This document shows positions 1-64,000 of a stretch of 64,000 nucleotides of DNA, piece by piece. Made by a program: the position numbers and the translations under genes. Origin of the DNA: a virus; the IMG/VR virus record IMGVR_UViG_3300049489_000842, positions 24,519 to 88,518 of that record. One strand, given 5' to 3'. The notes beneath the pieces were generated by a model, which was given only the letters and a program-made list of their open reading frames with translations, was not told the DNA's origin and ran no database searches. Position 1 is the first letter of the stretch, and each line of letters begins with the position of its first letter.

Positions 1-154
1 TGCTAATTACTACCACCTAACTTTTAAAGTAGAGGGTGTAGGCACTCTTGAAGACTGTAAAGCTATTGCAGGAGGTCTTTATATGGAGTATTATACTAGC
101 GAGTACAAAGATAAGTACTCATGGCCAGTTCCACCCGGTAACTCTTTAAACTAA
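1..154 (+). CDS. C-terminal fragment of an unknown protein
   Basis: An open frame runs in from the left edge (first full codon at base 2) and stops at TAA 152-154. It gives about 50 residues ending in ..VPPGNSLN. The fragment is rich in Tyr and Lys and has no recognisable motif. The next gene starts 7 bases after the stop, so the two are probably co-transcribed. The start lies outside the window and no function can be assigned. Confidence 0.6.
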   Translation, partial: ANYYHLTFKVEGVGTLEDCKAIAGGLYMEYYTSEYKDKYSWPVPPGNSLN

Positions 155-161
155 ACATTTT

Positions 162-617
162 ATGGCACAGAGACTAAGCAACTCAGCAATAGCTACCTTA
201 TTAGTGGCTATAACAATGTTGTTATTTGCTATAACAACACTGCACTCTACAAGAGTGGCTGAAAAAGAGAGAGCAATAGGAAGGATATTAGAGGGGGAGG
301 ATGATCTAACCCCAGCAGTACAGTACTCCCTTAAGGCACTAACCTCAGGCATGTACCCTTGCTATGCAAAGGGTGGGCCATCAGAAGTGTACCTTGAAAG
401 GGGAGATGTCTGGAAGTATGGCCAGACATGCAATCCAACTACCAGATATTCTGGTAGGTATCTTATAGAGAATCGTCTGTATATGGTGACAGAGTTTGTT
501 GGAACCAAAACAGAATGTCTAATTATGGAAAAGGAGAAAATATTCTCCTATCCTATGCTGCCGGAAGGATTAAGGACTCATCTTACCAGGCCTCCTGGTA
601 ATAAAATAGATAACTGA
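162..617 (+). CDS. Small membrane-anchored protein, unknown function
   Basis: The product is 151 aa. Residues 8-26 form a hydrophobic helix (IATLLVAITMLLFAITTL) that looks like an uncleaved anchor or signal, followed by a soluble domain. The middle carries two cysteines (YPCYAK and GQTCNP) and the C-terminal part is a run of short beta-like segments. The start at 162 follows the previous stop closely. The stop TGA at 615-617 overlaps the next ATG (TGATG), which suggests translational coupling. I do not recognise the family. Membrane location is inferred from the helix. Confidence 0.6.
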   Translation: MAQRLSNSAIATLLVAITMLLFAITTLHSTRVAEKERAIGRILEGEDDLTPAVQYSLKALTSGMYPCYAKGGPSEVYLERGDVWKYGQTCNPTTRYSGRYLIENRLYMVTEFVGTKTECLIMEKEKIFSYPMLPEGLRTHLTRPPGNKIDN

Positions 618-904
618 TGGTGATAGTTAATCCGGAACAAGAACATAGAATTATAGATTCTGATGTTCTTAAAGCAGTAATGAGTATAATAGCCAAGAAA
701 AACATTATAATCATTACAGATTTCACAACAAATTCTAAGGGATTCCTTAAGAATTGTGAGACTGGAGAAATTAACCTGTTTGTCCCTAAAAATAACCAGG
801 GACAATTGCTCTCAAATTGGGTAGAATTACTCAATATTATATCTTATGAGCTATCTTTGGGATTTAAACTAAACAAAAGTGGACATATAGAATGGTTGAC
901 ATGA
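617..904 (+). CDS. Hypothetical protein
   Basis: The product is 95 aa and starts at an ATG overlapping the previous stop (TGATG). It ends in an ATGA overlap with the next gene at 901. It has no clear motif; it is mixed alpha/beta, with Ile-rich stretches around residues 28-36. The two stop/start overlaps place it in a tight operon of small phage genes. Function is unknown. Confidence 0.6.
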   Translation: MVIVNPEQEHRIIDSDVLKAVMSIIAKKNIIIITDFTTNSKGFLKNCETGEINLFVPKNNQGQLLSNWVELLNIISYELSLGFKLNKSGHIEWLT

Positions 905-1092
905 GTTCAAACACAGAAAATATAGGGGAATATGAGGTTCTGAAATCCCAAGTCGGAATGAACGTTGGGATGTACTATGTTGGAAGGATGTACTTTCATG
1001 AAGGAGTATATCTACCTTACTCGGTGGATTCAGCATTCTTCATTACTAGGAATGCTGCTGAGGATTACTTTAATACTCATTTTAAGAAATAA
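901..1092 (+). CDS. Hypothetical small protein
   Basis: The product is 63 aa when started at ATG 901, which forms an ATGA overlap with the stop of the gene before. An upstream in-frame ATG at 892 is possible but less economical. The protein is rich in Tyr, Phe and Met (MYYVGRMYF). No motif is recognised. It is the last gene before a 489-base stretch without protein-coding genes. Confidence 0.5.
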   Translation: MSSNTENIGEYEVLKSQVGMNVGMYYVGRMYFHEGVYLPYSVDSAFFITRNAAEDYFNTHFKK

Positions 1093-1106
1093 CACTTAAC
1101 TATATA

Positions 1107-1560
1107 GACCGTGCAAGTGAAAAGGTTACTGGACGAATGCCCAGTGTTAGTTGAGTTTATAATAAAACTCTAGCTAAGAGTATAACAAAGCCGCGAGGTA
1201 ACTAAAGGATAAAAAGAATTAAATGCGTCGTGGCAGTGTGGCTCTGCCCTTTAGAAGTTTACCAAGCTGTAGGTGAGATTCCTACAGCTATTTTAACGGC
1301 GCAAAGCACGTAGTGTAGTCTGGAAACTGATCAACCAGAAAGGTACTATTCGATTAGTATTGCGCCTCTATAAAGTCTCTCTGCTTAGGAAACAAGCATA
1401 CATACCAGCGTAAACCTGGTAGCAATATCAACTAATTATGTAGATTTGGCAAATCAGCTTGTGGAGTAGGTTATAATAATAAAGAATAACAAGAAAGTAA
1501 CATAAGAAACATGACTTGCTTTAATGTTATAATACTTTGCCAGGTACAGAGAGATTTTAT
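1107..1560 (+). ncRNA. Large structured noncoding RNA candidate (region A)
   Basis: The 489 bases between genes lack a sensible reading frame but are packed with complementary segments. Visible helices: 1128-1132 with 1141-1145; 1153-1158 with 1165-1170 inside 1147-1150 with 1174-1177; 1202-1207 with 1249-1254 around 1232-1236 with 1244-1248; a 9-bp hairpin 1265-1273 with 1281-1289 and a 7-base loop; and 1298-1302 with 1362-1366 enclosing 1319-1323 with 1335-1339 and 1343-1347 with 1356-1360. A 14-pair helix, 1370-1383 with 1547-1560 (one G-U pair), closes a 190-base domain. That domain contains 1403-1408 with 1416-1421, a 10-pair helix 1444-1453 with 1536-1545, 1470-1474 with 1486-1490 and 1498-1503 with 1524-1529. 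Group I core sequences are absent. It could be an ornate phage RNA of the GOLLD/ROOL kind or a new class. The class is not identified and the ends are estimates. Confidence 0.6.
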
Positions 1561-1581
1561 TTTTAATTTAAACTTAAAAAG

Positions 1582-1860
1582 ATGGGAGTAAATCAATTAA
1601 AGAAGTATGTAATATTACACTTAACTGATAATGGGTGGAAAGTAGAGATGCCACACTATGATCGTGTATATGTAAAAGATGGAAAAACCATTATAGTAGA
1701 ACATAATCATGTAAATTTTTACTTTAGAGGGTATTACTTCGGTAAGTGTGATCACACTAATTTATTAACAGATTGTCATGCATTTATAAGATACTTTGTT
1801 GAGGGAGATAACATGGAACAGAAACCACAAGATCCTCTTAGTATCTTTGATTCATTATAA
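1582..1860 (+). CDS. Hypothetical protein between two structured RNAs
   Basis: The product is 92 aa and starts after an A-rich leader (aacttaaaaag) directly behind the closing helix of structured region A. The first 70 residues look like a small alpha/beta fold with many aromatic and His residues (HYDRVYVKDGKTIIVEHNHV, then FYFRGYYFGK). The tail is polar (MEQKPQDPLS). Its stop abuts structured region B. It may be an ordinary small gene downstream of an RNA element, or it may be carried within one large RNA locus. The family is not recognised. Confidence 0.55.
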   Translation: MGVNQLKKYVILHLTDNGWKVEMPHYDRVYVKDGKTIIVEHNHVNFYFRGYYFGKCDHTNLLTDCHAFIRYFVEGDNMEQKPQDPLSIFDSL

Positions 1861-1865
1861 GGCTA

Positions 1866-2120
1866 CGGCCTAGGCTAGAGAAAAGACAGCCTGCAGCACC
1901 TGAGAAGGACTGCGAAATATCGTCAGTAATGGCGGACATGTTATTGCCTTGAGAAAGCAAGCCGAAATAGGATTATATTGTAGTGAAAGACACTAGGGTA
2001 TCCATAACATGAACTCGTTCTCGGCATAAAGAATTCCTCTCTTTAGTGTGAAGGATAACTTTAGAGATATGAACTGCTGGTATACCAGAATCAGTCCTGT
2101 CTTTGACCCTGAGTAATCAG
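1866..2120 (+). ncRNA. Second structured noncoding RNA candidate with pseudoknot (region B)
   Basis: This stretch between two small genes shows long-range pairing. AAAGACAG 1882-1889 pairs with CTGTCTTT 2097-2104, and the helix continues through 1907-1912 with 2092-2097, closing about 220 bases. Inside are ATGTTAT 1938-1944 with ATAACAT 2004-2010, CTTG 1948-1951 with 1958-1961, GGAT 1970-1973 with ATCC 2000-2003, and TAGTG 1981-1985 with CACTA 1991-1995. GCCGA 1961-1965 can pair with TCGGC 2021-2025, crossing the 1938/2010 helix, which would be a pseudoknot. A palindromic CTGGTATACCAG lies at 2076-2087. The 3' end is a perfect hairpin CCCTGA/TCAGGG at 2107-2122 without a T run. The RNA class is not recognised; it may form one locus with region A. 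Confidence 0.55.
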
Positions 2121-2145
2121 GGTGCTAAAACTAAAACTCTTAAAA

Positions 2146-2355
2146 ATGAAAGTAACAGTTAAACATTGTTTTACAGGAGAATTTAACTCTTTAGAATTGG
2201 ATATAACCCCAGAACAAGCAGAAAGAATCCTCAAAAATGAGGAAAAATTACAAGATATAGTTCCTCACTTATCTGCTGATGAAAGAGAATTTCTTATAAC
2301 AGGAATGCTGCCTGGCGAGTTTGATGCTTTATTAGATTGTTCTGACGAATACTGA
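2146..2355 (+). CDS. Hypothetical small acidic protein
   Basis: The product is 69 aa starting at ATG 2146 after a run of A residues; a GTG at 2122 in frame lies inside the upstream RNA hairpin and is less likely. Residues 1-20 look like a beta hairpin (VTVKHCFTGEF). A helix rich in Glu follows (TPEQAERILKNEEKL) and the end is acidic. It resembles small phage regulatory or accessory proteins only in general character. The following gene starts 2 bases after the stop. Confidence 0.55.
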   Translation: MKVTVKHCFTGEFNSLELDITPEQAERILKNEEKLQDIVPHLSADEREFLITGMLPGEFDALLDCSDEY

Positions 2356-2357
2356 TT

Positions 2358-2522
2358 ATGTATAAAGTAATTGATGAAGGCGGAAACCTCTTCCTCGTCA
2401 AGTACGAGGAAAAAGAGGAAGATGGATTATGGGTTCCAGAGATTCTAGTAGAATCAAAATCCCAAGAGATAATAGCCGAAGAGTTAATGAGGCTTGAGTT
2501 GTTAGAAATAGAAAGTAATTGA
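2358..2522 (+). CDS. Hypothetical very small acidic protein
   Basis: The product is 54 aa, from MYKVIDEGG to LLEIESN. ATG 2358 follows the previous stop by 2 bases, and its own stop overlaps the next ATG as TGATG at 2520-2524. The predicted shape is an N-terminal beta hairpin followed by a Glu-rich helix. The tight packing on both sides is the main support for it being a real gene. Function is unknown. Confidence 0.55.
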   Translation: MYKVIDEGGNLFLVKYEEKEEDGLWVPEILVESKSQEIIAEELMRLELLEIESN

Positions 2523-2767
2523 TGCAGCTAGAAAAAGACAACAGTGTAGTGTTCCAAACAAATGAGGTCGAACAAACCTCTAAAGGGTACAAGCTTAACT
2601 CTGGAGGATTTATACCAAGAGAGGCTGTGCGCGTACAGATACTATCCAAGGAAAACTTCCCTGGAAAGAAATCTGTGGAGAAAATAATGCTGGTATTGAA
2701 GAGAACCAGTTTAAATAAATCTCTTTATACTCTATTACGTAGTAATAGAGAAGTCAGAAACCAATAA
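2522..2767 (+). CDS. Hypothetical basic protein
   Basis: The product is 81 aa starting at the ATG that overlaps the preceding stop. The C-terminal half is basic (KKSVEKIMLVLKR, RSNREVRNQ) and could bind nucleic acid, but no known domain is visible. It precedes the DNA polymerase operon by one gene. Confidence 0.5.
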   Translation: MQLEKDNSVVFQTNEVEQTSKGYKLNSGGFIPREAVRVQILSKENFPGKKSVEKIMLVLKRTSLNKSLYTLLRSNREVRNQ

Positions 2768-2778
2768 ATTTTTTAAGA

Positions 2779-3387
2779 ATGAATTTTGATTTTTTAAATG
2801 ATTTGGGAGAGTCTTTACTTCCTGTTGAAACAAAAAAGAGAGTAGCAGCTTCTAAAGTTCCTGTAAATGGAATAATGAGGGTGACTAAAAAACAGATTGT
2901 ATTTGGAGATGAGTTTCGTGCATCTGTGGGAACAAAGATGATTGACATGGTTTTCTCAACTGAGTGGAGTCAATATCCTACCGGAAAACCTAAAGTCCTG
3001 TTTTGTGTAGTGCTGCTTAACGAGGAAAAACCTCTTAAGGCTGACATTAAGAAAGAAGGACCAACACAGTATGCTGCAGAGCTTCTTGGTAAACTCATTA
3101 ATTTCTTTGATCTACCCGAAGATACTAAATCTGTAGAGTTAGATTGGAGCCCAGAAAATGCTGTGTTTGTGAAAAAGGCACGCTTTTCTAAAATTGTACA
3201 GAGAGGAGAAGAGAAAGGGTTGCCTACTTATGTTACCAGGGACAATGCCCACATGAACCCGGTCTTTGTTGTAGCTAATGCTGAAGAGGTATTAGAAGAT
3301 GATATTGAATTGGAAGATCTTAGAAACACACCTGAGGTTGATACAGACATTGTAGAAGAGGACGCTATACCACAGAAAAAGAAGTAA
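2779..3387 (+). CDS. Putative replication-associated protein upstream of DNA polymerase
   Basis: The product is 202 aa. The body is beta-rich with a conserved-looking core (PVNGIMRVTKKQIVFGDEFRA, then MVFSTEWSQYP and TKSVELDW). The end is strongly acidic (residues about 170-195, DDIELEDLRNTPEV and TDIVEEDAI) and finishes in a basic tip (PQKKK). Acidic tails are common in single-strand DNA-binding and polymerase-accessory proteins. The gene lies 3 bases before the polymerase start, so a role at the fork is plausible. A better SSB candidate is the gene at 10190. This assignment is contextual and the family is not recognised. Confidence 0.5.
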   Translation: MNFDFLNDLGESLLPVETKKRVAASKVPVNGIMRVTKKQIVFGDEFRASVGTKMIDMVFSTEWSQYPTGKPKVLFCVVLLNEEKPLKADIKKEGPTQYAAELLGKLINFFDLPEDTKSVELDWSPENAVFVKKARFSKIVQRGEEKGLPTYVTRDNAHMNPVFVVANAEEVLEDDIELEDLRNTPEVDTDIVEEDAIPQKKK

Positions 3388-3390
3388 TCA

Positions 3391-5076
3391 ATGCTTACAA
3401 TGGTATTGAGCAAAACGGGAGGGAAACTAGGAAAGTACCTCCCTTTTGTTACTGATGATTTCCAAAAGTTTAAAGACTGGATTGATCCTATTACTGGGTA
3501 TATAGCTCATGATTTAGAAACAACCATGACTAAATCAGTACTTGATAGACAAATGCTCTTATCTGCTTACTATTATGATGATGTAGCATGGGTTGTATTT
3601 ATTGAAGAGCTAACACCAGAAGAGCTTGCAGAACTGTGTGTAATAATGAGTAATAAGAAACTTATTATACAGGCATCCAAGTTCGAATATGGTATGTGGA
3701 GAAAGTATGGAGTGTTTTTAGAGAAATATCATGATATATACCTACAGGATAAACTCCTGTATATGGGTATAGATGGAGAGAAGTTTGATTTATCGAGTAT
3801 TCTTCATAGATATCTTGGTAAGACTCTAGATAAAACACTACAAACAAGCTTTACAGCTTGTTCTGAGGTAACAGATGATCAGCTTGAGTATGCTGTGGCA
3901 GATATAGTAGACTTACCTTTAATTATGGAGCTTCAGCTAGAGAAAATAGCTCTTCATGATAAGAAGTTTAAGTTCTTTATCCAGAAAACTGCCCATAAAA
4001 ACAGAGGATTGCAGAAAGCATCATGGTGGACGCATGAGTTCAGTAAAGTACTGAATGATATGCAGTATACCGGCGTAAACTTTAATCCTATTAAATGGGA
4101 GGAGTTGTATCATAAATCATTTCCAATTGTTGAGGCAGCTACAAAAAAGCTCAATGATATATTGGTAAGGGATTTCAAATTACAGTTAGCCGGAGAAGGC
4201 ATGTATTTACTCAAGGATACTCCTGTAGATAAGCTATTTTCTTCTCCTGATAAAAAGCTAAAACTTCTTAATATTATGTTCCCCCTTTTAACTAAAACTT
4301 CGAATTATGAAGTTACTCAGTATTTAAAAGAACATGATCCTTCATTTGTTAAAGGTAAAGCTTACCTAAATACCTATGAAAAGAACAATTTTTCTATACT
4401 CAAATTGAGTATCGCGGGGAATGTTAAGGTTTTAGAGTCGTTTTTTGTAGAAAACTTTCGAGATGAGATGGTAAAAAGGGAATTGTTGTTACCAGCCGGA
4501 ACATTGCTGGTAAACTGGGCAAGTCCTATTCAAAGAAAGACTATCTTTCAATGGATACATCCCCAATTAGAAAGTACAGATAAAGAACATATAGCTGAAA
4601 TAGCTTGGAAACATGAGTTATTGCAGGTGTATTCAGAAGAATATTCCAATGCAAATAATCGCATAACTAAGTTTGGATTAAAGTATCTTGAGCATATAGA
4701 TTTAGATGGAAGAATAAGAACTAACATAGATCCTGTTTTAAACACAGGAAGGATATCTTCTTCTAAACCGAATGTATTAAATATCATCAACGATGCTGAA
4801 TACCGTTCTGCTTTTATCTGTAGTCCTGGATTTAAAATGCTTGGATGTGATTATAAAGGACAGGAGCTAGTCATTACAGCTCATGTATCTGGCGAGCAGC
4901 AATGGATTAAAGCTATAAGGGAGGATAAGGACTTGCATTCCATCAATGCAAGAAACACATTCTCAAGCTGGAATTCCCATACTCTTAAAGATTGTACTTT
5001 TTCTATTGATGAGAAGAAGTGTAAGTGTCCAGGGCATAATATCCTGAGGGGAAATGCTAAGACTGTTGTATTCGGT
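3391..5076 (+). CDS. DNA polymerase I family (family A), exon 1
   Basis: This exon encodes residues 1-562 of a family A polymerase of about 730 aa that copies the phage genome. A DnaQ-like 3'-5' exonuclease domain comes first: HDLET at 40-44 (motif I) and YAVADIVDL around 167-175 (motif III, D171). The polymerase domain follows, with motif A at about D487 (CDYKGQELV) and the start of the O-helix, R553 to G562 (AKTVVFG). The unspliced frame stops at 5089-5091, just past the helix. Continuity is restored by joining base 5076 to 5638, which gives VVFG-IIYG, the order expected from Pol I. ATG 3391 follows the previous stop by 3 bases; ATG 3403 is an alternative start. Splicing is inferred from the sequence. 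Confidence 0.9.
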
Positions 5077-5637
5077 AAACAATCACTATAAATATGAAAA
5101 ATGCCGAATTAAAAGACTGTAAATTCAGGGAAACCTTAACGCATAATGGCGATGGCAATCCTGAGCCAAGCCCAGAAAATAGGGAAGGTGCAGAGACTAT
5201 AATCAGACTATGTGTGTTGTGTGGAGAACATATTTCTTTGGTGAGATCTAAACAAGCTAAATACTGCAGTAATGTATGTAAGCTTAAAATGAATAGAATT
5301 AAACGTGTTTTACTTAATGGAGGAAAGCCTGGTGTAGGTTCCGGAGGAAATCAATTTGGTGAAAAGAATAGCCAATGGATAAACGGAAAGATTGCATTCA
5401 GGAGAATCGGAAGAGAAGCCCACGGAGAGGTTTGTAATAGATGTAAATCTACTTCTTATCTGGTAGTTCATCATATAAATGAAAATAGAGATGATAACAG
5501 AAAAGAAAACCTCGAAGTCTTATGTAAAGCATGTCACCAAAATCATCACGCAATCAGAGATGCCTTAACAGGAAGATATATCTCTAAAAATACATAAAGG
5601 GATAGTCCACTCCGGTATGAAAATATTGGGTAAAGTG
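5077..5637 (+). ncRNA. Group I self-splicing intron in the DNA polymerase gene
   Basis: Classic group I landmarks are visible. P1: exon bases 5070-5076 (ATTCGGT) pair with the internal guide GCCGAAT at 5103-5109, with a U-G pair at the splice site. P/Q elements: TTCAGGGAAACC at about 5124-5135 and GCAATCCTGAGCCAAGCCC at about 5155-5173. R element: AAGGTGCAGAGACT at 5185-5198. P7: GACTAT 5195-5200 pairs with ATAGTC 5602-5607 in AAGGGATAGTCC. The core resembles the IC3 type found in cyanobacterial tRNA-Leu introns. The 3' site is set after G5637 because this restores the polymerase O-helix in frame; this base is inferred. The intron is 561 bases and hosts an HNH gene. Confidence 0.9.
5094..5597 (+). 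CDS. HNH homing endonuclease within the group I intron
   Basis: The product is 167 aa. A zinc-knuckle-like segment (CVLCG at about 41-45, CSNVC at about 59-63) is followed by the HNH core: CNRCK near 116, then VVHHINENRDDN and the CKACHQNHH end near 148-156. HNH enzymes of this type cut intronless alleles and spread the intron. The first 36 or so residues are simply the translation of the ribozyme core (P3-P7), so gene and ribozyme overlap; initiation further inside is possible, but no good ATG exists before about residue 67. The coding sequence fills the interval between the two strands of P7. Target specificity cannot be read from the sequence, but the O-helix codons of the polymerase are the natural candidate. 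Confidence 0.88.
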   Translation: MKNAELKDCKFRETLTHNGDGNPEPSPENREGAETIIRLCVLCGEHISLVRSKQAKYCSNVCKLKMNRIKRVLLNGGKPGVGSGGNQFGEKNSQWINGKIAFRRIGREAHGEVCNRCKSTSYLVVHHINENRDDNRKENLEVLCKACHQNHHAIRDALTGRYISKNT

Positions 5638-6144
5638 ATAATTTATGGAATTACTAAGTATGGCTTATCCTATAAGATAAAGTCCAGTGTGGATGCAGCT
5701 CAAGTTGTCATTGATGACTTTCGTGCAGCAACACCTGCAGTTACTTTATTCTTTAAGAAAATGGCTGACTTTACGGTTAACCAGGGTTATACACCTGAAT
5801 CTGGATTGGGCACGGCTCGGTTTATCCAGAAAAAGAGACTGGCATACGATAAAGAAGCAGTTATGAGGGAATCTGGTAACTTCAATATTCAAGGTGTTGG
5901 AGCCGGGATATTGAAAGTAGCTACATCTCTTATGAGAAGACATATTAGACATCATGATATGGTGGATAAGGCTTTGATAGTACTTACTCCTTATGATGAA
6001 ATTGTGATGGATGTTGAAGACTCCTTAGTGGATTATTGGAAAGTAAAACTTCCTTATTTCATGGAGTTAGCAGCCAAGTTGGTTCTTGGTTCGGATATAT
6101 TAAAGGCAGATACACCTGCTGTTGGAGATTTCTGGATACATTAA
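5638..6144 (+). CDS. DNA polymerase I family (family A), exon 2
   Basis: This exon encodes the last 168 residues. It starts with IIYGITKYG, the second half of the O-helix, and contains motif C as PYDEIVMDV (D682, E683 of the spliced protein). The residue before D682 is Tyr, where Pol I has His. The frame is open from the ATG at 5617, so an unspliced message could also yield a free C-terminal piece, which would be inactive alone. The following gene begins 2 bases after the stop. Confidence 0.88.
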   Translation: MIYGITKYGLSYKIKSSVDAAQVVIDDFRAATPAVTLFFKKMADFTVNQGYTPESGLGTARFIQKKRLAYDKEAVMRESGNFNIQGVGAGILKVATSLMRRHIRHHDMVDKALIVLTPYDEIVMDVEDSLVDYWKVKLPYFMELAAKLVLGSDILKADTPAVGDFWIH

Positions 6145-6146
6145 TT

Positions 6147-6461
6147 ATGAAAGAACTAGAAATTAAAGTACAAGATACTGTGGAGGTAAAGGCTGAAGTT
6201 CCAGTCGAGTTCAAATACCTAGGGTCTAAAAGACGTATCCCAGGATTAAAACTTTGGGAATGTGACTTAAGGACTTTTAAGGTAAAAGAAGCACCTACTA
6301 ATAAAGAAGTAGTTATGGGTATGGACGGTAAGAAAAAAGAAAAATTTTCAGTTATCCATAATCATCATGCTATTTATCATCAATCCCATTGTAAGAGAAC
6401 TGCTATTAGAAAGTTTCGGGTAATTATAGAAGCTATGGGAGGGATTATACTCGATGACTAG
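6147..6461 (+). CDS. Hypothetical protein in the replication operon
   Basis: The product is 104 aa from ATG 6147, two bases after the polymerase stop. The fold looks beta-rich with a basic middle (YLGSKRRIPGLKLW) and a His-rich stretch (IHNHHAIYHQSHCKRTAIRK) that could bind metal or nucleic acid. The gene overlaps the helicase start by 8 bases. I do not recognise the family; position suggests a polymerase or helicase accessory role. Confidence 0.55.
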   Translation: MKELEIKVQDTVEVKAEVPVEFKYLGSKRRIPGLKLWECDLRTFKVKEAPTNKEVVMGMDGKKKEKFSVIHNHHAIYHQSHCKRTAIRKFRVIIEAMGGIILDD

Positions 6462-7713
6462 AGAGGAGATGCAAGATAGGGTACTAAACGACTTTCTATC
6501 TCTTCCTAAAAAAAGGGGATTGATTATGGTTGGAACTGGAGGAGGCAAGACTAGAATAGCTATGATGGCTATAAAAGCTTTGGAGCCTGAGGAAATCTTA
6601 TTTTTATCTGACAGTATAATAGGACGCGATGTAACTCTGCCGGCAGAAATGGAGAAGTGGAACTTGGGTCATCTAAAAGATAAGACTAAGTTTTCTACAT
6701 ACCAGACAGCTTACAAGTGGAAGAAAAGCGAAGTTGACTTATCTAAAACATTTGTTATTTCGGATGAAGTTGACTTCGCCATGACTGGTAAGTATGGAGA
6801 GTTTTTTAAAGAGTTTAGTGATATAGATATCCTTGGTATGACCGGTTATAGTCCGGATATTAAACTTTGGTCATTTTCTCAATATCTCCCCCTTATTTCT
6901 GATATTCCTGTTATAGAGCTACAAAAAGCCGGTATCGTAAATCAATACAAATTTGTATTTATACAATACCTCTTGAGTAGAAAGAAAGATAGGGATGTTG
7001 TTTACAAAAAGGGAGCCGTGACAGAAACGTTTAAACAAAGCGAGAATGCTAGTTACCTGTATATTAGAAAGCAGGAAAAGAAGTATTATGCTAAGTTGAA
7101 TGAAGCTGTAGAAGCCGGGGATATGATTGAAGCAGCCAAATATCAGTCTCTTATTGATAATATTATACCAAGGATGAGAACAGAGTTACTTCTAACTTTG
7201 AACTCTTCAGCTGACGTAGCTAAAACTATTCTCAATGAGATTTTAAAAGAAGATGAGGTAAATAAAGTAGTAACATTCTCACAAAGGACTGAGCAAGCTG
7301 ATAAAATCAGTAAGTTCACATACCACGGAAAGAATGATGCTTCTACAAACTCAAGCTTATTTTCTAAATTTAATTCCGGAGAGATAAGGGAACTTTCTTT
7401 ATGTTCTAAAATAAACAGAACTGCAAATATGGTTGGGTTAAATAACTGTATTATGGAAAGTTTTATTGGGGATAAAGTAGCGTTCATTCAAAGAACTGGT
7501 AGGATGCTCAGATTAAATCCTGAAGAGGTAGCAACTGTTTACATTTTGCTTCCATATTATATGGAAGATCCGGATGAAAATAACCCCGAGGAAGAGATTG
7601 TTTGCAAACCTACCAGGATGGTAGGCTGGGCAAAAACAATGATGGAATCAATAGATTTTTCTTGGTCAAAATTTGAAACAAGAAACCTGACTCCGTATAA
7701 AATGTCAAAATAA
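6454..7713 (+). CDS. SF2 (DEAD/DEAH-like) helicase
   Basis: The product is 419 aa. Motif I is GTGGGKT at 27-33, motif II is DEVD at 104-107, and motif VI is QRTGRMLR near 345-352. A motif III-like GMTGYSP follows motif II. The layout is that of compact phage SF2 helicases (UvsW/RecG/SNF2-type cores without large extra domains). Such enzymes unwind or remodel DNA at replication and recombination intermediates. The gene starts inside the end of the preceding gene, which supports coupling. The residues between motifs II and VI are Lys-rich and have no extra recognised domain. Exact substrate is unknown. Confidence 0.85.
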   Translation: MTREEMQDRVLNDFLSLPKKRGLIMVGTGGGKTRIAMMAIKALEPEEILFLSDSIIGRDVTLPAEMEKWNLGHLKDKTKFSTYQTAYKWKKSEVDLSKTFVISDEVDFAMTGKYGEFFKEFSDIDILGMTGYSPDIKLWSFSQYLPLISDIPVIELQKAGIVNQYKFVFIQYLLSRKKDRDVVYKKGAVTETFKQSENASYLYIRKQEKKYYAKLNEAVEAGDMIEAAKYQSLIDNIIPRMRTELLLTLNSSADVAKTILNEILKEDEVNKVVTFSQRTEQADKISKFTYHGKNDASTNSSLFSKFNSGEIRELSLCSKINRTANMVGLNNCIMESFIGDKVAFIQRTGRMLRLNPEEVATVYILLPYYMEDPDENNPEEEIVCKPTRMVGWAKTMMESIDFSWSKFETRNLTPYKMSK

Positions 7714-7725
7714 AACTGTATTTTT

Positions 7726-8202
7726 ATGAAGGAATATTCAAAAGATCAACTCATCAAATTGTTGATAGACAATAACTTGATAGTTGAAGGTTCTAAAGAT
7801 GTTTACTCAATCAGTACTGCTTTGGCAAAGAATATTAAGTTGGAGGTTAAGTCTAAAAGATGTATTAATTATCCAAATAAATTTGCCCTTATAAGCGACA
7901 CTCAAGTCTATAACATGGTTATGGATATGTGTGAATTAGATTTAGAAAAGTATAATAACAGTGGCGGGAGTTATTATATAAGAACATCATCGAAAGCAGC
8001 TATACAGACACTTAAAAGAATTCTGGCAACACCAGAAATTGACTTTAAGATTTTTGTTGAGACTACAAAGTCTGCTTATCTCGGTAAAACTGTCCTGCCT
8101 GGTTTTGACAAGTATTTAGTAAACAACCTATGGGAGCAGGTCTACAATGGAAGAAAGCAACAAGAAACTGAAAAATCTGGAGATAGAAAGGGAGTTATTT
8201 AA
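7726..8202 (+). CDS. Hypothetical protein between two helicases
   Basis: The product is 158 aa, mixed alpha/beta, with no identified motif. The C-terminal 18 codons overlap the start of the DnaB-like helicase by 56 bases in another frame, an unusually long overlap for this genome. Sitting between an SF2 helicase and the replicative helicase, it could be a loader or accessory factor, but nothing in the sequence proves that. Confidence 0.55.
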   Translation: MKEYSKDQLIKLLIDNNLIVEGSKDVYSISTALAKNIKLEVKSKRCINYPNKFALISDTQVYNMVMDMCELDLEKYNNSGGSYYIRTSSKAAIQTLKRILATPEIDFKIFVETTKSAYLGKTVLPGFDKYLVNNLWEQVYNGRKQQETEKSGDRKGVI

Positions 8203-9367
8203 GAAAATTAGACAGTCCTTAAATAACAAGGATTTCTTTTTAAAACACCCAATCGAAAGACAATCATCAATCTTCAACTTTTATGCAGAGCAGTATATCC
8301 TTCTTGGGTCCATAACCGGGACAGGAAAAACTAGCTATGTTGACCATTGTATATTAGCCATGATGGAACAAATCCTCACTTTTGATCCTAATGAAGTACA
8401 TATAGAATTCCTGTATTTCTCGATGGAAAGAAGGAAAAGGATAAAGTATGCCAAATGGCTATCCTGGAAAATATTTCACGAAACTAAACTAAGAATCCCC
8501 TCAGATGCCATCCTTAATAAGGACAATACCATGACTGAAGATCAGCTGGAATATATAGAAGGCTATGCTGAGTGGCTAGAAAAAGTTTTGGAGTTTGTGG
8601 ATGTGAGGGAAGGGGCTAAAACTGTACCTGAAATAGAAGCCATGTTGCTTGAGAAAGCTAAATCTATGGGCTCTTACTATGAGTCTGATGACCTTAATGT
8701 TTATAGATATGGAGAGCCGGTGGCTACTTTTGATGATAAATATGTAGATACCAAGTATGGTAAAAAGAAGTACATAAATATCACAAAGAAAGGGGAAACG
8801 TATACTCTTTATCAGAATGATAGGATATACATCCCGAATAAGCCAACATTATTCTTCGTAATTATAGACCACGTAGGTAAAGTTAAATCTGTAGGTAATG
8901 CGAAAAAGAAAGAAACCTTAGATGCCCTGGACACTGTTTTGTCAGATGCACGGGATAAGTATGGTATCTCTATTATAGCTATATCTCAGTTCAACAGAGC
9001 TATCTCATCCACAGACAGGTTGAAGTATCACCAAGGTGATTTGGACCCTGTAATGGAAGATTTTAAGGATACCAGCAACATGACAGAGAGTGCTGATTTA
9101 GTAATTTCTGTTTTTGAACCGGGCAGGTACAAGTCTTGGAACTCCCATGGAGAGTATAAGGGGTACAATATCAGAGATGGTATGGTTACTCCAAGTGGTA
9201 AATCACGTGCAAGAAGTGTCCATTTCTTAAAGAATTCACATGGACCTTCTGGAGGAACTCAAGTTCTCCGTTTTACAGGAGAATCTATGTATTTTGAATC
9301 CCTTCCTATCCCTGAGGATAAAGATGGGTTAGCCAAAATATATTCAGAAGTACAAAGAGGTTTATAA
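8147..9367 (+). CDS. DnaB-like replicative helicase (RecA fold, SF4)
   Basis: The product is 406 aa. Walker A is GSITGTGKT at 54-62. An SM-R segment (YFSMERRKR) follows, with Walker B FFVIIDHVG near D241 and a motif H3-like AISQFNR near 283-289. These are the ATPase motifs of DnaB-family helicases, which unwind the fork ahead of the polymerase. The N-terminal primase-interaction domain of bacterial DnaB is absent, so this is a core-only version, as in many phages. The start is taken at ATG 8147 because no other Met occurs before Walker A. It is encoded immediately before the Sak4-like ATPase, SSB and primase. Confidence 0.82.
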   Translation: MEESNKKLKNLEIERELFKKIRQSLNNKDFFLKHPIERQSSIFNFYAEQYILLGSITGTGKTSYVDHCILAMMEQILTFDPNEVHIEFLYFSMERRKRIKYAKWLSWKIFHETKLRIPSDAILNKDNTMTEDQLEYIEGYAEWLEKVLEFVDVREGAKTVPEIEAMLLEKAKSMGSYYESDDLNVYRYGEPVATFDDKYVDTKYGKKKYINITKKGETYTLYQNDRIYIPNKPTLFFVIIDHVGKVKSVGNAKKKETLDALDTVLSDARDKYGISIIAISQFNRAISSTDRLKYHQGDLDPVMEDFKDTSNMTESADLVISVFEPGRYKSWNSHGEYKGYNIRDGMVTPSGKSRARSVHFLKNSHGPSGGTQVLRFTGESMYFESLPIPEDKDGLAKIYSEVQRGL

Positions 9368-9384
9368 AGAAGGAGGAAAAATAA

Positions 9385-10182
9385 ATGGGATTTGAAATTC
9401 CTAAAGAACCAATTAAACCGGCTAGTAAAGAACCAAGAACTTTAATTATTTATGGTTCTCCTAAGTCTGGTAAAACAACTATTACAGCACAGCTCCCTAA
9501 TTCTCTTATTTTAGAACATGAAAATGCAGGAGCAGATGCTTTGGAAGCCAGGTATATTTATTTATTGAACCCTTATCAAATTGAGGAGTTTGTAAACGAA
9601 CATGCTAAAAATCCGAAGATGCTGGATGGTATTGAAACTTTAATAGTAGATACAATCACACAGCTGGATGCTTGGTCAGAAATTGTAGGAACCTATGATT
9701 TTATGAATAAAGTCCAGGGTAAAAACTTTAATGTGGTAAACAATGAGAGATTAGCTCACACAGATCCCAGATTTGACACCGTTCACTCTCTGGGAGAAGG
9801 TTACGGTTATAGATATTCTCGTGAAGCTATGATAAAATGGTATTCACTTCTTATCTCAACTGGTAAGAGAGTAATCTTTATCGCTCACGTTAAAGACAAG
9901 ATGATTCAAACTGCATCTGGTGATATTGTAGAAACTACAGAACTGAACTTAACCGGTAAGTTAAAATTTATTTTCGCGTCTAAGGTTGATGCTATTGCTA
10001 TCTTTAAAAGGAAAGGCAATAAAGGGTATCTTGTATTTGAAAATGGAGGAGATGTTATATCAGGTAGTAGATATGCCTATCTATCTGGTAAAATACTTAT
10101 CTCAGAAAGCGACGATGCTGGTAACGTGAAAACCTATTGGGAAAACATCTTCCCTCATTCATTAGCTAATATTAATAAATAA
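9385..10182 (+). CDS. Sak4-like RecA-fold ATPase (AAA_24 type)
   Basis: The product is 265 aa. Walker A is GSPKSGKT at 24-31, Walker B is TLIVDT with D89, and a sensor-like FIAHVKDK lies near 171-178. The size, the motif spacing and the phrase RTLIIYGSPKSGKTT fit the phage Sak4/AAA_24 group, single-strand annealing recombinases that act with a phage SSB. An SSB candidate follows 7 bases downstream, as expected. The gene has one of the few clear Shine-Dalgarno sites here (gaaggagg, about 10 bases before the ATG), suggesting strong translation. Confidence 0.82.
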   Translation: MGFEIPKEPIKPASKEPRTLIIYGSPKSGKTTITAQLPNSLILEHENAGADALEARYIYLLNPYQIEEFVNEHAKNPKMLDGIETLIVDTITQLDAWSEIVGTYDFMNKVQGKNFNVVNNERLAHTDPRFDTVHSLGEGYGYRYSREAMIKWYSLLISTGKRVIFIAHVKDKMIQTASGDIVETTELNLTGKLKFIFASKVDAIAIFKRKGNKGYLVFENGGDVISGSRYAYLSGKILISESDDAGNVKTYWENIFPHSLANINK

Positions 10183-10189
10183 GTATAGT

Positions 10190-10918
10190 ATGTTAGAGAT
10201 AGGAATTAACAGGAAGTTAAACCTCGCGTTAGGTGAGGCAAAGGGTGATGACCAGTTCATTATGAAATTCGCTGTTGGTGCTAAACCAAAAAGTGTTATG
10301 GAGTTGTTTGCATCTCAGGAAGATCTAGAGACAAATAATATATACATTTTTGGACCTAAAGTAGCGGATAAAAAGGGTGCAGTTAAAGATTTCATGCTTA
10401 TCGCGGAAGATTTAAGGACAACTTATTTTATTTACCGTGGTCTATTTGAGTTGTACTTAACAGCGGAAGAAATAACCGAGCACTTTGGTCCAGAAATTCT
10501 TTATGGTGATTACAAAATTAACGAGGACAATCAAGTAGCTATGATGACAAATCAAACTGTTGTCAATAAGATTTTCCAGGGAATTTGTAAGAGAGCAAAT
10601 GAAGTGATTACTTTCTTCTCTTTAGATAAAGAGAAACCTTTAAAATTGAAACTTTATAGACAGTCACCAGAAAAAGCTATGCCAAGGTATACTTACAAGC
10701 CATTGTTCAAAAACTGGTGTGAACTGGATGAAGTATCAGATGAGGAAACTATTGTAAAATGGACTGATTACGAAAAGAGTAAAGGATTTAATAATCCATT
10801 ACCACTTGAAAAAGATGCCACTAAAGCTGCGCCTAAGAACTTCGCCACACCTGGTGATGTTAATGAGGCTCCAGCAACAGATACCATCCCATCAGCTAAG
10901 GATTTACCATTCAAATAG
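10190..10918 (+). CDS. Single-stranded DNA-binding protein (candidate)
   Basis: The product is 242 aa. The C-terminus is a flexible Pro/Ala/Asp-rich linker ending in AKDLPFK, the kind of acidic tip with Leu-Pro-Phe by which SSBs recruit partner proteins. The body is beta-rich with aromatic residues suited to single strands. Its place directly after the Sak4-like ATPase and before the primase is the classic context. The sequence of the binding domain itself is not one I recognise, so the call rests on tail and context. Confidence 0.65.
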   Translation: MLEIGINRKLNLALGEAKGDDQFIMKFAVGAKPKSVMELFASQEDLETNNIYIFGPKVADKKGAVKDFMLIAEDLRTTYFIYRGLFELYLTAEEITEHFGPEILYGDYKINEDNQVAMMTNQTVVNKIFQGICKRANEVITFFSLDKEKPLKLKLYRQSPEKAMPRYTYKPLFKNWCELDEVSDEETIVKWTDYEKSKGFNNPLPLEKDATKAAPKNFATPGDVNEAPATDTIPSAKDLPFK

Positions 10919-10919
10919 T

Positions 10920-11897
10920 ATGTTTGAAACCCTTCTTACTGAAGACAATGTATTAGAAAGAGTGGATGCTTATAGCATCTATTCTTTTTATATAGGATCT
11001 GAGTTAGAGGTCGGAAGGGTTTATCTCTCCCCTTTAAGGGAAGATGACATAAAACCTTCTTTTTCTTTATACGAGTATAAAGGAACTCTATTCTTCAGAG
11101 ATCATGGTAAAGGTATTTCTGGAAATGTATTCAAATTTATAAAGATATTGTTCGGATTTAATACTTCTATGGAAGTACTTAGTGCTGTAAATAAAGATTT
11201 TGATTTGGAACTACAAGGTGGTATTCCTTATGTTAAAGGAGAAAAAGCCCCCTTAATAGCATCTTACAAAAAGAAAGCAAAACTGGTTAAAATTGAAGTG
11301 GCTTCCAGGAAAAATCAAAGGGTATTTTTAGAGTATCTGATGGAGTATGGTATAACTAAACGTACTTCAGACTATTATGAAGCCACTGAAGCTGCAGTAC
11401 TTTACTTTCACTATGAAGATAATTTAACTAGAACTGTGTACCCAAAAACGTTGTGTATCGCTTATCCTATTTATGATAAGTATAAGATATACCAACCATT
11501 TGAGGACCAAAGGTTTTTCAACAATTATCCTTCAGATTATGTAGAGGGATTTTTACAGCTGAAGTACGAAAAGGATTTCTGTATAATCACTAAAAGTACG
11601 AAAGAGATAATGTTTTTTAGAGAACATTACGACTGGGATACAGTTGCAGGTAAATCTGAAAGTACTCATGTTACAAGAGTCATAATGCTTATCTTATTAA
11701 AGAGATTCAAGAAGATTTACATTTGGCTAGATAATGATACTACCGGATTAGCCAGGCAAGCTTTATATTTACAAGAATACCCTTTCTTAATACCTGTGTA
11801 TTTTAATGTACCGCAGAAAGATCCGACAGATTTTTATAAAACTACTAAGAATAAGGCATTTGCTTTATCAGTAATTAAAAAACAAATAGAAATTTAA
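10920..11897 (+). CDS. DnaG-like primase with TOPRIM domain
   Basis: The product is 325 aa from ATG 10920, two bases after the preceding stop. The N-terminal region (about 35-75, SPLREDDIKPSFSLY, then FFRDHGKGISGNVFKFI) matches the layout of the DnaG zinc domain but lacks its Cys/His ligands, so zinc binding seems lost. The TOPRIM part shows CIITKSTKEIM (about 221-231), the DND acid triad at 271-273 (WLDNDTTG) and KDPTDFYK near the end. The enzyme should make RNA primers for lagging-strand synthesis with the helicase encoded upstream. Confidence 0.8.
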   Translation: MFETLLTEDNVLERVDAYSIYSFYIGSELEVGRVYLSPLREDDIKPSFSLYEYKGTLFFRDHGKGISGNVFKFIKILFGFNTSMEVLSAVNKDFDLELQGGIPYVKGEKAPLIASYKKKAKLVKIEVASRKNQRVFLEYLMEYGITKRTSDYYEATEAAVLYFHYEDNLTRTVYPKTLCIAYPIYDKYKIYQPFEDQRFFNNYPSDYVEGFLQLKYEKDFCIITKSTKEIMFFREHYDWDTVAGKSESTHVTRVIMLILLKRFKKIYIWLDNDTTGLARQALYLQEYPFLIPVYFNVPQKDPTDFYKTTKNKAFALSVIKKQIEI

Positions 11898-14879
11898 ATG
11901 GCTATACTAGAAAAAGACATAGTAAGAAATAGTGGGCTTGTCAAAGATATTGACCAGGATTCTCTGGACATGATAATTGACATGGTACAGATAAACCTGT
12001 ACAAGTATCCTGAGGATTCTGCTATTAGAGAGTATTTCTCTAACATGTACGACTCTCTTATGGAGAAGTTCAACGCTATAAAAATACTCAAAGGAGAAGC
12101 TAAAGTTTCCGACTTCTATGTTGAGGATGATTCGCGAAAGGAAACAAAAACAAGTAAATTTAATCCGGAATACTACTCTTTAGATCACCTGGATGGTTCC
12201 ATATCAAAAGCAACGATAAGTTATGTAGACGATGCTGATAATGGTAAAGACATGATATTCTTTTCTGACTATGGTGTAGGGTTAGATTTAAACAGATTAC
12301 TGGGTTCTATGAAAATTGGTTATAGTACTAAAAGATTGTCTAATGCTATGATTGGCAAGTTCGGAGCCGGAGCTAAAAGTGCCTTGGCAACTAATGTCGA
12401 TTTTTATGTTTTAGAATCCTGGTATAATGGATTGTATACTAAAATGATGGTTTATGACCATTTCTTCAATTGTATTATTCCAGAAGAAACTACTGTCCAT
12501 ACAGATATAGTTAAAGGTAAAAAGCGAGAGATCGTAGATGGAGAGGAGGTTATAGTAGATTCACAGGATTACATACGATGGGAAAAGACTGACCGAAAAA
12601 ACGGTGCTACAGTATCATTTCATGTGAAAAAGCATAATAAACCGAAGTATATTGAAGGCATAAAAAGACAGTTAATGTACTTCGGAGATTATCTTGATGT
12701 TTACGATATTGATTCGGAGGGAGTTAAGAATTACGTACATTTTGCTTCAAAAGTATTACTTGAGACTCCTTTATTTAAGATTGTAAGAGGAATTATTACA
12801 GTTCCACATATTTTAATAAATAATGTGAATTATGGCCCGGTTGACTTTGCAGAAATAGGTATAAACAAGAAATTCGGTTCTGTTGCATTGAAAGGTACTC
12901 CGACTGATGTAAATGTTATGTCAAACAGAGAGAGTTTAAAGTGGGATGATAAAGCTCGTGAATTTGTACTCAGGATAAGCGATGAGGCTAATATTCAAGC
13001 TGGAAAGATCTTACAAGAAGAGTTGAATAAGATAGATAACCCTATTGAAAGATACTTCGCTTCTAATAAACTTTCTTTTCAAGGCACATCAGATAGAGAT
13101 TACATTATTAATACTTTAAAGGCCTTTAGTGGTGATATATCTCCTAGCTTTAACTTAAATCCGCAGGATTATCTTGATGATAAGCAAAAATTGATTTATA
13201 AAGCTAAGAGTATTTCTATAAAAGAAATACTTTATATCTACTCATACTTCAGAGTTACACTTATATCTAAAGGAAGCAGTACACTAAAAGTTGTTTCACA
13301 TCCAAATCTAGCAGAACTAGACTTTAGTAGGATTGTATTTAAAGTTGAGGAAAAATTTGAGAATATAAGAACATCCGAAGCTTTGTACGTTTTTAACAAG
13401 GTTCTTATGGGCAATCCAGATTCGTTTGTTTACATATCTATACCAAGTAAGGCAGAAAGCATAAAGTCTTTTGAAGATTATGATGAAATACTTCAAAGTG
13501 GTGAAAAAGCTAAACTTCTTAAGAAGATTAAAGAAGCTAAAGTTCCAGAAGTAATAGCTAGTCTAGAAAAGGACCTTGAAGATTTAAACAATAAAATCCA
13601 AGGTATGTATTTAAACTACATTAAGAGGGAGAAAACTATTATGATGGCTAAAGCTATTTTTATAAACATCCTTAAAAAGTTCTCTTTAAATGCAGATGAG
13701 TATTTAATAGAATCTAATGTAAAAGCTTACGCTAAAGTGTTAAGATTGGCTTCTGATAGTGCCTTGACTACTAAGAAGGAAGAGGCAACAACACATCAAA
13801 TACATACCGTATCTGACAGAGATGCTCAAAGGGCCGAATGGCTAGAAATGAAAAAGAGTAAGCAGATATTTCCGGTTCGTATGTTAAATTATGGTGGTAC
13901 AAGGTTTTTTAATTCTGACGGATTCACAAGAATAAACTTAGTGGATATAAAATTAGTTGACTTAGTCAAGGAAATAGAGTCTTACGATAATTTAGAAGAT
14001 AAAGCTTCCAGAGCTATTTTAATTTATGGTGAAACAGAGGATAAAGATCTTTTAGACTTTTTGTATAGGATCCTTGCTTTTATAGGAGGAGAAAAGGGTG
14101 CAGGGTATTTACCCTCATACAATCCATTAAACCCTTTAAGGAGAGATATACCTGTACTTCTTACTGTAGCTAAAGATAATATTAAAATTATCAAGAATAT
14201 TCCTTGGGCTATACATATCAAAGATTATATTTTAAGTAAAACAATCTCAAATAACAAGATGAATATAGAATTTAAACCTGCTTTAAGGGATTTTATAACC
14301 TGTATAAGGCTTCTACAAATAACAAAAGAGTATCCTTTGGCCGACATTATTAGAGGGAATGTACTATTGCATAATAATTCTTACTTCAAGAATTTACTCT
14401 ATACTAAAAAGGCACAAGAATTATTGTCTAAGTTTCCTATAGAAGTCAAGAATACTAGTGATGAAAGTATTATCAGTACTCTACTTTCTGGTATAAAATA
14501 CAAGTCTTTTGAGGAAACTTTAAGATCTTTCTTTTCTTCTATAGAATCCTTAATAAAAATACAGGAATTACCATGGATAGAATTGGAGGAGTCTCAAAAA
14601 GCCATGCTATCGAAGTTTGAGTCTTATAAAATAGACTTATATGATAAAGAATTATGCGAAGGGTTGATTAAAGAGATAGGTAATAACAAAGAAAGAATAG
14701 AAAAATCTTTAATGAAGGTAGCTGTTACTGATGCTTTTAATTATGATCATCCTATTCTTATAGATTACCTTAGAAACTCAGAGATACTACTAGTAGAAGA
14801 AGAGGAGGAAATAGAAGAGGAAGCAGAGTTTACGAATACAACAGAGCAGACAGAGGATTCAGATGAGATTGATTTTTAG
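11898..14879 (+). CDS. GHKL ATPase, rIIA-like protein
   Basis: The product is 993 aa. The N-terminal ATP-binding fold is of the Hsp90/MutL/MORC kind: N-box E45, N49, D52 (REYFSNMYDSL), G1 box SDYGVGLD with D124, G126 and G128, and a lid GKFGAGAK at 153-160. The rest is long, helical and acidic at the very end (EEEEEIEEEAEF). The large size and the gene that follows fit the rIIA/rIIB pair of T4 and many large phages; rIIA is linked to lysis inhibition and protection against exclusion. It starts directly at the primase stop. The exact role here is not provable from sequence. Confidence 0.75.
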   Translation: MAILEKDIVRNSGLVKDIDQDSLDMIIDMVQINLYKYPEDSAIREYFSNMYDSLMEKFNAIKILKGEAKVSDFYVEDDSRKETKTSKFNPEYYSLDHLDGSISKATISYVDDADNGKDMIFFSDYGVGLDLNRLLGSMKIGYSTKRLSNAMIGKFGAGAKSALATNVDFYVLESWYNGLYTKMMVYDHFFNCIIPEETTVHTDIVKGKKREIVDGEEVIVDSQDYIRWEKTDRKNGATVSFHVKKHNKPKYIEGIKRQLMYFGDYLDVYDIDSEGVKNYVHFASKVLLETPLFKIVRGIITVPHILINNVNYGPVDFAEIGINKKFGSVALKGTPTDVNVMSNRESLKWDDKAREFVLRISDEANIQAGKILQEELNKIDNPIERYFASNKLSFQGTSDRDYIINTLKAFSGDISPSFNLNPQDYLDDKQKLIYKAKSISIKEILYIYSYFRVTLISKGSSTLKVVSHPNLAELDFSRIVFKVEEKFENIRTSEALYVFNKVLMGNPDSFVYISIPSKAESIKSFEDYDEILQSGEKAKLLKKIKEAKVPEVIASLEKDLEDLNNKIQGMYLNYIKREKTIMMAKAIFINILKKFSLNADEYLIESNVKAYAKVLRLASDSALTTKKEEATTHQIHTVSDRDAQRAEWLEMKKSKQIFPVRMLNYGGTRFFNSDGFTRINLVDIKLVDLVKEIESYDNLEDKASRAILIYGETEDKDLLDFLYRILAFIGGEKGAGYLPSYNPLNPLRRDIPVLLTVAKDNIKIIKNIPWAIHIKDYILSKTISNNKMNIEFKPALRDFITCIRLLQITKEYPLADIIRGNVLLHNNSYFKNLLYTKKAQELLSKFPIEVKNTSDESIISTLLSGIKYKSFEETLRSFFSSIESLIKIQELPWIELEESQKAMLSKFESYKIDLYDKELCEGLIKEIGNNKERIEKSLMKVAVTDAFNYDHPILIDYLRNSEILLVEEEEEIEEEAEFTNTTEQTEDSDEIDF

Positions 14880-14933
14880 TGTTTTTATTAGAAAAATTTA
14901 GTAATTTTAATCTTTAATTAAAAATTGTAAAAC

Positions 14934-16163
14934 ATGATTTTAGTAAATCGAAAAAATGACAGACTAACTGGGTCTATAAATTCAGTACCCTACAGTATTC
15001 CTTATGATAAGGATGTAGAAGAAACTTTAAAAGTTTTATCTGACAGATTAAAGCTCTGCAAGGACCGGGAAACTTTTAATGCTGTGATTGAAGATGCTAA
15101 AAAAGCGATCCAAATCGATTTTAAAGCTGAGGTTGCAGCTGCAAATGGATACTTAAAGTATCGGAAAGATGGGCATTACTATTTAGTGGTAAACAAAGGG
15201 GAGGATAATGAAACAGTATCCGACATACCTCTTCCAAAAGCTTTATCAGATAGGATTATACAGTCTTATGAAGAGAAATCTGATTTTATGCCTATAATTC
15301 TTGCATGGCAGAGATTCCTTGCAAAGCAATTGATTCTCGAGACAAAGAAGCCTAATGGGTTCGATTTAAAGCATAACTGTGAGTTATTTGCAAACTACAT
15401 TACAGCAATGTATGTCGACAAAGAAAAAGCAGAGTTGCTTATGGAATCAGATGGTGTATCTCAGGAGGTAGCTAATGAATTGGCGACATTTAATGACATT
15501 GCTATTACAAACTTTGGTATTCTTGTAACCTATAAGGTTGTAGATGAAATCGAAGAAATCTGGAGTCTTGAAAAAGATAAAGATGGTAATGATATTAAAG
15601 TAAAGAAACCGATCTTCACACCTTCAAAGAAAATTGATCCTATTTCTGGTAAAGTTGATGTAACTAAAGGAAAAGCAGATTTTGCAGAAAACAGAGTATT
15701 TACTCCTGCCATACATAAAAGTGGGGATAAGTTCTTCTGCGGAGAAGACTTAAGTTATATGTATAAAGTTGGAAAGATGCATGTGTTACCTGAAGATGCT
15801 GTTAGAAACTACCAAAATACTTTTGGTGGAGGCGGATTGTACGCCGGTGGACTAAATTACATCGAAGGGTACAGAAGTAATCATAATGTTACTTTAACTT
15901 GCTTTATAGATCCATTTGACATCATTTCTTTCCAAGATGATGGAAGAGCATTCCGCACTGATGGTATGTTTATCAACGGTATATTAAATGACGAAACAGA
16001 ATTACAAGGAATGTACTTTGATTCTGATTTTGCTGCAGCTTCTGATGAGGTTATAAAAAAACGAATGATCGAAGTTGTTACAAAACATACCAGTAATGTG
16101 AAGGATGAAAATTCTGCTATTGAATCTAAGGTAGATTTGTTAAACTCTATTCTTAAGAAGTAG
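14934..16163 (+). CDS. rIIB-like protein
   Basis: The product is 409 aa. The C-terminal part contains a Gly-rich segment (GGGGLYAGGLNYIEG near 299-313) followed by TLTCFIDPFDIISF, which is what I recall of rIIB-like proteins, where a HVGxLxY segment is followed by a P-x-DVVSVP-like strand. The N-terminal third is helical, with a possible small DNA-binding region. It follows the rIIA-like gene after 54 AT-rich bases, the longest gap in this operon, which may hold a promoter. The assignment relies on this segment and the pairing with the GHKL ATPase. Confidence 0.62.
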   Translation: MILVNRKNDRLTGSINSVPYSIPYDKDVEETLKVLSDRLKLCKDRETFNAVIEDAKKAIQIDFKAEVAAANGYLKYRKDGHYYLVVNKGEDNETVSDIPLPKALSDRIIQSYEEKSDFMPIILAWQRFLAKQLILETKKPNGFDLKHNCELFANYITAMYVDKEKAELLMESDGVSQEVANELATFNDIAITNFGILVTYKVVDEIEEIWSLEKDKDGNDIKVKKPIFTPSKKIDPISGKVDVTKGKADFAENRVFTPAIHKSGDKFFCGEDLSYMYKVGKMHVLPEDAVRNYQNTFGGGGLYAGGLNYIEGYRSNHNVTLTCFIDPFDIISFQDDGRAFRTDGMFINGILNDETELQGMYFDSDFAAASDEVIKKRMIEVVTKHTSNVKDENSAIESKVDLLNSILKK

Positions 16164-16166
16164 TAG

Positions 16167-16565
16167 ATGGTTAATCCTTATGAGCAAGAAATTGTAGAAA
16201 GGTTAAATATGATGAAGGGTCCTGATGGGACCCTTTTTCCTAAGCTCATTAGCTCTCACGGACTGAGGTCTTTTGACCATGTTTTGAAATTAGATATTGT
16301 TACTGCAGATTTTGATGATATGGAGAAATTCGGTCTTCTTATCCAGGCTAAAATGAAGGGAGGGGTAGCAAAATACCCATTACTTTTAGATAAACTTAAT
16401 GCTGCAGTTGATAAGTATCCTAATTCTATTCCGGTTATTTACCATAAACAGGTAATAAAAGGGGAGGTTGGTCAAGAGTACGCTTTGATGTATGTACAAG
16501 ATTTTGAAAATTTAATATGTAAAATAAAAAGGTATGAAAACCCTAGTCGTTATAGATTTGGATAG
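16167..16565 (+). CDS. Small protein, possible nuclease-like fold
   Basis: The product is 132 aa. The C-terminal half (IPVIYHKQVI, then YALMYVQDFENLI) has the strand-turn-strand-helix pattern seen in small phage PD-(D/E)XK or Holliday-junction-resolvase-like proteins, but the catalytic E-x-K is not evident, so I do not assign nuclease activity. It overlaps the exonuclease gene that follows by 32 bases. Function is unknown. Confidence 0.5.
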   Translation: MVNPYEQEIVERLNMMKGPDGTLFPKLISSHGLRSFDHVLKLDIVTADFDDMEKFGLLIQAKMKGGVAKYPLLLDKLNAAVDKYPNSIPVIYHKQVIKGEVGQEYALMYVQDFENLICKIKRYENPSRYRFG

Positions 16566-17337
16566 CATAGGGTGGACTGTTGCTGGAGGTCCTATATTTA
16601 AAGATTTGAATAGAGACATAAGCACAGAACCATTCATGCGTAATAGCCTTAAAAAGTTTATAAATTCTATATTTTTAAACACTAAGGCTGATAGTTACAT
16701 TGGATTTTACCAAGGTCCTGGACATAAAAACTTTAGAAAGAACTTAAATCCTTTCTACAAGAGTAATAGAAAAGAGAAACCTGAATTTATGAAAATATGG
16801 GAACCTGTAATATTCGAAACATTAAAGGAATACCCAGGATTTGTAAATTTAAGGTGCATTGAAAGCGATGATGCTTTACGTATAACAAACAACAGATACA
16901 AATCGGAGTATAACATTATCTTATCGCATGCTGATAAAGACTTAAAGTGTATTCCGGGAAACCATTTTAACTATAAAAAGGCCTTACATTTTTCTATAAA
17001 AGAAGAGGAAGCTTTAATAAATGAATATGCTCAGTTTATATCGGGAGACTCTACTGATGGAGTTCCAGGTATTTATGGAATAGGACCGGCTAAGGCAGCT
17101 AAACTTGTGAAGAAACACAATATGAAATTCGTTGCTGCATTTAAAGACGCTTACTATTCCACTGGTATGGAAAGAGGTATGACATGGAGAAAACTGTTGT
17201 GGACTACTTATCATAGTATAAGAATATTACCAAACATAGAAGGCTATAAAAGGTTTTCTGATGTTGAGGAAATGCCTTTAGATGTGATAACGGATGTGAT
17301 AAAAGAACAAAAAAGACCGACTTTAGATAACTGGTAG
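16534..17337 (+). CDS. 5'-3' exonuclease / flap endonuclease
   Basis: The product is 267 aa, the usual size of phage FEN-type nucleases (T5 D15, T7 gp6, Pol I N-domain). Acidic metal sites are D8 and D10 (VVIDLDS), E110, D112 and D113 (ESDDALR), and D134 and D136 (SHADKD). The helix-three-turn-helix reads GDSTDGVPGIYGIGPAKA at 171-188. The enzyme removes RNA primers and flaps. Because the phage polymerase lacks its own 5' nuclease domain, this separate gene supplies it. The start at ATG 16534 lies inside the previous gene. Confidence 0.88.
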   Translation: MKTLVVIDLDSIGWTVAGGPIFKDLNRDISTEPFMRNSLKKFINSIFLNTKADSYIGFYQGPGHKNFRKNLNPFYKSNRKEKPEFMKIWEPVIFETLKEYPGFVNLRCIESDDALRITNNRYKSEYNIILSHADKDLKCIPGNHFNYKKALHFSIKEEEALINEYAQFISGDSTDGVPGIYGIGPAKAAKLVKKHNMKFVAAFKDAYYSTGMERGMTWRKLLWTTYHSIRILPNIEGYKRFSDVEEMPLDVITDVIKEQKRPTLDNW

Positions 17338-17338
17338 T

Positions 17339-17896
17339 ATGAAAAGTAGATTTTTACCCAATAAAAAAGAAGACTCAATCCTGCATTATTACGGATTACC
17401 ACTTGTAGGGTTAAATAAAAGTAGTTTTCACGACAATTTAAAATCCGTAAAAATCAACTTTGATGGAACTGTTATTTTTGTAGAGGTAGTTCAAGATATC
17501 TACTCGGATATTTTATATCCGAATAAGATAAAATATGAAGATACGACCTATTTGTTTTTCAAGATACCTAATCATTTATTGGATGATTCCAGAAAAATTG
17601 TGGAAGGAAAGTATAGCCAGCTTAGTATAGCAGCTAAAAAGAAAATACACGATCTTTCTGAGTTGTATAATAATACCCTTGTAGGAGGAAATTATATAAC
17701 ATCCAAACTGATATTTGCTTTAGATAAAAGTCCTACTTTAATAAATTATATGTACGAAATCTTAAAATCTCCTTATGAAAAAGGAGATAAGTTTAATAGT
17801 GAATTGTGGAAACTCCTTTGTAAAGGAGAATTAACAGAAAAACTATCTGAGGAAGATTTCTACTTCAATGTTGAGGAGGAAATTTATGGGGTATAG
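17339..17896 (+). CDS. Hypothetical protein
   Basis: The product is 185 aa and starts one base after the exonuclease stop. It is mixed alpha/beta with a helical C-terminal half, and I recognise no motif. It overlaps the following gene by 11 bases, and its last codons double as the Shine-Dalgarno sequence for that gene. Context places it in the replication operon. Confidence 0.55.
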   Translation: MKSRFLPNKKEDSILHYYGLPLVGLNKSSFHDNLKSVKINFDGTVIFVEVVQDIYSDILYPNKIKYEDTTYLFFKIPNHLLDDSRKIVEGKYSQLSIAAKKKIHDLSELYNNTLVGGNYITSKLIFALDKSPTLINYMYEILKSPYEKGDKFNSELWKLLCKGELTEKLSEEDFYFNVEEEIYGV

Positions 17897-18107
17897 TAGA
17901 GGATTCAAAAATACTTACTGTTATGCCAGGATAAAAGATGGTACAGATAAAGCATTTGGTGGAGGAGAACTTGAACTTGAACTTTGGGTTGGAACCAAGA
18001 AGAAAGATAAACAGATTATAGGAACTATAAAAGTAAGTATCGACTGGACAAAGGGACTTGGTATTCTAGAATTAAATGACAAAGTTCTCAAAACAGTTCA
18101 AATATAA
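17886..18107 (+). CDS. Hypothetical small beta-rich protein
   Basis: The product is 73 aa from ATG 17886, preceded by a strong Shine-Dalgarno (gaggagga at 17873-17880). It is beta-rich and ends in a possible beta hairpin (LGILELNDKVLKTVQI). It is the last gene before a terminator, so it closes the replication operon. Family not recognised. Confidence 0.55.
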   Translation: MGYSRGFKNTYCYARIKDGTDKAFGGGELELELWVGTKKKDKQIIGTIKVSIDWTKGLGILELNDKVLKTVQI

Positions 18108-18134
18108 AATAGTGATTAGGTGGTTGATGTAGGT

Positions 18135-18175
18135 AGGGGGATTGGATGAGTATATTCATATCCCCCTTAATTTTT
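18135..18175 (+). terminator. Rho-independent terminator after the replication operon
   Basis: AGGGGGAT at 18135-18142 pairs with ATCCCCCT at 18160-18167, followed by AATTTTTC. An inner weak pairing (ATGA with TCAT) can extend the stem. It lies 27 bases past the last stop and 21 bases before the next start. Confidence 0.8.
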
Positions 18176-18188
18176 CTAAAAACTAAAT

Positions 18189-18635
18189 ATGAGAAAAAGA
18201 ACAAAAGAACAAATTAGAAAATGGGGACAAACTCCTTATCCTATAGTAGACTTTTTAGAACAGAAACTGCTAGAAGTATCTGCAGTTACTAAAGTTCCTA
18301 TATCAGTTATGGAAGGTACAGATAGGCATCGAGATTTTGTTATTGCCAGACAATTGTATTGCTATATCGCTTATCGAACTAAACCTTTTGAAATTTCTCT
18401 CAGAGAAGTAGGTTTGGGTATAAAAAAAGATCACGCAACTGTTATGCATAGTAACGGAGTAATTGAAAATTATATCTTTTCTAAAAATAAAGATATACTT
18501 CAATTTTTACAGTTGTTAAAAAAAGATGAGCATTATACATCTTACACTTTAAGTTATAAAAGAATCAGTTTAAAGGAATGTATAAAAATGAGAACCTACT
18601 TAGATCCCGTTGTTTTACAAGAAAATTTTTATTAA
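18189..18635 (+). CDS. DnaA domain IV-like DNA-binding protein
   Basis: The product is 148 aa. Residues about 48-95 match the C-terminal DnaA-box-binding domain of bacterial DnaA: DFVIARQLYCYIAYR (first helix), SLREVGLGI and the signature DHATVMH at 81-87. No AAA+ ATPase domain is present, so the protein keeps only the DNA-binding part. It could bind DnaA boxes at the phage or host origin, or act as a regulator. It starts a new unit directly after a terminator. Confidence 0.78.
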   Translation: MRKRTKEQIRKWGQTPYPIVDFLEQKLLEVSAVTKVPISVMEGTDRHRDFVIARQLYCYIAYRTKPFEISLREVGLGIKKDHATVMHSNGVIENYIFSKNKDILQFLQLLKKDEHYTSYTLSYKRISLKECIKMRTYLDPVVLQENFY

Positions 18636-18651
18636 AGAAAGGAGAAAAATA

Positions 18652-18864
18652 ATGTCAAAAAATTCAGGTAACTCCGGTATAGGAGTTTTAGGTTTGCTGG
18701 GAACAGCATTTGTAGTCTTAAGGTTAGCTGGAATAATAGAATGGTCATGGTGGTGGGTTACACTTCCTTTTTGGGGAGGATTCGCTTTATTGCTATTTGT
18801 TGTAATAGTTATGTGGATAATTTTACTGGTTGACAGAAAAAACCAGAAAGATAAGTGGTGGTAA
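18652..18864 (+). CDS. Small membrane protein, Fragile-X-F-like
   Basis: The product is 70 aa from ATG 18652 with a good Shine-Dalgarno (aaaggag, 9 bases upstream). It has two transmembrane helices: about 9-25 and 34-56, with the Trp-rich turn EWSWWWVTLPFWGG between them. This pattern matches the small phage proteins often annotated as transmembrane Fragile-X-F-like. Function is unknown in the family; membrane location is inferred. Confidence 0.65.
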   Translation: MSKNSGNSGIGVLGLLGTAFVVLRLAGIIEWSWWWVTLPFWGGFALLLFVVIVMWIILLVDRKNQKDKWW

Positions 18865-19049
18865 TGGCTTCACATGAAAATATTGCTAATGGAAGGCTAT
18901 GTCAGCTTTGTTTAAAGGCTTTCAAAAAGCCAAATGGTGAGCCTGGTATTTACACTCACGGCTATATGGTAGTTTGTGAAGAGTGTTATGAAGCTATAGA
19001 TTCTACTTTTGTAAAAGAAAATTACATAAAAGCTGATAAAGGAACATAA
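18864..19049 (+). CDS. Small zinc-ribbon protein
   Basis: The product is 61 aa from the ATG overlapping the previous stop (TAATG). Two CxxC knuckles (CQLC at about 13-16 and CEEC near 39-42) suggest one zinc site. Nothing else is recognisable. Such mini zinc-ribbon proteins in phages often bind nucleic acid or host proteins, but that is only an analogy. Confidence 0.55.
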   Translation: MASHENIANGRLCQLCLKAFKKPNGEPGIYTHGYMVVCEECYEAIDSTFVKENYIKADKGT

Positions 19050-19057
19050 AAAATACT

Positions 19058-19065
19058 TAATTTTG
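19058..19065 (+). promoter_or_regulatory. Bacteroidota-type -7 element
   Basis: TAATTTTG matches the TAnnTTTG consensus of Bacteroidota housekeeping promoters and lies 13 bases before the small zinc-ribbon gene at 19079. No clear -33 TTG partner is seen. The match resembles the minus-strand elements near 28098, 62513 and 63610. Confidence 0.4.
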
Positions 19066-19078
19066 TAAATAAAACTGT

Positions 19079-19213
19079 ATGTTTTCATTGTGTGGATGTC
19101 CGAAGTGTGGTAAAAAGAGTTTTAAGAAGTTCGAAGAGAATGATGGCTCCTTTTACTGGAAATGTTTTAGTTGTGGGTATGAAACTCAGATAACAAGAAG
19201 AAGTAAACATTAA
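19079..19213 (+). CDS. Very small zinc-ribbon protein
   Basis: The product is 44 aa, from MFSLCGCPKCG to TRRSKH. CPKC and CFSC form a compact zinc ribbon with aromatic residues between them, and a basic tail follows (ITRRSKH). It has the look of a rubredoxin/TFIIS-type ribbon such as the zinc-finger ends of primases. The reading frame is short but its composition is that of a real ribbon. Confidence 0.6.
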   Translation: MFSLCGCPKCGKKSFKKFEENDGSFYWKCFSCGYETQITRRSKH

Positions 19214-19232
19214 ACCTTAAATATAAATTCTA

Positions 19233-19433
19233 ATGAGTAATCGCACTATTGTAATAATAGCTATCTCATTATTGTGGTTAATAACAGGTCTAGGCTTCTA
19301 CGTTCTAGTAGAGACTATAAGGATTTTCTCTTATAATTTTCTTGCAAGCGTAGAATACTTATATCTTTGGTCCACAATAATAAGTTTATTATTTTCTGTA
19401 AGGGTTGTTTATAAAACTTTTACAAAAAAGTAA
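19233..19433 (+). CDS. Small two-helix membrane protein
   Basis: The product is 66 aa. It has two hydrophobic helices, about 5-28 and 39-58, with a short basic C-terminus (VYKTFTKK). Its size and topology are holin-like, but many phage membrane peptides look the same. A strong terminator follows, closing this short unit of four small genes. Confidence 0.5.
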   Translation: MSNRTIVIIAISLLWLITGLGFYVLVETIRIFSYNFLASVEYLYLWSTIISLLFSVRVVYKTFTKK

Positions 19434-19465
19434 ATCATGTTTTTTTTTCGTTTTTAGTTGTTTCT

Positions 19466-19499
19466 CCCCGGGATTATAGCTGTTTTCCCGGGGATTTTT
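19466..19499 (+). terminator. Rho-independent terminator
   Basis: CCCCGGG at 19466-19472 pairs perfectly with CCCGGGG at 19487-19493 around a 14-base loop and is followed by ATTTTTA. It separates the small-membrane-protein unit from the nuclease and lysis unit. Confidence 0.85.
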
Positions 19500-19543
19500 A
19501 TTTAACTATAATCCGGAATTGTTCTAATGAGTAATAAAGGGTT

Positions 19544-19551
19544 TGGATTTG
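19544..19551 (+). promoter_or_regulatory. Possible promoter -7 element for the nuclease and lysis unit
   Basis: TGGATTTG followed by TAAA is one mismatch from TAnnTTTG. It sits between the terminator at 19466 and the gene at 19591, in a 157-base spacer that otherwise holds no gene. A promoter is needed here after the terminator, but the match is weak. Confidence 0.3.
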
Positions 19552-19590
19552 TAAAAAATAATACTGACCTTTGACTCTCATTCATTAAAC

Positions 19591-20157
19591 ATGAATACAA
19601 AAGATACCAGTGCAGGAGAGATAATGGCTCGGGCTTTCTTTGAGGAACTTAAAACTTTAGGGTTTATAGTGAAAATCGAGGAACAACCTGAGCCTTTTAT
19701 ATTATCTGATAAGGTAAGTATCATAAAAGAGATACACCTTAAAACAAAGATTAAAACAGAAGAGCATACCCTTTTAGACTCGAATATATATACAGCTGAT
19801 TTTAAGATCATATGGAATGGACCCAACATTTTCCATCACGATCTATTGCTGCCGATTGTAAAACCTCCAGTCTTTTATTCGTCAAATAATATTTCTTACA
19901 TAGAGTGTAAGCCTATCTGGGATTACAACAATATGACAAGGATATTTTTACAAAGAACAAGGCCATGGGTTTATCAAAAGTTTGGCGTTTACGTCAACTT
20001 AATGAAGTCCCCCGACTTTTTTAAAAGTACATTTATCCCTGCAAAATGCCTCAGTAGTTTTTACTATAAAGTAGGTGTTAAGAAAGGACTCCCTAAGTTT
20101 AAATGGGAGTACAGTACTTCTAAAGACTTTATACAAAGTCGGAGTATGTCTAACTAA
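19591..20157 (+). CDS. PD-(D/E)XK nuclease, DUF1064/resolvase-like
   Basis: The product is 188 aa. The N-terminal MARAFFEELKTLGFIVKIEEQPEPF and the following strands resemble DUF1064-type phage nucleases, with an E in the first helix, YTADF as the Asp motif (about 69-73) and YIECK as the E-x-K motif near 107-111. Such enzymes resolve branched DNA or nick during recombination and packaging. It is the first gene after a terminator and is followed 11 bases later by the transglycosylase. Activity is inferred from motif order; the residue set is complete. Confidence 0.65.
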   Translation: MNTKDTSAGEIMARAFFEELKTLGFIVKIEEQPEPFILSDKVSIIKEIHLKTKIKTEEHTLLDSNIYTADFKIIWNGPNIFHHDLLLPIVKPPVFYSSNNISYIECKPIWDYNNMTRIFLQRTRPWVYQKFGVYVNLMKSPDFFKSTFIPAKCLSSFYYKVGVKKGLPKFKWEYSTSKDFIQSRSMSN

Positions 20158-20168
20158 TAAAAACAGTA

Positions 20169-20747
20169 ATGAAATGGTTATGGTTAATAATTCTATTATT
20201 CCCTACTTCTATTGTATCCGCCCCTTCAAGTAAGGGCATTGACTTTATTCCTATAAACTCAGTCATTGAAGTAGTGGAAATTAGGCATAATTTGTCTAAA
20301 GACCTCGAAAAGAAAATTAAAGAAGTAAGTAAAGCATTGCAGATTAAACCGGAATGGCTTGTGTCTGTAATACAAGAAGAGTCCAGATTCAACTCTAAAA
20401 AAGAGAATCATATAGGAGCCGTAGGGTTCATCCAGTTTCTTCCTATCACTTTAAAGCAATTGAAAATATCTAAAGACTCATTGCTTTCACTTTCTGACAC
20501 AGCACAATTAAATATTATAGAAAAGTTTTATAAGCCTGTTGCAGGTAAAGTCTTCAATGCAGAAGACCTGCACTTGTACACATTCTTTCCTATAGCTGTG
20601 ACTCAAAAATGGGGGGATGAAAGAATTCTGGAAACGTCCCGCGTGTCAGCACAGACAGTAGTAAAATGTAATAGGCCAATAGACTTAAATAAGGATATGA
20701 AAATAACTGTTGGTGAGTATAAAACATATTTAAAACTAATAAAATGA
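20169..20747 (+). CDS. Lytic transglycosylase (SLT-like endolysin)
   Basis: The product is 192 aa. A signal peptide (MKWLWLIILLFPTSIVSA) precedes a transglycosylase domain with the catalytic E71-S72 pair (IQEESRFN) and the AVGFIQF motif near 84-90. The domain cuts the glycan strand between MurNAc and GlcNAc. The N-terminal signal allows Sec export to the periplasm. Three small two-helix membrane proteins follow directly (holin or spanin candidates), making 20169-21348 the likely lysis cassette. Confidence 0.78.
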   Translation: MKWLWLIILLFPTSIVSAPSSKGIDFIPINSVIEVVEIRHNLSKDLEKKIKEVSKALQIKPEWLVSVIQEESRFNSKKENHIGAVGFIQFLPITLKQLKISKDSLLSLSDTAQLNIIEKFYKPVAGKVFNAEDLHLYTFFPIAVTQKWGDERILETSRVSAQTVVKCNRPIDLNKDMKITVGEYKTYLKLIK

Positions 20748-20914
20748 AATATGCATCCTTTTTACTTATACTCTCATGGAGTATATATACCCTTGTAACT
20801 GAGGGTAATATAAGACCTAGCGATAACATTATATTATGGATACTAGGTGTACTTTCTGTTTTTTACTCTTGCGTACAAGCAATAATATGGATTCAACAAC
20901 CTAATAAAAAGTAA
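20744..20914 (+). CDS. Small two-helix membrane protein, holin candidate
   Basis: The product is 56 aa and its ATG overlaps the transglycosylase stop (ATGA). Hydrophobic segments lie at about 4-19 and 29-50, and the C-terminus is short and basic (QQPNKK). The topology and the position directly behind an exported muramidase-type enzyme fit a small holin, but the sequence alone does not prove it. Confidence 0.55.
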   Translation: MKYASFLLILSWSIYTLVTEGNIRPSDNIILWILGVLSVFYSCVQAIIWIQQPNKK

Positions 20915-20918
20915 CTAA

Positions 20919-21134
20919 ATGGGAAGATTTTTAAAGTCTGTTATTACAGTAGTTATAGCATGGATTATACTGTCTTGTATGTTTTGGTTAGGTATAGCTT
21001 TTATAAAAGCAGAGTTAAATCCGTTCTTATGGAAAGAAGAACTTAGGGTCACATTGGTATTTTTAATACTATGCATTACTTTATTTTCTCCAATAGTAAC
21101 TCAGTCTTTATATGACGAAGTATTTAAAAACTAA
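20919..21134 (+). CDS. Small two-helix membrane protein
   Basis: The product is 71 aa. Hydrophobic helices at about 7-29 and 42-62 are separated by a polar loop (KAELNPFLWKEEL). It starts 4 bases after the previous stop. It is another member of the presumed lysis cassette. Family not recognised. Confidence 0.55.
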   Translation: MGRFLKSVITVVIAWIILSCMFWLGIAFIKAELNPFLWKEELRVTLVFLILCITLFSPIVTQSLYDEVFKN

Positions 21135-21150
21135 TATAAATATTAACAAA

Positions 21151-21348
21151 ATGATCCTACTTAAAATTCTAGTAACTCAAGTTATTTTATTTTTCTTGTC
21201 TATGCTTTTACTTCATCCGGATTCTCCAGCTATATCTTTTATAGAAAAGAAATCATTAAACTACGGTAAAATAGTAGCATTAACAGCTATCATTCAGATG
21301 ATACTAATATTAGTAGTACTCTTGATTGTTGTATGGATAGCAAAATAA
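21151..21348 (+). CDS. Small two-helix membrane protein
   Basis: The product is 65 aa from ATG 21151, preceded by the A-rich leader tattaacaaa; an in-frame ATG at 21112 overlaps the previous gene and would add 13 polar residues. Helices lie at about 2-20 and 38-64. It is the last plus-strand gene before the convergent giant gene. Confidence 0.5.
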   Translation: MILLKILVTQVILFFLSMLLLHPDSPAISFIEKKSLNYGKIVALTAIIQMILILVVLLIVVWIAK

Positions 21349-21365
21349 AGAACTTTAAAAGTAAA

Positions 21366-21386
21366 GAGACTCTCTAGTAGAGTCTC
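21366..21386. terminator. Bidirectional hairpin between convergent genes
   Basis: GAGACTC 21366-21372 pairs with GAGTCTC 21380-21386 around a 7-base loop. The stop codon of the minus-strand giant gene lies in the loop. On the minus strand the stem is followed by TTTACTTTT, so termination of the giant gene is the better supported direction. Confidence 0.65.
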
Positions 21387-24300
21387 GATACTTCATCTAG
21401 TTCGGCCCATTTAAATAGCTCTTTTGCTCCTGGGGTCATTTTTATAGCTTCATTTAAAAACTTGTTTTCTCCTTGTTGGTTTTCCATTCCTCTTCCTGCT
21501 AGCACATCTTCTGCATATCCTACTACTCTGTTTAAGCTTTGCATATACTTTAGAATAGCTGTTGGATTGTTTAGGATATCCAAATATCCTTTGACTGACC
21601 AGAATGTTCTTGTTTCTTGGTCTAACCTACGTAAACTAGATACAAGGAATTTACCTGCTGCGCTTCTACATTTTAGTGTAGAGGCGGAATTATTATTACA
21701 CATCTCAGCTTTAACTAGAGCCTGTAAAACATAAGTCATTACTCCTACAGTAAGCTCCATCATAGTTACTCTTAAATTCTGTAGCTGTACAGCTGAAACT
21801 TCTCCTCTGTCGTAAGCCGCTTTAAAAGTTTTATAGTTCAGTCCGAATTCTCTTATAGCTTGTAGTGTAGTTATATATCTTCCTTGCTTATAGGATTGAG
21901 AAATATAATCCCATCTTTTTGGACCAAATCTGGCCATAAAGGGATCAAAAAACCAAGTTTTGAACAGTATCAATGCTCTACCGGTAGCATACTTTTGTAC
22001 AAGTTTCGGATTAGTATAATCTCCGTGTATAGCTGTAAGTTGATTTCTTACTTTTAAAGTTATGCCTGTAATAGCTTCATCTCCTGTTTTACCGTTAAAG
22101 GAGTATTTATCAGTTCCATCTGATTTTAATATTAGTTTTCCTGATTCATCTACCGCATCCCAGAAAGATATCTCTTCTCCAGTGTCAACATCTTTAACTT
22201 TATGATGTAGCATCATAGCTACCATTACTTGTCCCTGGTTAACTGTTTCTACAAACTTATTCCCTTCCATAGGCTTAATAAATCTCGCTGCATTGCCTAA
22301 TGAAGATTTTTTCTCTTCGAATGGATTTTTATGTGCGAAATCGTACATTATATCCCCAAGAATAGCATAGTTTTTAACAATATTATCAAATTTACCTCTT
22401 TCTGAAAATAGTAAACCTGTAGCTTGCTTTAATCCTGATGTAGTGAAGTTTTCACCTCTTACAGACTCAATTAAATTAGCCACATTACCTTGAAGTAAAT
22501 TAGCTAAAAAGGACGGTAAGTTCCAGGATAAAGCTGTAAATCGGAGACTATCTATTAAAGATTGTACCATCTTATCAACAGAAATATATCTACCTAATGA
22601 GTTTATTCTTGTTTCGATAGTATCTATTTTACTTTGGTTCCCTCCTTTAGATTTTAAAACATCTAGTTCCTGCTTTAAAAGTAAAAGTTCTTCTTTTTCT
22701 TTTTTGGTATAAAATTTTCTTCCTTTTCTAAAGGATCTATCTTCACCTCCTAAGTCATAGTACTCTTTATCTACAAAGTAGTTAATCATGTCTTTGGCAT
22801 TCTGTACATCTTGTTCAGTAATATCTTTAAGCTTTACATTATTACCTGTATTCTTTAAAGCTAATTCGAGCTTTTCAATAATGAACTTATTAGGATTTGG
22901 CTTTTTCTTCTCATCTTCCAGTTCTGCTATCATTCTTTGTCTGCCGGTTAATCCAGCCATCTCATCGAGATAGTGCATAGCCAAGTCTATTTCAGGCTGT
23001 ATAGCTGCTTTATAAGAGTAAGTCATTGATGCAAGATTAAGAGAGTTTAGGGCCATAAAAATATCCCCCTTATCACCTGACATTATATAGTTAGAGGCCT
23101 CAGTAAATAAAATAGCCTCATCTTTAGCAGTTAAGTTTATCTTTTGTGCTTTTAATAAATCTCTTCTTCTTTTATACTCTACCTCGATAGCTTCGGCTAA
23201 TGTTATGACACTTTTCTCAACTTTCTTTACCTCTTTTCCAGTAATAGGATCAATAACCTTCTCCTTATTATTTGCTGAAGTAAAGTAATTTATAGCAGCA
23301 TCTTTTGCAAAATCTTTTATCCCTAATTGATGCATTTCTTGTATCATTCCACTCTCTACATGAGCTAAAGTGAATCTGGATAAACTGCTGTCATTAAAGT
23401 TATTGTAGGCATCATCAACAATTTTTGCAGCCTCTTCATAAAAAGCGAAAGCTATAGGGTCATTTTTTATTGTTTCATAGTTTTTATCATATAGATTAAG
23501 AGGTTTCCCTTTACTATCGTATTTTTTAGGCACAATAACTATAAACCTATCTGCATCATATCCTACTAAATTCTTATATTTAGAATTAGGTGCCGCATCA
23601 ACGGTAAATAGTCTGTGCCTTCTTACCGGAGAGTTATTATTAATCCATGAATCATAAATATTTAGTTCAGCTGATGTTAATCTATTCAAATCTGTATGAC
23701 CAAATTCTGCTATCATAAAATCTTTCGAGATGGACTTGTATTCTTTAAAGAGTGCAGCTGCCTCATCTACTTTTTTAGTAGCCATTTCTACTCCTATATT
23801 AGGAGTAAGTTCATCTATATAGTCTTGTCTGTCTTTCTCAGCTCTTTTTGGATCTATTATAAATGTATTATCCCTTAACCAGCTTACTGATGTTTTATTC
23901 TTGTGGAAATTACGCATATTGTTCCAAAACTTGAATGTATACTCGGTAACAAGATTACCAGTAATGTCGTCATTATTTCCTTTTTGCCAGAACAGTTCTA
24001 CGTCAAATTTAGAATCTTTTAACCTTTTATACAACTCACCTAACTCCCTACTTTTAGTTATAGCTCTAGTTGTAGCCATCGAGTTTACGGTATTGATCTT
24101 ATTCATAAGATAAGCTGCAATAGGGTTGTCAAGATGAGCTATAGAATAGAAGTTTTTATATATCCAATTCCAAACCCGGGTTTTTAATGTAATCATATCT
24201 CGGAATGTAAATGTCTTACCAAGATTCTCAGAAGCTCTATTCACAAAAACCGATTTACCTAATTTATTCAAGTCTTTACCTAAGGTTTCGAACTCTATGT

Positions 24301-27300
24301 ATATATCTCTAAATAAAGCTTTAACAGTTGGATCTTGTATTTCTACATCTTCTAACAAATAGTTAGTAGATTCATCTTCAAAGTCGGAGATAGCTGCCCA
24401 AGTATCTATTATCTTCCTAGCCGATAGGATATCTTCCGAAGATACTAAAGTAGAATTCAGTATTCTCTCGACTTCTTTCTTATCCATATCTGCCATCTGC
24501 TTTATCTGAGTAACAGATTTGAAGTTTTTGATGTCTTTAAGTACTTGCTTTTTCTCGTTAACCCTATCTATAAAATATTGCAAATCTTTTTCAGCAGATC
24601 CTTTTAACCTTTCGCGATGAATGTGATTCTCCAGTGATTTTATCTCTGTCTTCACCTTCTTTTCTGCATTCGGAACTTTGATGTTTAAGAATATTTCCTC
24701 GCTAAGTTCATCAGTCGGAGCCATTTTTACTAGTTCCCTGGATACGGATGTTGAGTAATTATCATACATCAGTTTGTTGTACAAGTCCATGTCACTAGTA
24801 CCTGTTACTTGTACAATTCTAGGGTCCGATGGATCGGTAGTTATAGAATCATATAGTCTGGAATTGAATTCTGAAATAACAGGTGATGAGGGAAGGTTTA
24901 AAATGATGGCCTCAGGAACAGCTTCGATAATCGCTTTTTCTATTGCAGTCCCCTCGGCCATATTCCCTGGATATATTATGTGATCAGCCGGGTTTAAACT
25001 CATACCTTCAAGTAAAATGTTTACTCTTTCCTCTAATGAATTAGGTGGGATTACTCTACTGGCTAAAGATATGTTATTATCTTCTGACTTTTTTTGGTAA
25101 GCTTTTTTAGTAGGCCTAGAGTAAAAATTAACTCCTTCCTTTACACCTGATACCCATCCTAGTTTAACAAAAGATTTCTCTATGACCTCATTATCATAGG
25201 ATGTTCGAAACTTTTCTGGTTTAACTACAAAAGATAAAACCCCACCTGTAATAGCGGCATCTATCTCAGCTAAAGCTTCAGCTACTTCTCCCTCAGACAT
25301 TATATTTATGAACGGAGTGTCTTCTTTGGAGTAGGACGTTAATGCCAGGTCTTCATCTATAGTTGGTTTTTGTTCAAGTTCGGTTAAGTCTTGTCTTGTT
25401 AAGAATGCATCTGTAAGTATTTTAGTAAGGGCAGCTTTATCTAGTAAGGATAACTTGTTTAGGTCCCCTAAAAACCAATTTACAAACTTTTTCCACCATT
25501 CCCAGGCATCTCCTTTTTGTTTTACAGCCTGTTCTCCAATGCTTTGAACTAAAGCTTCCTCACTTCCCCATTTTTTTATAGCTTCTTGAACAATAGGGGT
25601 ATTTCTATTCCATGCAATATAGTGATGAGCATATTCATGAGGTAAAGTATCTTGTTTTTGGTTTATAGCATCTACAAGAATAGTTAATGCTTTAGTATTA
25701 GCTTGACCTATTATTTGGTTAGCCTCATTTTTCTGTAAAAAGATATTACTTAAATCCCTGGCAGGGTTTATTGTGATCTCTCTCCATTCATTGCCATACT
25801 CATCAGTAATAGTTTTAACATTATCTTTACCGAATTGCTTTTCTAGTATATTACCTACTTTAATTTCATAAAATGCTTCAATGGGTTTAAGTTTTTCTAT
25901 ACCTTGGGACTTAAGTTCTTGTTTCTCTTTTTCTGCTTTATCTAAAAGATCCTTATTTGCTGGAAAATATCCGCTATTACCTCTATGATCTTCATAATAA
26001 TATTCGTCTTGTCCTTTCTCTATAGCATATTTTATATGATCTATCTCCGCATCTTTTCTCTTTATACTATCAGCAATAGTTTCATGCCCTTCTACTTTAG
26101 CAGCAGTTTCACCTTTAGGAAATAATACTTTCTCATATCCTTTCTTAGCACTATCTTGAATAATAGATTTAATAAAGAATGTTACCCAATTGTTGTCTTT
26201 GTTAAGAAGTTGTAAGAAAGAATTTCTAGTAATATATTCTTCTTCACCTTTAGGGTTTTTTGCAAAATCTTCTTCTGTTGTTGGTGTATAAAAATCAGTT
26301 GCTAAATCATCTTTATCTCTACCCTTCTGAAATAAATCAGATTGTACTTCTAGTATTCTACGAGTTTTAGGTAAATTATTTATATAAGTATTTATATAAG
26401 ATTCTGCTTCTTTTTTTGTAGCATATTCACCTAATGGTTCGTTAGTAGTTCTATCTCTAACATAGAATTTATTATTGTATTCAAATACCTCTTGACCTCC
26501 AATATATTGAGTAGGGTATACACTATCATCTTTTGTAAAATTATAATAGGTGTATAGTGGATTATGTTTATGTGTATTATTTGGGATAAACTTTTCATCA
26601 CTTCTAAACCATCCAATACCATTATCAGTACTAAATTCTGCATGTCCTTTAATACTAGGTACAATTAATGGGGTAGATATTTCATTCTCAGTGTAGTTAG
26701 TACCACCTGGTACTGTTAGGTTTGAGTAATATTCAGAATTTCTTTCATACATACCTCCTTCTAATATACCAGTATCCTCATTATAGTAAGCTGGGGTTTG
26801 TTCTGATTTAGCAGTATTAATCTCAACACTATAACTATACTTACTAGCTAGTTCTAAGGCTAATTGTTCTCTATCAGTAATACCTAAATCTAATAATAAT
26901 TGTTTTTGCTCTTTAGGCACGGAAAGTTCTGTTAAAATTTTATTTAAATCCCACTTAGCTTTTTCTCCTTTAGAAAATATTTGTTTTGCTTTATCAGATA
27001 AAAGTATCTCCGTAGCTTTAAGTCTATAGTTAATTTGCTTATCATATTCTTCTTGATTGAATACATTATCTCCGTACTCCCAAGCAGGAGTATTGGTAAT
27101 ATTAAGTTTAATTTCTGGGTATAACTTCTGAAGTTTATCCTGGATTTTCTGAGCTAATTGACTATCAAAAGAGGAATTAGGTGAAGTTTTTGTAACTACA
27201 GTAGCCGGGATGTTATTTTTACCAGCTTCATAAGCTTTAGTGAGGTATTCTGCAGAATCCTCGAATGTTTCATCAGCCAGGCTAACACCAGTACTCTTTA

Positions 27301-28069
27301 TGATTATAATCTTGGCATCATTAGTTATAAAAGCAGGAGGAGAGTCTATATCATCTCCTTTAATAATTTCACGTTTACCTTCTTTCTTTAATCTAGAAGT
27401 AGGTACTCGAGTTAATTTAGATATCCCACCTTTTATTACTCTTGGGTCTACTAAGTCAACCATAGGAACACCTCCTTCAACATACGATTTGTATACATAA
27501 TATACAGTCACTTTATTATCAGTACTTTCTATCTTCTTACCATCAACTTGATCTTGAGAATATAGAACAACTGACCCGGCTTTTATTGGGCCATCCGGCT
27601 CTTTAGTATACTGCTTTCTTAAAGCTTTCTCATAAGATTCCACATCTACATTAGGTACAGGAACTTTACTGGCAAGAACTATATCCTGGTAATCCATTAA
27701 TGGTATTTTCCCGGATTTACCAACAAAGAAATCCGCATTATAATCTTTAAACAAAACAGGTTCAAGATTACGATCTTGTTTTACACCGGAGTATTCCTTT
27801 GCAAGGTCTATATATCTCCAGTCTCCGAACTCTTTTATGAATTCAGGAGAGTGAATCCTGGCTTTTAACAGATGTGTTTTTGTAGTGTCTTGAACTACGC
27901 TTTCTATGGTTTTATATAGTATTGAAGGTTCTCCTTCTCTGGTATAATCTAAAGGATACCCGTTATTAGATTCAAGAACAGCATAAGCTATATCTTTATT
28001 TCCGAACATTTTAGTTAAATCCCTAAGATTTTTTCTTACGGAAGGTAGATTTAATGCTAAACAACCCAT
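21374..28069 (-). CDS. Giant large-polyvalent-type protein with zincin motif
   Basis: The product is 2231 aa, one of the longest frames here. Several stretches resemble large polyvalent proteins: HSPEFIKEFGDW (about 73-84), and an EVQSDLFQKGR segment near 568-578 followed by a helix leading to GYEKVLFPKGE. A metallopeptidase-like HEYAH (H811, E812, H815) follows, then very long helical, charged regions. The C-terminal 500 residues are more hydrophobic (WNLPSFLANLLQGNVANL). Proteins of this kind are usually packaged and injected, and it could be a subunit or partner of the virion RNA polymerase. It is isolated on the minus strand between two plus-strand blocks and appears to have its own promoter and terminator. 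The exact role is unknown. Confidence 0.65.
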   Translation of the reverse strand: MGCLALNLPSVRKNLRDLTKMFGNKDIAYAVLESNNGYPLDYTREGEPSILYKTIESVVQDTTKTHLLKARIHSPEFIKEFGDWRYIDLAKEYSGVKQDRNLEPVLFKDYNADFFVGKSGKIPLMDYQDIVLASKVPVPNVDVESYEKALRKQYTKEPDGPIKAGSVVLYSQDQVDGKKIESTDNKVTVYYVYKSYVEGGVPMVDLVDPRVIKGGISKLTRVPTSRLKKEGKREIIKGDDIDSPPAFITNDAKIIIIKSTGVSLADETFEDSAEYLTKAYEAGKNNIPATVVTKTSPNSSFDSQLAQKIQDKLQKLYPEIKLNITNTPAWEYGDNVFNQEEYDKQINYRLKATEILLSDKAKQIFSKGEKAKWDLNKILTELSVPKEQKQLLLDLGITDREQLALELASKYSYSVEINTAKSEQTPAYYNEDTGILEGGMYERNSEYYSNLTVPGGTNYTENEISTPLIVPSIKGHAEFSTDNGIGWFRSDEKFIPNNTHKHNPLYTYYNFTKDDSVYPTQYIGGQEVFEYNNKFYVRDRTTNEPLGEYATKKEAESYINTYINNLPKTRRILEVQSDLFQKGRDKDDLATDFYTPTTEEDFAKNPKGEEEYITRNSFLQLLNKDNNWVTFFIKSIIQDSAKKGYEKVLFPKGETAAKVEGHETIADSIKRKDAEIDHIKYAIEKGQDEYYYEDHRGNSGYFPANKDLLDKAEKEKQELKSQGIEKLKPIEAFYEIKVGNILEKQFGKDNVKTITDEYGNEWREITINPARDLSNIFLQKNEANQIIGQANTKALTILVDAINQKQDTLPHEYAHHYIAWNRNTPIVQEAIKKWGSEEALVQSIGEQAVKQKGDAWEWWKKFVNWFLGDLNKLSLLDKAALTKILTDAFLTRQDLTELEQKPTIDEDLALTSYSKEDTPFINIMSEGEVAEALAEIDAAITGGVLSFVVKPEKFRTSYDNEVIEKSFVKLGWVSGVKEGVNFYSRPTKKAYQKKSEDNNISLASRVIPPNSLEERVNILLEGMSLNPADHIIYPGNMAEGTAIEKAIIEAVPEAIILNLPSSPVISEFNSRLYDSITTDPSDPRIVQVTGTSDMDLYNKLMYDNYSTSVSRELVKMAPTDELSEEIFLNIKVPNAEKKVKTEIKSLENHIHRERLKGSAEKDLQYFIDRVNEKKQVLKDIKNFKSVTQIKQMADMDKKEVERILNSTLVSSEDILSARKIIDTWAAISDFEDESTNYLLEDVEIQDPTVKALFRDIYIEFETLGKDLNKLGKSVFVNRASENLGKTFTFRDMITLKTRVWNWIYKNFYSIAHLDNPIAAYLMNKINTVNSMATTRAITKSRELGELYKRLKDSKFDVELFWQKGNNDDITGNLVTEYTFKFWNNMRNFHKNKTSVSWLRDNTFIIDPKRAEKDRQDYIDELTPNIGVEMATKKVDEAAALFKEYKSISKDFMIAEFGHTDLNRLTSAELNIYDSWINNNSPVRRHRLFTVDAAPNSKYKNLVGYDADRFIVIVPKKYDSKGKPLNLYDKNYETIKNDPIAFAFYEEAAKIVDDAYNNFNDSSLSRFTLAHVESGMIQEMHQLGIKDFAKDAAINYFTSANNKEKVIDPITGKEVKKVEKSVITLAEAIEVEYKRRRDLLKAQKINLTAKDEAILFTEASNYIMSGDKGDIFMALNSLNLASMTYSYKAAIQPEIDLAMHYLDEMAGLTGRQRMIAELEDEKKKPNPNKFIIEKLELALKNTGNNVKLKDITEQDVQNAKDMINYFVDKEYYDLGGEDRSFRKGRKFYTKKEKEELLLLKQELDVLKSKGGNQSKIDTIETRINSLGRYISVDKMVQSLIDSLRFTALSWNLPSFLANLLQGNVANLIESVRGENFTTSGLKQATGLLFSERGKFDNIVKNYAILGDIMYDFAHKNPFEEKKSSLGNAARFIKPMEGNKFVETVNQGQVMVAMMLHHKVKDVDTGEEISFWDAVDESGKLILKSDGTDKYSFNGKTGDEAITGITLKVRNQLTAIHGDYTNPKLVQKYATGRALILFKTWFFDPFMARFGPKRWDYISQSYKQGRYITTLQAIREFGLNYKTFKAAYDRGEVSAVQLQNLRVTMMELTVGVMTYVLQALVKAEMCNNNSASTLKCRSAAGKFLVSSLRRLDQETRTFWSVKGYLDILNNPTAILKYMQSLNRVVGYAEDVLAGRGMENQQGENKFLNEAIKMTPGAKELFKWAELDEVSRLY

Positions 28070-28093
28070 AATTTTATATATTTATTTATAGTA

Positions 28094-28101
28094 CAAATGT
28101 A
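28094..28101 (-). promoter_or_regulatory. Bacteroidota-type promoter -7 element for the giant gene
   Basis: On the minus strand TACATTTG (bases 28101 down to 28094), followed by TA, matches TAnnTTTG and lies 25 bases before the giant gene start. The 52-base divergent spacer 28070-28121 otherwise holds only AT-rich sequence. It must also start the plus-strand unit, for which I see no clear element. Confidence 0.5.
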
Positions 28102-28121
28102 ATAATTTAAAAGATAATACG

Positions 28122-28526
28122 ATGAACGAAAAATCACATGTTGCTCTTGTAAAAAGAGTATGTAGAGTATGCCTTCAAACAGAAGATGCTGAAATACTTT
28201 TAGCAACCCATTATCATAAAAATGGAGAACCTGTAGAAGATCTTGCTCCTATGCATGGTAAAGTAGTAGGCTTTATAGAAGATGGTATGTGTAAAAAATG
28301 TAAAGAAAAGCACGAAGGTTTTCTTGTTTTAATAGGCTGTGACTTAAGTGCTAATGACTCTTCAAAAGATAACCCAGTACTGTTAGGAAAGAATGTACTT
28401 GTTAAAAAAGATTCAGGTTTTGGTTTATATTTACAAGAAAAAGGTCTTATAAAAGATGATATAGCTTATATTGATAAACCAGATTTTGAAGAACTACAAT
28501 TAAAAATATCTTCAGAACAAAACTAA
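28122..28526 (+). CDS. Zinc-knuckle protein, unknown function
   Basis: The product is 134 aa. It has two CxxC pairs (CRVC at about 14-17 and CKKC near 65-68) with a His-containing loop between (ATHYHKNGE), suggesting one treble-clef or ribbon site. The C-terminal half includes a Gly/Lys-rich part (DNPVLLGKNVLVKK) and an acidic tail. It opens the accessory plus-strand block. Family not recognised. Confidence 0.55.
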   Translation: MNEKSHVALVKRVCRVCLQTEDAEILLATHYHKNGEPVEDLAPMHGKVVGFIEDGMCKKCKEKHEGFLVLIGCDLSANDSSKDNPVLLGKNVLVKKDSGFGLYLQEKGLIKDDIAYIDKPDFEELQLKISSEQN

Positions 28527-28531
28527 GTTTT

Positions 28532-28711
28532 ATGATAGGATGTGGTTATTGTCTTTACGAAAAGGAGTGTCATGTACATAATCCTAATGTAAACAAGGCT
28601 AGCTTCGGCTGTCCTGGCTTCCGTCACTTTGACGATGCGCCAATTTCAAATGTAAACTTCCCTAAGGAAGAAGTGTCTAATTTTAACGATAGATTGAATG
28701 AAAAAAATTGA
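28532..28711 (+). CDS. Small Cys/His-rich protein
   Basis: The product is 59 aa with an N-terminal Cys/His cluster: CGYC, ECHVH and CPGFRHF. It could coordinate one zinc ion. It overlaps the dUTPase start by 14 bases, consistent with coupling. Function is unknown. Confidence 0.55.
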   Translation: MIGCGYCLYEKECHVHNPNVNKASFGCPGFRHFDDAPISNVNFPKEEVSNFNDRLNEKN

Positions 28712-29123
28712 AGTAAAGATTGCAGGGGCTGGACAAATGCCCCTTTATGCTAAACCTGGAGATGCAGGTTGCGATTTGTGTTACTATGGGGATAAACCGC
28801 TAGGTTTAAAGCCAAGGGAGATAACAAAAGTTCCGACCGGAGTATTTCTCGAGATACCAGAAGGGTATGAATGCCAAGTTAGGCCTAGAAGCGGATTAGC
28901 TTTAAAAGGTATTATAACTATATTAGGCACAGTGGATTCTGGCTATAGAGGAGAGATTTGTGCTATAGTGCATAACACAACATCAGAGATGTTTGTACTT
29001 CAACCTTTTGATAGAATATCTCAGTTAGTATTCAATAAAGTTGTTCAGGCAGATTTTGAAAGAGTTATTACACTATCAGAATCGGAAAGGGGAATAGGAG
29101 GATTTGGACATACTGGAATATGA
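28698..29123 (+). CDS. dut: dUTP diphosphatase (trimeric dUTPase)
   Basis: The product is 141 aa with all five trimeric dUTPase motifs: I PGDAGCDL at 20-27, II RPRSGLA at 62-68, III GTVDSGYRGE at 77-86, IV RISQL at 106-110 and V RGIGGFGHTG at 131-140. It hydrolyses dUTP to dUMP, keeping uracil out of phage DNA and feeding dTMP synthesis. Its stop overlaps the next start (ATGA). Nucleotide metabolism is also the theme of the nearby broken dNMP kinase. Confidence 0.95.
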   Translation: MKKIEVKIAGAGQMPLYAKPGDAGCDLCYYGDKPLGLKPREITKVPTGVFLEIPEGYECQVRPRSGLALKGIITILGTVDSGYRGEICAIVHNTTSEMFVLQPFDRISQLVFNKVVQADFERVITLSESERGIGGFGHTGI

Positions 29124-29374
29124 GTTTAACGTTTTCTAAAGCTGATGTTCAGTTTAAAGTAGGAAGTAAACTTGTAAAGTTCAGTGTAGTTCATAATTTA
29201 CCTGAAATTTTTGGGTTACATTTCGAAGGGGCACTAACAAATTGGTTAGTAAGAACAGATACTTTCACAGCAAAGTCTCTTTGTAAGTATATAAATCAGA
29301 AACAGGATGAATATGTATGCATGACTATTAAAACTTGGAATAGATTAAATAAAAATGACAACACAGAAACCTGA
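29120..29374 (+). CDS. Hypothetical protein, paralogue A
   Basis: The product is 84 aa, coupled to dUTPase by an ATGA overlap. It is clearly related to the gene at 30756: both share VKFSV-HNLP, FGL, AL-NW, RTD--TA-SLC, YI and EYVCMT followed by RLNK. The family is beta-rich at the start and helical later. Function is unknown; the pair brackets a small cluster containing the broken dNMP kinase. Confidence 0.6.
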   Translation: MSLTFSKADVQFKVGSKLVKFSVVHNLPEIFGLHFEGALTNWLVRTDTFTAKSLCKYINQKQDEYVCMTIKTWNRLNKNDNTET

Positions 29375-29519
29375 AGTTCAAACTATTTTCACCAGAGAAG
29401 AGGTGGAGAAATTATTAGCAAGGCAAAGGAGGTTTTCTACAAAAGGTATAAGACACATCCATCCATTTACCCGGACTTTAGTACGGGAACACATTAAGAA
29501 ATCAAAATTAAAATTTTAA
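29355..29519 (+). CDS. Hypothetical very small basic protein
   Basis: The product is 54 aa from ATG 29355, overlapping the previous gene by 20 bases. It is basic, with RQRRF and a Lys-rich end (KKSKLKF), and has an N-terminal helix (REEVEKLLAR). It may bind nucleic acid. The evidence is composition and dense packing only. Confidence 0.45.
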   Translation: MTTQKPEVQTIFTREEVEKLLARQRRFSTKGIRHIHPFTRTLVREHIKKSKLKF

Positions 29520-29534
29520 AAAGGAGAATTAAGT

Positions 29535-29720
29535 ATGAAAAAAAGATTATTAAAGTTACTAGGCCTATACACACAGGCAGATATGGTTTCCTTCGGGAAT
29601 TACCTTCTTTCTATGGAAAGAGAAAAAGTTTTAATGGAAAACTGCAACTCTCCATTTGAGTATGAAGCGAAGAGTGTTAAAGTACATGACGCGGATTTTG
29701 ACCAATGGAAAAGCCGGTAG
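29535..29720 (+). CDS. Hypothetical small protein
   Basis: The product is 61 aa with a Shine-Dalgarno (aaaggaga, 8 bases before the ATG). It is amphipathic and has no motif. It overlaps the following frame by 16 bases. Function is unknown. Confidence 0.5.
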   Translation: MKKRLLKLLGLYTQADMVSFGNYLLSMEREKVLMENCNSPFEYEAKSVKVHDADFDQWKSR

Positions 29721-29854
29721 AAAAACTATGGATTAGCTTTGAAGAATGGAAATTTGAAAAAGAATGGTTGAAGGGTAGAGAAAAGTTATTCTTTAGGGCT
29801 AATCCTATTGCACACGAACTCCTTCATGAAACTATACGGAAAAACATTAAATGA
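29705..29854 (+). CDS. Hypothetical very small protein
   Basis: The product is 49 aa starting inside the preceding gene. It is Trp, Lys and Glu rich (LWISFEEWKFEKEW). It contains HELLHE, which formally fits HExxH, but in so short a peptide I treat this as chance. Support is modest. Confidence 0.4.
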   Translation: MEKPVEKLWISFEEWKFEKEWLKGREKLFFRANPIAHELLHETIRKNIK

Positions 29855-29881
29855 ACTAATGAAAGAAAGGGTAAAAACAAA

Positions 29882-30753
29882 ATGAATAAAGATAAAAATA
29901 ATAAACTCCCCATACATCTGATTGGTATCAGTGGTCGTATGGGGAGTGGTTAAGTAAAGATACTGTTGGAAAAATTGTACAGTATTTATTTGCTAAAGAA
30001 GAATCTTCTATAATATATGTAAAGTCAAAGTTAGTAAAAGACATGAGTAATATTTTATTAGACTTTGAAGGATATATTAATGAAGGATATGATAAAAACA
30101 GTAACTGGCAAATAAAGAAGTTCGCTACCAAAGTTAAGGAGATATGCTCACTTCTCACTGGGATACCTGTGAAAGACTTTGAGAAAGAAGAAGTTAAAAG
30201 TAGTTATTTAGGAGAAGAGTGGGACTATATTAAGTTTGAAAGTTCCGGTAAAAAAGTAATGAATAGAAAAGAGTATTTGGATTACATAGCAGGTACAACT
30301 TTTATGCATACTAAATTAGATTTTAACAGGATGACAGTAAGAGAACTACTTCAAAAAGTAGGTACAGATGCAATGAGAGATGTTATACATCCTGATGTTT
30401 GGGTTAATGCTTTGATGAAGGATTATAGAGATAAAGTAGACTTTGATAAATCTTTACCACCAAATAAAAACTGGTTAATTACAGATGTACGCTTTCCTAA
30501 TGAGGCTAAAGCTATTAAAGATAGAGGTGGGATTGTTGTTAGGGTTAATAGACCTTCTGTAAGAAAAGAGGAAGTCACAAATGCTTTGACAGGAGAGAAA
30601 GATTACTTTCATGTCCATTATCCGAAGGACGAACATCCTTCTGAAACAGCTTTGGATGGCTATCAATTCGACTATATCATTGACAATTCTGGTAGTATTG
30701 AGGATCTTATACGTAAGACAAAGGAGTTTTTAATCTCATTTAATCTTTTATAA
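29882..30753 (+). pseudogene. Deoxynucleoside monophosphate kinase, frameshifted in the P-loop
   Basis: Frame 2 from ATG 29882 reads LIGISGRMGSG and then stops at TAA 29951-29953. Frame 1 resumes with KDTVGKIVQYLF at 29956 and runs to 30753. Joined, they give the Walker A motif GRMGSGKDT of phage dNMP kinases (T4 gene 1-like), which phosphorylate dNMPs to dNDPs. The second part carries the family's signatures: RELLQKVGTDAMRD, LITDVRFPNEA and VRVNRP, then HPSETALDG. Five bases (TAAGT, 29951-29955) are in excess. An internal ATG at 30043 could yield a protein lacking the P-loop. Either the gene is broken, the assembly has an error, or an unusual recoding occurs. Confidence 0.8.
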
Positions 30754-30755
30754 AG

Positions 30756-31040
30756 ATGATTGGAATAATGAACGTTAAATTTATACATATGAAATTAGTA
30801 TTAGCTGAAATAGAATTTGAAGTAGATGCCAAACCTGTAAAATTTAGTGTGTATCACAACTTACCAGATACTTTTGGTTTAAGCTTACAAGATGCACTCG
30901 AGAATTGGTTTATAAGAACTGACAAATATACTGCTGCATCTCTTTGTAATTATATTAAAAACAAAGGAATAGAGTATGTTTGTATGACTGAAACACAGTA
31001 TAAACGATTAAATAAATATGAAAACAAACGAAATAATTGA
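30756..31040 (+). CDS. Hypothetical protein, paralogue B
   Basis: The product is up to 94 aa; in-frame ATGs at 30756, 30768 and 30789 are all possible, and comparison with its paralogue at 29120 favours 30789. Shared blocks are VKFSV-HNLP, FGL, AL-NW, RTD--TA-SLC, YI and EYVCMT. It overlaps the next gene by 23 bases. Function is unknown; recent duplication is likely. Confidence 0.6.
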   Translation: MIGIMNVKFIHMKLVLAEIEFEVDAKPVKFSVYHNLPDTFGLSLQDALENWFIRTDKYTAASLCNYIKNKGIEYVCMTETQYKRLNKYENKRNN

Positions 31041-31458
31041 AGGAAATAAGTTGATTGCCGAGTTTATGGGTTATGTGCTTCATGATCTAGGTGATGGAAA
31101 AAGCCCATACTATAATCATAATAATAAGTATTTAAAACCCTGCGCAGTAATACGTTTAGATAAAGGAGAGAAACTTCAATTTGACTCTTCTTGGGACTGG
31201 CTTATGCCAGTTGTAGAGAAAATTGAAAGTTTGACAAACTATGTAAATACTGTAGAATATAATAAAAGTAATTATTTAGGAGCTTTTTATTTCTCTATTC
31301 TAACAATTCCATTTAGTTCTATTACACAACATGTGTACATTAATGCGGAACATAAGAAAATGATGGGTAAAGATGTTACAGATAGTTGGGCAGATACTAA
31401 GATAGAAGCTGTATATAAAGTAGTAGTTGAATTTATAAAATGGTACAATGGAAAGTAA
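31018..31458 (+). CDS. Phage ABA-sandwich-like hypothetical protein
   Basis: The product is 146 aa. The frame has the layout of a widespread phage hypothetical family: an N-terminal IAEFMGY, a middle FDSSWDWLMPVVEKIESL, and a C-terminal IEAVYKVVVEFIKWYN. I believe this corresponds to the phage ABA sandwich family, whose function is unknown. It overlaps both neighbours, as is typical of this dense block. Confidence 0.55.
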   Translation: MKTNEIIEGNKLIAEFMGYVLHDLGDGKSPYYNHNNKYLKPCAVIRLDKGEKLQFDSSWDWLMPVVEKIESLTNYVNTVEYNKSNYLGAFYFSILTIPFSSITQHVYINAEHKKMMGKDVTDSWADTKIEAVYKVVVEFIKWYNGK

Positions 31459-31792
31459 ATATAAAGAAAGAGCTGAAGAAATCTTAAAAATGAATATCTG
31501 TATAGATGTAATTGGAGAGGATACGAGTACTTATGCTTATACTATTAAAGCCATGTGCCAGTTGGCAGAAGAAGTTGAAAAAGTCTACAGAGATCCTTTA
31601 ATGTTTGGAGAAGAAGGTTCTATACAAAAGGTATATTCAAAAGCTTATGTAGAAGAACTCCTGCAAAAACAGAGAGAACTGTGTCTTGAAACTGTAAAAT
31701 CAGATGCGATGAAACTTTATGACTCTGATGTTCCTGATTGTTGGGATGGAGATAGTATTCTAAACGCAAAACTTAAAATTGATGGATGCTAA
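31448..31792 (+). CDS. Hypothetical protein
   Basis: The product is 114 aa, mostly helical, Glu-rich and Cys-containing (NICIDVIG, AMCQLAEEVEK, RELCLETV). No known domain. It overlaps the previous gene by 11 bases and the next start by 11. Confidence 0.5.
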   Translation: MESKYKERAEEILKMNICIDVIGEDTSTYAYTIKAMCQLAEEVEKVYRDPLMFGEEGSIQKVYSKAYVEELLQKQRELCLETVKSDAMKLYDSDVPDCWDGDSILNAKLKIDGC

Positions 31793-32381
31793 ATTAAGAT
31801 TTAAAGAAGGTTGGATAATGTTACTTCGCCCTTTTAGGTTTGCTGAACTTAAACAGCCTTTACAAAAGATGACTATACTGTACGCTTATTCTGAAAAACC
31901 TATGCTCAAAGTTGAATTGAGTGAAAAAGGAAAGGAGGCTATCAGTGAGCTTTATAATCATAGTTTTGAAGGTGATCCAGGCAGACTGTTTATGGAGCCT
32001 GAAGATGAGTATTATACTAGAATCCAATTATCAGAAGATGCTATTTTTAAAGCATATTCTACTGTAGAAATATACTCTGGAGAAGTAGTACAATGCTATG
32101 TAGAAAAAACTATGTGTCGATTTTATCCTGATGAGTATACTGTAATACGTAGAGAAACTTTTGAAGAAGTTATGACCTCAGAGGAATACACTATGGACAT
32201 AGAATCAGGTAGTTATTATGATATAGAAAATATCCAAGATAAAGTACATTATGTTAGAAGTAGAGGAATAGATGATACGTTAGCAAAACGTATGTGTTCT
32301 TCTGAAGCTAAGGATTCAGTAATTTTTAGGCCTAAGCGGGAACTACTAGAGATATTCTGTAGGGAACATGAAATTTATTAA
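31782..32381 (+). CDS. Hypothetical protein
   Basis: The product is 199 aa from ATG 31782 (a TTG one codon earlier is in frame). The N-terminal 120 residues look beta-rich with many Tyr and Glu. A C-terminal segment (VHYVRSRGIDDTLAKRMCSSE) has a faint resemblance to the helix region of SufB-like proteins, too weak to use. Function is unknown. Confidence 0.5.
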   Translation: MDAKLRFKEGWIMLLRPFRFAELKQPLQKMTILYAYSEKPMLKVELSEKGKEAISELYNHSFEGDPGRLFMEPEDEYYTRIQLSEDAIFKAYSTVEIYSGEVVQCYVEKTMCRFYPDEYTVIRRETFEEVMTSEEYTMDIESGSYYDIENIQDKVHYVRSRGIDDTLAKRMCSSEAKDSVIFRPKRELLEIFCREHEIY

Positions 32382-32401
32382 AAACTTAAAATTGATTGAT
32401 T

Positions 32402-32590
32402 ATGTCTGATATTGAAGTAGATAAATGTGATTTTTGTCAAAAGATAGTACAAGTAGTGAGAACTTATTTAAGGCCTTCTTTGTTTATAAAACCATCTGTG
32501 TTTGAGGAATATAAAGACCTCTATAATTCAGGTAATTATTTTATTATAATCAAAACTTGTAATAGTTGTGGTAAACCTAAAATTGATTAA
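32402..32590 (+). CDS. Small zinc-knuckle protein
   Basis: The product is 62 aa with CDFC near the start and CNSC near the end, the two halves of a zinc ribbon separated by a Tyr/Phe-rich loop. ATG 32402 is chosen over an upstream in-frame alternative start at 32396 for its A/T-rich leader. The next gene starts one base after the stop. Confidence 0.5.
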   Translation: MSDIEVDKCDFCQKIVQVVRTYLRPSLFIKPSVFEEYKDLYNSGNYFIIIKTCNSCGKPKID

Positions 32591-32591
32591 T

Positions 32592-32966
32592 ATGGAAAAG
32601 ATACTAAGAAAAGTCAGTACGAAGGATAGACTTCCTGAACCTTTAGAAGAAGTTTTTTGTGATTGTGGCGAATACGGATTAAATGTGCTTTATCTTAATA
32701 AAGACCATGCCATTAAAAAATTTGATAAATGGACTATTTCTAATTCTGGATACAACGCTTTGTTTGAGCCAGAATATTGGTATGAAGAAGTTGATTTGAT
32801 CGAATTACTGCCTAAGCAAGCTATTTCTCATTTAGCTTTATATGATGAAGCTAAAGAAAGATATGAAAAAGCTATGTCTGTACTAAAAAATGGAAATTAC
32901 ATCAGAACTAGTATGGTTCATATTGAAAAAGCACTTAAAATTGCAGCAGGTATTAAGGAGGAATAA
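32592..32966 (+). CDS. DUF551-like hypothetical protein
   Basis: The product is 124 aa from ATG 32592. The opening (STKDRLPEPLEEVFCDCG, later PEYWYEEVDL) resembles the short DUF551-type phage module, where a KDRLPE start precedes a conserved Trp-containing end. The second half is helical (YDEAKERYEKAMSVLK). Function of such modules is unknown. Confidence 0.5.
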   Translation: MEKILRKVSTKDRLPEPLEEVFCDCGEYGLNVLYLNKDHAIKKFDKWTISNSGYNALFEPEYWYEEVDLIELLPKQAISHLALYDEAKERYEKAMSVLKNGNYIRTSMVHIEKALKIAAGIKEE

Positions 32967-32968
32967 TT

Positions 32969-33358
32969 ATGACAGTACAAGAAATGGATAAATCCCTTAC
33001 TACTTCATGGAAACAAATGCCGGAATGGTGGGGGAATCCAGAACTAGGTTTTGAGTGCTGGGGTAAGAGATATGAAAAAAACTATGGTACTTATAAAGTC
33101 TACATATTTGGTAAAAAAGATTACGGGAAAAATAGTCCGCAATATGATTACACTAATAAGGACCCAGAAAAAGGTTTCTATGATGAATCTACTAGATATA
33201 TTAAAGGATATGTTGATCATAGTGATTGGAGTTTTTGTGTTAGGGGATGTTATTCCGGTTCAGTAGGTTATGCACATTTAAATGACATATTACCTCAAAG
33301 CGGAGAAGAGGCATGTAAAATGCTTGACGAAATATTTAAAAAAGAAAGGATTTACTAA
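32969..33358 (+). CDS. Hypothetical aromatic-rich protein
   Basis: The product is 129 aa with a clear Shine-Dalgarno (aaggagg) before the ATG. It is rich in Trp, Tyr and Gly (MPEWWGNPELGFECWGK). The middle is polar and beta-like and the end is helical. It shares a TAATG overlap with the next gene. Family not recognised. Confidence 0.5.
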   Translation: MTVQEMDKSLTTSWKQMPEWWGNPELGFECWGKRYEKNYGTYKVYIFGKKDYGKNSPQYDYTNKDPEKGFYDESTRYIKGYVDHSDWSFCVRGCYSGSVGYAHLNDILPQSGEEACKMLDEIFKKERIY

Positions 33359-33552
33359 TGAAAAGTTATAAAATTGAAATAACACAACGTGAAGATAATA
33401 GTATTAGTATGACAAGGACCAATGATGGTTTTAATCTAGCTGAATTATTAGGTTTTTTAGAACTTGTAAGAATGGAACTTTATGCTATTTTTAAACAGGA
33501 AATTAAAGTAGATGAAATTAAAAGAAATACTATTATAGATGGCAAAGATTAA
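33358..33552 (+). CDS. Hypothetical small protein
   Basis: The product is 64 aa. Its start overlaps the previous stop and its end overlaps the next gene by 14 bases. It has an N-terminal beta hairpin and a Leu-rich helix (LLGFLELVRMELYAIF). Function is unknown. Confidence 0.5.
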   Translation: MKSYKIEITQREDNSISMTRTNDGFNLAELLGFLELVRMELYAIFKQEIKVDEIKRNTIIDGKD

Positions 33553-34750
33553 AGAATGGTGGGAATATGTCCAACCGGGGCATACTCTTAAATGCATAGA
33601 TGTTAAATTACCGGAAGGTGTTAAAGAACCAGTACTAGGGGCTGGCTATGGTGGATCAGGGTGGTCAAAAGCTGCAATAATAAAAGTGCGAGTTATAAAT
33701 GTACATGGTGATCATGCAGTATTCTTTTATGAAGGTTCTATATGTGGAGTTTATTCTTATGCTTGTGAGCCTTGTTATCAAGTTGGAGATTGGGTTATAG
33801 ATGAGTCAGCTAAGGCTCCTGCAGCCTATAAGATTATTTCTGTAAATGGAGATATACTTATGGCATCTAAAAACTCTTGTTTTTATTCTAATCAACATGG
33901 GTTAAGGTATGCTACTAAAAAAGAAATTGACAAAGCAATTCTTTTAAATAACTCTCTTTCTGTAAACGATCTTATTATAGGTAATTTTTATAAAATTACA
34001 GACGCTAATGGCACTTTCCTTATAATTAAATTCCTTTATAAACCGGACGACCCTAATAGAATCGCAGGAACTTATATTTCCAACATGAATTCTATATGGG
34101 AGTTTAAAACATCAAGCCATGTTTGGCATCATGAAAGACGTTTAGAGGTTGCTACTGAAGAAGAAACTATATGGCTTGAGGCTTGTATTAAAGAAGATAA
34201 GTTTATAAAAAAAGAGGATATAAAAAAAGATACTTTACCTGAAAAATGGTGCGTAAAAGTTTCTGATATTCCTAGGGATTTAATGGAAAAGTGGCGGAAA
34301 GCTGCTTTAGGTATTAGTACTTATGTTGATGATAATGAGTATTTAGAGCACACATCCTTTAGAATAGACCCCTATAGGTATCCTGATCGTATAATACTAC
34401 CTTTCGAACAGGTTAAAGACTATATCTATAGTAAAATAGGTATGACAGAGATTCCAGAGTTACGACCTACTACAGAAGAAGGGTGTACTGAATGTGATGG
34501 TACAGGTTATGTTATGACTGCAAAATTATACCCATCTGGACATACTGAAGTAAGCGAAATTTGTGAAGTTTGTGGAGGAGAAGGTGTTTTAGAAAAGGAG
34601 GAAACAATGAATGACCTAGAAAAAGTTAACTCCATGCTTAATATGGAGTCTAATTTAAGAAGAACTCATAGCGGTGATGACGTACAATTACCTAAATTTG
34701 TATTGACTAAAGAGTACGTAAATTACTTCGAGAAAATAGAAGATGAATAG
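33539..34750 (+). CDS. Modular protein with DnaJ-type zinc motif
   Basis: The product is 403 aa. The N-terminal 215 residues contain two similar modules, each running from a strand-rich YKI segment (YKIISVNGDILMA near 97-109; YKITDANGTFLII near 153-165) to an R-ATxEE end (RYATKKEI, RLEVATEEE). Further on, CTECDGTGY and CEVCGGEG (about 320-355) match the CxxCxGxG zinc motif of DnaJ. The C-terminal tail is acidic. It may be a hub protein that binds partners through its zinc motif; its function is unknown. Confidence 0.55.
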   Translation: MAKIKEWWEYVQPGHTLKCIDVKLPEGVKEPVLGAGYGGSGWSKAAIIKVRVINVHGDHAVFFYEGSICGVYSYACEPCYQVGDWVIDESAKAPAAYKIISVNGDILMASKNSCFYSNQHGLRYATKKEIDKAILLNNSLSVNDLIIGNFYKITDANGTFLIIKFLYKPDDPNRIAGTYISNMNSIWEFKTSSHVWHHERRLEVATEEETIWLEACIKEDKFIKKEDIKKDTLPEKWCVKVSDIPRDLMEKWRKAALGISTYVDDNEYLEHTSFRIDPYRYPDRIILPFEQVKDYIYSKIGMTEIPELRPTTEEGCTECDGTGYVMTAKLYPSGHTEVSEICEVCGGEGVLEKEETMNDLEKVNSMLNMESNLRRTHSGDDVQLPKFVLTKEYVNYFEKIEDE

Positions 34751-34774
34751 TAATAAACAATTAAATTAAAATTT

Positions 34775-35233
34775 ATGACAAAAGCAGCTAAAAGTAAAGT
34801 AGTAGAAGAATCCAAATCTTTAGGGGATAGGGCTTCTGAGTTTTTAAACATCTCAGCAAAAGAGAATATCGATATGTTTGAGGAGAAGATGACTAGTCAT
34901 TGGACTCAACAAATCCGGAAAGCTAAATCAAAATTAAACTCTTTAAAAGAGGATTTTGATAATGAGATGAGGGATCATCAGTATAGGTTGGATGAGTTAA
35001 GAAAAGAATGCTCAAACTCTTTCTTAAGGATTAACATTAACAGAGTTAGTTCTGTTATAGATCGCCAAAATTATGTCGAGTCTTATGAAACTCAAATCAA
35101 CGATGCCTTTAACTTATATCGAAACTATGAAAGAGCAGTAGATATGTTCGTAAACAGTTACGAAATAGAGGCAAAAACACTTAACTCTAGAATCAGCTTC
35201 TGGGAAGAATGCCTGAAGTTCGGTAAGGAGTAG
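34775..35233 (+). CDS. Coiled-coil protein
   Basis: The product is 152 aa with long amphipathic helices throughout (for example RKAKSKLNSLKEDFDNEM and AFNLYRNYERAVDMFV), predicting a coiled coil or helical bundle. It has no catalytic motif. It is the last gene before a terminator and precedes the M23 peptidase. Function is unknown. Confidence 0.55.
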   Translation: MTKAAKSKVVEESKSLGDRASEFLNISAKENIDMFEEKMTSHWTQQIRKAKSKLNSLKEDFDNEMRDHQYRLDELRKECSNSFLRININRVSSVIDRQNYVESYETQINDAFNLYRNYERAVDMFVNSYEIEAKTLNSRISFWEECLKFGKE

Positions 35234-35241
35234 CTCTCTTA

Positions 35242-35267
35242 ACCCGGTGTAATGCCGGGTATATTTT
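35242..35267 (+). terminator. Hairpin terminator after the coiled-coil gene
   Basis: ACCCGG 35242-35247 pairs with CCGGGT 35255-35260, followed by ATATTTTAA. It is a short stem with a moderate T-rich tail, 8 bases past the stop. Confidence 0.65.
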
Positions 35268-35298
35268 AACATTTTTAAATAACAAAAACGAAATTAAA

Positions 35299-35817
35299 AT
35301 GAAAACTATTTTTATAACTTTTATACTTTTAAATATTTTAGGGTTTAATTCTATTAAGTTAAATCCAGGTTTTGTACATCCTACTGAACAGAAAGGATAT
35401 TACGTTGCACAATCTTTTGGTAATTACTCTAAAAGAGGAGTACACTTAGGTGTAGATATAACAAAACGTGGTGCTCCAAATGCCGATTTAGGAGAACCTG
35501 TGTACGCTATATGCGATATGACTATATCCTCTGTTAATGGTAACAATAAAGGTTATCTTTCTGCAATAGCTAAAATGGACGGTAAGTACTATAGAATTAT
35601 ATATTTACATTTAGATACTATCTTTGTAAAAGAAGGATGGAAAGTAAACTGTGGAAGATACATAGGAACTATAGGAAATGACGAAGGAAGTACTACGGCC
35701 CATCTACACCTTGAAATAACATCTGATACTACTAAGTACTTAGGGGCTTACGGAGCTTTAGAATTCAATGAATCTTTTATGGATCCTATGAAACTTATAC
35801 CTAAATACAAAGAATAA
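35299..35817 (+). CDS. M23 family endopeptidase (endolysin-type)
   Basis: The product is 172 aa. An N-terminal signal-like segment (MKTIFITFILLNILGF) precedes a lysostaphin/LytM-like domain: H49-x3-D53 (HLGVD), H104 (YLHLD) and the H135-x-H137 pair (HLHLE), the zinc ligands and catalytic His of M23 peptidases. It cleaves peptide cross-links of peptidoglycan. It stands alone between two terminators, so it probably has its own promoter in the AT-rich spacer 35268-35298. It would complement the transglycosylase encoded at 20169. Confidence 0.85.
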   Translation: MKTIFITFILLNILGFNSIKLNPGFVHPTEQKGYYVAQSFGNYSKRGVHLGVDITKRGAPNADLGEPVYAICDMTISSVNGNNKGYLSAIAKMDGKYYRIIYLHLDTIFVKEGWKVNCGRYIGTIGNDEGSTTAHLHLEITSDTTKYLGAYGALEFNESFMDPMKLIPKYKE

Positions 35818-35842
35818 CAGTAACAAAAAGGGATATTGTTCC

Positions 35843-35859
35843 ATATATATATATATATT
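35843..35859. repeat. AT dinucleotide run
   Basis: Eight or so AT repeats lie between the M23 gene and the terminator. They may ease strand opening or extend the terminator region. No other function is visible. Confidence 0.6.
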
Positions 35860-35870
35860 GACTTTTTAGA

Positions 35871-35899
35871 CAGGGGAGTAAAATCCCCTGTTTTTTTTT
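35871..35899 (+). terminator. Strong terminator between convergent blocks
   Basis: CAGGGGA 35871-35877 pairs with TCCCCTG 35884-35890, followed by nine T residues. On the opposite strand the stem is followed by a moderately T-poor sequence, so it mainly ends the M23 transcript, just before the minus-strand virion block ends at 35901. Confidence 0.9.
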
Positions 35900-35900
35900 A

Positions 35901-37478
35901 TTATTTATTTATACCACTCTTTTTTGCGTACTCTACATTTCTATTGTGTTTTTTAGCCCTTTCTATTTTAGCCTTATCCCAACTTTGGTGTTCGTTTAAA
36001 GCAGTAGCGTAATAAACATCTTTTTCTTTCATGAAGTCTTCAGGGTAATAATCCGCTTTTCCGGAATTACCAACGGAATATACATTACCATAATCGTACA
36101 TTATATGATCTCCATTTTCATCTATACCTACAGATGTCAATGAATGTCTAGTTCGTATAGCTTGTTCTCCTATATTCTCTTTAATAGTTTTACCTTTTTC
36201 AGTTCTTTCTATAGAAATTTTATCTCCACTATTGGTGTAAGTCATACCAGTGTCTGCATCTCCTGTATTAAATATAGTACCAATAGGTACGTTATCCCAA
36301 GTTTTAGCGAACTCATTTCTACTTTTTTCTATTGATTCATAAAACTCTCCGGCTCTTTCTTCATCTATTTCTGTCTTAGCTTTATTTAAGTAATCAGATT
36401 TTTTAACTGATGGCTTTAACAGAGTTTTTCCAAATCCAAAATGTTCAGCTATAGATGGTAATTCCCAAGAATCTAATCCTGGAAAGTCATTATTATTTAA
36501 ATAGCCAGATTGACCTGTTCTTATTTTAGCTCCTTTAAGGTTCTTATCTCGTATACTATAATAGGATGGTAAGTCTGGGTTGATTATACTTTGTGCTCTA
36601 CATGCTGAACCTAAACAACCTTGAGAATCCGCATAAGGAGCCCCTTCAAATTTTTCAACAGGTTTTCCTTTATCATTAAAGGCTCCTGTATAGTTGTTAA
36701 ACCATTCCCTTCCTGATGTATTCCATGCATTTACTGTAGATTCAATATCAGATTTTCGTAAACTAGCACTTTTAGGTAATGTTACTATATCCTCTCCGAA
36801 CTCTTTTGTAAAGTCTTCAGGTAATTCTTCTAATGGAGTTCTATATTTAGGGACATTTACTTTATTTTCTTGTTTTGGTATCTTAAGTCCATCAGCTGCT
36901 TTCACGTATCCCCCAGTTTTAAACTGGTTTGTACTAGCAACGTTTTGTGATTGAGACTGTCCAGTTCCTTCTAAAAGTGCCTCATAATCAACAGGTAATT
37001 CTAAACCTCTTTCTTTTAATCCTGGTAAATCTCTCTTCCTTATAGGAAGGATTTTATTTGTTTTTACATATTCTTCATGTGTTCCTTTTTTATAAGGACC
37101 ATAATCTTCATTAGAATAATACCCTAATATAAAGTCGTCAGCTTCAGCACCAACTAAACCTTTGTATTTACTTAATCCAGCACTTGTAGAGAACCATTTA
37201 GTTTTATCTGATGGTTGAAACATAGGAGGTGCATTAAGGCCTTGTGATCCTGCAGGAGGATCTGTAGGGTTTTTCTTTTTAGTAGGTAACATCAAAGTAC
37301 CATCCTCGGCATAGTCCTCTTCCAAAGGAAGAGTATTTACTATCTGATCTATACCTTCATAATCCTCTTGTTCTAGTAACGACCTAACTCTACCGCCAAG
37401 GTACTTCGGGATAACCGCGTAACTTCCATTTCCACTTCTTAATATAAGCTCTCCACCTTCTGCTTCTACTTTTTTCAT
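35901..37478 (-). CDS. Virion protein with cysteine-peptidase-like C-terminal domain
   Basis: The product is 525 aa. The first 60 residues (EAEGGELILRSGNG at 5-18, then ..DYAEDG) resemble a motif also met in other virion proteins here. A Pro/Gln-rich linker follows. From about residue 285 a globular domain begins with C288 and C293 (GCLGSACRAQS) and continues to an invariant-looking H and D segment near 455-475 (RTRHSLTSVGIDENGDH). Cys first, then His and an acid is the order of papain-like or CHAP-like peptidases, suggesting a peptidoglycan- or protein-cleaving activity. Its ATG overlaps the ferritin stop (ATGA). The assignment is tentative. Confidence 0.5.
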   Translation of the reverse strand: MKKVEAEGGELILRSGNGSYAVIPKYLGGRVRSLLEQEDYEGIDQIVNTLPLEEDYAEDGTLMLPTKKKNPTDPPAGSQGLNAPPMFQPSDKTKWFSTSAGLSKYKGLVGAEADDFILGYYSNEDYGPYKKGTHEEYVKTNKILPIRKRDLPGLKERGLELPVDYEALLEGTGQSQSQNVASTNQFKTGGYVKAADGLKIPKQENKVNVPKYRTPLEELPEDFTKEFGEDIVTLPKSASLRKSDIESTVNAWNTSGREWFNNYTGAFNDKGKPVEKFEGAPYADSQGCLGSACRAQSIINPDLPSYYSIRDKNLKGAKIRTGQSGYLNNNDFPGLDSWELPSIAEHFGFGKTLLKPSVKKSDYLNKAKTEIDEERAGEFYESIEKSRNEFAKTWDNVPIGTIFNTGDADTGMTYTNSGDKISIERTEKGKTIKENIGEQAIRTRHSLTSVGIDENGDHIMYDYGNVYSVGNSGKADYYPEDFMKEKDVYYATALNEHQSWDKAKIERAKKHNRNVEYAKKSGINK

Positions 37479-37987
37479 ACCATTTCGTTTATCTGGTTAT
37501 CTAATAATTTTAATGATTCTCTGGATATACTTCCGTCTTCTTCAGTAAGGGATTCAAGGATGTCACATAGAGTTGTAGTCTTTTCAATCTCCTCTACTTG
37601 TTCATTGAGATATTTCTGAGCTAAAGCTAACGTCATAAAAGATCCTTCTTCCATAGCTGCTTTAGCAAGCTTCTCGCATTGATTTGTAATCTCTACTTCA
37701 TGCTTAAATGCTGCAATAAGTACGTCTTTTAAACAAGGGAAAGTATCAGGTTCTGGAGCTTTTAAAGCCGGAACTGTAGGATTAATATCAAGGGAAAGTA
37801 GATACTTGTATGCCCATTCTGCGTGAGTAGCTTCTTCTTCTGAATACTTTTTGAACAGTTTTTCTGCTCCAAGGTATCCATGGTATCCCATACAAATAGA
37901 CATCCTTTTATAGAGCCTACTTGAGTACTCTTCCTGTTCTATTCTATAGTTCAGAAGATCAATAAGTTTTTTAGGTAGTAAATCCAT
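37475..37987 (-). CDS. Ferritin-like protein (bacterial ferritin type)
   Basis: The product is 170 aa, the usual length of bacterial non-haem ferritin. It lines up with E. coli FtnA without gaps in the four-helix bundle, and the ferroxidase ligands are present: E20, E52, H55, E97 and Q130. Ferritins oxidise Fe(II) and store it as ferric mineral in a 24-subunit shell. It is encoded between the virion RNA polymerase and the 525-aa virion protein, an unexpected place for an iron protein. It could be packaged, protect against oxidative damage, or act as a structural scaffold; none of these is shown. Confidence 0.85.
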   Translation of the reverse strand: MDLLPKKLIDLLNYRIEQEEYSSRLYKRMSICMGYHGYLGAEKLFKKYSEEEATHAEWAYKYLLSLDINPTVPALKAPEPDTFPCLKDVLIAAFKHEVEITNQCEKLAKAAMEEGSFMTLALAQKYLNEQVEEIEKTTTLCDILESLTEEDGSISRESLKLLDNQINEMV

Positions 37988-37998
37988 CTTTATAAAAT

Positions 37999-40900
37999 TT
38001 AATTTTTATATCTTTTCTTTTTAAGTACTCTTTGTGGGGTCTTATCAAAAGATGCTGTAGATTCTAGTGTTTCGGTTGGAGTATCCTGAACCATAATATG
38101 TACACCATATTCAGCTTTAATACTTGTTTCCCCCCTTACCATTTGCACACCTTCATCTCCTATTTTTAGTTTAATACCTCCATTAGCATGTGATGGTCCT
38201 TCTAAATCTTTAACAAGTTCCCACTTTCCACCTACAAAGTTATTACTATTTTTAATATAGGCTCCATCTTTTTTATCAGATTTACCACCGACTAAACTCC
38301 AAGAGTCGCTTTTTATTCCATGGTTTCTTGCTTGTACAATACCTCCATATTTCATGTTATGTTGGCCTATTTTAGCATTAGATAAGCTCCATGTTTCCCC
38401 TGAGTAGTGATAAGGTTTAGTTATAACTAAACCGTGTTCTGCATATATGGAAGGATTAGCGTCAACAGCTGTCCATCTAGAACCGGTTTTAGCCCCACCT
38501 CCACATTTAGAAATTAGTTCTTTACCCAAAGAAACAAGGCTTTTAAGATTTATATTATCCAGAATAGAATCATTATCCAGTTTATCTTTTAAACTTTTAG
38601 AAACATCATTATTTCCAATAACTTTATTGGAAAACTTAGCTACCTTTTCTAGGTATGCTTGAAACTCATCCGGAGCCTCAGTAGATACTATTTCAGTATT
38701 TACTGGGGTTTTTTCTTTTTTTACAGGCTCAACGATAGCTTCCTCATTTTGCTCCGGATTAAACGTTCTGTCTATACCTAATCTTTTATATAAGTCGGTT
38801 ATGAGTGTATTTGCATCTCTTTTTGCTCTTTTACTCTCTCCATTTTCTACGATATCATTTAAAACAGATAAGGCAATAGCAGCTTTATCAATAGGAATAT
38901 CTTTCTTAAAATCCCTAATCATCTCTGATATATAGTCATACTTATTTGAGTCTACTTTATTATTCCATACAGTTTTCCAGTCTTTTGCTGAATCTATAAA
39001 GGATTCTATATACTCTTTAAGTACCTGCTTAAAAATATCTGGCTCCATTATAACCATCTGGTTTATCTGGTTGACAAAGACAGTACCTTTAGGTTTAATC
39101 ACATCTCCGTTATATGGCATGTAGTTATTGAATGTTTTTGTCTTTCCGCTTCCACTCATATCTGGCATAACTAATTCTACCTGAGATATCGTAAGTACAT
39201 CCGCTATAATACTTTCTATAAACTCGTCGTTAAGTCCAAGAGCTTTTAGTAAAGACCTATACAACTGTTTAGCTGCTTCCCATATCTTTTTGCCTAAGTT
39301 AGTCTTTAGCATAGTAGGTTCGGACCCGGCATGAGCAACAAACTCATGAATGTTGGATAAAGAGTATAAGTAAGTAGAGTTAGCCATACCTGTTATACCC
39401 CTCATCTTAGCTAATTCCATCTCTGTAAATGAGGATACTTTTGTGAAATAGCTTATATCCTGGTTTATCTTTTCTCTCTCTTCCGGATTAGTAGTTGTCT
39501 CTAACCTTGTTCTCAAATCTTGAATCGCAAGGCTGGCTTTCCTTTTTTCAATAAGCTCTTTATAAGCACTTACTTGAAGAGCATGAGTAGAGATTCTTTT
39601 AAGCATCTCTAGTGTGTCTAAAGAAGCTTCTCTGTAATTAGCAAAGATTGACAGCTTAAACGTGTTCTTCATGTTGTCATTAACAGCAAAGGCGTCTATT
39701 CCATTTGCCATTAATTGCTGCATATTTTCTATAGCCTTAATTACTTCCGGTGTATTAGTGACTTTCCCTTGTAAGTTCGGGTCTAGTTGACTATTTATGG
39801 TCCTGTAAGTTAGGAGATGAATTTGCTCATGAAGTATTGTCTTTAAAAGATGTGTGTCTGAGTGTTTATTCAGTTTGGTTATATTGTTGTTTATAGTAAT
39901 ACTCGGAACTTTGCCTGGTTTAAACTCACCTGCAACATTCTCACCAAGCTTATCACTGAAAACTATAGGTACTTGATCATTGCCTGGCATAGCTTTATAA
40001 GATAAGAATAAAGGAAGTAACTCTGTCGGTACATTATCAATTTCTACAAAGTTGAGTAAATCTTTTAATGTCTTTATATCTTCTTTATTATCCGCGATAT
40101 CCTTAGCCAGGCGATTTCTGTTTTCCTTATAAGAAGCTTTGTCTTCATTTATAGAGGAAACATTTTTAGTCTCTTTATTGAAAGAGTACACCTTAATAGC
40201 TTTTCCTCTATTAGTTTGTATAGGAACGAATAGATTTTCTCCTATATTCCTCAACATGACTTTATATGGAGATTTAGTTTCTTCGTTATACTTTATAATG
40301 TTTAAGTATAATGGAGGATCTCCACCATCATAAGAATAATTACCTTCTCCCATAGGGGTAAAATCTTTTGCAAGAACCCCCCTTATTTTGTCTGGATGAT
40401 TTCTTACATATTGGTTAAGAAAAGACTCTACATCTACATAAGAACCTGTCTTTAAAATCTTACTTAGTATTTCTGCCGGTATAAACTTTTTAAAAGAAGT
40501 TCCTTTTCTTCCACCTTTTATTAAGGAGTAGTATACTAATTGCTGTGCAATATGAGAAGGATTTATTCCAGAAGGAAGTACAAGGTTCGACTGCAGTAAA
40601 GATATGAAAGAAGCGTAGATGGCATTATCATCATAGCTATCTCCAGCAATCCTATTATAATCTATAACAACTGTTTCATCCTCTACCTTTATATCTAAAC
40701 TCTGGATAAACTTATTTGTTTTTCCGAATTCGGTTTCTTTTAAAGCAAGAAGGTTGGAATACAAACTGCCTCTTCCTGTTTCGAAGAAAAGTTTATCCCT
40801 TAGCTCGTCTACATTTTCAGACACAAAATTTGTCTGTAAGAAGTGTACATACTCATTTCTAAGATCATATAATTCCGACTCATTTAAATCTCTTCCTTTT

Positions 40901-43900
40901 ATTTTCTGTAATGCCTCCACTGTAGTTTCAAAAAACCCGGAAGTCTCTATAAACTTTCCACCAAAATACTTCAGCAAAGCATTGGCTCCGTAGAAAGTAT
41001 CGAATCCTGCTTGTGTAGTTGGCTCTACAAAAATGCCCTCTTCTTTAGCATAATTACCTAGTAACTCATTAGATCCAACTACTTTACTTTTTTGTAGTTT
41101 ATCTGCTCTTTCTGACCGTTTTTTAGTTACATAGAAATTCTTATGTAATCCTTTAGAATCCAGGTTTAACAATTGCTTAACAGCACCTATACTTCTACTA
41201 TGATCTGATAAAAGTATGTACTTACTAAGTAATGCTACCTGAGTAACACCAAAGTCACTTCCGTATTCTTCAGGAGATTCTATCATAGTCATCATTGCTT
41301 CGAAAGCATCTATACCTTCAAAGTCAGCTTTACCTTCATGCATAGACTCTATGTAAGTAGGTATTAAAGCTGTAACTTTACCATCTTCTCCTTTAACCTC
41401 TTTAGGTGGAGAAAATTCCTGTAATAACTGCTGAAATATATCCTCTTTTGTAAGTTTAGATGAACCTGAAAAAGACCCTTCTGCATTATTCAAAAGTTTT
41501 ATGTACTTCTTAATAATAGGTTGAGACATAAATGCAGATGTTATCTCCTCCTCAAATCCCAGCATACTAAGTAAAGCATAAACCCCAGCTGTTTTTTCAT
41601 TGAGGTTTATCTTTGCCATGTACTCTAGATTAGCGTTATCTACAGATATGTTTTGTAACCCAACAATAAGGGCTGTAATTAATCCTGGGTTTTCCTTTTT
41701 TAAGGATGTTTCCTCTGACAAAACACCTGAAGAATCTTTATACTTATTTCCGAATCTTACTCCTGTATTTACACTGCCATCTTTATTTCTTGTGTGTCTA
41801 GTAGATATAGGTAGCAATTCTATAATAGGACCATTAGGACCTATTATAGCTTTTCCTTTTTCATCCAATGCAGGATAATACTCTGAGATGACAGATTTGT
41901 TACCTTGAGATAAAGCATTAAATATACTGTCAGAAGAAAAGATAGATATACCATCTTTACCGGCAGAGCCGTCTTCTAATTTTTTATTGTGATATTTTCT
42001 TGATATTATAGAATCTACAGCTTTATTTTTATTGTAGGCCTTATCTATTCTTTGAGCCATTTCAGGAAACTTTCCTGATGTAAGAGGTTTTATTACAGAA
42101 GACATTGCTTCTTTTCCTAATAATACAGATTCATGTATCTCTACTATAGTATTTTGCATATTCTTCCTGTATAGCTCTTTAAGCTCATCCCTCTCCTCTT
42201 CTAACTCTTTTATTTTCTGTAGAACTTCCTGAACCTCATCGGAGGATTTTACTTCTGTTTTCAGTTGTGGTATAGATTCTTTTAAAGCTTTACCTAGCAT
42301 TAAAGCCTTTGTAGCTTTTGATACATTTTTACCCTTCAACTGTTCTTTTAAGTGAGCACGTTCCTCCTTAATCCTATCTTTTATAGAGGAGTCTACAAGT
42401 TCTTTTTTAGATGAATATAATTTTTCTATATGCTCATCTATCTCTAATACTTTTTTAGTATAATATTCGGTACTAATTTCTTTTATCTTCTCAATAGACT
42501 TGGTTTCTTCATTATACTTATAGTTTTTCATATAAGAATAAAGCTTATCCACGTCGAAGTCAGATCCCATTTGTACAACAAAATCTTGTGGGGCTATTAC
42601 TAAATCACCCGAAGCGTAAGGTATAAATCCTACTATCTCTACTACAGACATACTTTGTTGTAGTTGTGTTGGTATACGAAATGATGGGCTTAATAAAAGT
42701 TCTTTAGGAAGTTTAGAAGTATCTATTCTATTAGTTCCTTTTATTAAAAAGTCTTTTACATCTAAGAGTTTTCCATCACTTCCCCTAAACTTAAAAGGAA
42801 GTAAAACTTGTGCTGGAAGTACTTCTCCTGTTTTAGGATCAATCCTTTGAGGTAATAATCCTACTTCAGGATTGAAACTGTCAGTATACATTATACCACC
42901 ATTCTTATCAAACTCTTCAGTACCTTCCCAAGCTTTAAATCCTATTTCCGCACCTAATACAGAACTAGTACCTGGCATATCCTGCTTTAAGATAAACCTT
43001 TTAACTACAGAGTTAATAAGAGCCATGTAATTATCTGCATAATCGCTAGCCCATAAAGGAACTTCAAACTCACCTTTCTTGTTTATTCGAAGTCCATTCT
43101 TTAATGTAATACTGCCTTCCTTTCTTCTCTCGAGTTCTGTCAAAAGTAGCCTGGCTAATTTTCTATTATCTACTACTCTATTTTTACTTTCACTTCCATC
43201 AGGATGAGTAGTGATTTTTTCTATAGTTATAAAATCCTCTAAATCTTCTAATCCAAGTTTATACAGTTGCTCATAAGTGCTATTATATATATCCCTTAAT
43301 CTTCTACCGTTATAAGTATTCCCTCTAAAAGTAAATGTCTTTTTAAGTAGGTTTGCAAATAGTAGTTTAGATTCCTGAGAACCTTTTGTTGTATGGTCTT
43401 TATCTTCTTTAAAAGGTACGGATTGCTGTATCCTCAATCCACTTGAATCTAGTGTTCTATAACTCTTACTAAAATCTAAGTCTTTTAAGATATTTCCCTT
43501 TTCATCAAATATTACAGCCGGCTCCGATATATTTCCTACTTTAACTGCTGATGAATAAGCTATTCTGACAGGAATAAAATTACCATTTTCATCTTTCTCC
43601 AACTTCTCAGCAGCTTTAGCTATTGAGCTGAGTTGTAAGTCACCATTATAAATCTGGGGAAGTAGTGGGAAAGTAGAACTTTTAATGTAAGTCTTTCTAT
43701 AAAACTTTCTTGTACCTGACGAATCCACATTTACTAATTCAGTATTAGCATACACCGGTTTTCTGGGTCCTAAAACTTTCTTTAAGACATCTCCGGTAAG
43801 TTCTTTACCTGAGTTTATAGTGTCATATGCTAGTTGGTATTCTTCTGAGGAAAGTTCTCCATACCTCTTCATTTCCATTAAGTGAGTTTTCCAGGTAACA

Positions 43901-46749
43901 TACTCCTGGCCATCAGTAGATGTCATTTTACTTTTTCCGAAAGAAAAGTAAGGAGCAGATACCATGGACTCTAACTTTCTAGTTATATCAGAAAGGGCTA
44001 TTTCGTCTTCGGTAGTGTCCTCTCTATTCTCATCTTTCTTTGCCGATGCTACCTTTTCTGAAAGTAGTTCGTATTTTTGCTGCATGGCTCGGAAAGTAGA
44101 ACCTTCAATACCATCCAATACCTTTACAATATCTTCAATAACTTTAGATTCCCCTATTAAATCTTCTATAAATACCTGTCTGTGAAAAGGAGTTTCAGAA
44201 TAGTCAGCTTCTTCTCCAGGAGCTATTTCATTAGCCAACCTTTTTGTTATATTACTGTTCGTACCTGCCACATCTCTTTTATAGAATTGTGCTGGATCTC
44301 CTACAACTAGTTGGAAAAAGTTTGCAGCATTCAATTCTTCACTAAAAGTAAGATTAAATGCTAGTTCTGTAGCTGAATATCGTCCTTCAAGGACATCGGA
44401 CTTCTCGCTATTTATGTTTTGTGCATGGATCAGGTTATAGTTAGTATCTACTAGTCCCATAGATATCCATTCATTTAATCTACTGCTGGCTTTACTTTTA
44501 AGGTCAGATTTGATAGCTGTCTTTATTCCGCTGGAAACTGTTTGTATTCCTGTTTTAATATCCAGATTAGATTTATTCCTTAAGTTTATAAGGTAATCTA
44601 CAAGTTTAATATCTCCTTCTTCCTTCGTACTACTAAGTGTTCCGTCCTTCTTAACAAACATATCATTAAGGTAAGGAGTCATATAAAACAAATCCCCCTT
44701 GTACGTATCCAAGTCAAGAGCATCTACATAAGCGGAGTCAGAAGCTATAATCCTACTAATTTCTGCTCGAACTATTTTCTCATAGTATAAGTTTATACTA
44801 GCTTCTGAAAATAAGAATCCATTTCCTTTATCATTTTCTTTAGCTGCATTTATCATCAGCCCATTTAAAAGCATTCCCCTTGACTTATCAGAAAATGTAG
44901 GTAATAAGAAGGAACCTTTACTGTAAGATAATCCTTCTAGTGGACCTTTAGTATCTGTTTCTATCGAATTATTATAGTTTCTTGTGGCATACCCAATCAA
45001 TAACATCTCTAAATCTACCTCACTTAACTTAGTAAGTTCATCAGATCTATCATAAGTATCGTCTTGTTCTTTCTTAAGAATAGGCTGTAATGAAACATAC
45101 TGCATAGTAAACCAATCTTCAAAAGACTTACCTAAGTCTGTTTCTCCTTTGGATACATCTAGTAATTCCCGGTATAAAGACCGACTTGAAAACACTTCTT
45201 TTTTTAATTCCTGAAGTATACCTTTCTTATTCGTCTTTAAATCTTTTATTTTATTAGCTAAATGGTGGTTATTAGTGTATGTGTATATCAACTTATCTAC
45301 TACACGGAATACATTACTAAACTCACCTTTCGAGAAAGAAGATACTGCACGAGCTAAGGATTTAAAGAAAGTAGTATTAATGAAATTACTGTCTGCTTTC
45401 TTACCTTCTTGCATAAGCTTTAACTCATATACAAGCATTTTAGCTAAACTTATAGAGGCCGATGTATCCTTGTCTTTCTTTTCTTCTCTTTTAATAGAGA
45501 TATCGCGATTGAAGAAAGCATTCAGGAAATTCTCAGGTAAATCTAAACCTAGTTGAAAGAAAGCATTTTTTATAGGAGCTACGGCTTTAGTTTCATCCTT
45601 ACTTTTGATAGCCTCATTCAAATCATTTATAAGCATTCCTATTTTTTCAGGATCATAGAAACCTCTGGTTGTAACCATGGGTGACTTTAAATGGTACTTC
45701 GACCATTCATTAAGAACACGTCTATAAGCTGAATTTTCATTTTCATTCTTAATAGTAAGTGTGGATTTAAAACTTCCGTCTTTCTGTTTTTCCATAAACT
45801 GATATACAAAAAGCATATCTATTTTATGTTTAGCCATGTCTCTTACAAACATATACCGAGTATACTCATCAAGCTTGTACTTTCCTTTATTTGGACCTTC
45901 TGTTTCAACATCCATCTGTGCAATCAAATCCCCTAACCAGGCTAAATTACTATTCTTAAGTTTCTTTACCTCCTCATGTTTTTTCTTTAAAGCTTCAAGT
46001 ATACTTTCATAAGATGGATACACATTCTCTAAAAGTCTATGTAATTCATCATATACTATATTAAAATCCATGAAATCATGAGCACCGAAGAATGTTCTTT
46101 CAGGTATAAGATTCCCGCTTTTATCGAACTTTGACTTCCGGATAAAGGAGAAAAAAGCTTTCATCCTCCCCCCTAATTTTTTCTTACTGTCTGTTTCTAT
46201 TGAGTAATTATCTGAAAATGTAGTTCTCTCAGCATCCAGTTCTGTAAACTCCGAATCATCAATAACAATATCTTCCATAGGAGAACTATCTTCTATAGAT
46301 TCTTCAGTTACTGGAGCATCATCTTCTACTTTAATCTCCTTGTTGATTTTAAGGCCTACATTGTCTTTAAGATGCTTTATACTCATCTTGACAATCTGAC
46401 TTATATTATCCCTGGCTATTTTTAAAGCACTGTTGTTAAACTCAAATACCTCTTTAGCTGCGGTTACGTTGGCTTTAACAAGACTAAGACTTGCTAAAGA
46501 AGCTTCATTTGACTTTATTTTACTATTTATATCAGACAATAATTCTTCAGATAGGTTTTTGTCCGTGTACTTTTTACCTTCCCCTTTACTATTAAGAGCA
46601 TTCCTGTAAAAGTTATTAGCTGTATAGGTTACTATCTCCCTTTGTTGTTCAAAAGTAAGTCCTTCAATAAATAACTCTGGAGAATTCTTTACGATCTCTT
46701 TGTGTATCTCTTCTGTATAAAACAGGTTCTTTTCTATATTACAGTGCAT
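37999..46749 (-). CDS. crAss-like virion RNA polymerase (DFDxD)
   Basis: The product is 2916 aa. The catalytic motif DFDVD lies at 1397-1401 in QMGSDFDVDKLY, matching the metal-binding DFDxD loop of crAss-like virion RNA polymerases (phi14:2 gp66 type), which are related to YonO and eukaryotic RNA-silencing polymerases. The packaged enzyme is injected and transcribes early genes. Large helical regions flank the core. A second motif, HEQIH (H2307, E2308, H2311), looks like a zinc-peptidase site. The C-terminal 150 residues form beta repeats ending near GPSHANGGIKL (from G2851). Its length exceeds that of phi14:2 gp66, suggesting fusion with cargo domains. Confidence 0.82.
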   Translation of the reverse strand: MHCNIEKNLFYTEEIHKEIVKNSPELFIEGLTFEQQREIVTYTANNFYRNALNSKGEGKKYTDKNLSEELLSDINSKIKSNEASLASLSLVKANVTAAKEVFEFNNSALKIARDNISQIVKMSIKHLKDNVGLKINKEIKVEDDAPVTEESIEDSSPMEDIVIDDSEFTELDAERTTFSDNYSIETDSKKKLGGRMKAFFSFIRKSKFDKSGNLIPERTFFGAHDFMDFNIVYDELHRLLENVYPSYESILEALKKKHEEVKKLKNSNLAWLGDLIAQMDVETEGPNKGKYKLDEYTRYMFVRDMAKHKIDMLFVYQFMEKQKDGSFKSTLTIKNENENSAYRRVLNEWSKYHLKSPMVTTRGFYDPEKIGMLINDLNEAIKSKDETKAVAPIKNAFFQLGLDLPENFLNAFFNRDISIKREEKKDKDTSASISLAKMLVYELKLMQEGKKADSNFINTTFFKSLARAVSSFSKGEFSNVFRVVDKLIYTYTNNHHLANKIKDLKTNKKGILQELKKEVFSSRSLYRELLDVSKGETDLGKSFEDWFTMQYVSLQPILKKEQDDTYDRSDELTKLSEVDLEMLLIGYATRNYNNSIETDTKGPLEGLSYSKGSFLLPTFSDKSRGMLLNGLMINAAKENDKGNGFLFSEASINLYYEKIVRAEISRIIASDSAYVDALDLDTYKGDLFYMTPYLNDMFVKKDGTLSSTKEEGDIKLVDYLINLRNKSNLDIKTGIQTVSSGIKTAIKSDLKSKASSRLNEWISMGLVDTNYNLIHAQNINSEKSDVLEGRYSATELAFNLTFSEELNAANFFQLVVGDPAQFYKRDVAGTNSNITKRLANEIAPGEEADYSETPFHRQVFIEDLIGESKVIEDIVKVLDGIEGSTFRAMQQKYELLSEKVASAKKDENREDTTEDEIALSDITRKLESMVSAPYFSFGKSKMTSTDGQEYVTWKTHLMEMKRYGELSSEEYQLAYDTINSGKELTGDVLKKVLGPRKPVYANTELVNVDSSGTRKFYRKTYIKSSTFPLLPQIYNGDLQLSSIAKAAEKLEKDENGNFIPVRIAYSSAVKVGNISEPAVIFDEKGNILKDLDFSKSYRTLDSSGLRIQQSVPFKEDKDHTTKGSQESKLLFANLLKKTFTFRGNTYNGRRLRDIYNSTYEQLYKLGLEDLEDFITIEKITTHPDGSESKNRVVDNRKLARLLLTELERRKEGSITLKNGLRINKKGEFEVPLWASDYADNYMALINSVVKRFILKQDMPGTSSVLGAEIGFKAWEGTEEFDKNGGIMYTDSFNPEVGLLPQRIDPKTGEVLPAQVLLPFKFRGSDGKLLDVKDFLIKGTNRIDTSKLPKELLLSPSFRIPTQLQQSMSVVEIVGFIPYASGDLVIAPQDFVVQMGSDFDVDKLYSYMKNYKYNEETKSIEKIKEISTEYYTKKVLEIDEHIEKLYSSKKELVDSSIKDRIKEERAHLKEQLKGKNVSKATKALMLGKALKESIPQLKTEVKSSDEVQEVLQKIKELEEERDELKELYRKNMQNTIVEIHESVLLGKEAMSSVIKPLTSGKFPEMAQRIDKAYNKNKAVDSIISRKYHNKKLEDGSAGKDGISIFSSDSIFNALSQGNKSVISEYYPALDEKGKAIIGPNGPIIELLPISTRHTRNKDGSVNTGVRFGNKYKDSSGVLSEETSLKKENPGLITALIVGLQNISVDNANLEYMAKINLNEKTAGVYALLSMLGFEEEITSAFMSQPIIKKYIKLLNNAEGSFSGSSKLTKEDIFQQLLQEFSPPKEVKGEDGKVTALIPTYIESMHEGKADFEGIDAFEAMMTMIESPEEYGSDFGVTQVALLSKYILLSDHSRSIGAVKQLLNLDSKGLHKNFYVTKKRSERADKLQKSKVVGSNELLGNYAKEEGIFVEPTTQAGFDTFYGANALLKYFGGKFIETSGFFETTVEALQKIKGRDLNESELYDLRNEYVHFLQTNFVSENVDELRDKLFFETGRGSLYSNLLALKETEFGKTNKFIQSLDIKVEDETVVIDYNRIAGDSYDDNAIYASFISLLQSNLVLPSGINPSHIAQQLVYYSLIKGGRKGTSFKKFIPAEILSKILKTGSYVDVESFLNQYVRNHPDKIRGVLAKDFTPMGEGNYSYDGGDPPLYLNIIKYNEETKSPYKVMLRNIGENLFVPIQTNRGKAIKVYSFNKETKNVSSINEDKASYKENRNRLAKDIADNKEDIKTLKDLLNFVEIDNVPTELLPLFLSYKAMPGNDQVPIVFSDKLGENVAGEFKPGKVPSITINNNITKLNKHSDTHLLKTILHEQIHLLTYRTINSQLDPNLQGKVTNTPEVIKAIENMQQLMANGIDAFAVNDNMKNTFKLSIFANYREASLDTLEMLKRISTHALQVSAYKELIEKRKASLAIQDLRTRLETTTNPEEREKINQDISYFTKVSSFTEMELAKMRGITGMANSTYLYSLSNIHEFVAHAGSEPTMLKTNLGKKIWEAAKQLYRSLLKALGLNDEFIESIIADVLTISQVELVMPDMSGSGKTKTFNNYMPYNGDVIKPKGTVFVNQINQMVIMEPDIFKQVLKEYIESFIDSAKDWKTVWNNKVDSNKYDYISEMIRDFKKDIPIDKAAIALSVLNDIVENGESKRAKRDANTLITDLYKRLGIDRTFNPEQNEEAIVEPVKKEKTPVNTEIVSTEAPDEFQAYLEKVAKFSNKVIGNNDVSKSLKDKLDNDSILDNINLKSLVSLGKELISKCGGGAKTGSRWTAVDANPSIYAEHGLVITKPYHYSGETWSLSNAKIGQHNMKYGGIVQARNHGIKSDSWSLVGGKSDKKDGAYIKNSNNFVGGKWELVKDLEGPSHANGGIKLKIGDEGVQMVRGETSIKAEYGVHIMVQDTPTETLESTASFDKTPQRVLKKKRYKN

Positions 46750-46755
46750 ATATCT

Positions 46756-49700
46756 TTAGTTGCAAGGTTTTTGACTTCTATTTTCTGTTTCACTTAATGC
46801 TAAAGCTTTGATAAGGCCTTCTAAATCAACATTACTTAACCCAGACTTCCTTATCCCTTCTACTTCTTCCATTAACCCTTCTATCTCTTCTATAGTAGAA
46901 GTTGTCGAATAGAATAAAGCTTCAGCAAGAATTTTACTTTCGTTACCTAACGAGATATAAAAATCTCTAGTCTTTACATCATTTCCCGGTTGACTTTTAT
47001 AAACCATAGATCTTGTTACCACCGTTTCTACTTCATCCTTAGGATTAGGGTGCTTGACAGCTTCTATAAGCTTGTATGCAAAGTCCTTATCCTGAAATTC
47101 ATCTATAAGCTCTTCAACAGTTGTAAGTGGACTTAAAGATAGAGATTTTCCAGGAAAATACTTACTTAAATCTATAGCACTTTCTATTTTTACTTCTTCC
47201 TCCCTTTCTCCTATAGAGGATTTATCTCTGTTCTTTTTATCTATTTCCTCTATAATACTATAGTTTTCGATAAATGTAACTACTGGTAGAGTATTACTCT
47301 GGCTGTTTATTTTTATGAAAGCTTCCAGAGCTTTAACATCATTGGGTTTAACACCCAACTTATTAAGTTTACCTATAACATGGTTAATAGAATGTTTTTT
47401 AATTATAGCCTCTTCTATTATTTTCCCTACTTCGGTTAACGTAGCGGTATCCATTACAACCTCATTTGACTTTTTGTGGTTTATAATAATAGATGCTTTT
47501 CCATGTTCTTTAAAGAATTGTTCAATTTCCCCCTTACTCTCTTCTTTGTCTACATCCTTTATAGGACCCTCAGTGCTTATATCAAAGTCTACAATGTTTT
47601 GTATAGTATAAGCATTACTTCCATCAGGAAGTGGTATTGGCTGCAAAGAAGTAGTTGTATTTGTCTTTACAAAATCTCTATATGTAGGTTGCTCTATAAT
47701 ATCCCAGTTTCCTTCTGCGTTTCTAATTGCTACTTTAGGTGGGGTTTTCGATGTGATACTTTTCTTATTAATAGCAAACCTTATCTTACTATCTATGTAA
47801 GAAAATAAAACTTCTACGGCTGCAGAAGTGTTTTGCATATTTTTCCTATCTATCTGTACAGAACCATAATTAGCGAAACTTATAACTCCGGTTTCCAGGT
47901 TTATACCTACCATTATAGTTCCATTAGTGGATCCTAATTCCGCTATCGATTCAACAGTACCTTCTGTGTTATCTATAACATACATAAACTGAGAAAGCAT
48001 GTCTCGTAATCCTTTGGGAGATACTATATCTATATTAAACCTTTTCTTAAAAAAGTCAATTGTTTTCTTACTTTCCTGTTTCCCAGGTTCTAGATATGCA
48101 GATATTAGTGTCTTGGCTGAATCCTTCAAACCAGCATTTAAAAAAGTATGTGTTAGTGGTTCCGCATGGTATACCATTTTACCATCTACTCCTTTATTAA
48201 GTGGCACTAATATAAAAGGTGTACCCATTGGGTATAAGTTTACACTCTCCTTATTTAATACTTTAGTCCCTGATGGTAAACCTATAAGATTATCTCCTAC
48301 AGATAAAATAACAATCGGTGTATTTTCTTGTACCTGGTCAGATGTTTTTACCTTTTGTCCTATCTTCCTGGAGATTCTAAACCCTTTATACAATCCATTT
48401 TCGAACTTTATTACCTTATGCCGTACTGTACCTTTTACAGCACCTTCTTTTTTAGATTTAAAATGTTCGAATACTGTGGATCTTTTTTCGCGCATCTTTG
48501 CTTGATGCCCTGCTATTACTTCTTCAGAAGCTCTAAGTTTATTCATCCAGTTAGGTGTATGCATGTAACCCACATGCTCATCATTTATCCCCTTAATCCT
48601 TACAGGAATAAAGTCTTCTGGTATTACACCTTCCAGTTCATACTCTTTCGTAAATTCTATAAAAACCGGGTCCGTTACATCGCGTATATCTCCTTTCTCA
48701 TTTATTAAATACTTCTTTATATCCTCGAAATACACAGTATCTCCGTTTTGTTTTAAAGAAACACGGCCTTTATAATTCATCTGTACTTCAAAAATTAAAG
48801 GTGTACCTTCATTATACTTCTCTGGATTTAGTACAGGAGAAGCTGATATTTCTGGATTGGAGTTATCTACTTGTATTTTATTTCCGTTCTCGTCTAAAGT
48901 AGTAATGTAACTCACAGATAAGTGCGCTATAGAACTTGTAGGATCTAGGTTACTACTAGTACCTTCATTATCAAAAGACTCTTCTAATACATCTTCGAAA
49001 TTGTTATTTGTAGAGTGGCTTTCAAGTATAATCTCCTCCACAATAACATCTGTATACTCACTAGTCATTCCTTCGGGATACATAACTATAGGATCCGCGT
49101 TACTAAACCGGCTATAAGTTTCCGGCAAAGATTCCCCTTTATAGTAAGTATTATAGATATCTTTCAAAGCACTATAGTTTTCACTTACAAACCTCTCATT
49201 CATAGCATTTCTTACATACTCTACAAATGAATTGAAATCTTGAAACATAGACTTAAAATCAGCCGTATCATCTTTAGTCGGTCTGTCTCCTTTCTCCCTC
49301 ATCAAAGCTTTTACCAGGCCTTTTAAATTTTTAGCTGTTTGGGAAGAAACTTTACTTAACTCCTTTTCTTTTTTCTTTTTAGCAGACTCGAATGCTTTTG
49401 CATCATCTTCTGTTTGTACTTGAGATTCTAGATTCAGTAATTCTGCTCTTCCTGTTTGAGCTATTACTTTATCTTTCACTATATCAAATAAAAACTCTTC
49501 TGGTATTTTACCATCAAGTCCTTCTCTACTAGCTATTTCTTTTTTATTTAAAATCTTCTCCTCAAGTTCATGTTGTTCTTTTTCTTTAGAAAGGTCTTCT
49601 CTATTAGAAGTATAGGTATCTAAAATCTCATCCATTACATCATTATAAAGTTGCTCTGGATTTTTTGCAGTTTTACCGGATGCTATAGCCACATCAATCT

Positions 49701-52083
49701 CATCGAACTTTTTATTTACTATCTCTTCAAGTTCTACTAAATCATTCTCTTGTAGATCTACACCCTTTTCCTTAGCCTTAGTCAATAATACTTCTTTAGT
49801 TGCTTGTGCTTCTTCAGAATCTTCCGTTTCCAGTACTCCGTCTGTATTTTCTACAGCATTCTCTGGCTTTGTTCCTACTTCTGTAACTTTTTCTATAGGA
49901 GATTTAACTTCTGGTTTAGTTGTAACAGTACTTGGAGCTACCTGTTGTATAACACTTACTATTTTTTCTCTTTGTTTGAATGTAGATGAGTATTTTAATT
50001 CCGGGTATTCATTAATTAAAGTATTCAGTTCTGCCGGTGTGTTTGCAGAATGAACTTTCTTGATAACATCAGCTAATTGGTTTTCTATAACCTGTGATTT
50101 AGCTAGTTTTCTTTGTGTAGAGAATGATGATAAGTCCGCTAAATGACTGCTCATAGATTCTATAGCTTTGTCATATTGGTGTATAACCGAGTTATATTCT
50201 TTAATCTTAGCTATTTCTGCATTTGTCTTAGCACTTTCTGGTTTATTTAATAGTTTATCTCTCTTTTCTACATAGTAATCTTTTAAGTCTTGTGTCTGCT
50301 TTAAAGAGAAAGCTGCATTTGTTATCTCAGAACTATTTAGTTTACCTTCTGACTTTTGTATATAAGGTTTTATTTCCTGGATATACTTGTACATATTCCT
50401 CATATGAGTATCCTCCTTCTGGGCTTCTTTAGCCATTTTTTCAAGATGCTCAAAAGTTCCTTTATGGAGGTGGTTCATTATTTCCTGGGAATACACCATT
50501 CTTTCAACCATAGGGTTAAGTACGTCCGGGTCAATCTTGTTTGACAAGGTTGTAATCCTATCTGTTAAGGCTACCTTCTCTACCTCTTTCTTTAGAGCTT
50601 CCTCGCTTTCGAAAATCTTGTTTGCTCCTTTAATGAAGTTTTGCTGATCCTCATAAGCTTTCATTTGTTCTTTCCACCTGCTTTTTGCGCCTATACCTCT
50701 AGTCATCCCTGATTGAATAGGGCTAGATATGGCTCCGATTATACCGGCAGTTATAGTGGAGTTCAACCCGTATAATTCCCCGACCCTTAGAGTAAAGTCC
50801 TTGTCAAACTGGTCTACTATATATTGATCAGATTCTTTCAGTCTCTTTATTATGTTGCTACTTCTATTTGTCTTTTCAAATGTCGATAAAGCTTCGTACT
50901 CAGCCTCTTTTTTAAACACATCCTGACTGGCTTCCTCCAACATATTTAAAGGAACATCTGGTGCTGCTCCTTTTAATTTTTGAAGTATACTTGGTTTATC
51001 AATCATCCCTTTTCCAAACTTGGAAGTCATGTTGTCAAACATAGATAAGTTTAAAGCTGACTTTGCTATGTTCAAGTTATACACTCTTTGTGCTTGCTGG
51101 TTAGCTAAGTTGTATGCATCTCTTATGTCTTTTTCTCCCCTTAAAGTAGAGAAACCGACTTTTTCTAGGAATGCGTCATGTGCATCTACTGATTCATACA
51201 TAGCTTCTCCGACACCTTGAAGAAACGTTGCTCCACCTACACTAGCTATTCTGGCTGCAGTCGGGCTAGATTGTAACATCAATTTAAACCCTTCATCTGC
51301 CCTCATAAGATTTCTGGCTACTCTTTCTGTTCTTGTAAGCCCGTTGGCTTTACTGGCCATATTAAGCAGTTTACCTGTAGCAGATACTCCTTTAGCTGCC
51401 CATGTTCCTGCTTTAGTTGCCATTCCTCCAGGAATAGCAAATCCAACAGAACTTTCTAGAATACCGCTGGCAGTTGTCCAGCTAAATACTTGGTCTATAA
51501 TTCCTTCAGATTCTTTTTCGTAAATAGGCATAGCATTATCTACCCCACTTACAAACTTATCCGACAACCAATCTGTCACGGTACTCAAACTTTGAGAGTT
51601 CTCCATACCCGGTATGTTGAGAAGGTTTATATAAGACATAGGGTCTATCATATATCCTACATCCTTTAAAGCTACTCCTAAACCTTTAGCTATACCTCCT
51701 AATATAGCATTAGATCCTCTGGCGAAATTAGATTGCCTGGCTATTCTGTTGTCCACAATTTCATCATAGGATCCTAATGGCCCATAAAAATCATAGTCAT
51801 CATCTAAATCTCTTTCATTATAAGAGTATCTTCCCATATCAGGGGATACCATCTTATATGCAGATTTCTCGAGAGTTGCTTGGTTAGGACTAAAATTACT
51901 TGCTGTGTTCGGATCTACCAACGGTGCAGTTTTCTTTTTAGACTTACTAGAGTTTTTAGATGGTGGGATATCTGTTCCAGAGTCTCCTCCTCCGTTTTCT
52001 ATATTTTGTTGGGTATTAGGATCGAAACTATCTTGATTATAGTAAACCCTGTTCCCTTGACTATCTGTTATGTAATTTGCCAT
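46756..52083 (-). CDS. Giant virion internal/cargo protein
   Basis: The product is 1775 aa. The N-terminus is polar and low-complexity (GGGDSGTDIPPSKNSSKSKKK). Amphipathic and Gly/Ala-rich segments follow (ILGGIAKGLGVALKDVGYM; GFAIPGGMATKAGTWAAKG) that could touch membranes. The middle is a very long Glu/Lys-rich helical region, and the C-terminal third is beta-rich. It is encoded next to the virion polymerase and reads with it and the 709-aa gene as one operon. In crAss-like phages such genes encode ejected cargo or polymerase-associated subunits. No catalytic motif was found. Confidence 0.6.
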   Translation of the reverse strand: MANYITDSQGNRVYYNQDSFDPNTQQNIENGGGDSGTDIPPSKNSSKSKKKTAPLVDPNTASNFSPNQATLEKSAYKMVSPDMGRYSYNERDLDDDYDFYGPLGSYDEIVDNRIARQSNFARGSNAILGGIAKGLGVALKDVGYMIDPMSYINLLNIPGMENSQSLSTVTDWLSDKFVSGVDNAMPIYEKESEGIIDQVFSWTTASGILESSVGFAIPGGMATKAGTWAAKGVSATGKLLNMASKANGLTRTERVARNLMRADEGFKLMLQSSPTAARIASVGGATFLQGVGEAMYESVDAHDAFLEKVGFSTLRGEKDIRDAYNLANQQAQRVYNLNIAKSALNLSMFDNMTSKFGKGMIDKPSILQKLKGAAPDVPLNMLEEASQDVFKKEAEYEALSTFEKTNRSSNIIKRLKESDQYIVDQFDKDFTLRVGELYGLNSTITAGIIGAISSPIQSGMTRGIGAKSRWKEQMKAYEDQQNFIKGANKIFESEEALKKEVEKVALTDRITTLSNKIDPDVLNPMVERMVYSQEIMNHLHKGTFEHLEKMAKEAQKEDTHMRNMYKYIQEIKPYIQKSEGKLNSSEITNAAFSLKQTQDLKDYYVEKRDKLLNKPESAKTNAEIAKIKEYNSVIHQYDKAIESMSSHLADLSSFSTQRKLAKSQVIENQLADVIKKVHSANTPAELNTLINEYPELKYSSTFKQREKIVSVIQQVAPSTVTTKPEVKSPIEKVTEVGTKPENAVENTDGVLETEDSEEAQATKEVLLTKAKEKGVDLQENDLVELEEIVNKKFDEIDVAIASGKTAKNPEQLYNDVMDEILDTYTSNREDLSKEKEQHELEEKILNKKEIASREGLDGKIPEEFLFDIVKDKVIAQTGRAELLNLESQVQTEDDAKAFESAKKKKEKELSKVSSQTAKNLKGLVKALMREKGDRPTKDDTADFKSMFQDFNSFVEYVRNAMNERFVSENYSALKDIYNTYYKGESLPETYSRFSNADPIVMYPEGMTSEYTDVIVEEIILESHSTNNNFEDVLEESFDNEGTSSNLDPTSSIAHLSVSYITTLDENGNKIQVDNSNPEISASPVLNPEKYNEGTPLIFEVQMNYKGRVSLKQNGDTVYFEDIKKYLINEKGDIRDVTDPVFIEFTKEYELEGVIPEDFIPVRIKGINDEHVGYMHTPNWMNKLRASEEVIAGHQAKMREKRSTVFEHFKSKKEGAVKGTVRHKVIKFENGLYKGFRISRKIGQKVKTSDQVQENTPIVILSVGDNLIGLPSGTKVLNKESVNLYPMGTPFILVPLNKGVDGKMVYHAEPLTHTFLNAGLKDSAKTLISAYLEPGKQESKKTIDFFKKRFNIDIVSPKGLRDMLSQFMYVIDNTEGTVESIAELGSTNGTIMVGINLETGVISFANYGSVQIDRKNMQNTSAAVEVLFSYIDSKIRFAINKKSITSKTPPKVAIRNAEGNWDIIEQPTYRDFVKTNTTTSLQPIPLPDGSNAYTIQNIVDFDISTEGPIKDVDKEESKGEIEQFFKEHGKASIIINHKKSNEVVMDTATLTEVGKIIEEAIIKKHSINHVIGKLNKLGVKPNDVKALEAFIKINSQSNTLPVVTFIENYSIIEEIDKKNRDKSSIGEREEEVKIESAIDLSKYFPGKSLSLSPLTTVEELIDEFQDKDFAYKLIEAVKHPNPKDEVETVVTRSMVYKSQPGNDVKTRDFYISLGNESKILAEALFYSTTSTIEEIEGLMEEVEGIRKSGLSNVDLEGLIKALALSETENRSQKPCN

Positions 52084-52090
52084 ATAGTTT

Positions 52091-54220
52091 TTAATCTACA
52101 AAATCAATGTTAGATAACTCGTTAACCGTATAAGGGAACCTATTTATCACATTCCCATTATCATCATACAACTCTATAGCATAGTTATTTTTACTAATAG
52201 CTACTTTATCTTTAGGATTTGAATAAGCCCCCTTTGTTCCAGGTTTATCATGTGCAAGTAAGACAACAGAACCTTGAACTGTAGTTGGTTTACCATTAGA
52301 ACCTGTAACAGTGTAACCTATCTCTTTATGTTCACCAGGATTCATGTAAGCCATAGTTTCTAGTTTATCAACACTTCTTTTTATAGTTTCATTCTCCAGG
52401 AATTGCTTAGTGTTTCCTATGATGTATTGACCTACGACCTCTTCTTCTCCTGTAGTATTCTTTTGTTTAAGGACTACAGCATTACCATAAACCAGATTTC
52501 TTTCAAACTTTACATCTCCTCCTGAATTTGATAGATAAACTTTTGGATTAGCTGCTCCTACTCCTATAGGAGTTATACTATATTCACCTGCTGTTGTACT
52601 TTTTTTGTAATTCAATAGAGCCTGTTGAAGTCCTACTAAAGTTTCCATATCTGTTATAGGTTTCTTACTAGTTAAACCCATAACTGGTATATTGGATCCT
52701 CCTTTATCCAGGTTTTCTCCTCCGAACATTTGATTTCCTATGTCAGCATAAATACCTTCAGGTGTTCCTTTGGGGAAAACAGTAGCCAAAGGACTTTCTT
52801 TAAACTCCTGATTATAAAAAGGATATTCCTCTGTATGTCCGCTTAAGTCATTCTTTATTCTTGGTACAACTACTTCATCATAGTATTCCAACTTTCCTTC
52901 TTTAGTTAAAGAACCATCAGCATTTAACCATTTATTTTCTAAAGCTTTCTTTTTAAAATCTTCTACTTCTTCATCATAAAACTTTTCTGTTGGTGTCATT
53001 TGCTTTTTTACACCTGTAAAGTCGAACTCTTCTTTCGATCTTAAGTAATCCTCCCAAAATCCCTCAGCGAGGTCCTCTTTCACTGCATCTACGTCTACAG
53101 TTTTATCCTTTCTATATTTTTCATTGATTTTATCCATATTAATTACGGACTCAACTATAGCACCTGTACTGTTAAAGCCGCTTTTAAATATATTCCATAC
53201 TGTAGTAAGGATGTTTTTTGTGTGAGAAACAACTCTACTTACTCCAGGATTTGAGCTTGTATTATCCGGTTTAAGAACTTTGTCTGTGTTATTAAATGTA
53301 GTTATAGTGATATCATTCCTTCCTGTTATCGGATCTCCTGTTGGTGGAGGTGCGTCATTCTCCCCTCCCCCTAAATCTTTAACCACAGACTTTCTATAAC
53401 CACCATCCATAACTGTTTCTTTAATAACAGACTCTGCTACTTTAGAACCCATTGCTGCAATATAATCATCAGTATACCCAACATAGTCTTTAAACGAACC
53501 CCTTTCAGAAGTTGGGTCTTCATACTCTTGAAGTACAGCTGTAAGTTTTGCTAAAACGTCATCTTTGTTTGAGGATATAGTTTTACCTTCACTTGTAACC
53601 ATAACTACAGCTGATGATCCATCTGGCATTTTTTCTTTTTTAAACCTTGCTCCTCCTACAATAAGTTGTTTTGTTTCTTGAGATATACCAGATAAGGCTT
53701 GAGTAAAATCATCAACTATAGAGTATGACATAGGTCCAGTAGATTTCTGAAAAGCATTGGTAGACCCATCTTCATTAAAAGAACCAGCCCAACCTTTTTG
53801 GTACTCCTTATCTAAAACAAGGTTCATGTAAGCCGTGTTTTTATGATGAATCTTAAACACCTGTTCTTTCCATTGGTCTATAGCTGCCTTGTTTTGTTCC
53901 GCTACTTTAACTTTATTTTGAGTCTGTTGGTAAGTCTGCCTTAACTCTATAAAGTCATTTACGAAATTATCGCTAACTCCTTCCTTCGCTATCCGGTTAA
54001 CAATATCATCTTTAGTTTTATGTATATTCCCAACCATAGAACTAACCACAGCCTCATCTTTACTGTCCACATTGTACTTCATAGTGTATGATGAAGCTGC
54101 TAACAAAGCATTAGTTTTAGCCTCAGCTCTGGCAAGAGGAACCATTGAGAATTGCTCTATAGAGATAGGATTAAAAACTGTCGGTTGAACTATTGGTGAA
54201 AATCTATTTACTGTCGCCAT
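52091..54220 (-). CDS. Virion internal (cargo) protein
   Basis: The product is 709 aa. The N-terminus (FSPIVQPTVFNPISIEQFSMVPLARAE, split over residues 7-33) and the helical first 130 residues are typical of the internal cargo protein encoded after the muzzle in crAss-like phages. The C-terminal half is beta-rich. No enzymatic motif. The assignment follows mainly from gene order and composition. Confidence 0.55.
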   Translation of the reverse strand: MATVNRFSPIVQPTVFNPISIEQFSMVPLARAEAKTNALLAASSYTMKYNVDSKDEAVVSSMVGNIHKTKDDIVNRIAKEGVSDNFVNDFIELRQTYQQTQNKVKVAEQNKAAIDQWKEQVFKIHHKNTAYMNLVLDKEYQKGWAGSFNEDGSTNAFQKSTGPMSYSIVDDFTQALSGISQETKQLIVGGARFKKEKMPDGSSAVVMVTSEGKTISSNKDDVLAKLTAVLQEYEDPTSERGSFKDYVGYTDDYIAAMGSKVAESVIKETVMDGGYRKSVVKDLGGGENDAPPPTGDPITGRNDITITTFNNTDKVLKPDNTSSNPGVSRVVSHTKNILTTVWNIFKSGFNSTGAIVESVINMDKINEKYRKDKTVDVDAVKEDLAEGFWEDYLRSKEEFDFTGVKKQMTPTEKFYDEEVEDFKKKALENKWLNADGSLTKEGKLEYYDEVVVPRIKNDLSGHTEEYPFYNQEFKESPLATVFPKGTPEGIYADIGNQMFGGENLDKGGSNIPVMGLTSKKPITDMETLVGLQQALLNYKKSTTAGEYSITPIGVGAANPKVYLSNSGGDVKFERNLVYGNAVVLKQKNTTGEEEVVGQYIIGNTKQFLENETIKRSVDKLETMAYMNPGEHKEIGYTVTGSNGKPTTVQGSVVLLAHDKPGTKGAYSNPKDKVAISKNNYAIELYDDNGNVINRFPYTVNELSNIDFVD

Positions 54221-54253
54221 AATATTTATGTTGTATAATTATACATTTTCTTA

Positions 54254-55789
54254 TTATTTATTAGTCATTGCTTGAGCAATTCCAGACTTCTCCTTCTCTT
54301 TACTAAATTTCTTAGCTATAACATAGTTAACCATACTTTGTCCTAGGTTTCCTATGTTTTGAGTAATCGCGTTACCGTAAGCAGTTCTTTGGGCATTATA
54401 AGCAGCTTCATTTTCCAGGTTAGTAGTATCAGCTAAGAATCTATTTCTGTTATTCAATTCCATAATACCGGCTTTTCCTTGCTGTACTCTGGCGATTTCT
54501 GCTGTATCTAACTGGTTAGCTTGAAGCATAGCATCTCCAATTGCTTTTCCAGTTCCGGCTTGTACAGCTGCAACATTAGAAGCGTATTGTCCAAAGTCTC
54601 CTGAAGAAGAATTCTTTAAAGCTTGTAAAGCTGTTCCTTGTGACCCTTCTATCCCTCTTATAACCTGCTGTCTGTTGACAAGGTTTTCTTTAAAGATGTT
54701 TGGATCTTGAGTACTGTAACCGATGTTCTTTGATTGCTTAAGTTGTCTCCTTTGTATTATAGATGAAATTAGCCCGGCTGTTTGAGTTCCATAACCGGCT
54801 ATAGAAAGTCCGGTATCTATTTTAGATTCATTCTGTTTGAACCAATCCTCAGAGAAGAATTTAGGTTTATCTGGATCCTTTTTCATATACTCGTTCATAG
54901 CCTTATCTGCAGCGGAATCGTACCTTTTTAGTGGATTTAAACTATCCTCTGCTAGAATCTCTTCAGTTGTAAGTTCTCTATCTAAAGGATGTCCTCCATA
55001 CACAAATTGGTTTACACCTTTACTTTTCTTTTGTTGTGCTTGAACCATTCTCGCTTTTTCTTCCTCGTGGAAACGTATGAGTTTATCTTTATAATCATTC
55101 TTAGTCATAAGAGATGGTAAATCTTTCTTTTCTTTAAACGTTCTATCTAAAGATTTAAATGCTTCGGCAAATGTTCGACCTTTAATAAACCCAGGTATCC
55201 CAGGATACTTACCAAAAGGTATATCGTTTGATACAATAAACTTTTTACCGTCAGTATCCGTAATAGCCAACTCTCCTTCTTGTACAGTATTCATCTTACC
55301 ATCCGGGGACATTCCAATCGGTATCCCTCCCATAGGATGTTGTTCATGCGTACCTCCAGAATTAAAATACTGAAAGTCGTACTTATCATTAAACATAGGT
55401 TTCTTTGTTTCCTGAAGTTTAGTCGGATGAGTAGTAGGAACTATACCGTTTGCGTAACCTCCGTACTTCTTCATGTTTGCCCTTAAAGGGTTATTCCATA
55501 TTCCTGCTTTTGCCATTGGTGCTGATAATAAAAGGTTTTGAGTTTTAATCATTTCTTCTTTCTTTTGTAAAGCTTCTGCTTCTTTTTTCTCTTTAGCAGC
55601 ACTGGCTATTCCACCTATCATAGATAAAAACTCTCCACCTACTGCAACAAAAGGTGCAGCAGGGCCGGTCAATACGCTGGCAGAGGAAGCTAAGTTTCCT
55701 AATTCGGATACTACTCCACCGAAGTCATATTTTTTAACCTTTCCGCCATACTTAAAAGTATTACAGCCACATCCTGTTTTCTTTTTCAT
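54254..55789 (-). CDS. Virion internal protein with GGTH-GGI motif
   Basis: The product is 511 aa. The N-terminus is Cys/Gly rich (TGCGCNTFKYGGK). A hydrophobic Gly/Ala helix at about 25-65 could insert into membrane. The segment GGTHEQHPMGGIPIG (145-159) with a following QEGE (170-173) matches a pattern seen also at the C-terminus of the virion polymerase. The second half is helical and Gln/Ala/Asn rich (NVAAVQAGTGKAIGDAMLQ). It is encoded directly after the muzzle gene, 4 bases away. It is likely packaged and ejected. Confidence 0.55.
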   Translation of the reverse strand: MKKKTGCGCNTFKYGGKVKKYDFGGVVSELGNLASSASVLTGPAAPFVAVGGEFLSMIGGIASAAKEKKEAEALQKKEEMIKTQNLLLSAPMAKAGIWNNPLRANMKKYGGYANGIVPTTHPTKLQETKKPMFNDKYDFQYFNSGGTHEQHPMGGIPIGMSPDGKMNTVQEGELAITDTDGKKFIVSNDIPFGKYPGIPGFIKGRTFAEAFKSLDRTFKEKKDLPSLMTKNDYKDKLIRFHEEEKARMVQAQQKKSKGVNQFVYGGHPLDRELTTEEILAEDSLNPLKRYDSAADKAMNEYMKKDPDKPKFFSEDWFKQNESKIDTGLSIAGYGTQTAGLISSIIQRRQLKQSKNIGYSTQDPNIFKENLVNRQQVIRGIEGSQGTALQALKNSSSGDFGQYASNVAAVQAGTGKAIGDAMLQANQLDTAEIARVQQGKAGIMELNNRNRFLADTTNLENEAAYNAQRTAYGNAITQNIGNLGQSMVNYVIAKKFSKEKEKSGIAQAMTNK

Positions 55790-55793
55790 ATCT

Positions 55794-58700
55794 TTATCCT
55801 TTTACATCAAACATAACAGTAACATCATCAAGTGCATAGTCCAGTATACCCTCATGTATTAGTTTTACAAAGATATAGATTTCTCTAAACCTTTCTATAG
55901 ACATTTCTTTTCTAGGTAAGTGTGTTCTGTAAACACCGAACTTATTATAGGAAACTAAATCTAGCTCTCCAGAAGCACCATAAGGACTTGTAACTTCCAG
56001 CTTATCGAAGTTATCCCCCACCAATCTATATTCTAAATTATGAAATACCTTTTCGAAAGAAGGAAATGGACACATCATATAAGTTATACTTGATGGAAGT
56101 ACATCATTCGATGCGTATTTTTCCATAAACCCATCACCAGGTTTTAAGAATAGAAGCTTGTTTCCGAAGTTTATGTGTTTTTTAACTACTGGTGTTTCGT
56201 GAGTATATTTTGCGATAAATTTCTTTATTAAAGAATTGTAAACCATAGAAAAGTTGTCAAACACAAAGAGTACTTCATCTGTATTTCTATGGTAAGCCGC
56301 ACTGATTAGTTGGTTAGGATGTTGTTCCATTATCTCTCTTACACTTAAGGCAGTACTTAATTTATCTTGCTCTACTACATTTATAGTATTAGTTTTTCTG
56401 TCATAATAAAAAAGCGATGTTCCGTCATCAATAACAGTGTTTTTGTCAACACATCCGGCTACAGTCGTAATATACTTATGGTCATAAAGTACGGCTCCTA
56501 TTCCTAGTTCTATGTTCACTCCATCTACAGCTTGAGTTTGAATCCTTGGGTTAATAGAAAGTAAGCATATAGCATTTTCCTGGAAAACTATTATTTCTCC
56601 TTTAAAGTTATAGAGTTTCGATATACTGCCATAAACTCCTTCCAAGTACCTATTTTCATTTACAGGAAATTTTAGCCAACTATCTATAACTTCATTAGGA
56701 AACTTTTCAGCTGAGGATTGTACTACTGAATTAAACATATTAACTTCATTATAAAAAGCAGGTACGCTTAAAGCTTTTCTAAAATTAGGTGATTGATTAT
56801 AAGCACTTAGTAGTTTGTGATTATCATCTATTCTATACAATCCATAATTAATAGATGGATTAGGGTTATTTATCCATTGGTACTCCGAGTCGCTTCTACA
56901 AAATATATTATGATTGTTTTCTATATCCGTTATTTTTATGTGTTCGTATATGTTGTAAGTTCTGTCTTTTAATAAGTTTTCAGAGTCTACTCTATTTACA
57001 CATAAAGGTCCTTTGTATATATCCCCTATATAATCTACTAAATCAAAAGATACATCAGAAAATGATAGTTCTCTTACAGATCCATTCACAAGATATTCAT
57101 TTCTTTGTTTAGATGTATAAGTATTACCTCCATATTGACCTGTCAAAGTCCTGCATAAGTCTACTATCGGTATTCTTCTTATATTATCTGGACCTGTTAA
57201 TAATCCAAATCTTCCCCAATCTGCATCTAAATAGTGCCAATCCGCAGCACTGAATTCTAGTGCTATACATCCTGAATATTTATTGTATAAACTAGCTGTA
57301 CCGCTTATAGAATCTTTTAAAATATCCTCTGCATCAAGGACATTCGATGCAACCCTTGTATTTGAGTTTAATGATAATGATTCTTCCTTTTTGAGGAATG
57401 TACTTGGATTAGATAGAGTTACCTTTTCATAAGTATCTGTATCTCCGGATAATAAATCTAACTCATTATAGTTTCTAAAAAAAGAAGCTTTAAATGTTTT
57501 AGTATCCCCAGTTTGAGTTATTACATGTAAGTAATGAGTAGGAGATTCTGAAAAATCCGGATTATATCCAGTTAATTGTAGACTATTATATAACTTTACT
57601 TTTGTAGATTCTCCACCTACTATCTGCTCTAGAAGAGTATAGTTATTTGTATCTATTTGCTTTGCTGTACCTCTACAAACTATAAATGTACCGCTGTCTA
57701 CTATATTTTCAAATATAGTATCCGATGAATAAAAAAACATAACTTCACTATATTCTGTAGGATAAAATAAGTCTGTATCATGCCAATCTTTTCCATCTGT
57801 ATATGCTGTACCTATTACAAGTCCTGCGTCAGTTACGTTGTATAAGTCTTTTACATTGTGATACGGGCGATAATAATTGTCGTATAAAGTTGCCGGAGGA
57901 TCTGAATATCTAACACCAGGTACAAGAAATCCTTGAGATATTACACTTCTATCCCATTCTTTACGTTCAACCATTACTATTTGATATTTAGTACACCCTA
58001 AAGATGTTGCTAATGTTTGACCGGCAGATGTTAAAGTCATTAAAGGCCAGTAAGACTCTTTCCATTCAGCATAAGGAATCTTATAATCGCATACCCATTT
58101 AGCTGGACTAGGTTGGCCGTAATTATTATAAAACACAATACCGAATCTATATGTCTCTCCTTGTTTTAAGGAAGGGTAATTAAACCTGGCTAATTCCCCT
58201 GTCATGCTTATAGCTTTAAACCTTATCTGTACATTAGGCCCTGTAACACCAAAATAAGACGTAGATTTCATCCTACCATATACTATTTGATCAAAGTTTA
58301 TACAATCATGTTCTTTACCTGGTATTAATGTACTAAAATCAGTTCTTATCGCAGAATCGGATCCATCTGCATTTTTAACTCTATAATTAATGGAGTTTAA
58401 CTCATGACCAAAAGCTCTTGTATCTATGTCAGGATTGAAATTATTTATTTTATAGTTTGCTACAAATAGTCTATTTCTTTTTACAGCCATTGTATTTACT
58501 ACCAAATCTCTTCCTCCTATAGAAACAAGTTCAAATTCAGAAGAAGAAGAAATACCTTCATTACCAGCATCTACGAAAGAATAAGAAGAACCAAATTTGT
58601 CCTCTACTATAAGTCTGATTTCAGGTGTTTGATCCTTTTCTAAGAAGTGAACTCTGTAAATTCTTATATATTCGTAGTTCGTTGTAACAGATATACTTAA

Positions 58701-59996
58701 TTGTATAGATAATCCTGTATCTTGAGTAGATTCAAAACCTTCACTAGGTTTCGATACAGAAATCATTCTCGATAAAGGGGCTATAATGGATTGGGCTCCG
58801 TTTATATTAAATAAAGAATATGTATACTGTACATTTCCTGGTTTTACGTTTCCTCCTGTAACTAAAGCAGTTTGTGCTGGAAGTAAATCTGTTTTTTCTA
58901 TAATACTTATATTAGTAGATGGATTTAATACATTTATAGATTTTAAGTTTTGAACACCATCTGTCCAATACAGTTTTATAATATCCTCATTTTCATAGTT
59001 CGCGACTACATCAAGCTCGTTTTGACAAGATAATTTAAAACCCTCTGTAGATACTGATGTTGAAATCATACTTATAACTACAGCTCCACTAGCTCCTACT
59101 CCTCCTGTACCGTAAATTCCTGGCGAATATATATCTTCTACACCCCTTCCACCTCCTCCACCGGTATAAGTACCTGCAGAACCATCGATAATAGCCTCAC
59201 CATCTCCACCGGCTCCACCAGTTCCTTGTAAACCTCCAATAGGCCCTCCTGCATTAGAACCATTTCCGCTAATTACACTAGGGCTATTAAAGATAATATC
59301 TCCTATGTTATCATCTCCGGTTGATGACCCATCAGCATTTCCGCCAAATGCTTTTACTAAATCTGTAATACCAAAACTAAAGGCACTTGGATTACCTGCG
59401 ACACTTACATCAGGTAAACTTGATGGTAAAGTCTCATCTGCTACAATTATAGTATATATTTGTCCAGGAGTTACCGATAAAGTACTTTCTGCATAGGAAC
59501 CTCCGGCTCCACCTCTTCCAGAGGCGCTACTTCCATGCATCCCTGTAGCACCTGCTCCATAACACCCTACAGTAATTGATGTCACTCCTTCTGGTATAGT
59601 TAGGGAATATATTCCTGGTATATTATACTCTGTATTTAAAGCTCCAGAAGAATTACTTAAAATAACACTTACTACTCCTTCAGGGGTTACTTCTATCAGA
59701 TAATTTTTACATGGAGAGGGATTTGGAGCATCTATAGTGCCTGTGTTATTTGTAATAAATAAATATAAGTTACTATTAATCTCAGAGTTACCTACAACAC
59801 AAAACCCGTTTAAATTATCAGGAAATAAATTTGCCGGTATTAGTATCTCACTGCCATGGATAGGTTTTATAGAAAGAGATCTTCCATTGTTTATTATACG
59901 GATATTTTCCGCATCCCAATAAACATCTGCTTTCCTTTTATCCGGTGCAGTATCCTGGTCTATTCCTGTACCTATATATCTCTCCTTCTTAATCAT
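55794..59996 (-). CDS. Muzzle-type tail protein
   Basis: The product is 1400 aa. The start (KERYIGTGIDQDTAP, then YWDAENIRIINNG) and the long beta-propeller-like body are what I expect of the crAss-like muzzle or P22 gp10/T7 gp12-like tail proteins that close the tail tip. Around residues 123-312 a glycine-rich domain is inserted (see the separate entry). The body resumes with LDVVANYENEDIIKLYW. The gene follows the ring or adaptor candidates by 2 bases. Function in the closed tail channel is inferred from family and position. Confidence 0.65.
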   Translation of the reverse strand: MIKKERYIGTGIDQDTAPDKRKADVYWDAENIRIINNGRSLSIKPIHGSEILIPANLFPDNLNGFCVVGNSEINSNLYLFITNNTGTIDAPNPSPCKNYLIEVTPEGVVSVILSNSSGALNTEYNIPGIYSLTIPEGVTSITVGCYGAGATGMHGSSASGRGGAGGSYAESTLSVTPGQIYTIIVADETLPSSLPDVSVAGNPSAFSFGITDLVKAFGGNADGSSTGDDNIGDIIFNSPSVISGNGSNAGGPIGGLQGTGGAGGDGEAIIDGSAGTYTGGGGGRGVEDIYSPGIYGTGGVGASGAVVISMISTSVSTEGFKLSCQNELDVVANYENEDIIKLYWTDGVQNLKSINVLNPSTNISIIEKTDLLPAQTALVTGGNVKPGNVQYTYSLFNINGAQSIIAPLSRMISVSKPSEGFESTQDTGLSIQLSISVTTNYEYIRIYRVHFLEKDQTPEIRLIVEDKFGSSYSFVDAGNEGISSSSEFELVSIGGRDLVVNTMAVKRNRLFVANYKINNFNPDIDTRAFGHELNSINYRVKNADGSDSAIRTDFSTLIPGKEHDCINFDQIVYGRMKSTSYFGVTGPNVQIRFKAISMTGELARFNYPSLKQGETYRFGIVFYNNYGQPSPAKWVCDYKIPYAEWKESYWPLMTLTSAGQTLATSLGCTKYQIVMVERKEWDRSVISQGFLVPGVRYSDPPATLYDNYYRPYHNVKDLYNVTDAGLVIGTAYTDGKDWHDTDLFYPTEYSEVMFFYSSDTIFENIVDSGTFIVCRGTAKQIDTNNYTLLEQIVGGESTKVKLYNSLQLTGYNPDFSESPTHYLHVITQTGDTKTFKASFFRNYNELDLLSGDTDTYEKVTLSNPSTFLKKEESLSLNSNTRVASNVLDAEDILKDSISGTASLYNKYSGCIALEFSAADWHYLDADWGRFGLLTGPDNIRRIPIVDLCRTLTGQYGGNTYTSKQRNEYLVNGSVRELSFSDVSFDLVDYIGDIYKGPLCVNRVDSENLLKDRTYNIYEHIKITDIENNHNIFCRSDSEYQWINNPNPSINYGLYRIDDNHKLLSAYNQSPNFRKALSVPAFYNEVNMFNSVVQSSAEKFPNEVIDSWLKFPVNENRYLEGVYGSISKLYNFKGEIIVFQENAICLLSINPRIQTQAVDGVNIELGIGAVLYDHKYITTVAGCVDKNTVIDDGTSLFYYDRKTNTINVVEQDKLSTALSVREIMEQHPNQLISAAYHRNTDEVLFVFDNFSMVYNSLIKKFIAKYTHETPVVKKHINFGNKLLFLKPGDGFMEKYASNDVLPSSITYMMCPFPSFEKVFHNLEYRLVGDNFDKLEVTSPYGASGELDLVSYNKFGVYRTHLPRKEMSIERFREIYIFVKLIHEGILDYALDDVTVMFDVKG
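59061..59630 (-). other. Glycine-rich domain inserted in the muzzle protein
   Basis: This codes for residues about 123-312 of the muzzle protein. The opening YNIPGIYSLTIPEGVTSITV followed by GAGATG is the usual start of a glycine-rich polyglycine-sandwich domain, as found at adhesin tips and tail-fibre receptor-binding proteins. It continues with a VTPGQIYTIIVA strand, clusters GGPIGGLQGTGGAGG and GGGGGRG, and the closing GAVVIS. Such domains bind cell surface receptors through variable loops. Confidence 0.7.
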
Positions 59997-59998
59997 TT

Positions 59999-60691
59999 CT
60001 AGTGTCTTTTAAGTTTTTCAGGCAATCCTTCATATTTAAACCCGGCTTCATGTCCCTCCCTTTTTGGGATCAATGATATTATAGAGTTAAATAGTGACTC
60101 TGTTTCCTCGGGATTAGGTATTAGTCTACTTGAAGTAGCTTGACCTAGATACCATGAATACTGAACTTCTGCTCTTTCTAGTACACTTGCTGGCATTAAA
60201 CCTGCTTCAACCGCATGAGTGAAGTACCTTACTTTAACATAGTTCTCTATTGCGAGAAGTAAAGATTCATCATCTGGTATAAGTGGACTTCCGTTCTCAT
60301 CCATGTTCATACCAGTATAAATCAACTCTATTGTTCCTGATTCAAAACTAGTATGAATGTAATCTTCGATATGCTTGTATTGAAGCGTACTTTTACTTAA
60401 GTCTGTAAGTTTATCCGTAAACTTTATTCTATCGTCCTGACTAACTACAAGTCTTTTATAAGTTTTGTTTTCATTGTCAAGTAAAGTTACAGATTTTACT
60501 GTTCTTAAATCTGATGGGATTCGAACTTTAAATCCTATAACTTTCAACTCTACTCTTTTTTCAGTAAAGTACCCTGGCACACCTATCAGCCTTAATACAG
60601 TAGCTACATTAGCTATTATAGCACTCTTGCTAATATTAGCTAGTATAGGATTTTCGTATATCCTAAAGATTAATTTATCTATACTAATCAT
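59999..60691 (-). CDS. Tail ring/adaptor protein candidate
   Basis: The product is 230 aa. Position directly before the muzzle gene and a beta-plus-helix composition match the small ring or connector proteins that join portal and tail in crAss-like phages (P22 gp4-like layout). I see no diagnostic motif; the helix YVKVRYFTHAVEAG and the C-terminal tail are compatible. The call rests on gene order. Confidence 0.45.
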   Translation of the reverse strand: MISIDKLIFRIYENPILANISKSAIIANVATVLRLIGVPGYFTEKRVELKVIGFKVRIPSDLRTVKSVTLLDNENKTYKRLVVSQDDRIKFTDKLTDLSKSTLQYKHIEDYIHTSFESGTIELIYTGMNMDENGSPLIPDDESLLLAIENYVKVRYFTHAVEAGLMPASVLERAEVQYSWYLGQATSSRLIPNPEETESLFNSIISLIPKREGHEAGFKYEGLPEKLKRH

Positions 60692-60695
60692 TTCC

Positions 60696-61208
60696 TTAAA
60701 GTTTAAAGTTTGTTTCTATCGCAACAGCTTCTCCGGCTAAAATAGTATCCCTCATAACCACTTTATTATTTCTGTAAACAGAGAACCAATAAAATGCTTT
60801 ATTTACAAAGTTACTTTTTTTCCAGTACACACGATATATAAATCCATTAGTTTCTTCGTTATCTCTGTATATCCTTAGTTTTTTATTTCCAGTTTCTTTA
60901 CAGGCTTTTACTGTAGCCTGAATGTTCAAGACTTTATTTGTTAAAATTGTTCCGTCTTCGTTAATTTTTGTTTCTGGCAAATACTTTATAACAAAAAATT
61001 CTCCTATATCTTTTATGGAGAATTTATATGCATCACAAAGCATCTTTTTGAATATCTTTTGAAAAACTTTAAACAGTATCGCTGTATATAAAGTTTGGCT
61101 CGGAACAATTTTCCTCTTTCTGACTGAGCCTTTTATAAAACTTCTATAGTAATTATAGAGTTTATACAGAACATATACATTTTGTTTTACTCCTCTTTCT
61201 TTTATCAT
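60696..61208 (-). CDS. Hypothetical structural protein, connector region
   Basis: The product is 170 aa with a basic N-terminus (YRSFIKGSVRKRKIVP), a long hydrophobic helix (LYTAILFKVFQKIFKK) and a beta-rich end. The ATG overlaps the 217-aa gene's stop region by 4 bases. Conservation of position between ring and adaptor candidates suggests a structural role. Confidence 0.45.
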   Translation of the reverse strand: MIKERGVKQNVYVLYKLYNYYRSFIKGSVRKRKIVPSQTLYTAILFKVFQKIFKKMLCDAYKFSIKDIGEFFVIKYLPETKINEDGTILTNKVLNIQATVKACKETGNKKLRIYRDNEETNGFIYRVYWKKSNFVNKAFYWFSVYRNNKVVMRDTILAGEAVAIETNFKL

Positions 61209-61858
61209 TGCGGTGTTTTATTATCGTCTACAGTATCAATCCTGACTCCTAACTCCTTATAGAGCATTTCAACTATTTCTGGCTTTAAAATATTCCAGAG
61301 ATGTTCAGCTATAGGGTAATCCTCCAATGCTTCTGTTAATTCATTTATTTCTGTTATATCATCCGGAACTTCTAGTATAAGATCCACAGCCACACGTTTT
61401 AAATGCAGTACTACTGTATCTTTAGTGATGAAGTACATTCTTCTATCTGAATCTATAAATGCCACTATAGTATCGTCATTGAAGTAGGCTCCTGCATAAA
61501 CAGCCCTTTGTTTATCCATGTACTCTATCTCAGAGTGTATTCTGTCTATAGGTCGAATCTCTACATTTTTAAATATATTCCTTCCTATAAATCTTGGTAC
61601 TTCTTTTACGGTCCTTAATATTTGCTTTCCAATTGGAACTGATGGTAAATAAGATCTATCGACTCTCTCTGTCTCAAGAAATAGAGTTTGAATATAATCC
61701 AATTTACTTTCTCCCAAGTTTTTTACTTGATGCTGCCTTATATATTTAGCCCTTGTGGTATCAACCAGGTGAAGCAAACGAGAATTTGTTAAGGTTGTAT
61801 CATTTGAATGAGCCCTTAAGCTTTCTTTTAAATCGTATATAATCTTATCTACCAACAT
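61205..61858 (-). CDS. Hypothetical structural protein, connector region
   Basis: The product is 217 aa. It is mainly helical at the start (LVDKIIYDLKESLRAH) with a beta-rich middle (RIHSEIEYMDKQRAVYAGAY) and an acidic C-terminal helix (EINELTEALEDYP). It is coupled to the 170-aa gene by a 4-base overlap. The role is probably in the tail ring or adaptor, by position only. Confidence 0.45.
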   Translation of the reverse strand: MLVDKIIYDLKESLRAHSNDTTLTNSRLLHLVDTTRAKYIRQHQVKNLGESKLDYIQTLFLETERVDRSYLPSVPIGKQILRTVKEVPRFIGRNIFKNVEIRPIDRIHSEIEYMDKQRAVYAGAYFNDDTIVAFIDSDRRMYFITKDTVVLHLKRVAVDLILEVPDDITEINELTEALEDYPIAEHLWNILKPEIVEMLYKELGVRIDTVDDNKTPQ

Positions 61859-61861
61859 ATC

Positions 61862-62221
61862 TTAACGTCTTAAATATTTTAACCAACTAAAAGTAGTCAC
61901 TGACTTATAGTAATAATCGATTTTTTCATTTTTATCAGCTTCCCTTTCGAATGGAATAGCTTTATACGCATCATACCATTTCCATCTAACAAGAAAATGA
62001 ATTAAGTAGAATAAACCGTACAAAATAAAAAATGGTATAATTAAAAGTTTTCGTTGTTGAGCTGCATGAGTCATTTCATGATTAACTAATTCTCTGGCTT
62101 TTTCTACTCCATAAATCTTTACAATATATTCTTTAGGTTTACTGATAAAGATATGAAATAAAGTAATACCTAAAAATCCTTTAGGCACTACTCTTGAATT
62201 ATAGAAAATTTTTACTTCCAT
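61862..62221 (-). CDS. Small membrane metallopeptidase-like protein
   Basis: The product is 119 aa. NHEMTH (H48, E49, H52) is a zincin HExxH motif followed by AAQQR, and a later FEREADKNE (E92 or E94) supplies a possible third ligand. A hydrophobic helix at about 60-78 (LIIPFFILYGLFYLIHFLV) anchors it. This order, HExxH, helix and a downstream E, fits small membrane metallopeptidases of the DUF4157-like kind in Bacteroidota. It sits in the virion block, between the coiled-coil protein and connector genes, so it may be a virion or lysis protease. Activity is inferred. Confidence 0.6.
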   Translation of the reverse strand: MEVKIFYNSRVVPKGFLGITLFHIFISKPKEYIVKIYGVEKARELVNHEMTHAAQQRKLLIIPFFILYGLFYLIHFLVRWKWYDAYKAIPFEREADKNEKIDYYYKSVTTFSWLKYLRR

Positions 62222-62478
62222 TTGTCTAGGTTTAATCTATGTTCATTAATTACACCATCTATCACATGAAGTGTGATTTCCGAGTTTTGAAGTTCTTTTT
62301 TCAATTGATCGATTTTATTGATATAACTGACTTTGATTTGACCAAGCTCCTCAATTCTCTGCTGTGCTGCTTCGATAGCATCTGCAATAGATAAAGTTTT
62401 AGTTACTTCTTCTTGTCTGATTGTTTGTTCAGTAATCTTTTCTTGTATTACTCTTAATTTATTTCCTGCTTTTGTCAT
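62212..62478 (-). CDS. Coiled-coil protein
   Basis: The product is 88 aa, almost entirely helical with heptad character (QEKITEQTIRQEEVTK; IDQLKKELQNSEITLH). It starts a new unit behind a promoter-like element. The last codons overlap the peptidase-like gene by 10 bases. Probably a small structural or scaffold component. Confidence 0.5.
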   Translation of the reverse strand: MTKAGNKLRVIQEKITEQTIRQEEVTKTLSIADAIEAAQQRIEELGQIKVSYINKIDQLKKELQNSEITLHVIDGVINEHRLNLDKWK

Positions 62479-62508
62479 TTTATATAGTTTTTATTTAAAT
62501 TGTTCATA

Positions 62509-62516
62509 CAAATTTA
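62509..62516 (-). promoter_or_regulatory. Bacteroidota-type promoter -7 element
   Basis: On the minus strand TAAATTTG (bases 62516 down to 62509), followed by TA, matches TAnnTTTG and lies 31 bases before the coiled-coil gene. It should drive the connector, muzzle and cargo genes that follow. Confidence 0.5.
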
Positions 62517-62535
62517 TAGAAAATATAGTAACTTA

Positions 62536-62901
62536 TTATAATTCTTTTACTTTAATGTGTAATACAGGAAACATATTTTTAAAAAATACTCCCATTTCCT
62601 CTATATCCTCGTCATTCTTTTTGTAATACCATATTATCTTACCAGGGGATTTTTGTAATGTCAGTATATAGAATAAATCATAAACATACCTTTGACTTAA
62701 AGTGTTGTAATAGTCGAATTGAAATGTAAAGTTTATTGAAGCATTCCTTGCTATAAGCCATCTTACAGCTTCCTTTACTTCAATAAATTTGTCATCTATA
62801 CCATTAGCCTTAAAGTTTCCAGAGATTCTACAATCTCCATTTGTTTTTATAAGTACTTCAGGTGTAGTCGCTGTTTTTTCTATATACAAATCTCCTATCA
62901 T
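62536..62901 (-). CDS. DUF1987/SiaC-like regulatory phosphoprotein
   Basis: The product is 121 aa. The whole sequence follows the DUF1987 (SiaC) pattern: TATTPEVLI near 10-18, CRISGNF at 24-30, the EVKEAVRWLI helix at 41-50, FTFQFDYYNT at 58-67 and IIWYYKKNDEDIEEMG at 89-104. SiaC is a partner of a PP2C phosphatase and a kinase in bacterial signalling, controlling aggregation and c-di-GMP. T67 lies where I expect the phosphorylated threonine. A phage-borne copy could interfere with such a host pathway. It overlaps the upstream membrane protein gene by 4 bases. Confidence 0.78.
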   Translation of the reverse strand: MIGDLYIEKTATTPEVLIKTNGDCRISGNFKANGIDDKFIEVKEAVRWLIARNASINFTFQFDYYNTLSQRYVYDLFYILTLQKSPGKIIWYYKKNDEDIEEMGVFFKNMFPVLHIKVKEL

Positions 62902-63581
62902 GCTATAGCTTCCTTATATTCACTCAAGTTATTCCATGTGTGTACATCATCAATAAAAGACAATAAAATAACTTTTGTATACTCATCCATAGTATCTATA
63001 AAGTTAGGCCCATCTTCCTCATCAAATCCATTTTCTATTAGAGTAACCTTTAGTAAATCCAGATGTTTGAATGGTATCCGAACATCCTCATTTAAGAAGA
63101 AATCGAGAAAAGATACTGTATGCACTTTACCAGCACTGTACTTATATTTCTTTGTAAGATTTATGTCAAATTTAATATACCTAGTTATAGATGTTTTTAT
63201 GTTTTCGAATTCTATATCCAAGAAATCAGACATCTCATAGTCTATTTTTCTGTATTTACTATAGTAGTACCTAAATGACAATGCTTCTAATTGCCTTGCC
63301 ATCAATTTTAGGATCGCTACGAATGGTTGTGGAAGTTTCGATAAAGCTATAATATTGTAAGCTCTTGTTTGTATTGTACTCCTGAGATTTCTTTCAAATA
63401 CTGACTCATCTATATGAGCCAATAGTTTTTCTTTTATTTCACTTGTTTGTTGGTAATTTTCTTTAAGACTATCGACTATAATTTTATTACTCTTTTTTGA
63501 GTTTCGAGCTTGATTAATCCCAGCTAACACTGCTGGTATGATGGCTATAGCTGCTACAATAATTGCTGAGATTGGTTCCAT
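62898..63581 (-). CDS. Membrane-anchored protein coupled to the SiaC-like gene
   Basis: The product is 227 aa. The N-terminal helix (ISAIIVAAIAIIPAVLAG) is a membrane anchor. A coiled-coil-like stretch follows (SKKSNKIIVDSLKENY), then an alpha-helical domain rich in Phe and Asp. Its stop overlaps the SiaC-like start (ATGA), so the two are likely made together and may form a complex. Family not recognised. Confidence 0.55.
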   Translation of the reverse strand: MEPISAIIVAAIAIIPAVLAGINQARNSKKSNKIIVDSLKENYQQTSEIKEKLLAHIDESVFERNLRSTIQTRAYNIIALSKLPQPFVAILKLMARQLEALSFRYYYSKYRKIDYEMSDFLDIEFENIKTSITRYIKFDINLTKKYKYSAGKVHTVSFLDFFLNEDVRIPFKHLDLLKVTLIENGFDEEDGPNFIDTMDEYTKVILLSFIDDVHTWNNLSEYKEAIA

Positions 63582-63605
63582 AAAAAGTTTATATAAATTA
63601 GATTA

Positions 63606-63613
63606 CAAATTTA
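63606..63613 (-). promoter_or_regulatory. Bacteroidota-type promoter -7 element
   Basis: On the minus strand TAAATTTG (bases 63613 down to 63606), followed by TA, lies 24 bases before the membrane protein gene. It is the same TAAATTTGTA word as at 62509. It would start the two-gene membrane protein/SiaC-like unit. Confidence 0.5.
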
Positions 63614-63626
63614 GTATAATAATAGT

Positions 63627-64000
63627 TTAAGTCATAGCCCTATAAATTAAATAACTTCCTTGTTTTGCTGTTATTGCTGAACTAGCAATCTCACTTGCAA
63701 ACCGAATATTGAACAATCCAGTGGAATCCGATAAATGAAATCCTTCAATTACAGCAAAGTTTCCTGCTGCTCTCGAACTACCTGAATTACTTGCTGCTGG
63801 GCTATCAAATGCCGACACCTGTGCATTCCTAGTTTCAGTACCGCCAGCCTGCCCGTAATATGAAGTATATGAGGTGCCTGCTGCTGTACCACTTGCAGTA
63901 ACAGTCCAACGTGAACCAGTAGTTGTTGCGGCTGCATCATAGTATATCACTGCTTTAAAGTAATATAGAACTCCAGATGTTGTACTGAATTGCAAATTTC
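63627..64000 (-). CDS. C-terminal fragment of a tail-fibre-like protein
   Basis: The gene runs in from the right edge on the minus strand and ends at 63627, so only about 123 residues are seen. It is rich in Ser, Thr, Ala and Gly. It ends in a fibre-like pattern: FAVIEGFHLSDSTGLFNIRFASE, in part, followed by SSAITAKQGSYLIY, which resembles the C-terminal domains of head or tail fibres that carry small beta modules. The true start lies outside the window; the internal TTG at 63995 is not a start. Confidence 0.6.
   Translation of the reverse strand, partial: NLQFSTTSGVLYYFKAVIYYDAAATTTGSRWTVTASGTAAGTSYTSYYGQAGGTETRNAQVSAFDSPAASNSGSSRAAGNFAVIEGFHLSDSTGLFNIRFASEIASSAITAKQGSYLIYRAMT

Follow-up and report, generated by a model that had tools for sequence, protein, structure and literature searches.

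A cluster of structured noncoding RNA modules in the early region of a crAss-like phage, with one module shared among three phages

The early region of a crAss-like phage was found to hold a cluster of separate, structured RNA modules that do not code for protein, one of which, here named element A, recurs in a second crassvirus as well as in a 334-kb jumbo contig. The window analyzed comprised 64,000 bases, corresponding to bases 24,519–88,518 of the 88,518-base IMG/VR record IMGVR_UViG_3300049489_000842, and coordinates refer to this window unless stated otherwise. As an explanation that we consider an even call, the cluster may be organized like a tRNA operon, with element A being transferable and acting in trans.

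The MCP encoded to the left of the window matched Pfam Crass_capsid (E 1.6e-130), and TerL showed about 38% identity to crassviruses in GenBank and up to 67% to IMG/VR fragments. Because of these matches of MCP and TerL the phage is, as judged from sequence, crAss-like, and it lies far from any isolate. The noncoding stretch at 1107–1560 sits amid small rightward ORFs, just 5' of the replication genes (polA, helicases and primase). Using the proteins of 2779–3387 and 3391–5091 as baits in IMG/VR gave zero relatives, and the same approach succeeded with TerL. The family A DNA polymerase was seen to be distributed over two ORFs (3391–5091 and 5617–6144) having an HNH endonuclease gene in between (5094–5597), and bases near 5108–5199 were 78–87% identical to Klebsiella and Staphylococcus phage DNA, which together suggests a mobile intron or homing insertion.

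On the plus strand, 1107–1560 folded at -124.1 kcal/mol compared with -100.5 ± 5.7 kcal/mol for its shuffles (z -4.16, with 0/100 shuffles as good), and more weakly on the minus strand (z -2.80). It is the best-folded part of the early-region cluster that lies within the window. Reading with table 11, and with TAG as Gln (Q) or TGA as Trp (W), revealed no ORF of at least 40 aa across the stretch except short frames of 41–47 aa. The original prediction, of a structured noncoding element exceeding any terminator or leader and carried by a crAss-like phage, was thereby borne out by the fold, the absence of a gene and the Crass_capsid match. The Rfam search that it had proposed was performed using the Rfam 15 covariance models of all families, including GOLLD, ROOL and OLE, and gave no window matches at gathering; when they were applied to 900–2300, nothing relevant appeared even with E allowed up to 10. 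Neither a sigma-70 promoter nor a terminator could be convincingly identified. The features of the region, together with examples from the left half of the cluster, are as follows.

1107–1251, plus strand: 5' structured domain from the MFE fold, with uncertain boundaries and no match in G009 (the second crassvirus) or G024 (the jumbo contig)
1265–1289, plus strand: perfect 9-pair hairpin followed by ATTTT, from the fold and a base-by-base re-check
1298–1366, plus strand: 69-nt cloverleaf-like module with closing stem GGCGCAA/TTGCGCC and three hairpins
1370–1560 (191 bases), plus strand: element A, a closed RNA module conserved in three phages
1370–1383, plus strand: 5' strand of the closing stem P1, ATAAAGTCTCTCTG, with two compensatory and two one-sided changes among three sequences
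1443–1455, plus strand: hairpin X, GATTT-GGC-AAATC, opening the invariant core GATTTGGCAAATCAGYTTGTG
1444–1453 with 1536–1545, plus strand: 10-pair alternative stem competing with X and Y
1533–1546, plus strand: hairpin Y, TACTT-TGCC-AGGTA, directly abutting the 3' strand of P1
1547–1560, plus strand: 3' strand of P1, CAGAGAGATTTTAT, then a T-rich tail, from the alignment
1582–1860, plus strand: small ORF of 92 aa between the two noncoding stretches of the cluster, without any family match
1861–2140, plus strand: second noncoding structured stretch of the cluster (fold z -2.63, 1/100 shuffles as good), without Rfam match
L003:2803–2871, 2884–2961, 3123–3227, 3264–3376, 3698–3832 and 4150–4230: examples of modules in the left half of the cluster

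Among the helices originally proposed, the 14-pair stem 1370–1383/1547–1560 was paired at 14/14 positions with one G–U, and the hairpin 1265–1273/1281–1289 at 9/9. The GGCGC/GCGCC stem at 1298/1366 also paired in full (5/5) and extends to 7 pairs, enclosing three hairpins (1306–1316, 1319–1339 and 1343–1360, the last having the loop TTCGAT) and not two as had been stated. The 10-pair stem 1444–1453/1536–1545 could likewise be drawn (10/10, with two G–U pairs), but its formation excludes two hairpins that are conserved equally or slightly better. For a tRNA we looked for recognition by ARAGORN or RF00005, a 7-pair acceptor and an adjoining 5-pair T-arm with a 7-nt TTCRANN loop. The cloverleaf-like module does show a 7-pair closing stem, but it was rejected as a tRNA, being negative with both ARAGORN and RF00005 and having a T-like loop of 6 nt and an anticodon-like loop of 11 nt. 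Since the group I and II intron models of Rfam gave no match in the stretch either, and the tRNA tests were all negative, the earlier statement that it does not match group I or tRNA is upheld. Bases 1107–1366 fold as separate domains, and no homologues were found of either 1107–1366 or 1861–2140. The latter, containing the string GCAAGCCGAAATAGG, was also considered as RNase P and discarded, with no match to the class A model.

The evidence for a family concerns element A. In G009, a crassvirus of 93 kb whose TerL is 57% identical to that of the window phage, BLAST against TerL-sharing records identified two pieces of the stretch in collinear order, and a pattern made from the shared core then led to the third copy in G024. 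Element A of the window was 67% identical to that of G009 (147 columns, E 3e-12) and 72% identical to that of G024 (120 columns, E 4e-13). Because the TerL of the window phage found no match in G024, and because of the nature of its large proteins, among them one that resembles a terminase and contains a LAGLIDADG domain and one that resembles RecA, the jumbo contig is, on these grounds, a different kind of phage. The terminase-like protein itself (L217:11417–14878, 1153 aa, assigned by sequence reading) likely carries its LAGLIDADG domain as an intein. A covariance model of element A scored its members at 176–199 bits and everything else in 31 records at no more than 21 bits, with membership by this measure being circular as the model was built from the same three sequences. 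We define the family (R1) by the P1 closing stem, hairpins X and Y and the invariant cores, all found in the three members. In each of the three phages, TATAAA either stands immediately 5' of element A or forms its start.

The unit directly 5' of element A in the window is the cloverleaf-like module; at this place G009 has an element B, and G024 a further closed module. Element B is common to G009 and G024 and includes a 27-base identical block. Having three different 5' neighbors, element A shows the 450 bases to be a row of units. The claim of one 450-base RNA thus did not hold, as element A is found elsewhere with other 5' modules and 1107–1366 has no detectable counterpart there.

Further members were sought widely. 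IMG/VR and GTDB (for the latter, 84,980 genomes with one pattern) were searched with core patterns, both exact and gapped, and gave, outside G009 and G024, no noncoding match with both core halves properly arranged; L212 and L213 matched the gapped pattern and were rejected since they look coding. The element B pattern matched in G009 and G024 only. BLAST of GenBank phages and PLSDB revealed no further element A, and the covariance model found no fourth member in the 31 crassvirus, jumbo and reference records, phi14:2 and four bacterial genomes. Weak matches in 6/148 genomes of one bacterial order were dismissed, as they involved the AT-rich variable part or the T tail and not the core. INPHARED gave nothing when the queries were 1050–1600, the G024 array and the cluster's left half, and among the papers listed by literature searches none reported crassvirus noncoding RNA of this kind. 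On this sequence evidence, element A represents an RNA family that Rfam lacks and that has three known members, and the suggestion of a new class is defensible for element A alone and not for the whole stretch.

With regards to the fold, P1 kept 13/14 pairs in each of the three copies. Two pairs differ at both bases (C–G versus U–A) and two at one base only, the wobble changes (G–U and U–G) being of the type allowed on the plus strand. P1 was 97% paired compared with 38–53% for slid controls. The collection of homologues and covariation suggested beforehand thus yielded two homologues with a maintained stem, but the covariation does not clearly exceed a column shuffle, which reached the observed level in 61/500 cases, and for this reason we regard it, from three sequences, as supportive and not conclusive. 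The loops of hairpins X and Y are complementary (GGCA/UGCC), and Y reads UACYU-UGCC-AGGUA across the copies; G009 breaks one pair (A·C) of the 10-pair stem, yet strengthens Y. Our preferred model is a kissing-loop fold of X and Y, with a switch between X/Y and the 10-pair stem being possible. The invariant core, GAUUUGGCAAAUCAGYUUGUG and UUGCCAGGUACA, is mainly conserved as sequence in or beside loops, as would be expected of a binding surface.

The cluster as a whole spans about 22.8–26.7 kb of the genome; roughly half lies immediately to the left of the window, and there is a rightward continuation at 1861–2140. We counted 15 strong long-range stems in 3.85 kb (genome 22,790–26,640), compared with 3.3 ± 1.75 and a maximum of 8 in 40 dinucleotide shuffles, and with a mean of 3.2 in equal windows elsewhere in the genome, one of which reached 9. 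What looks like a 4.3-kb gap at the record's left end, probably an ORF running off the contig, was not counted. The modules are about 70–250 nt long, many are closed by a stem of 11–18 pairs, and they are packed a few bases apart or between tiny ORFs. A near-match to the DUF805b RNA (35.1 bits, curated cut-off 35.6, E 2.8e-7) was seen at L003:2198–2229 (genome 22,198–22,229), falling at the start of an early ORF. Fragments L005 and L007 also hold closed modules on the same side of TerL, without obvious sequence similarity, and strong stems around the clusters of G009 and G024 are only modestly denser than on average in those genomes. In the reverse complement of L007 (11095–11203), one module contains GGACCTAAAG and a near-complement, each twice and nested. 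On the minus strand of L069, a repeated AATTAAAAGTTCTTTGAAAATATAAA upstream of two modules resembles a boxA antitermination element plus a TATAAA box.

Genes for tRNA and tmRNA occur near the corresponding loci of relatives. The G009 cluster lies near tRNA-Asn and a degenerate tRNA-like gene (G009:25675–25747, about 2666–2738 of L027) that was not called by ARAGORN; its 7-pair acceptor is perfect, its T-arm has 5 pairs and the loop TTCAATT, and its anticodon-like loop is 7 nt long. The G024 cluster is 4–5 kb from a tRNA, and a CCA-adding or poly(A) polymerase-like protein is encoded about 6 kb from it (L216:6881–8287). The cultured crassvirus Cellulophaga phage phi14:2 carries, at 4031–4500 of L256 (NC_021806.1), a divergent tmRNA with the ARAGORN tag GSSVQKLAMVA and an RF00023 score of 46.0 bits (cut-off 47, E 2.6e-16). 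It is absent from the annotation examined and falls in a part of the genome whose ORF calls were withdrawn in 2020; its position upstream of the replication genes corresponds to that of the cluster. As the same tools detect this divergent tmRNA, our tmRNA and tRNA tests are able to find distant cases. Element A was rejected as a tmRNA, with no RF00023 or ARAGORN match and no tRNA-like end.

In the tRNA-operon-like explanation, the cluster would be made as one long early transcript and be cut at or near the closing stems, with RNase III-type cutting as the obvious candidate, giving stable RNAs as in phage tRNA operons. Such an array is suggested by the tight packing, the closing stems and the strand consistency with early genes, and by relatives having tRNA or tmRNA genes at this place or close to it. 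Element A may then use its invariant core to act in trans on a factor that Bacteroidota hosts have in common, most likely one that belongs to RNA processing, to translation or to an RNA-targeting defence; that single units occur in unrelated phages points to a function that is autonomous and of use within a shared group of hosts.

The main rival, which we hold to be rather unlikely, is that the structures are cis-acting 5' UTR or attenuation elements of small early ORFs and not free RNAs. They do alternate with such ORFs, element A ends 21 bases 5' of the ATG of the 1582–1860 ORF, and the mutually exclusive pairings of X and Y versus the 10-pair stem could form a switch; the sequence 3' of element A is, however, different in all three phages, being the 92-aa ORF in the window, lacking any ORF of at least 40 aa within 150 nt in G009 and consisting of more noncoding modules in G024. 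That a single 450-nt ornate RNA would act as a unit, similar to GOLLD or ROOL and perhaps oligomeric, agrees with the unbroken noncoding stretch and its strong overall fold, but is made improbable by the recurrence of element A alone with unrelated 5' neighbors, by the separate domains of 1107–1366 and by the lack of any matching Rfam family.

A DNA-level function, as an origin, cruciform, packaging or recombination site, would fit with long inverted repeats and with an element common to unrelated phages; the changes in P1 and Y, however, keep the G–U pairs of one strand only, the invariant core is itself no long palindrome and many different modules lie side by side, so that we find this reading quite improbable. 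To a similar degree we doubt chance folding of AT-rich intergenic DNA, even if the best long stem of 1093–1581 was equalled in 4/500 dinucleotide shuffles and element A of G024 alone had a fold z of only -1.2, because of the conservation of element A across phages and the cluster statistics; for element A it is already disfavoured, and 1107–1251 may still be such a case. Very improbable, finally, is a degenerate tmRNA or tag-encoding RNA. All three copies do contain in-frame DLANQ[LF]V[DEN] followed by a stop codon (1443–1470 and the L027 and L069 equivalents), stem-loop Y lies against the closing stem where a T-arm would be, and the phi14:2 tmRNA is at the corresponding locus, but no tmRNA matched at E up to 10, there is no T-loop, CCA end or common start or resume signal, the tag has no LAA-type end, and the third codon positions of the core are invariant, as expected of RNA rather than coding constraint.

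Returning to the tRNA-operon-like explanation, element A, being shared by two crassviruses and the 334-kb jumbo contig, probably has a use in a common type of host. The cluster suggests that some crAss-like phages have an early region that is in part an RNA operon and not a set of poorly annotated small genes. This can be tested on an isolate since, at the corresponding locus, the cultured phi14:2 has a tmRNA along with further sequence that is noncoding. More tentatively, Bacteroidota phages might carry fast-changing early-region arrays of closed non-tRNA RNAs, an 'RNA arsenal', with units such as element A being exchanged among unrelated phages because each unit targets a host or defence factor that is conserved. 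Should the units turn out to be RNAs directed at host or defence, they would be a source of new RNA inhibitors.

Among known systems, GOLLD and ROOL, named at the outset as ornate phage RNAs, share with the present stretch that they are densely folded noncoding RNAs. The resemblance that had been proposed does not extend beyond size, with no Rfam match and with small separate modules here in contrast to one long RNA. Their structures have been described (PMC12286853). Homo-oligomeric RNA assembly would be a mark of membership among them. The tmRNA (RF00023, as in phi14:2) has the corresponding genomic position, and its likeness to element A includes a closing stem with a stacked hairpin; element A differs in being much shorter and in having no covariance-model match, T-arm or CCA. 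Compared with phage tRNA operons, the window modules have no recognizable tRNAs, many folds and often closing stems of 11–18 pairs. The likeness lies in an array of tightly packed structured RNAs, presumed to be cut from a common precursor, in the tRNA and tRNA-like genes near the G009 cluster and in the tRNA near that of G024, and the species 1 and 2 RNAs of T4 are non-tRNA stable RNAs within a phage tRNA operon.
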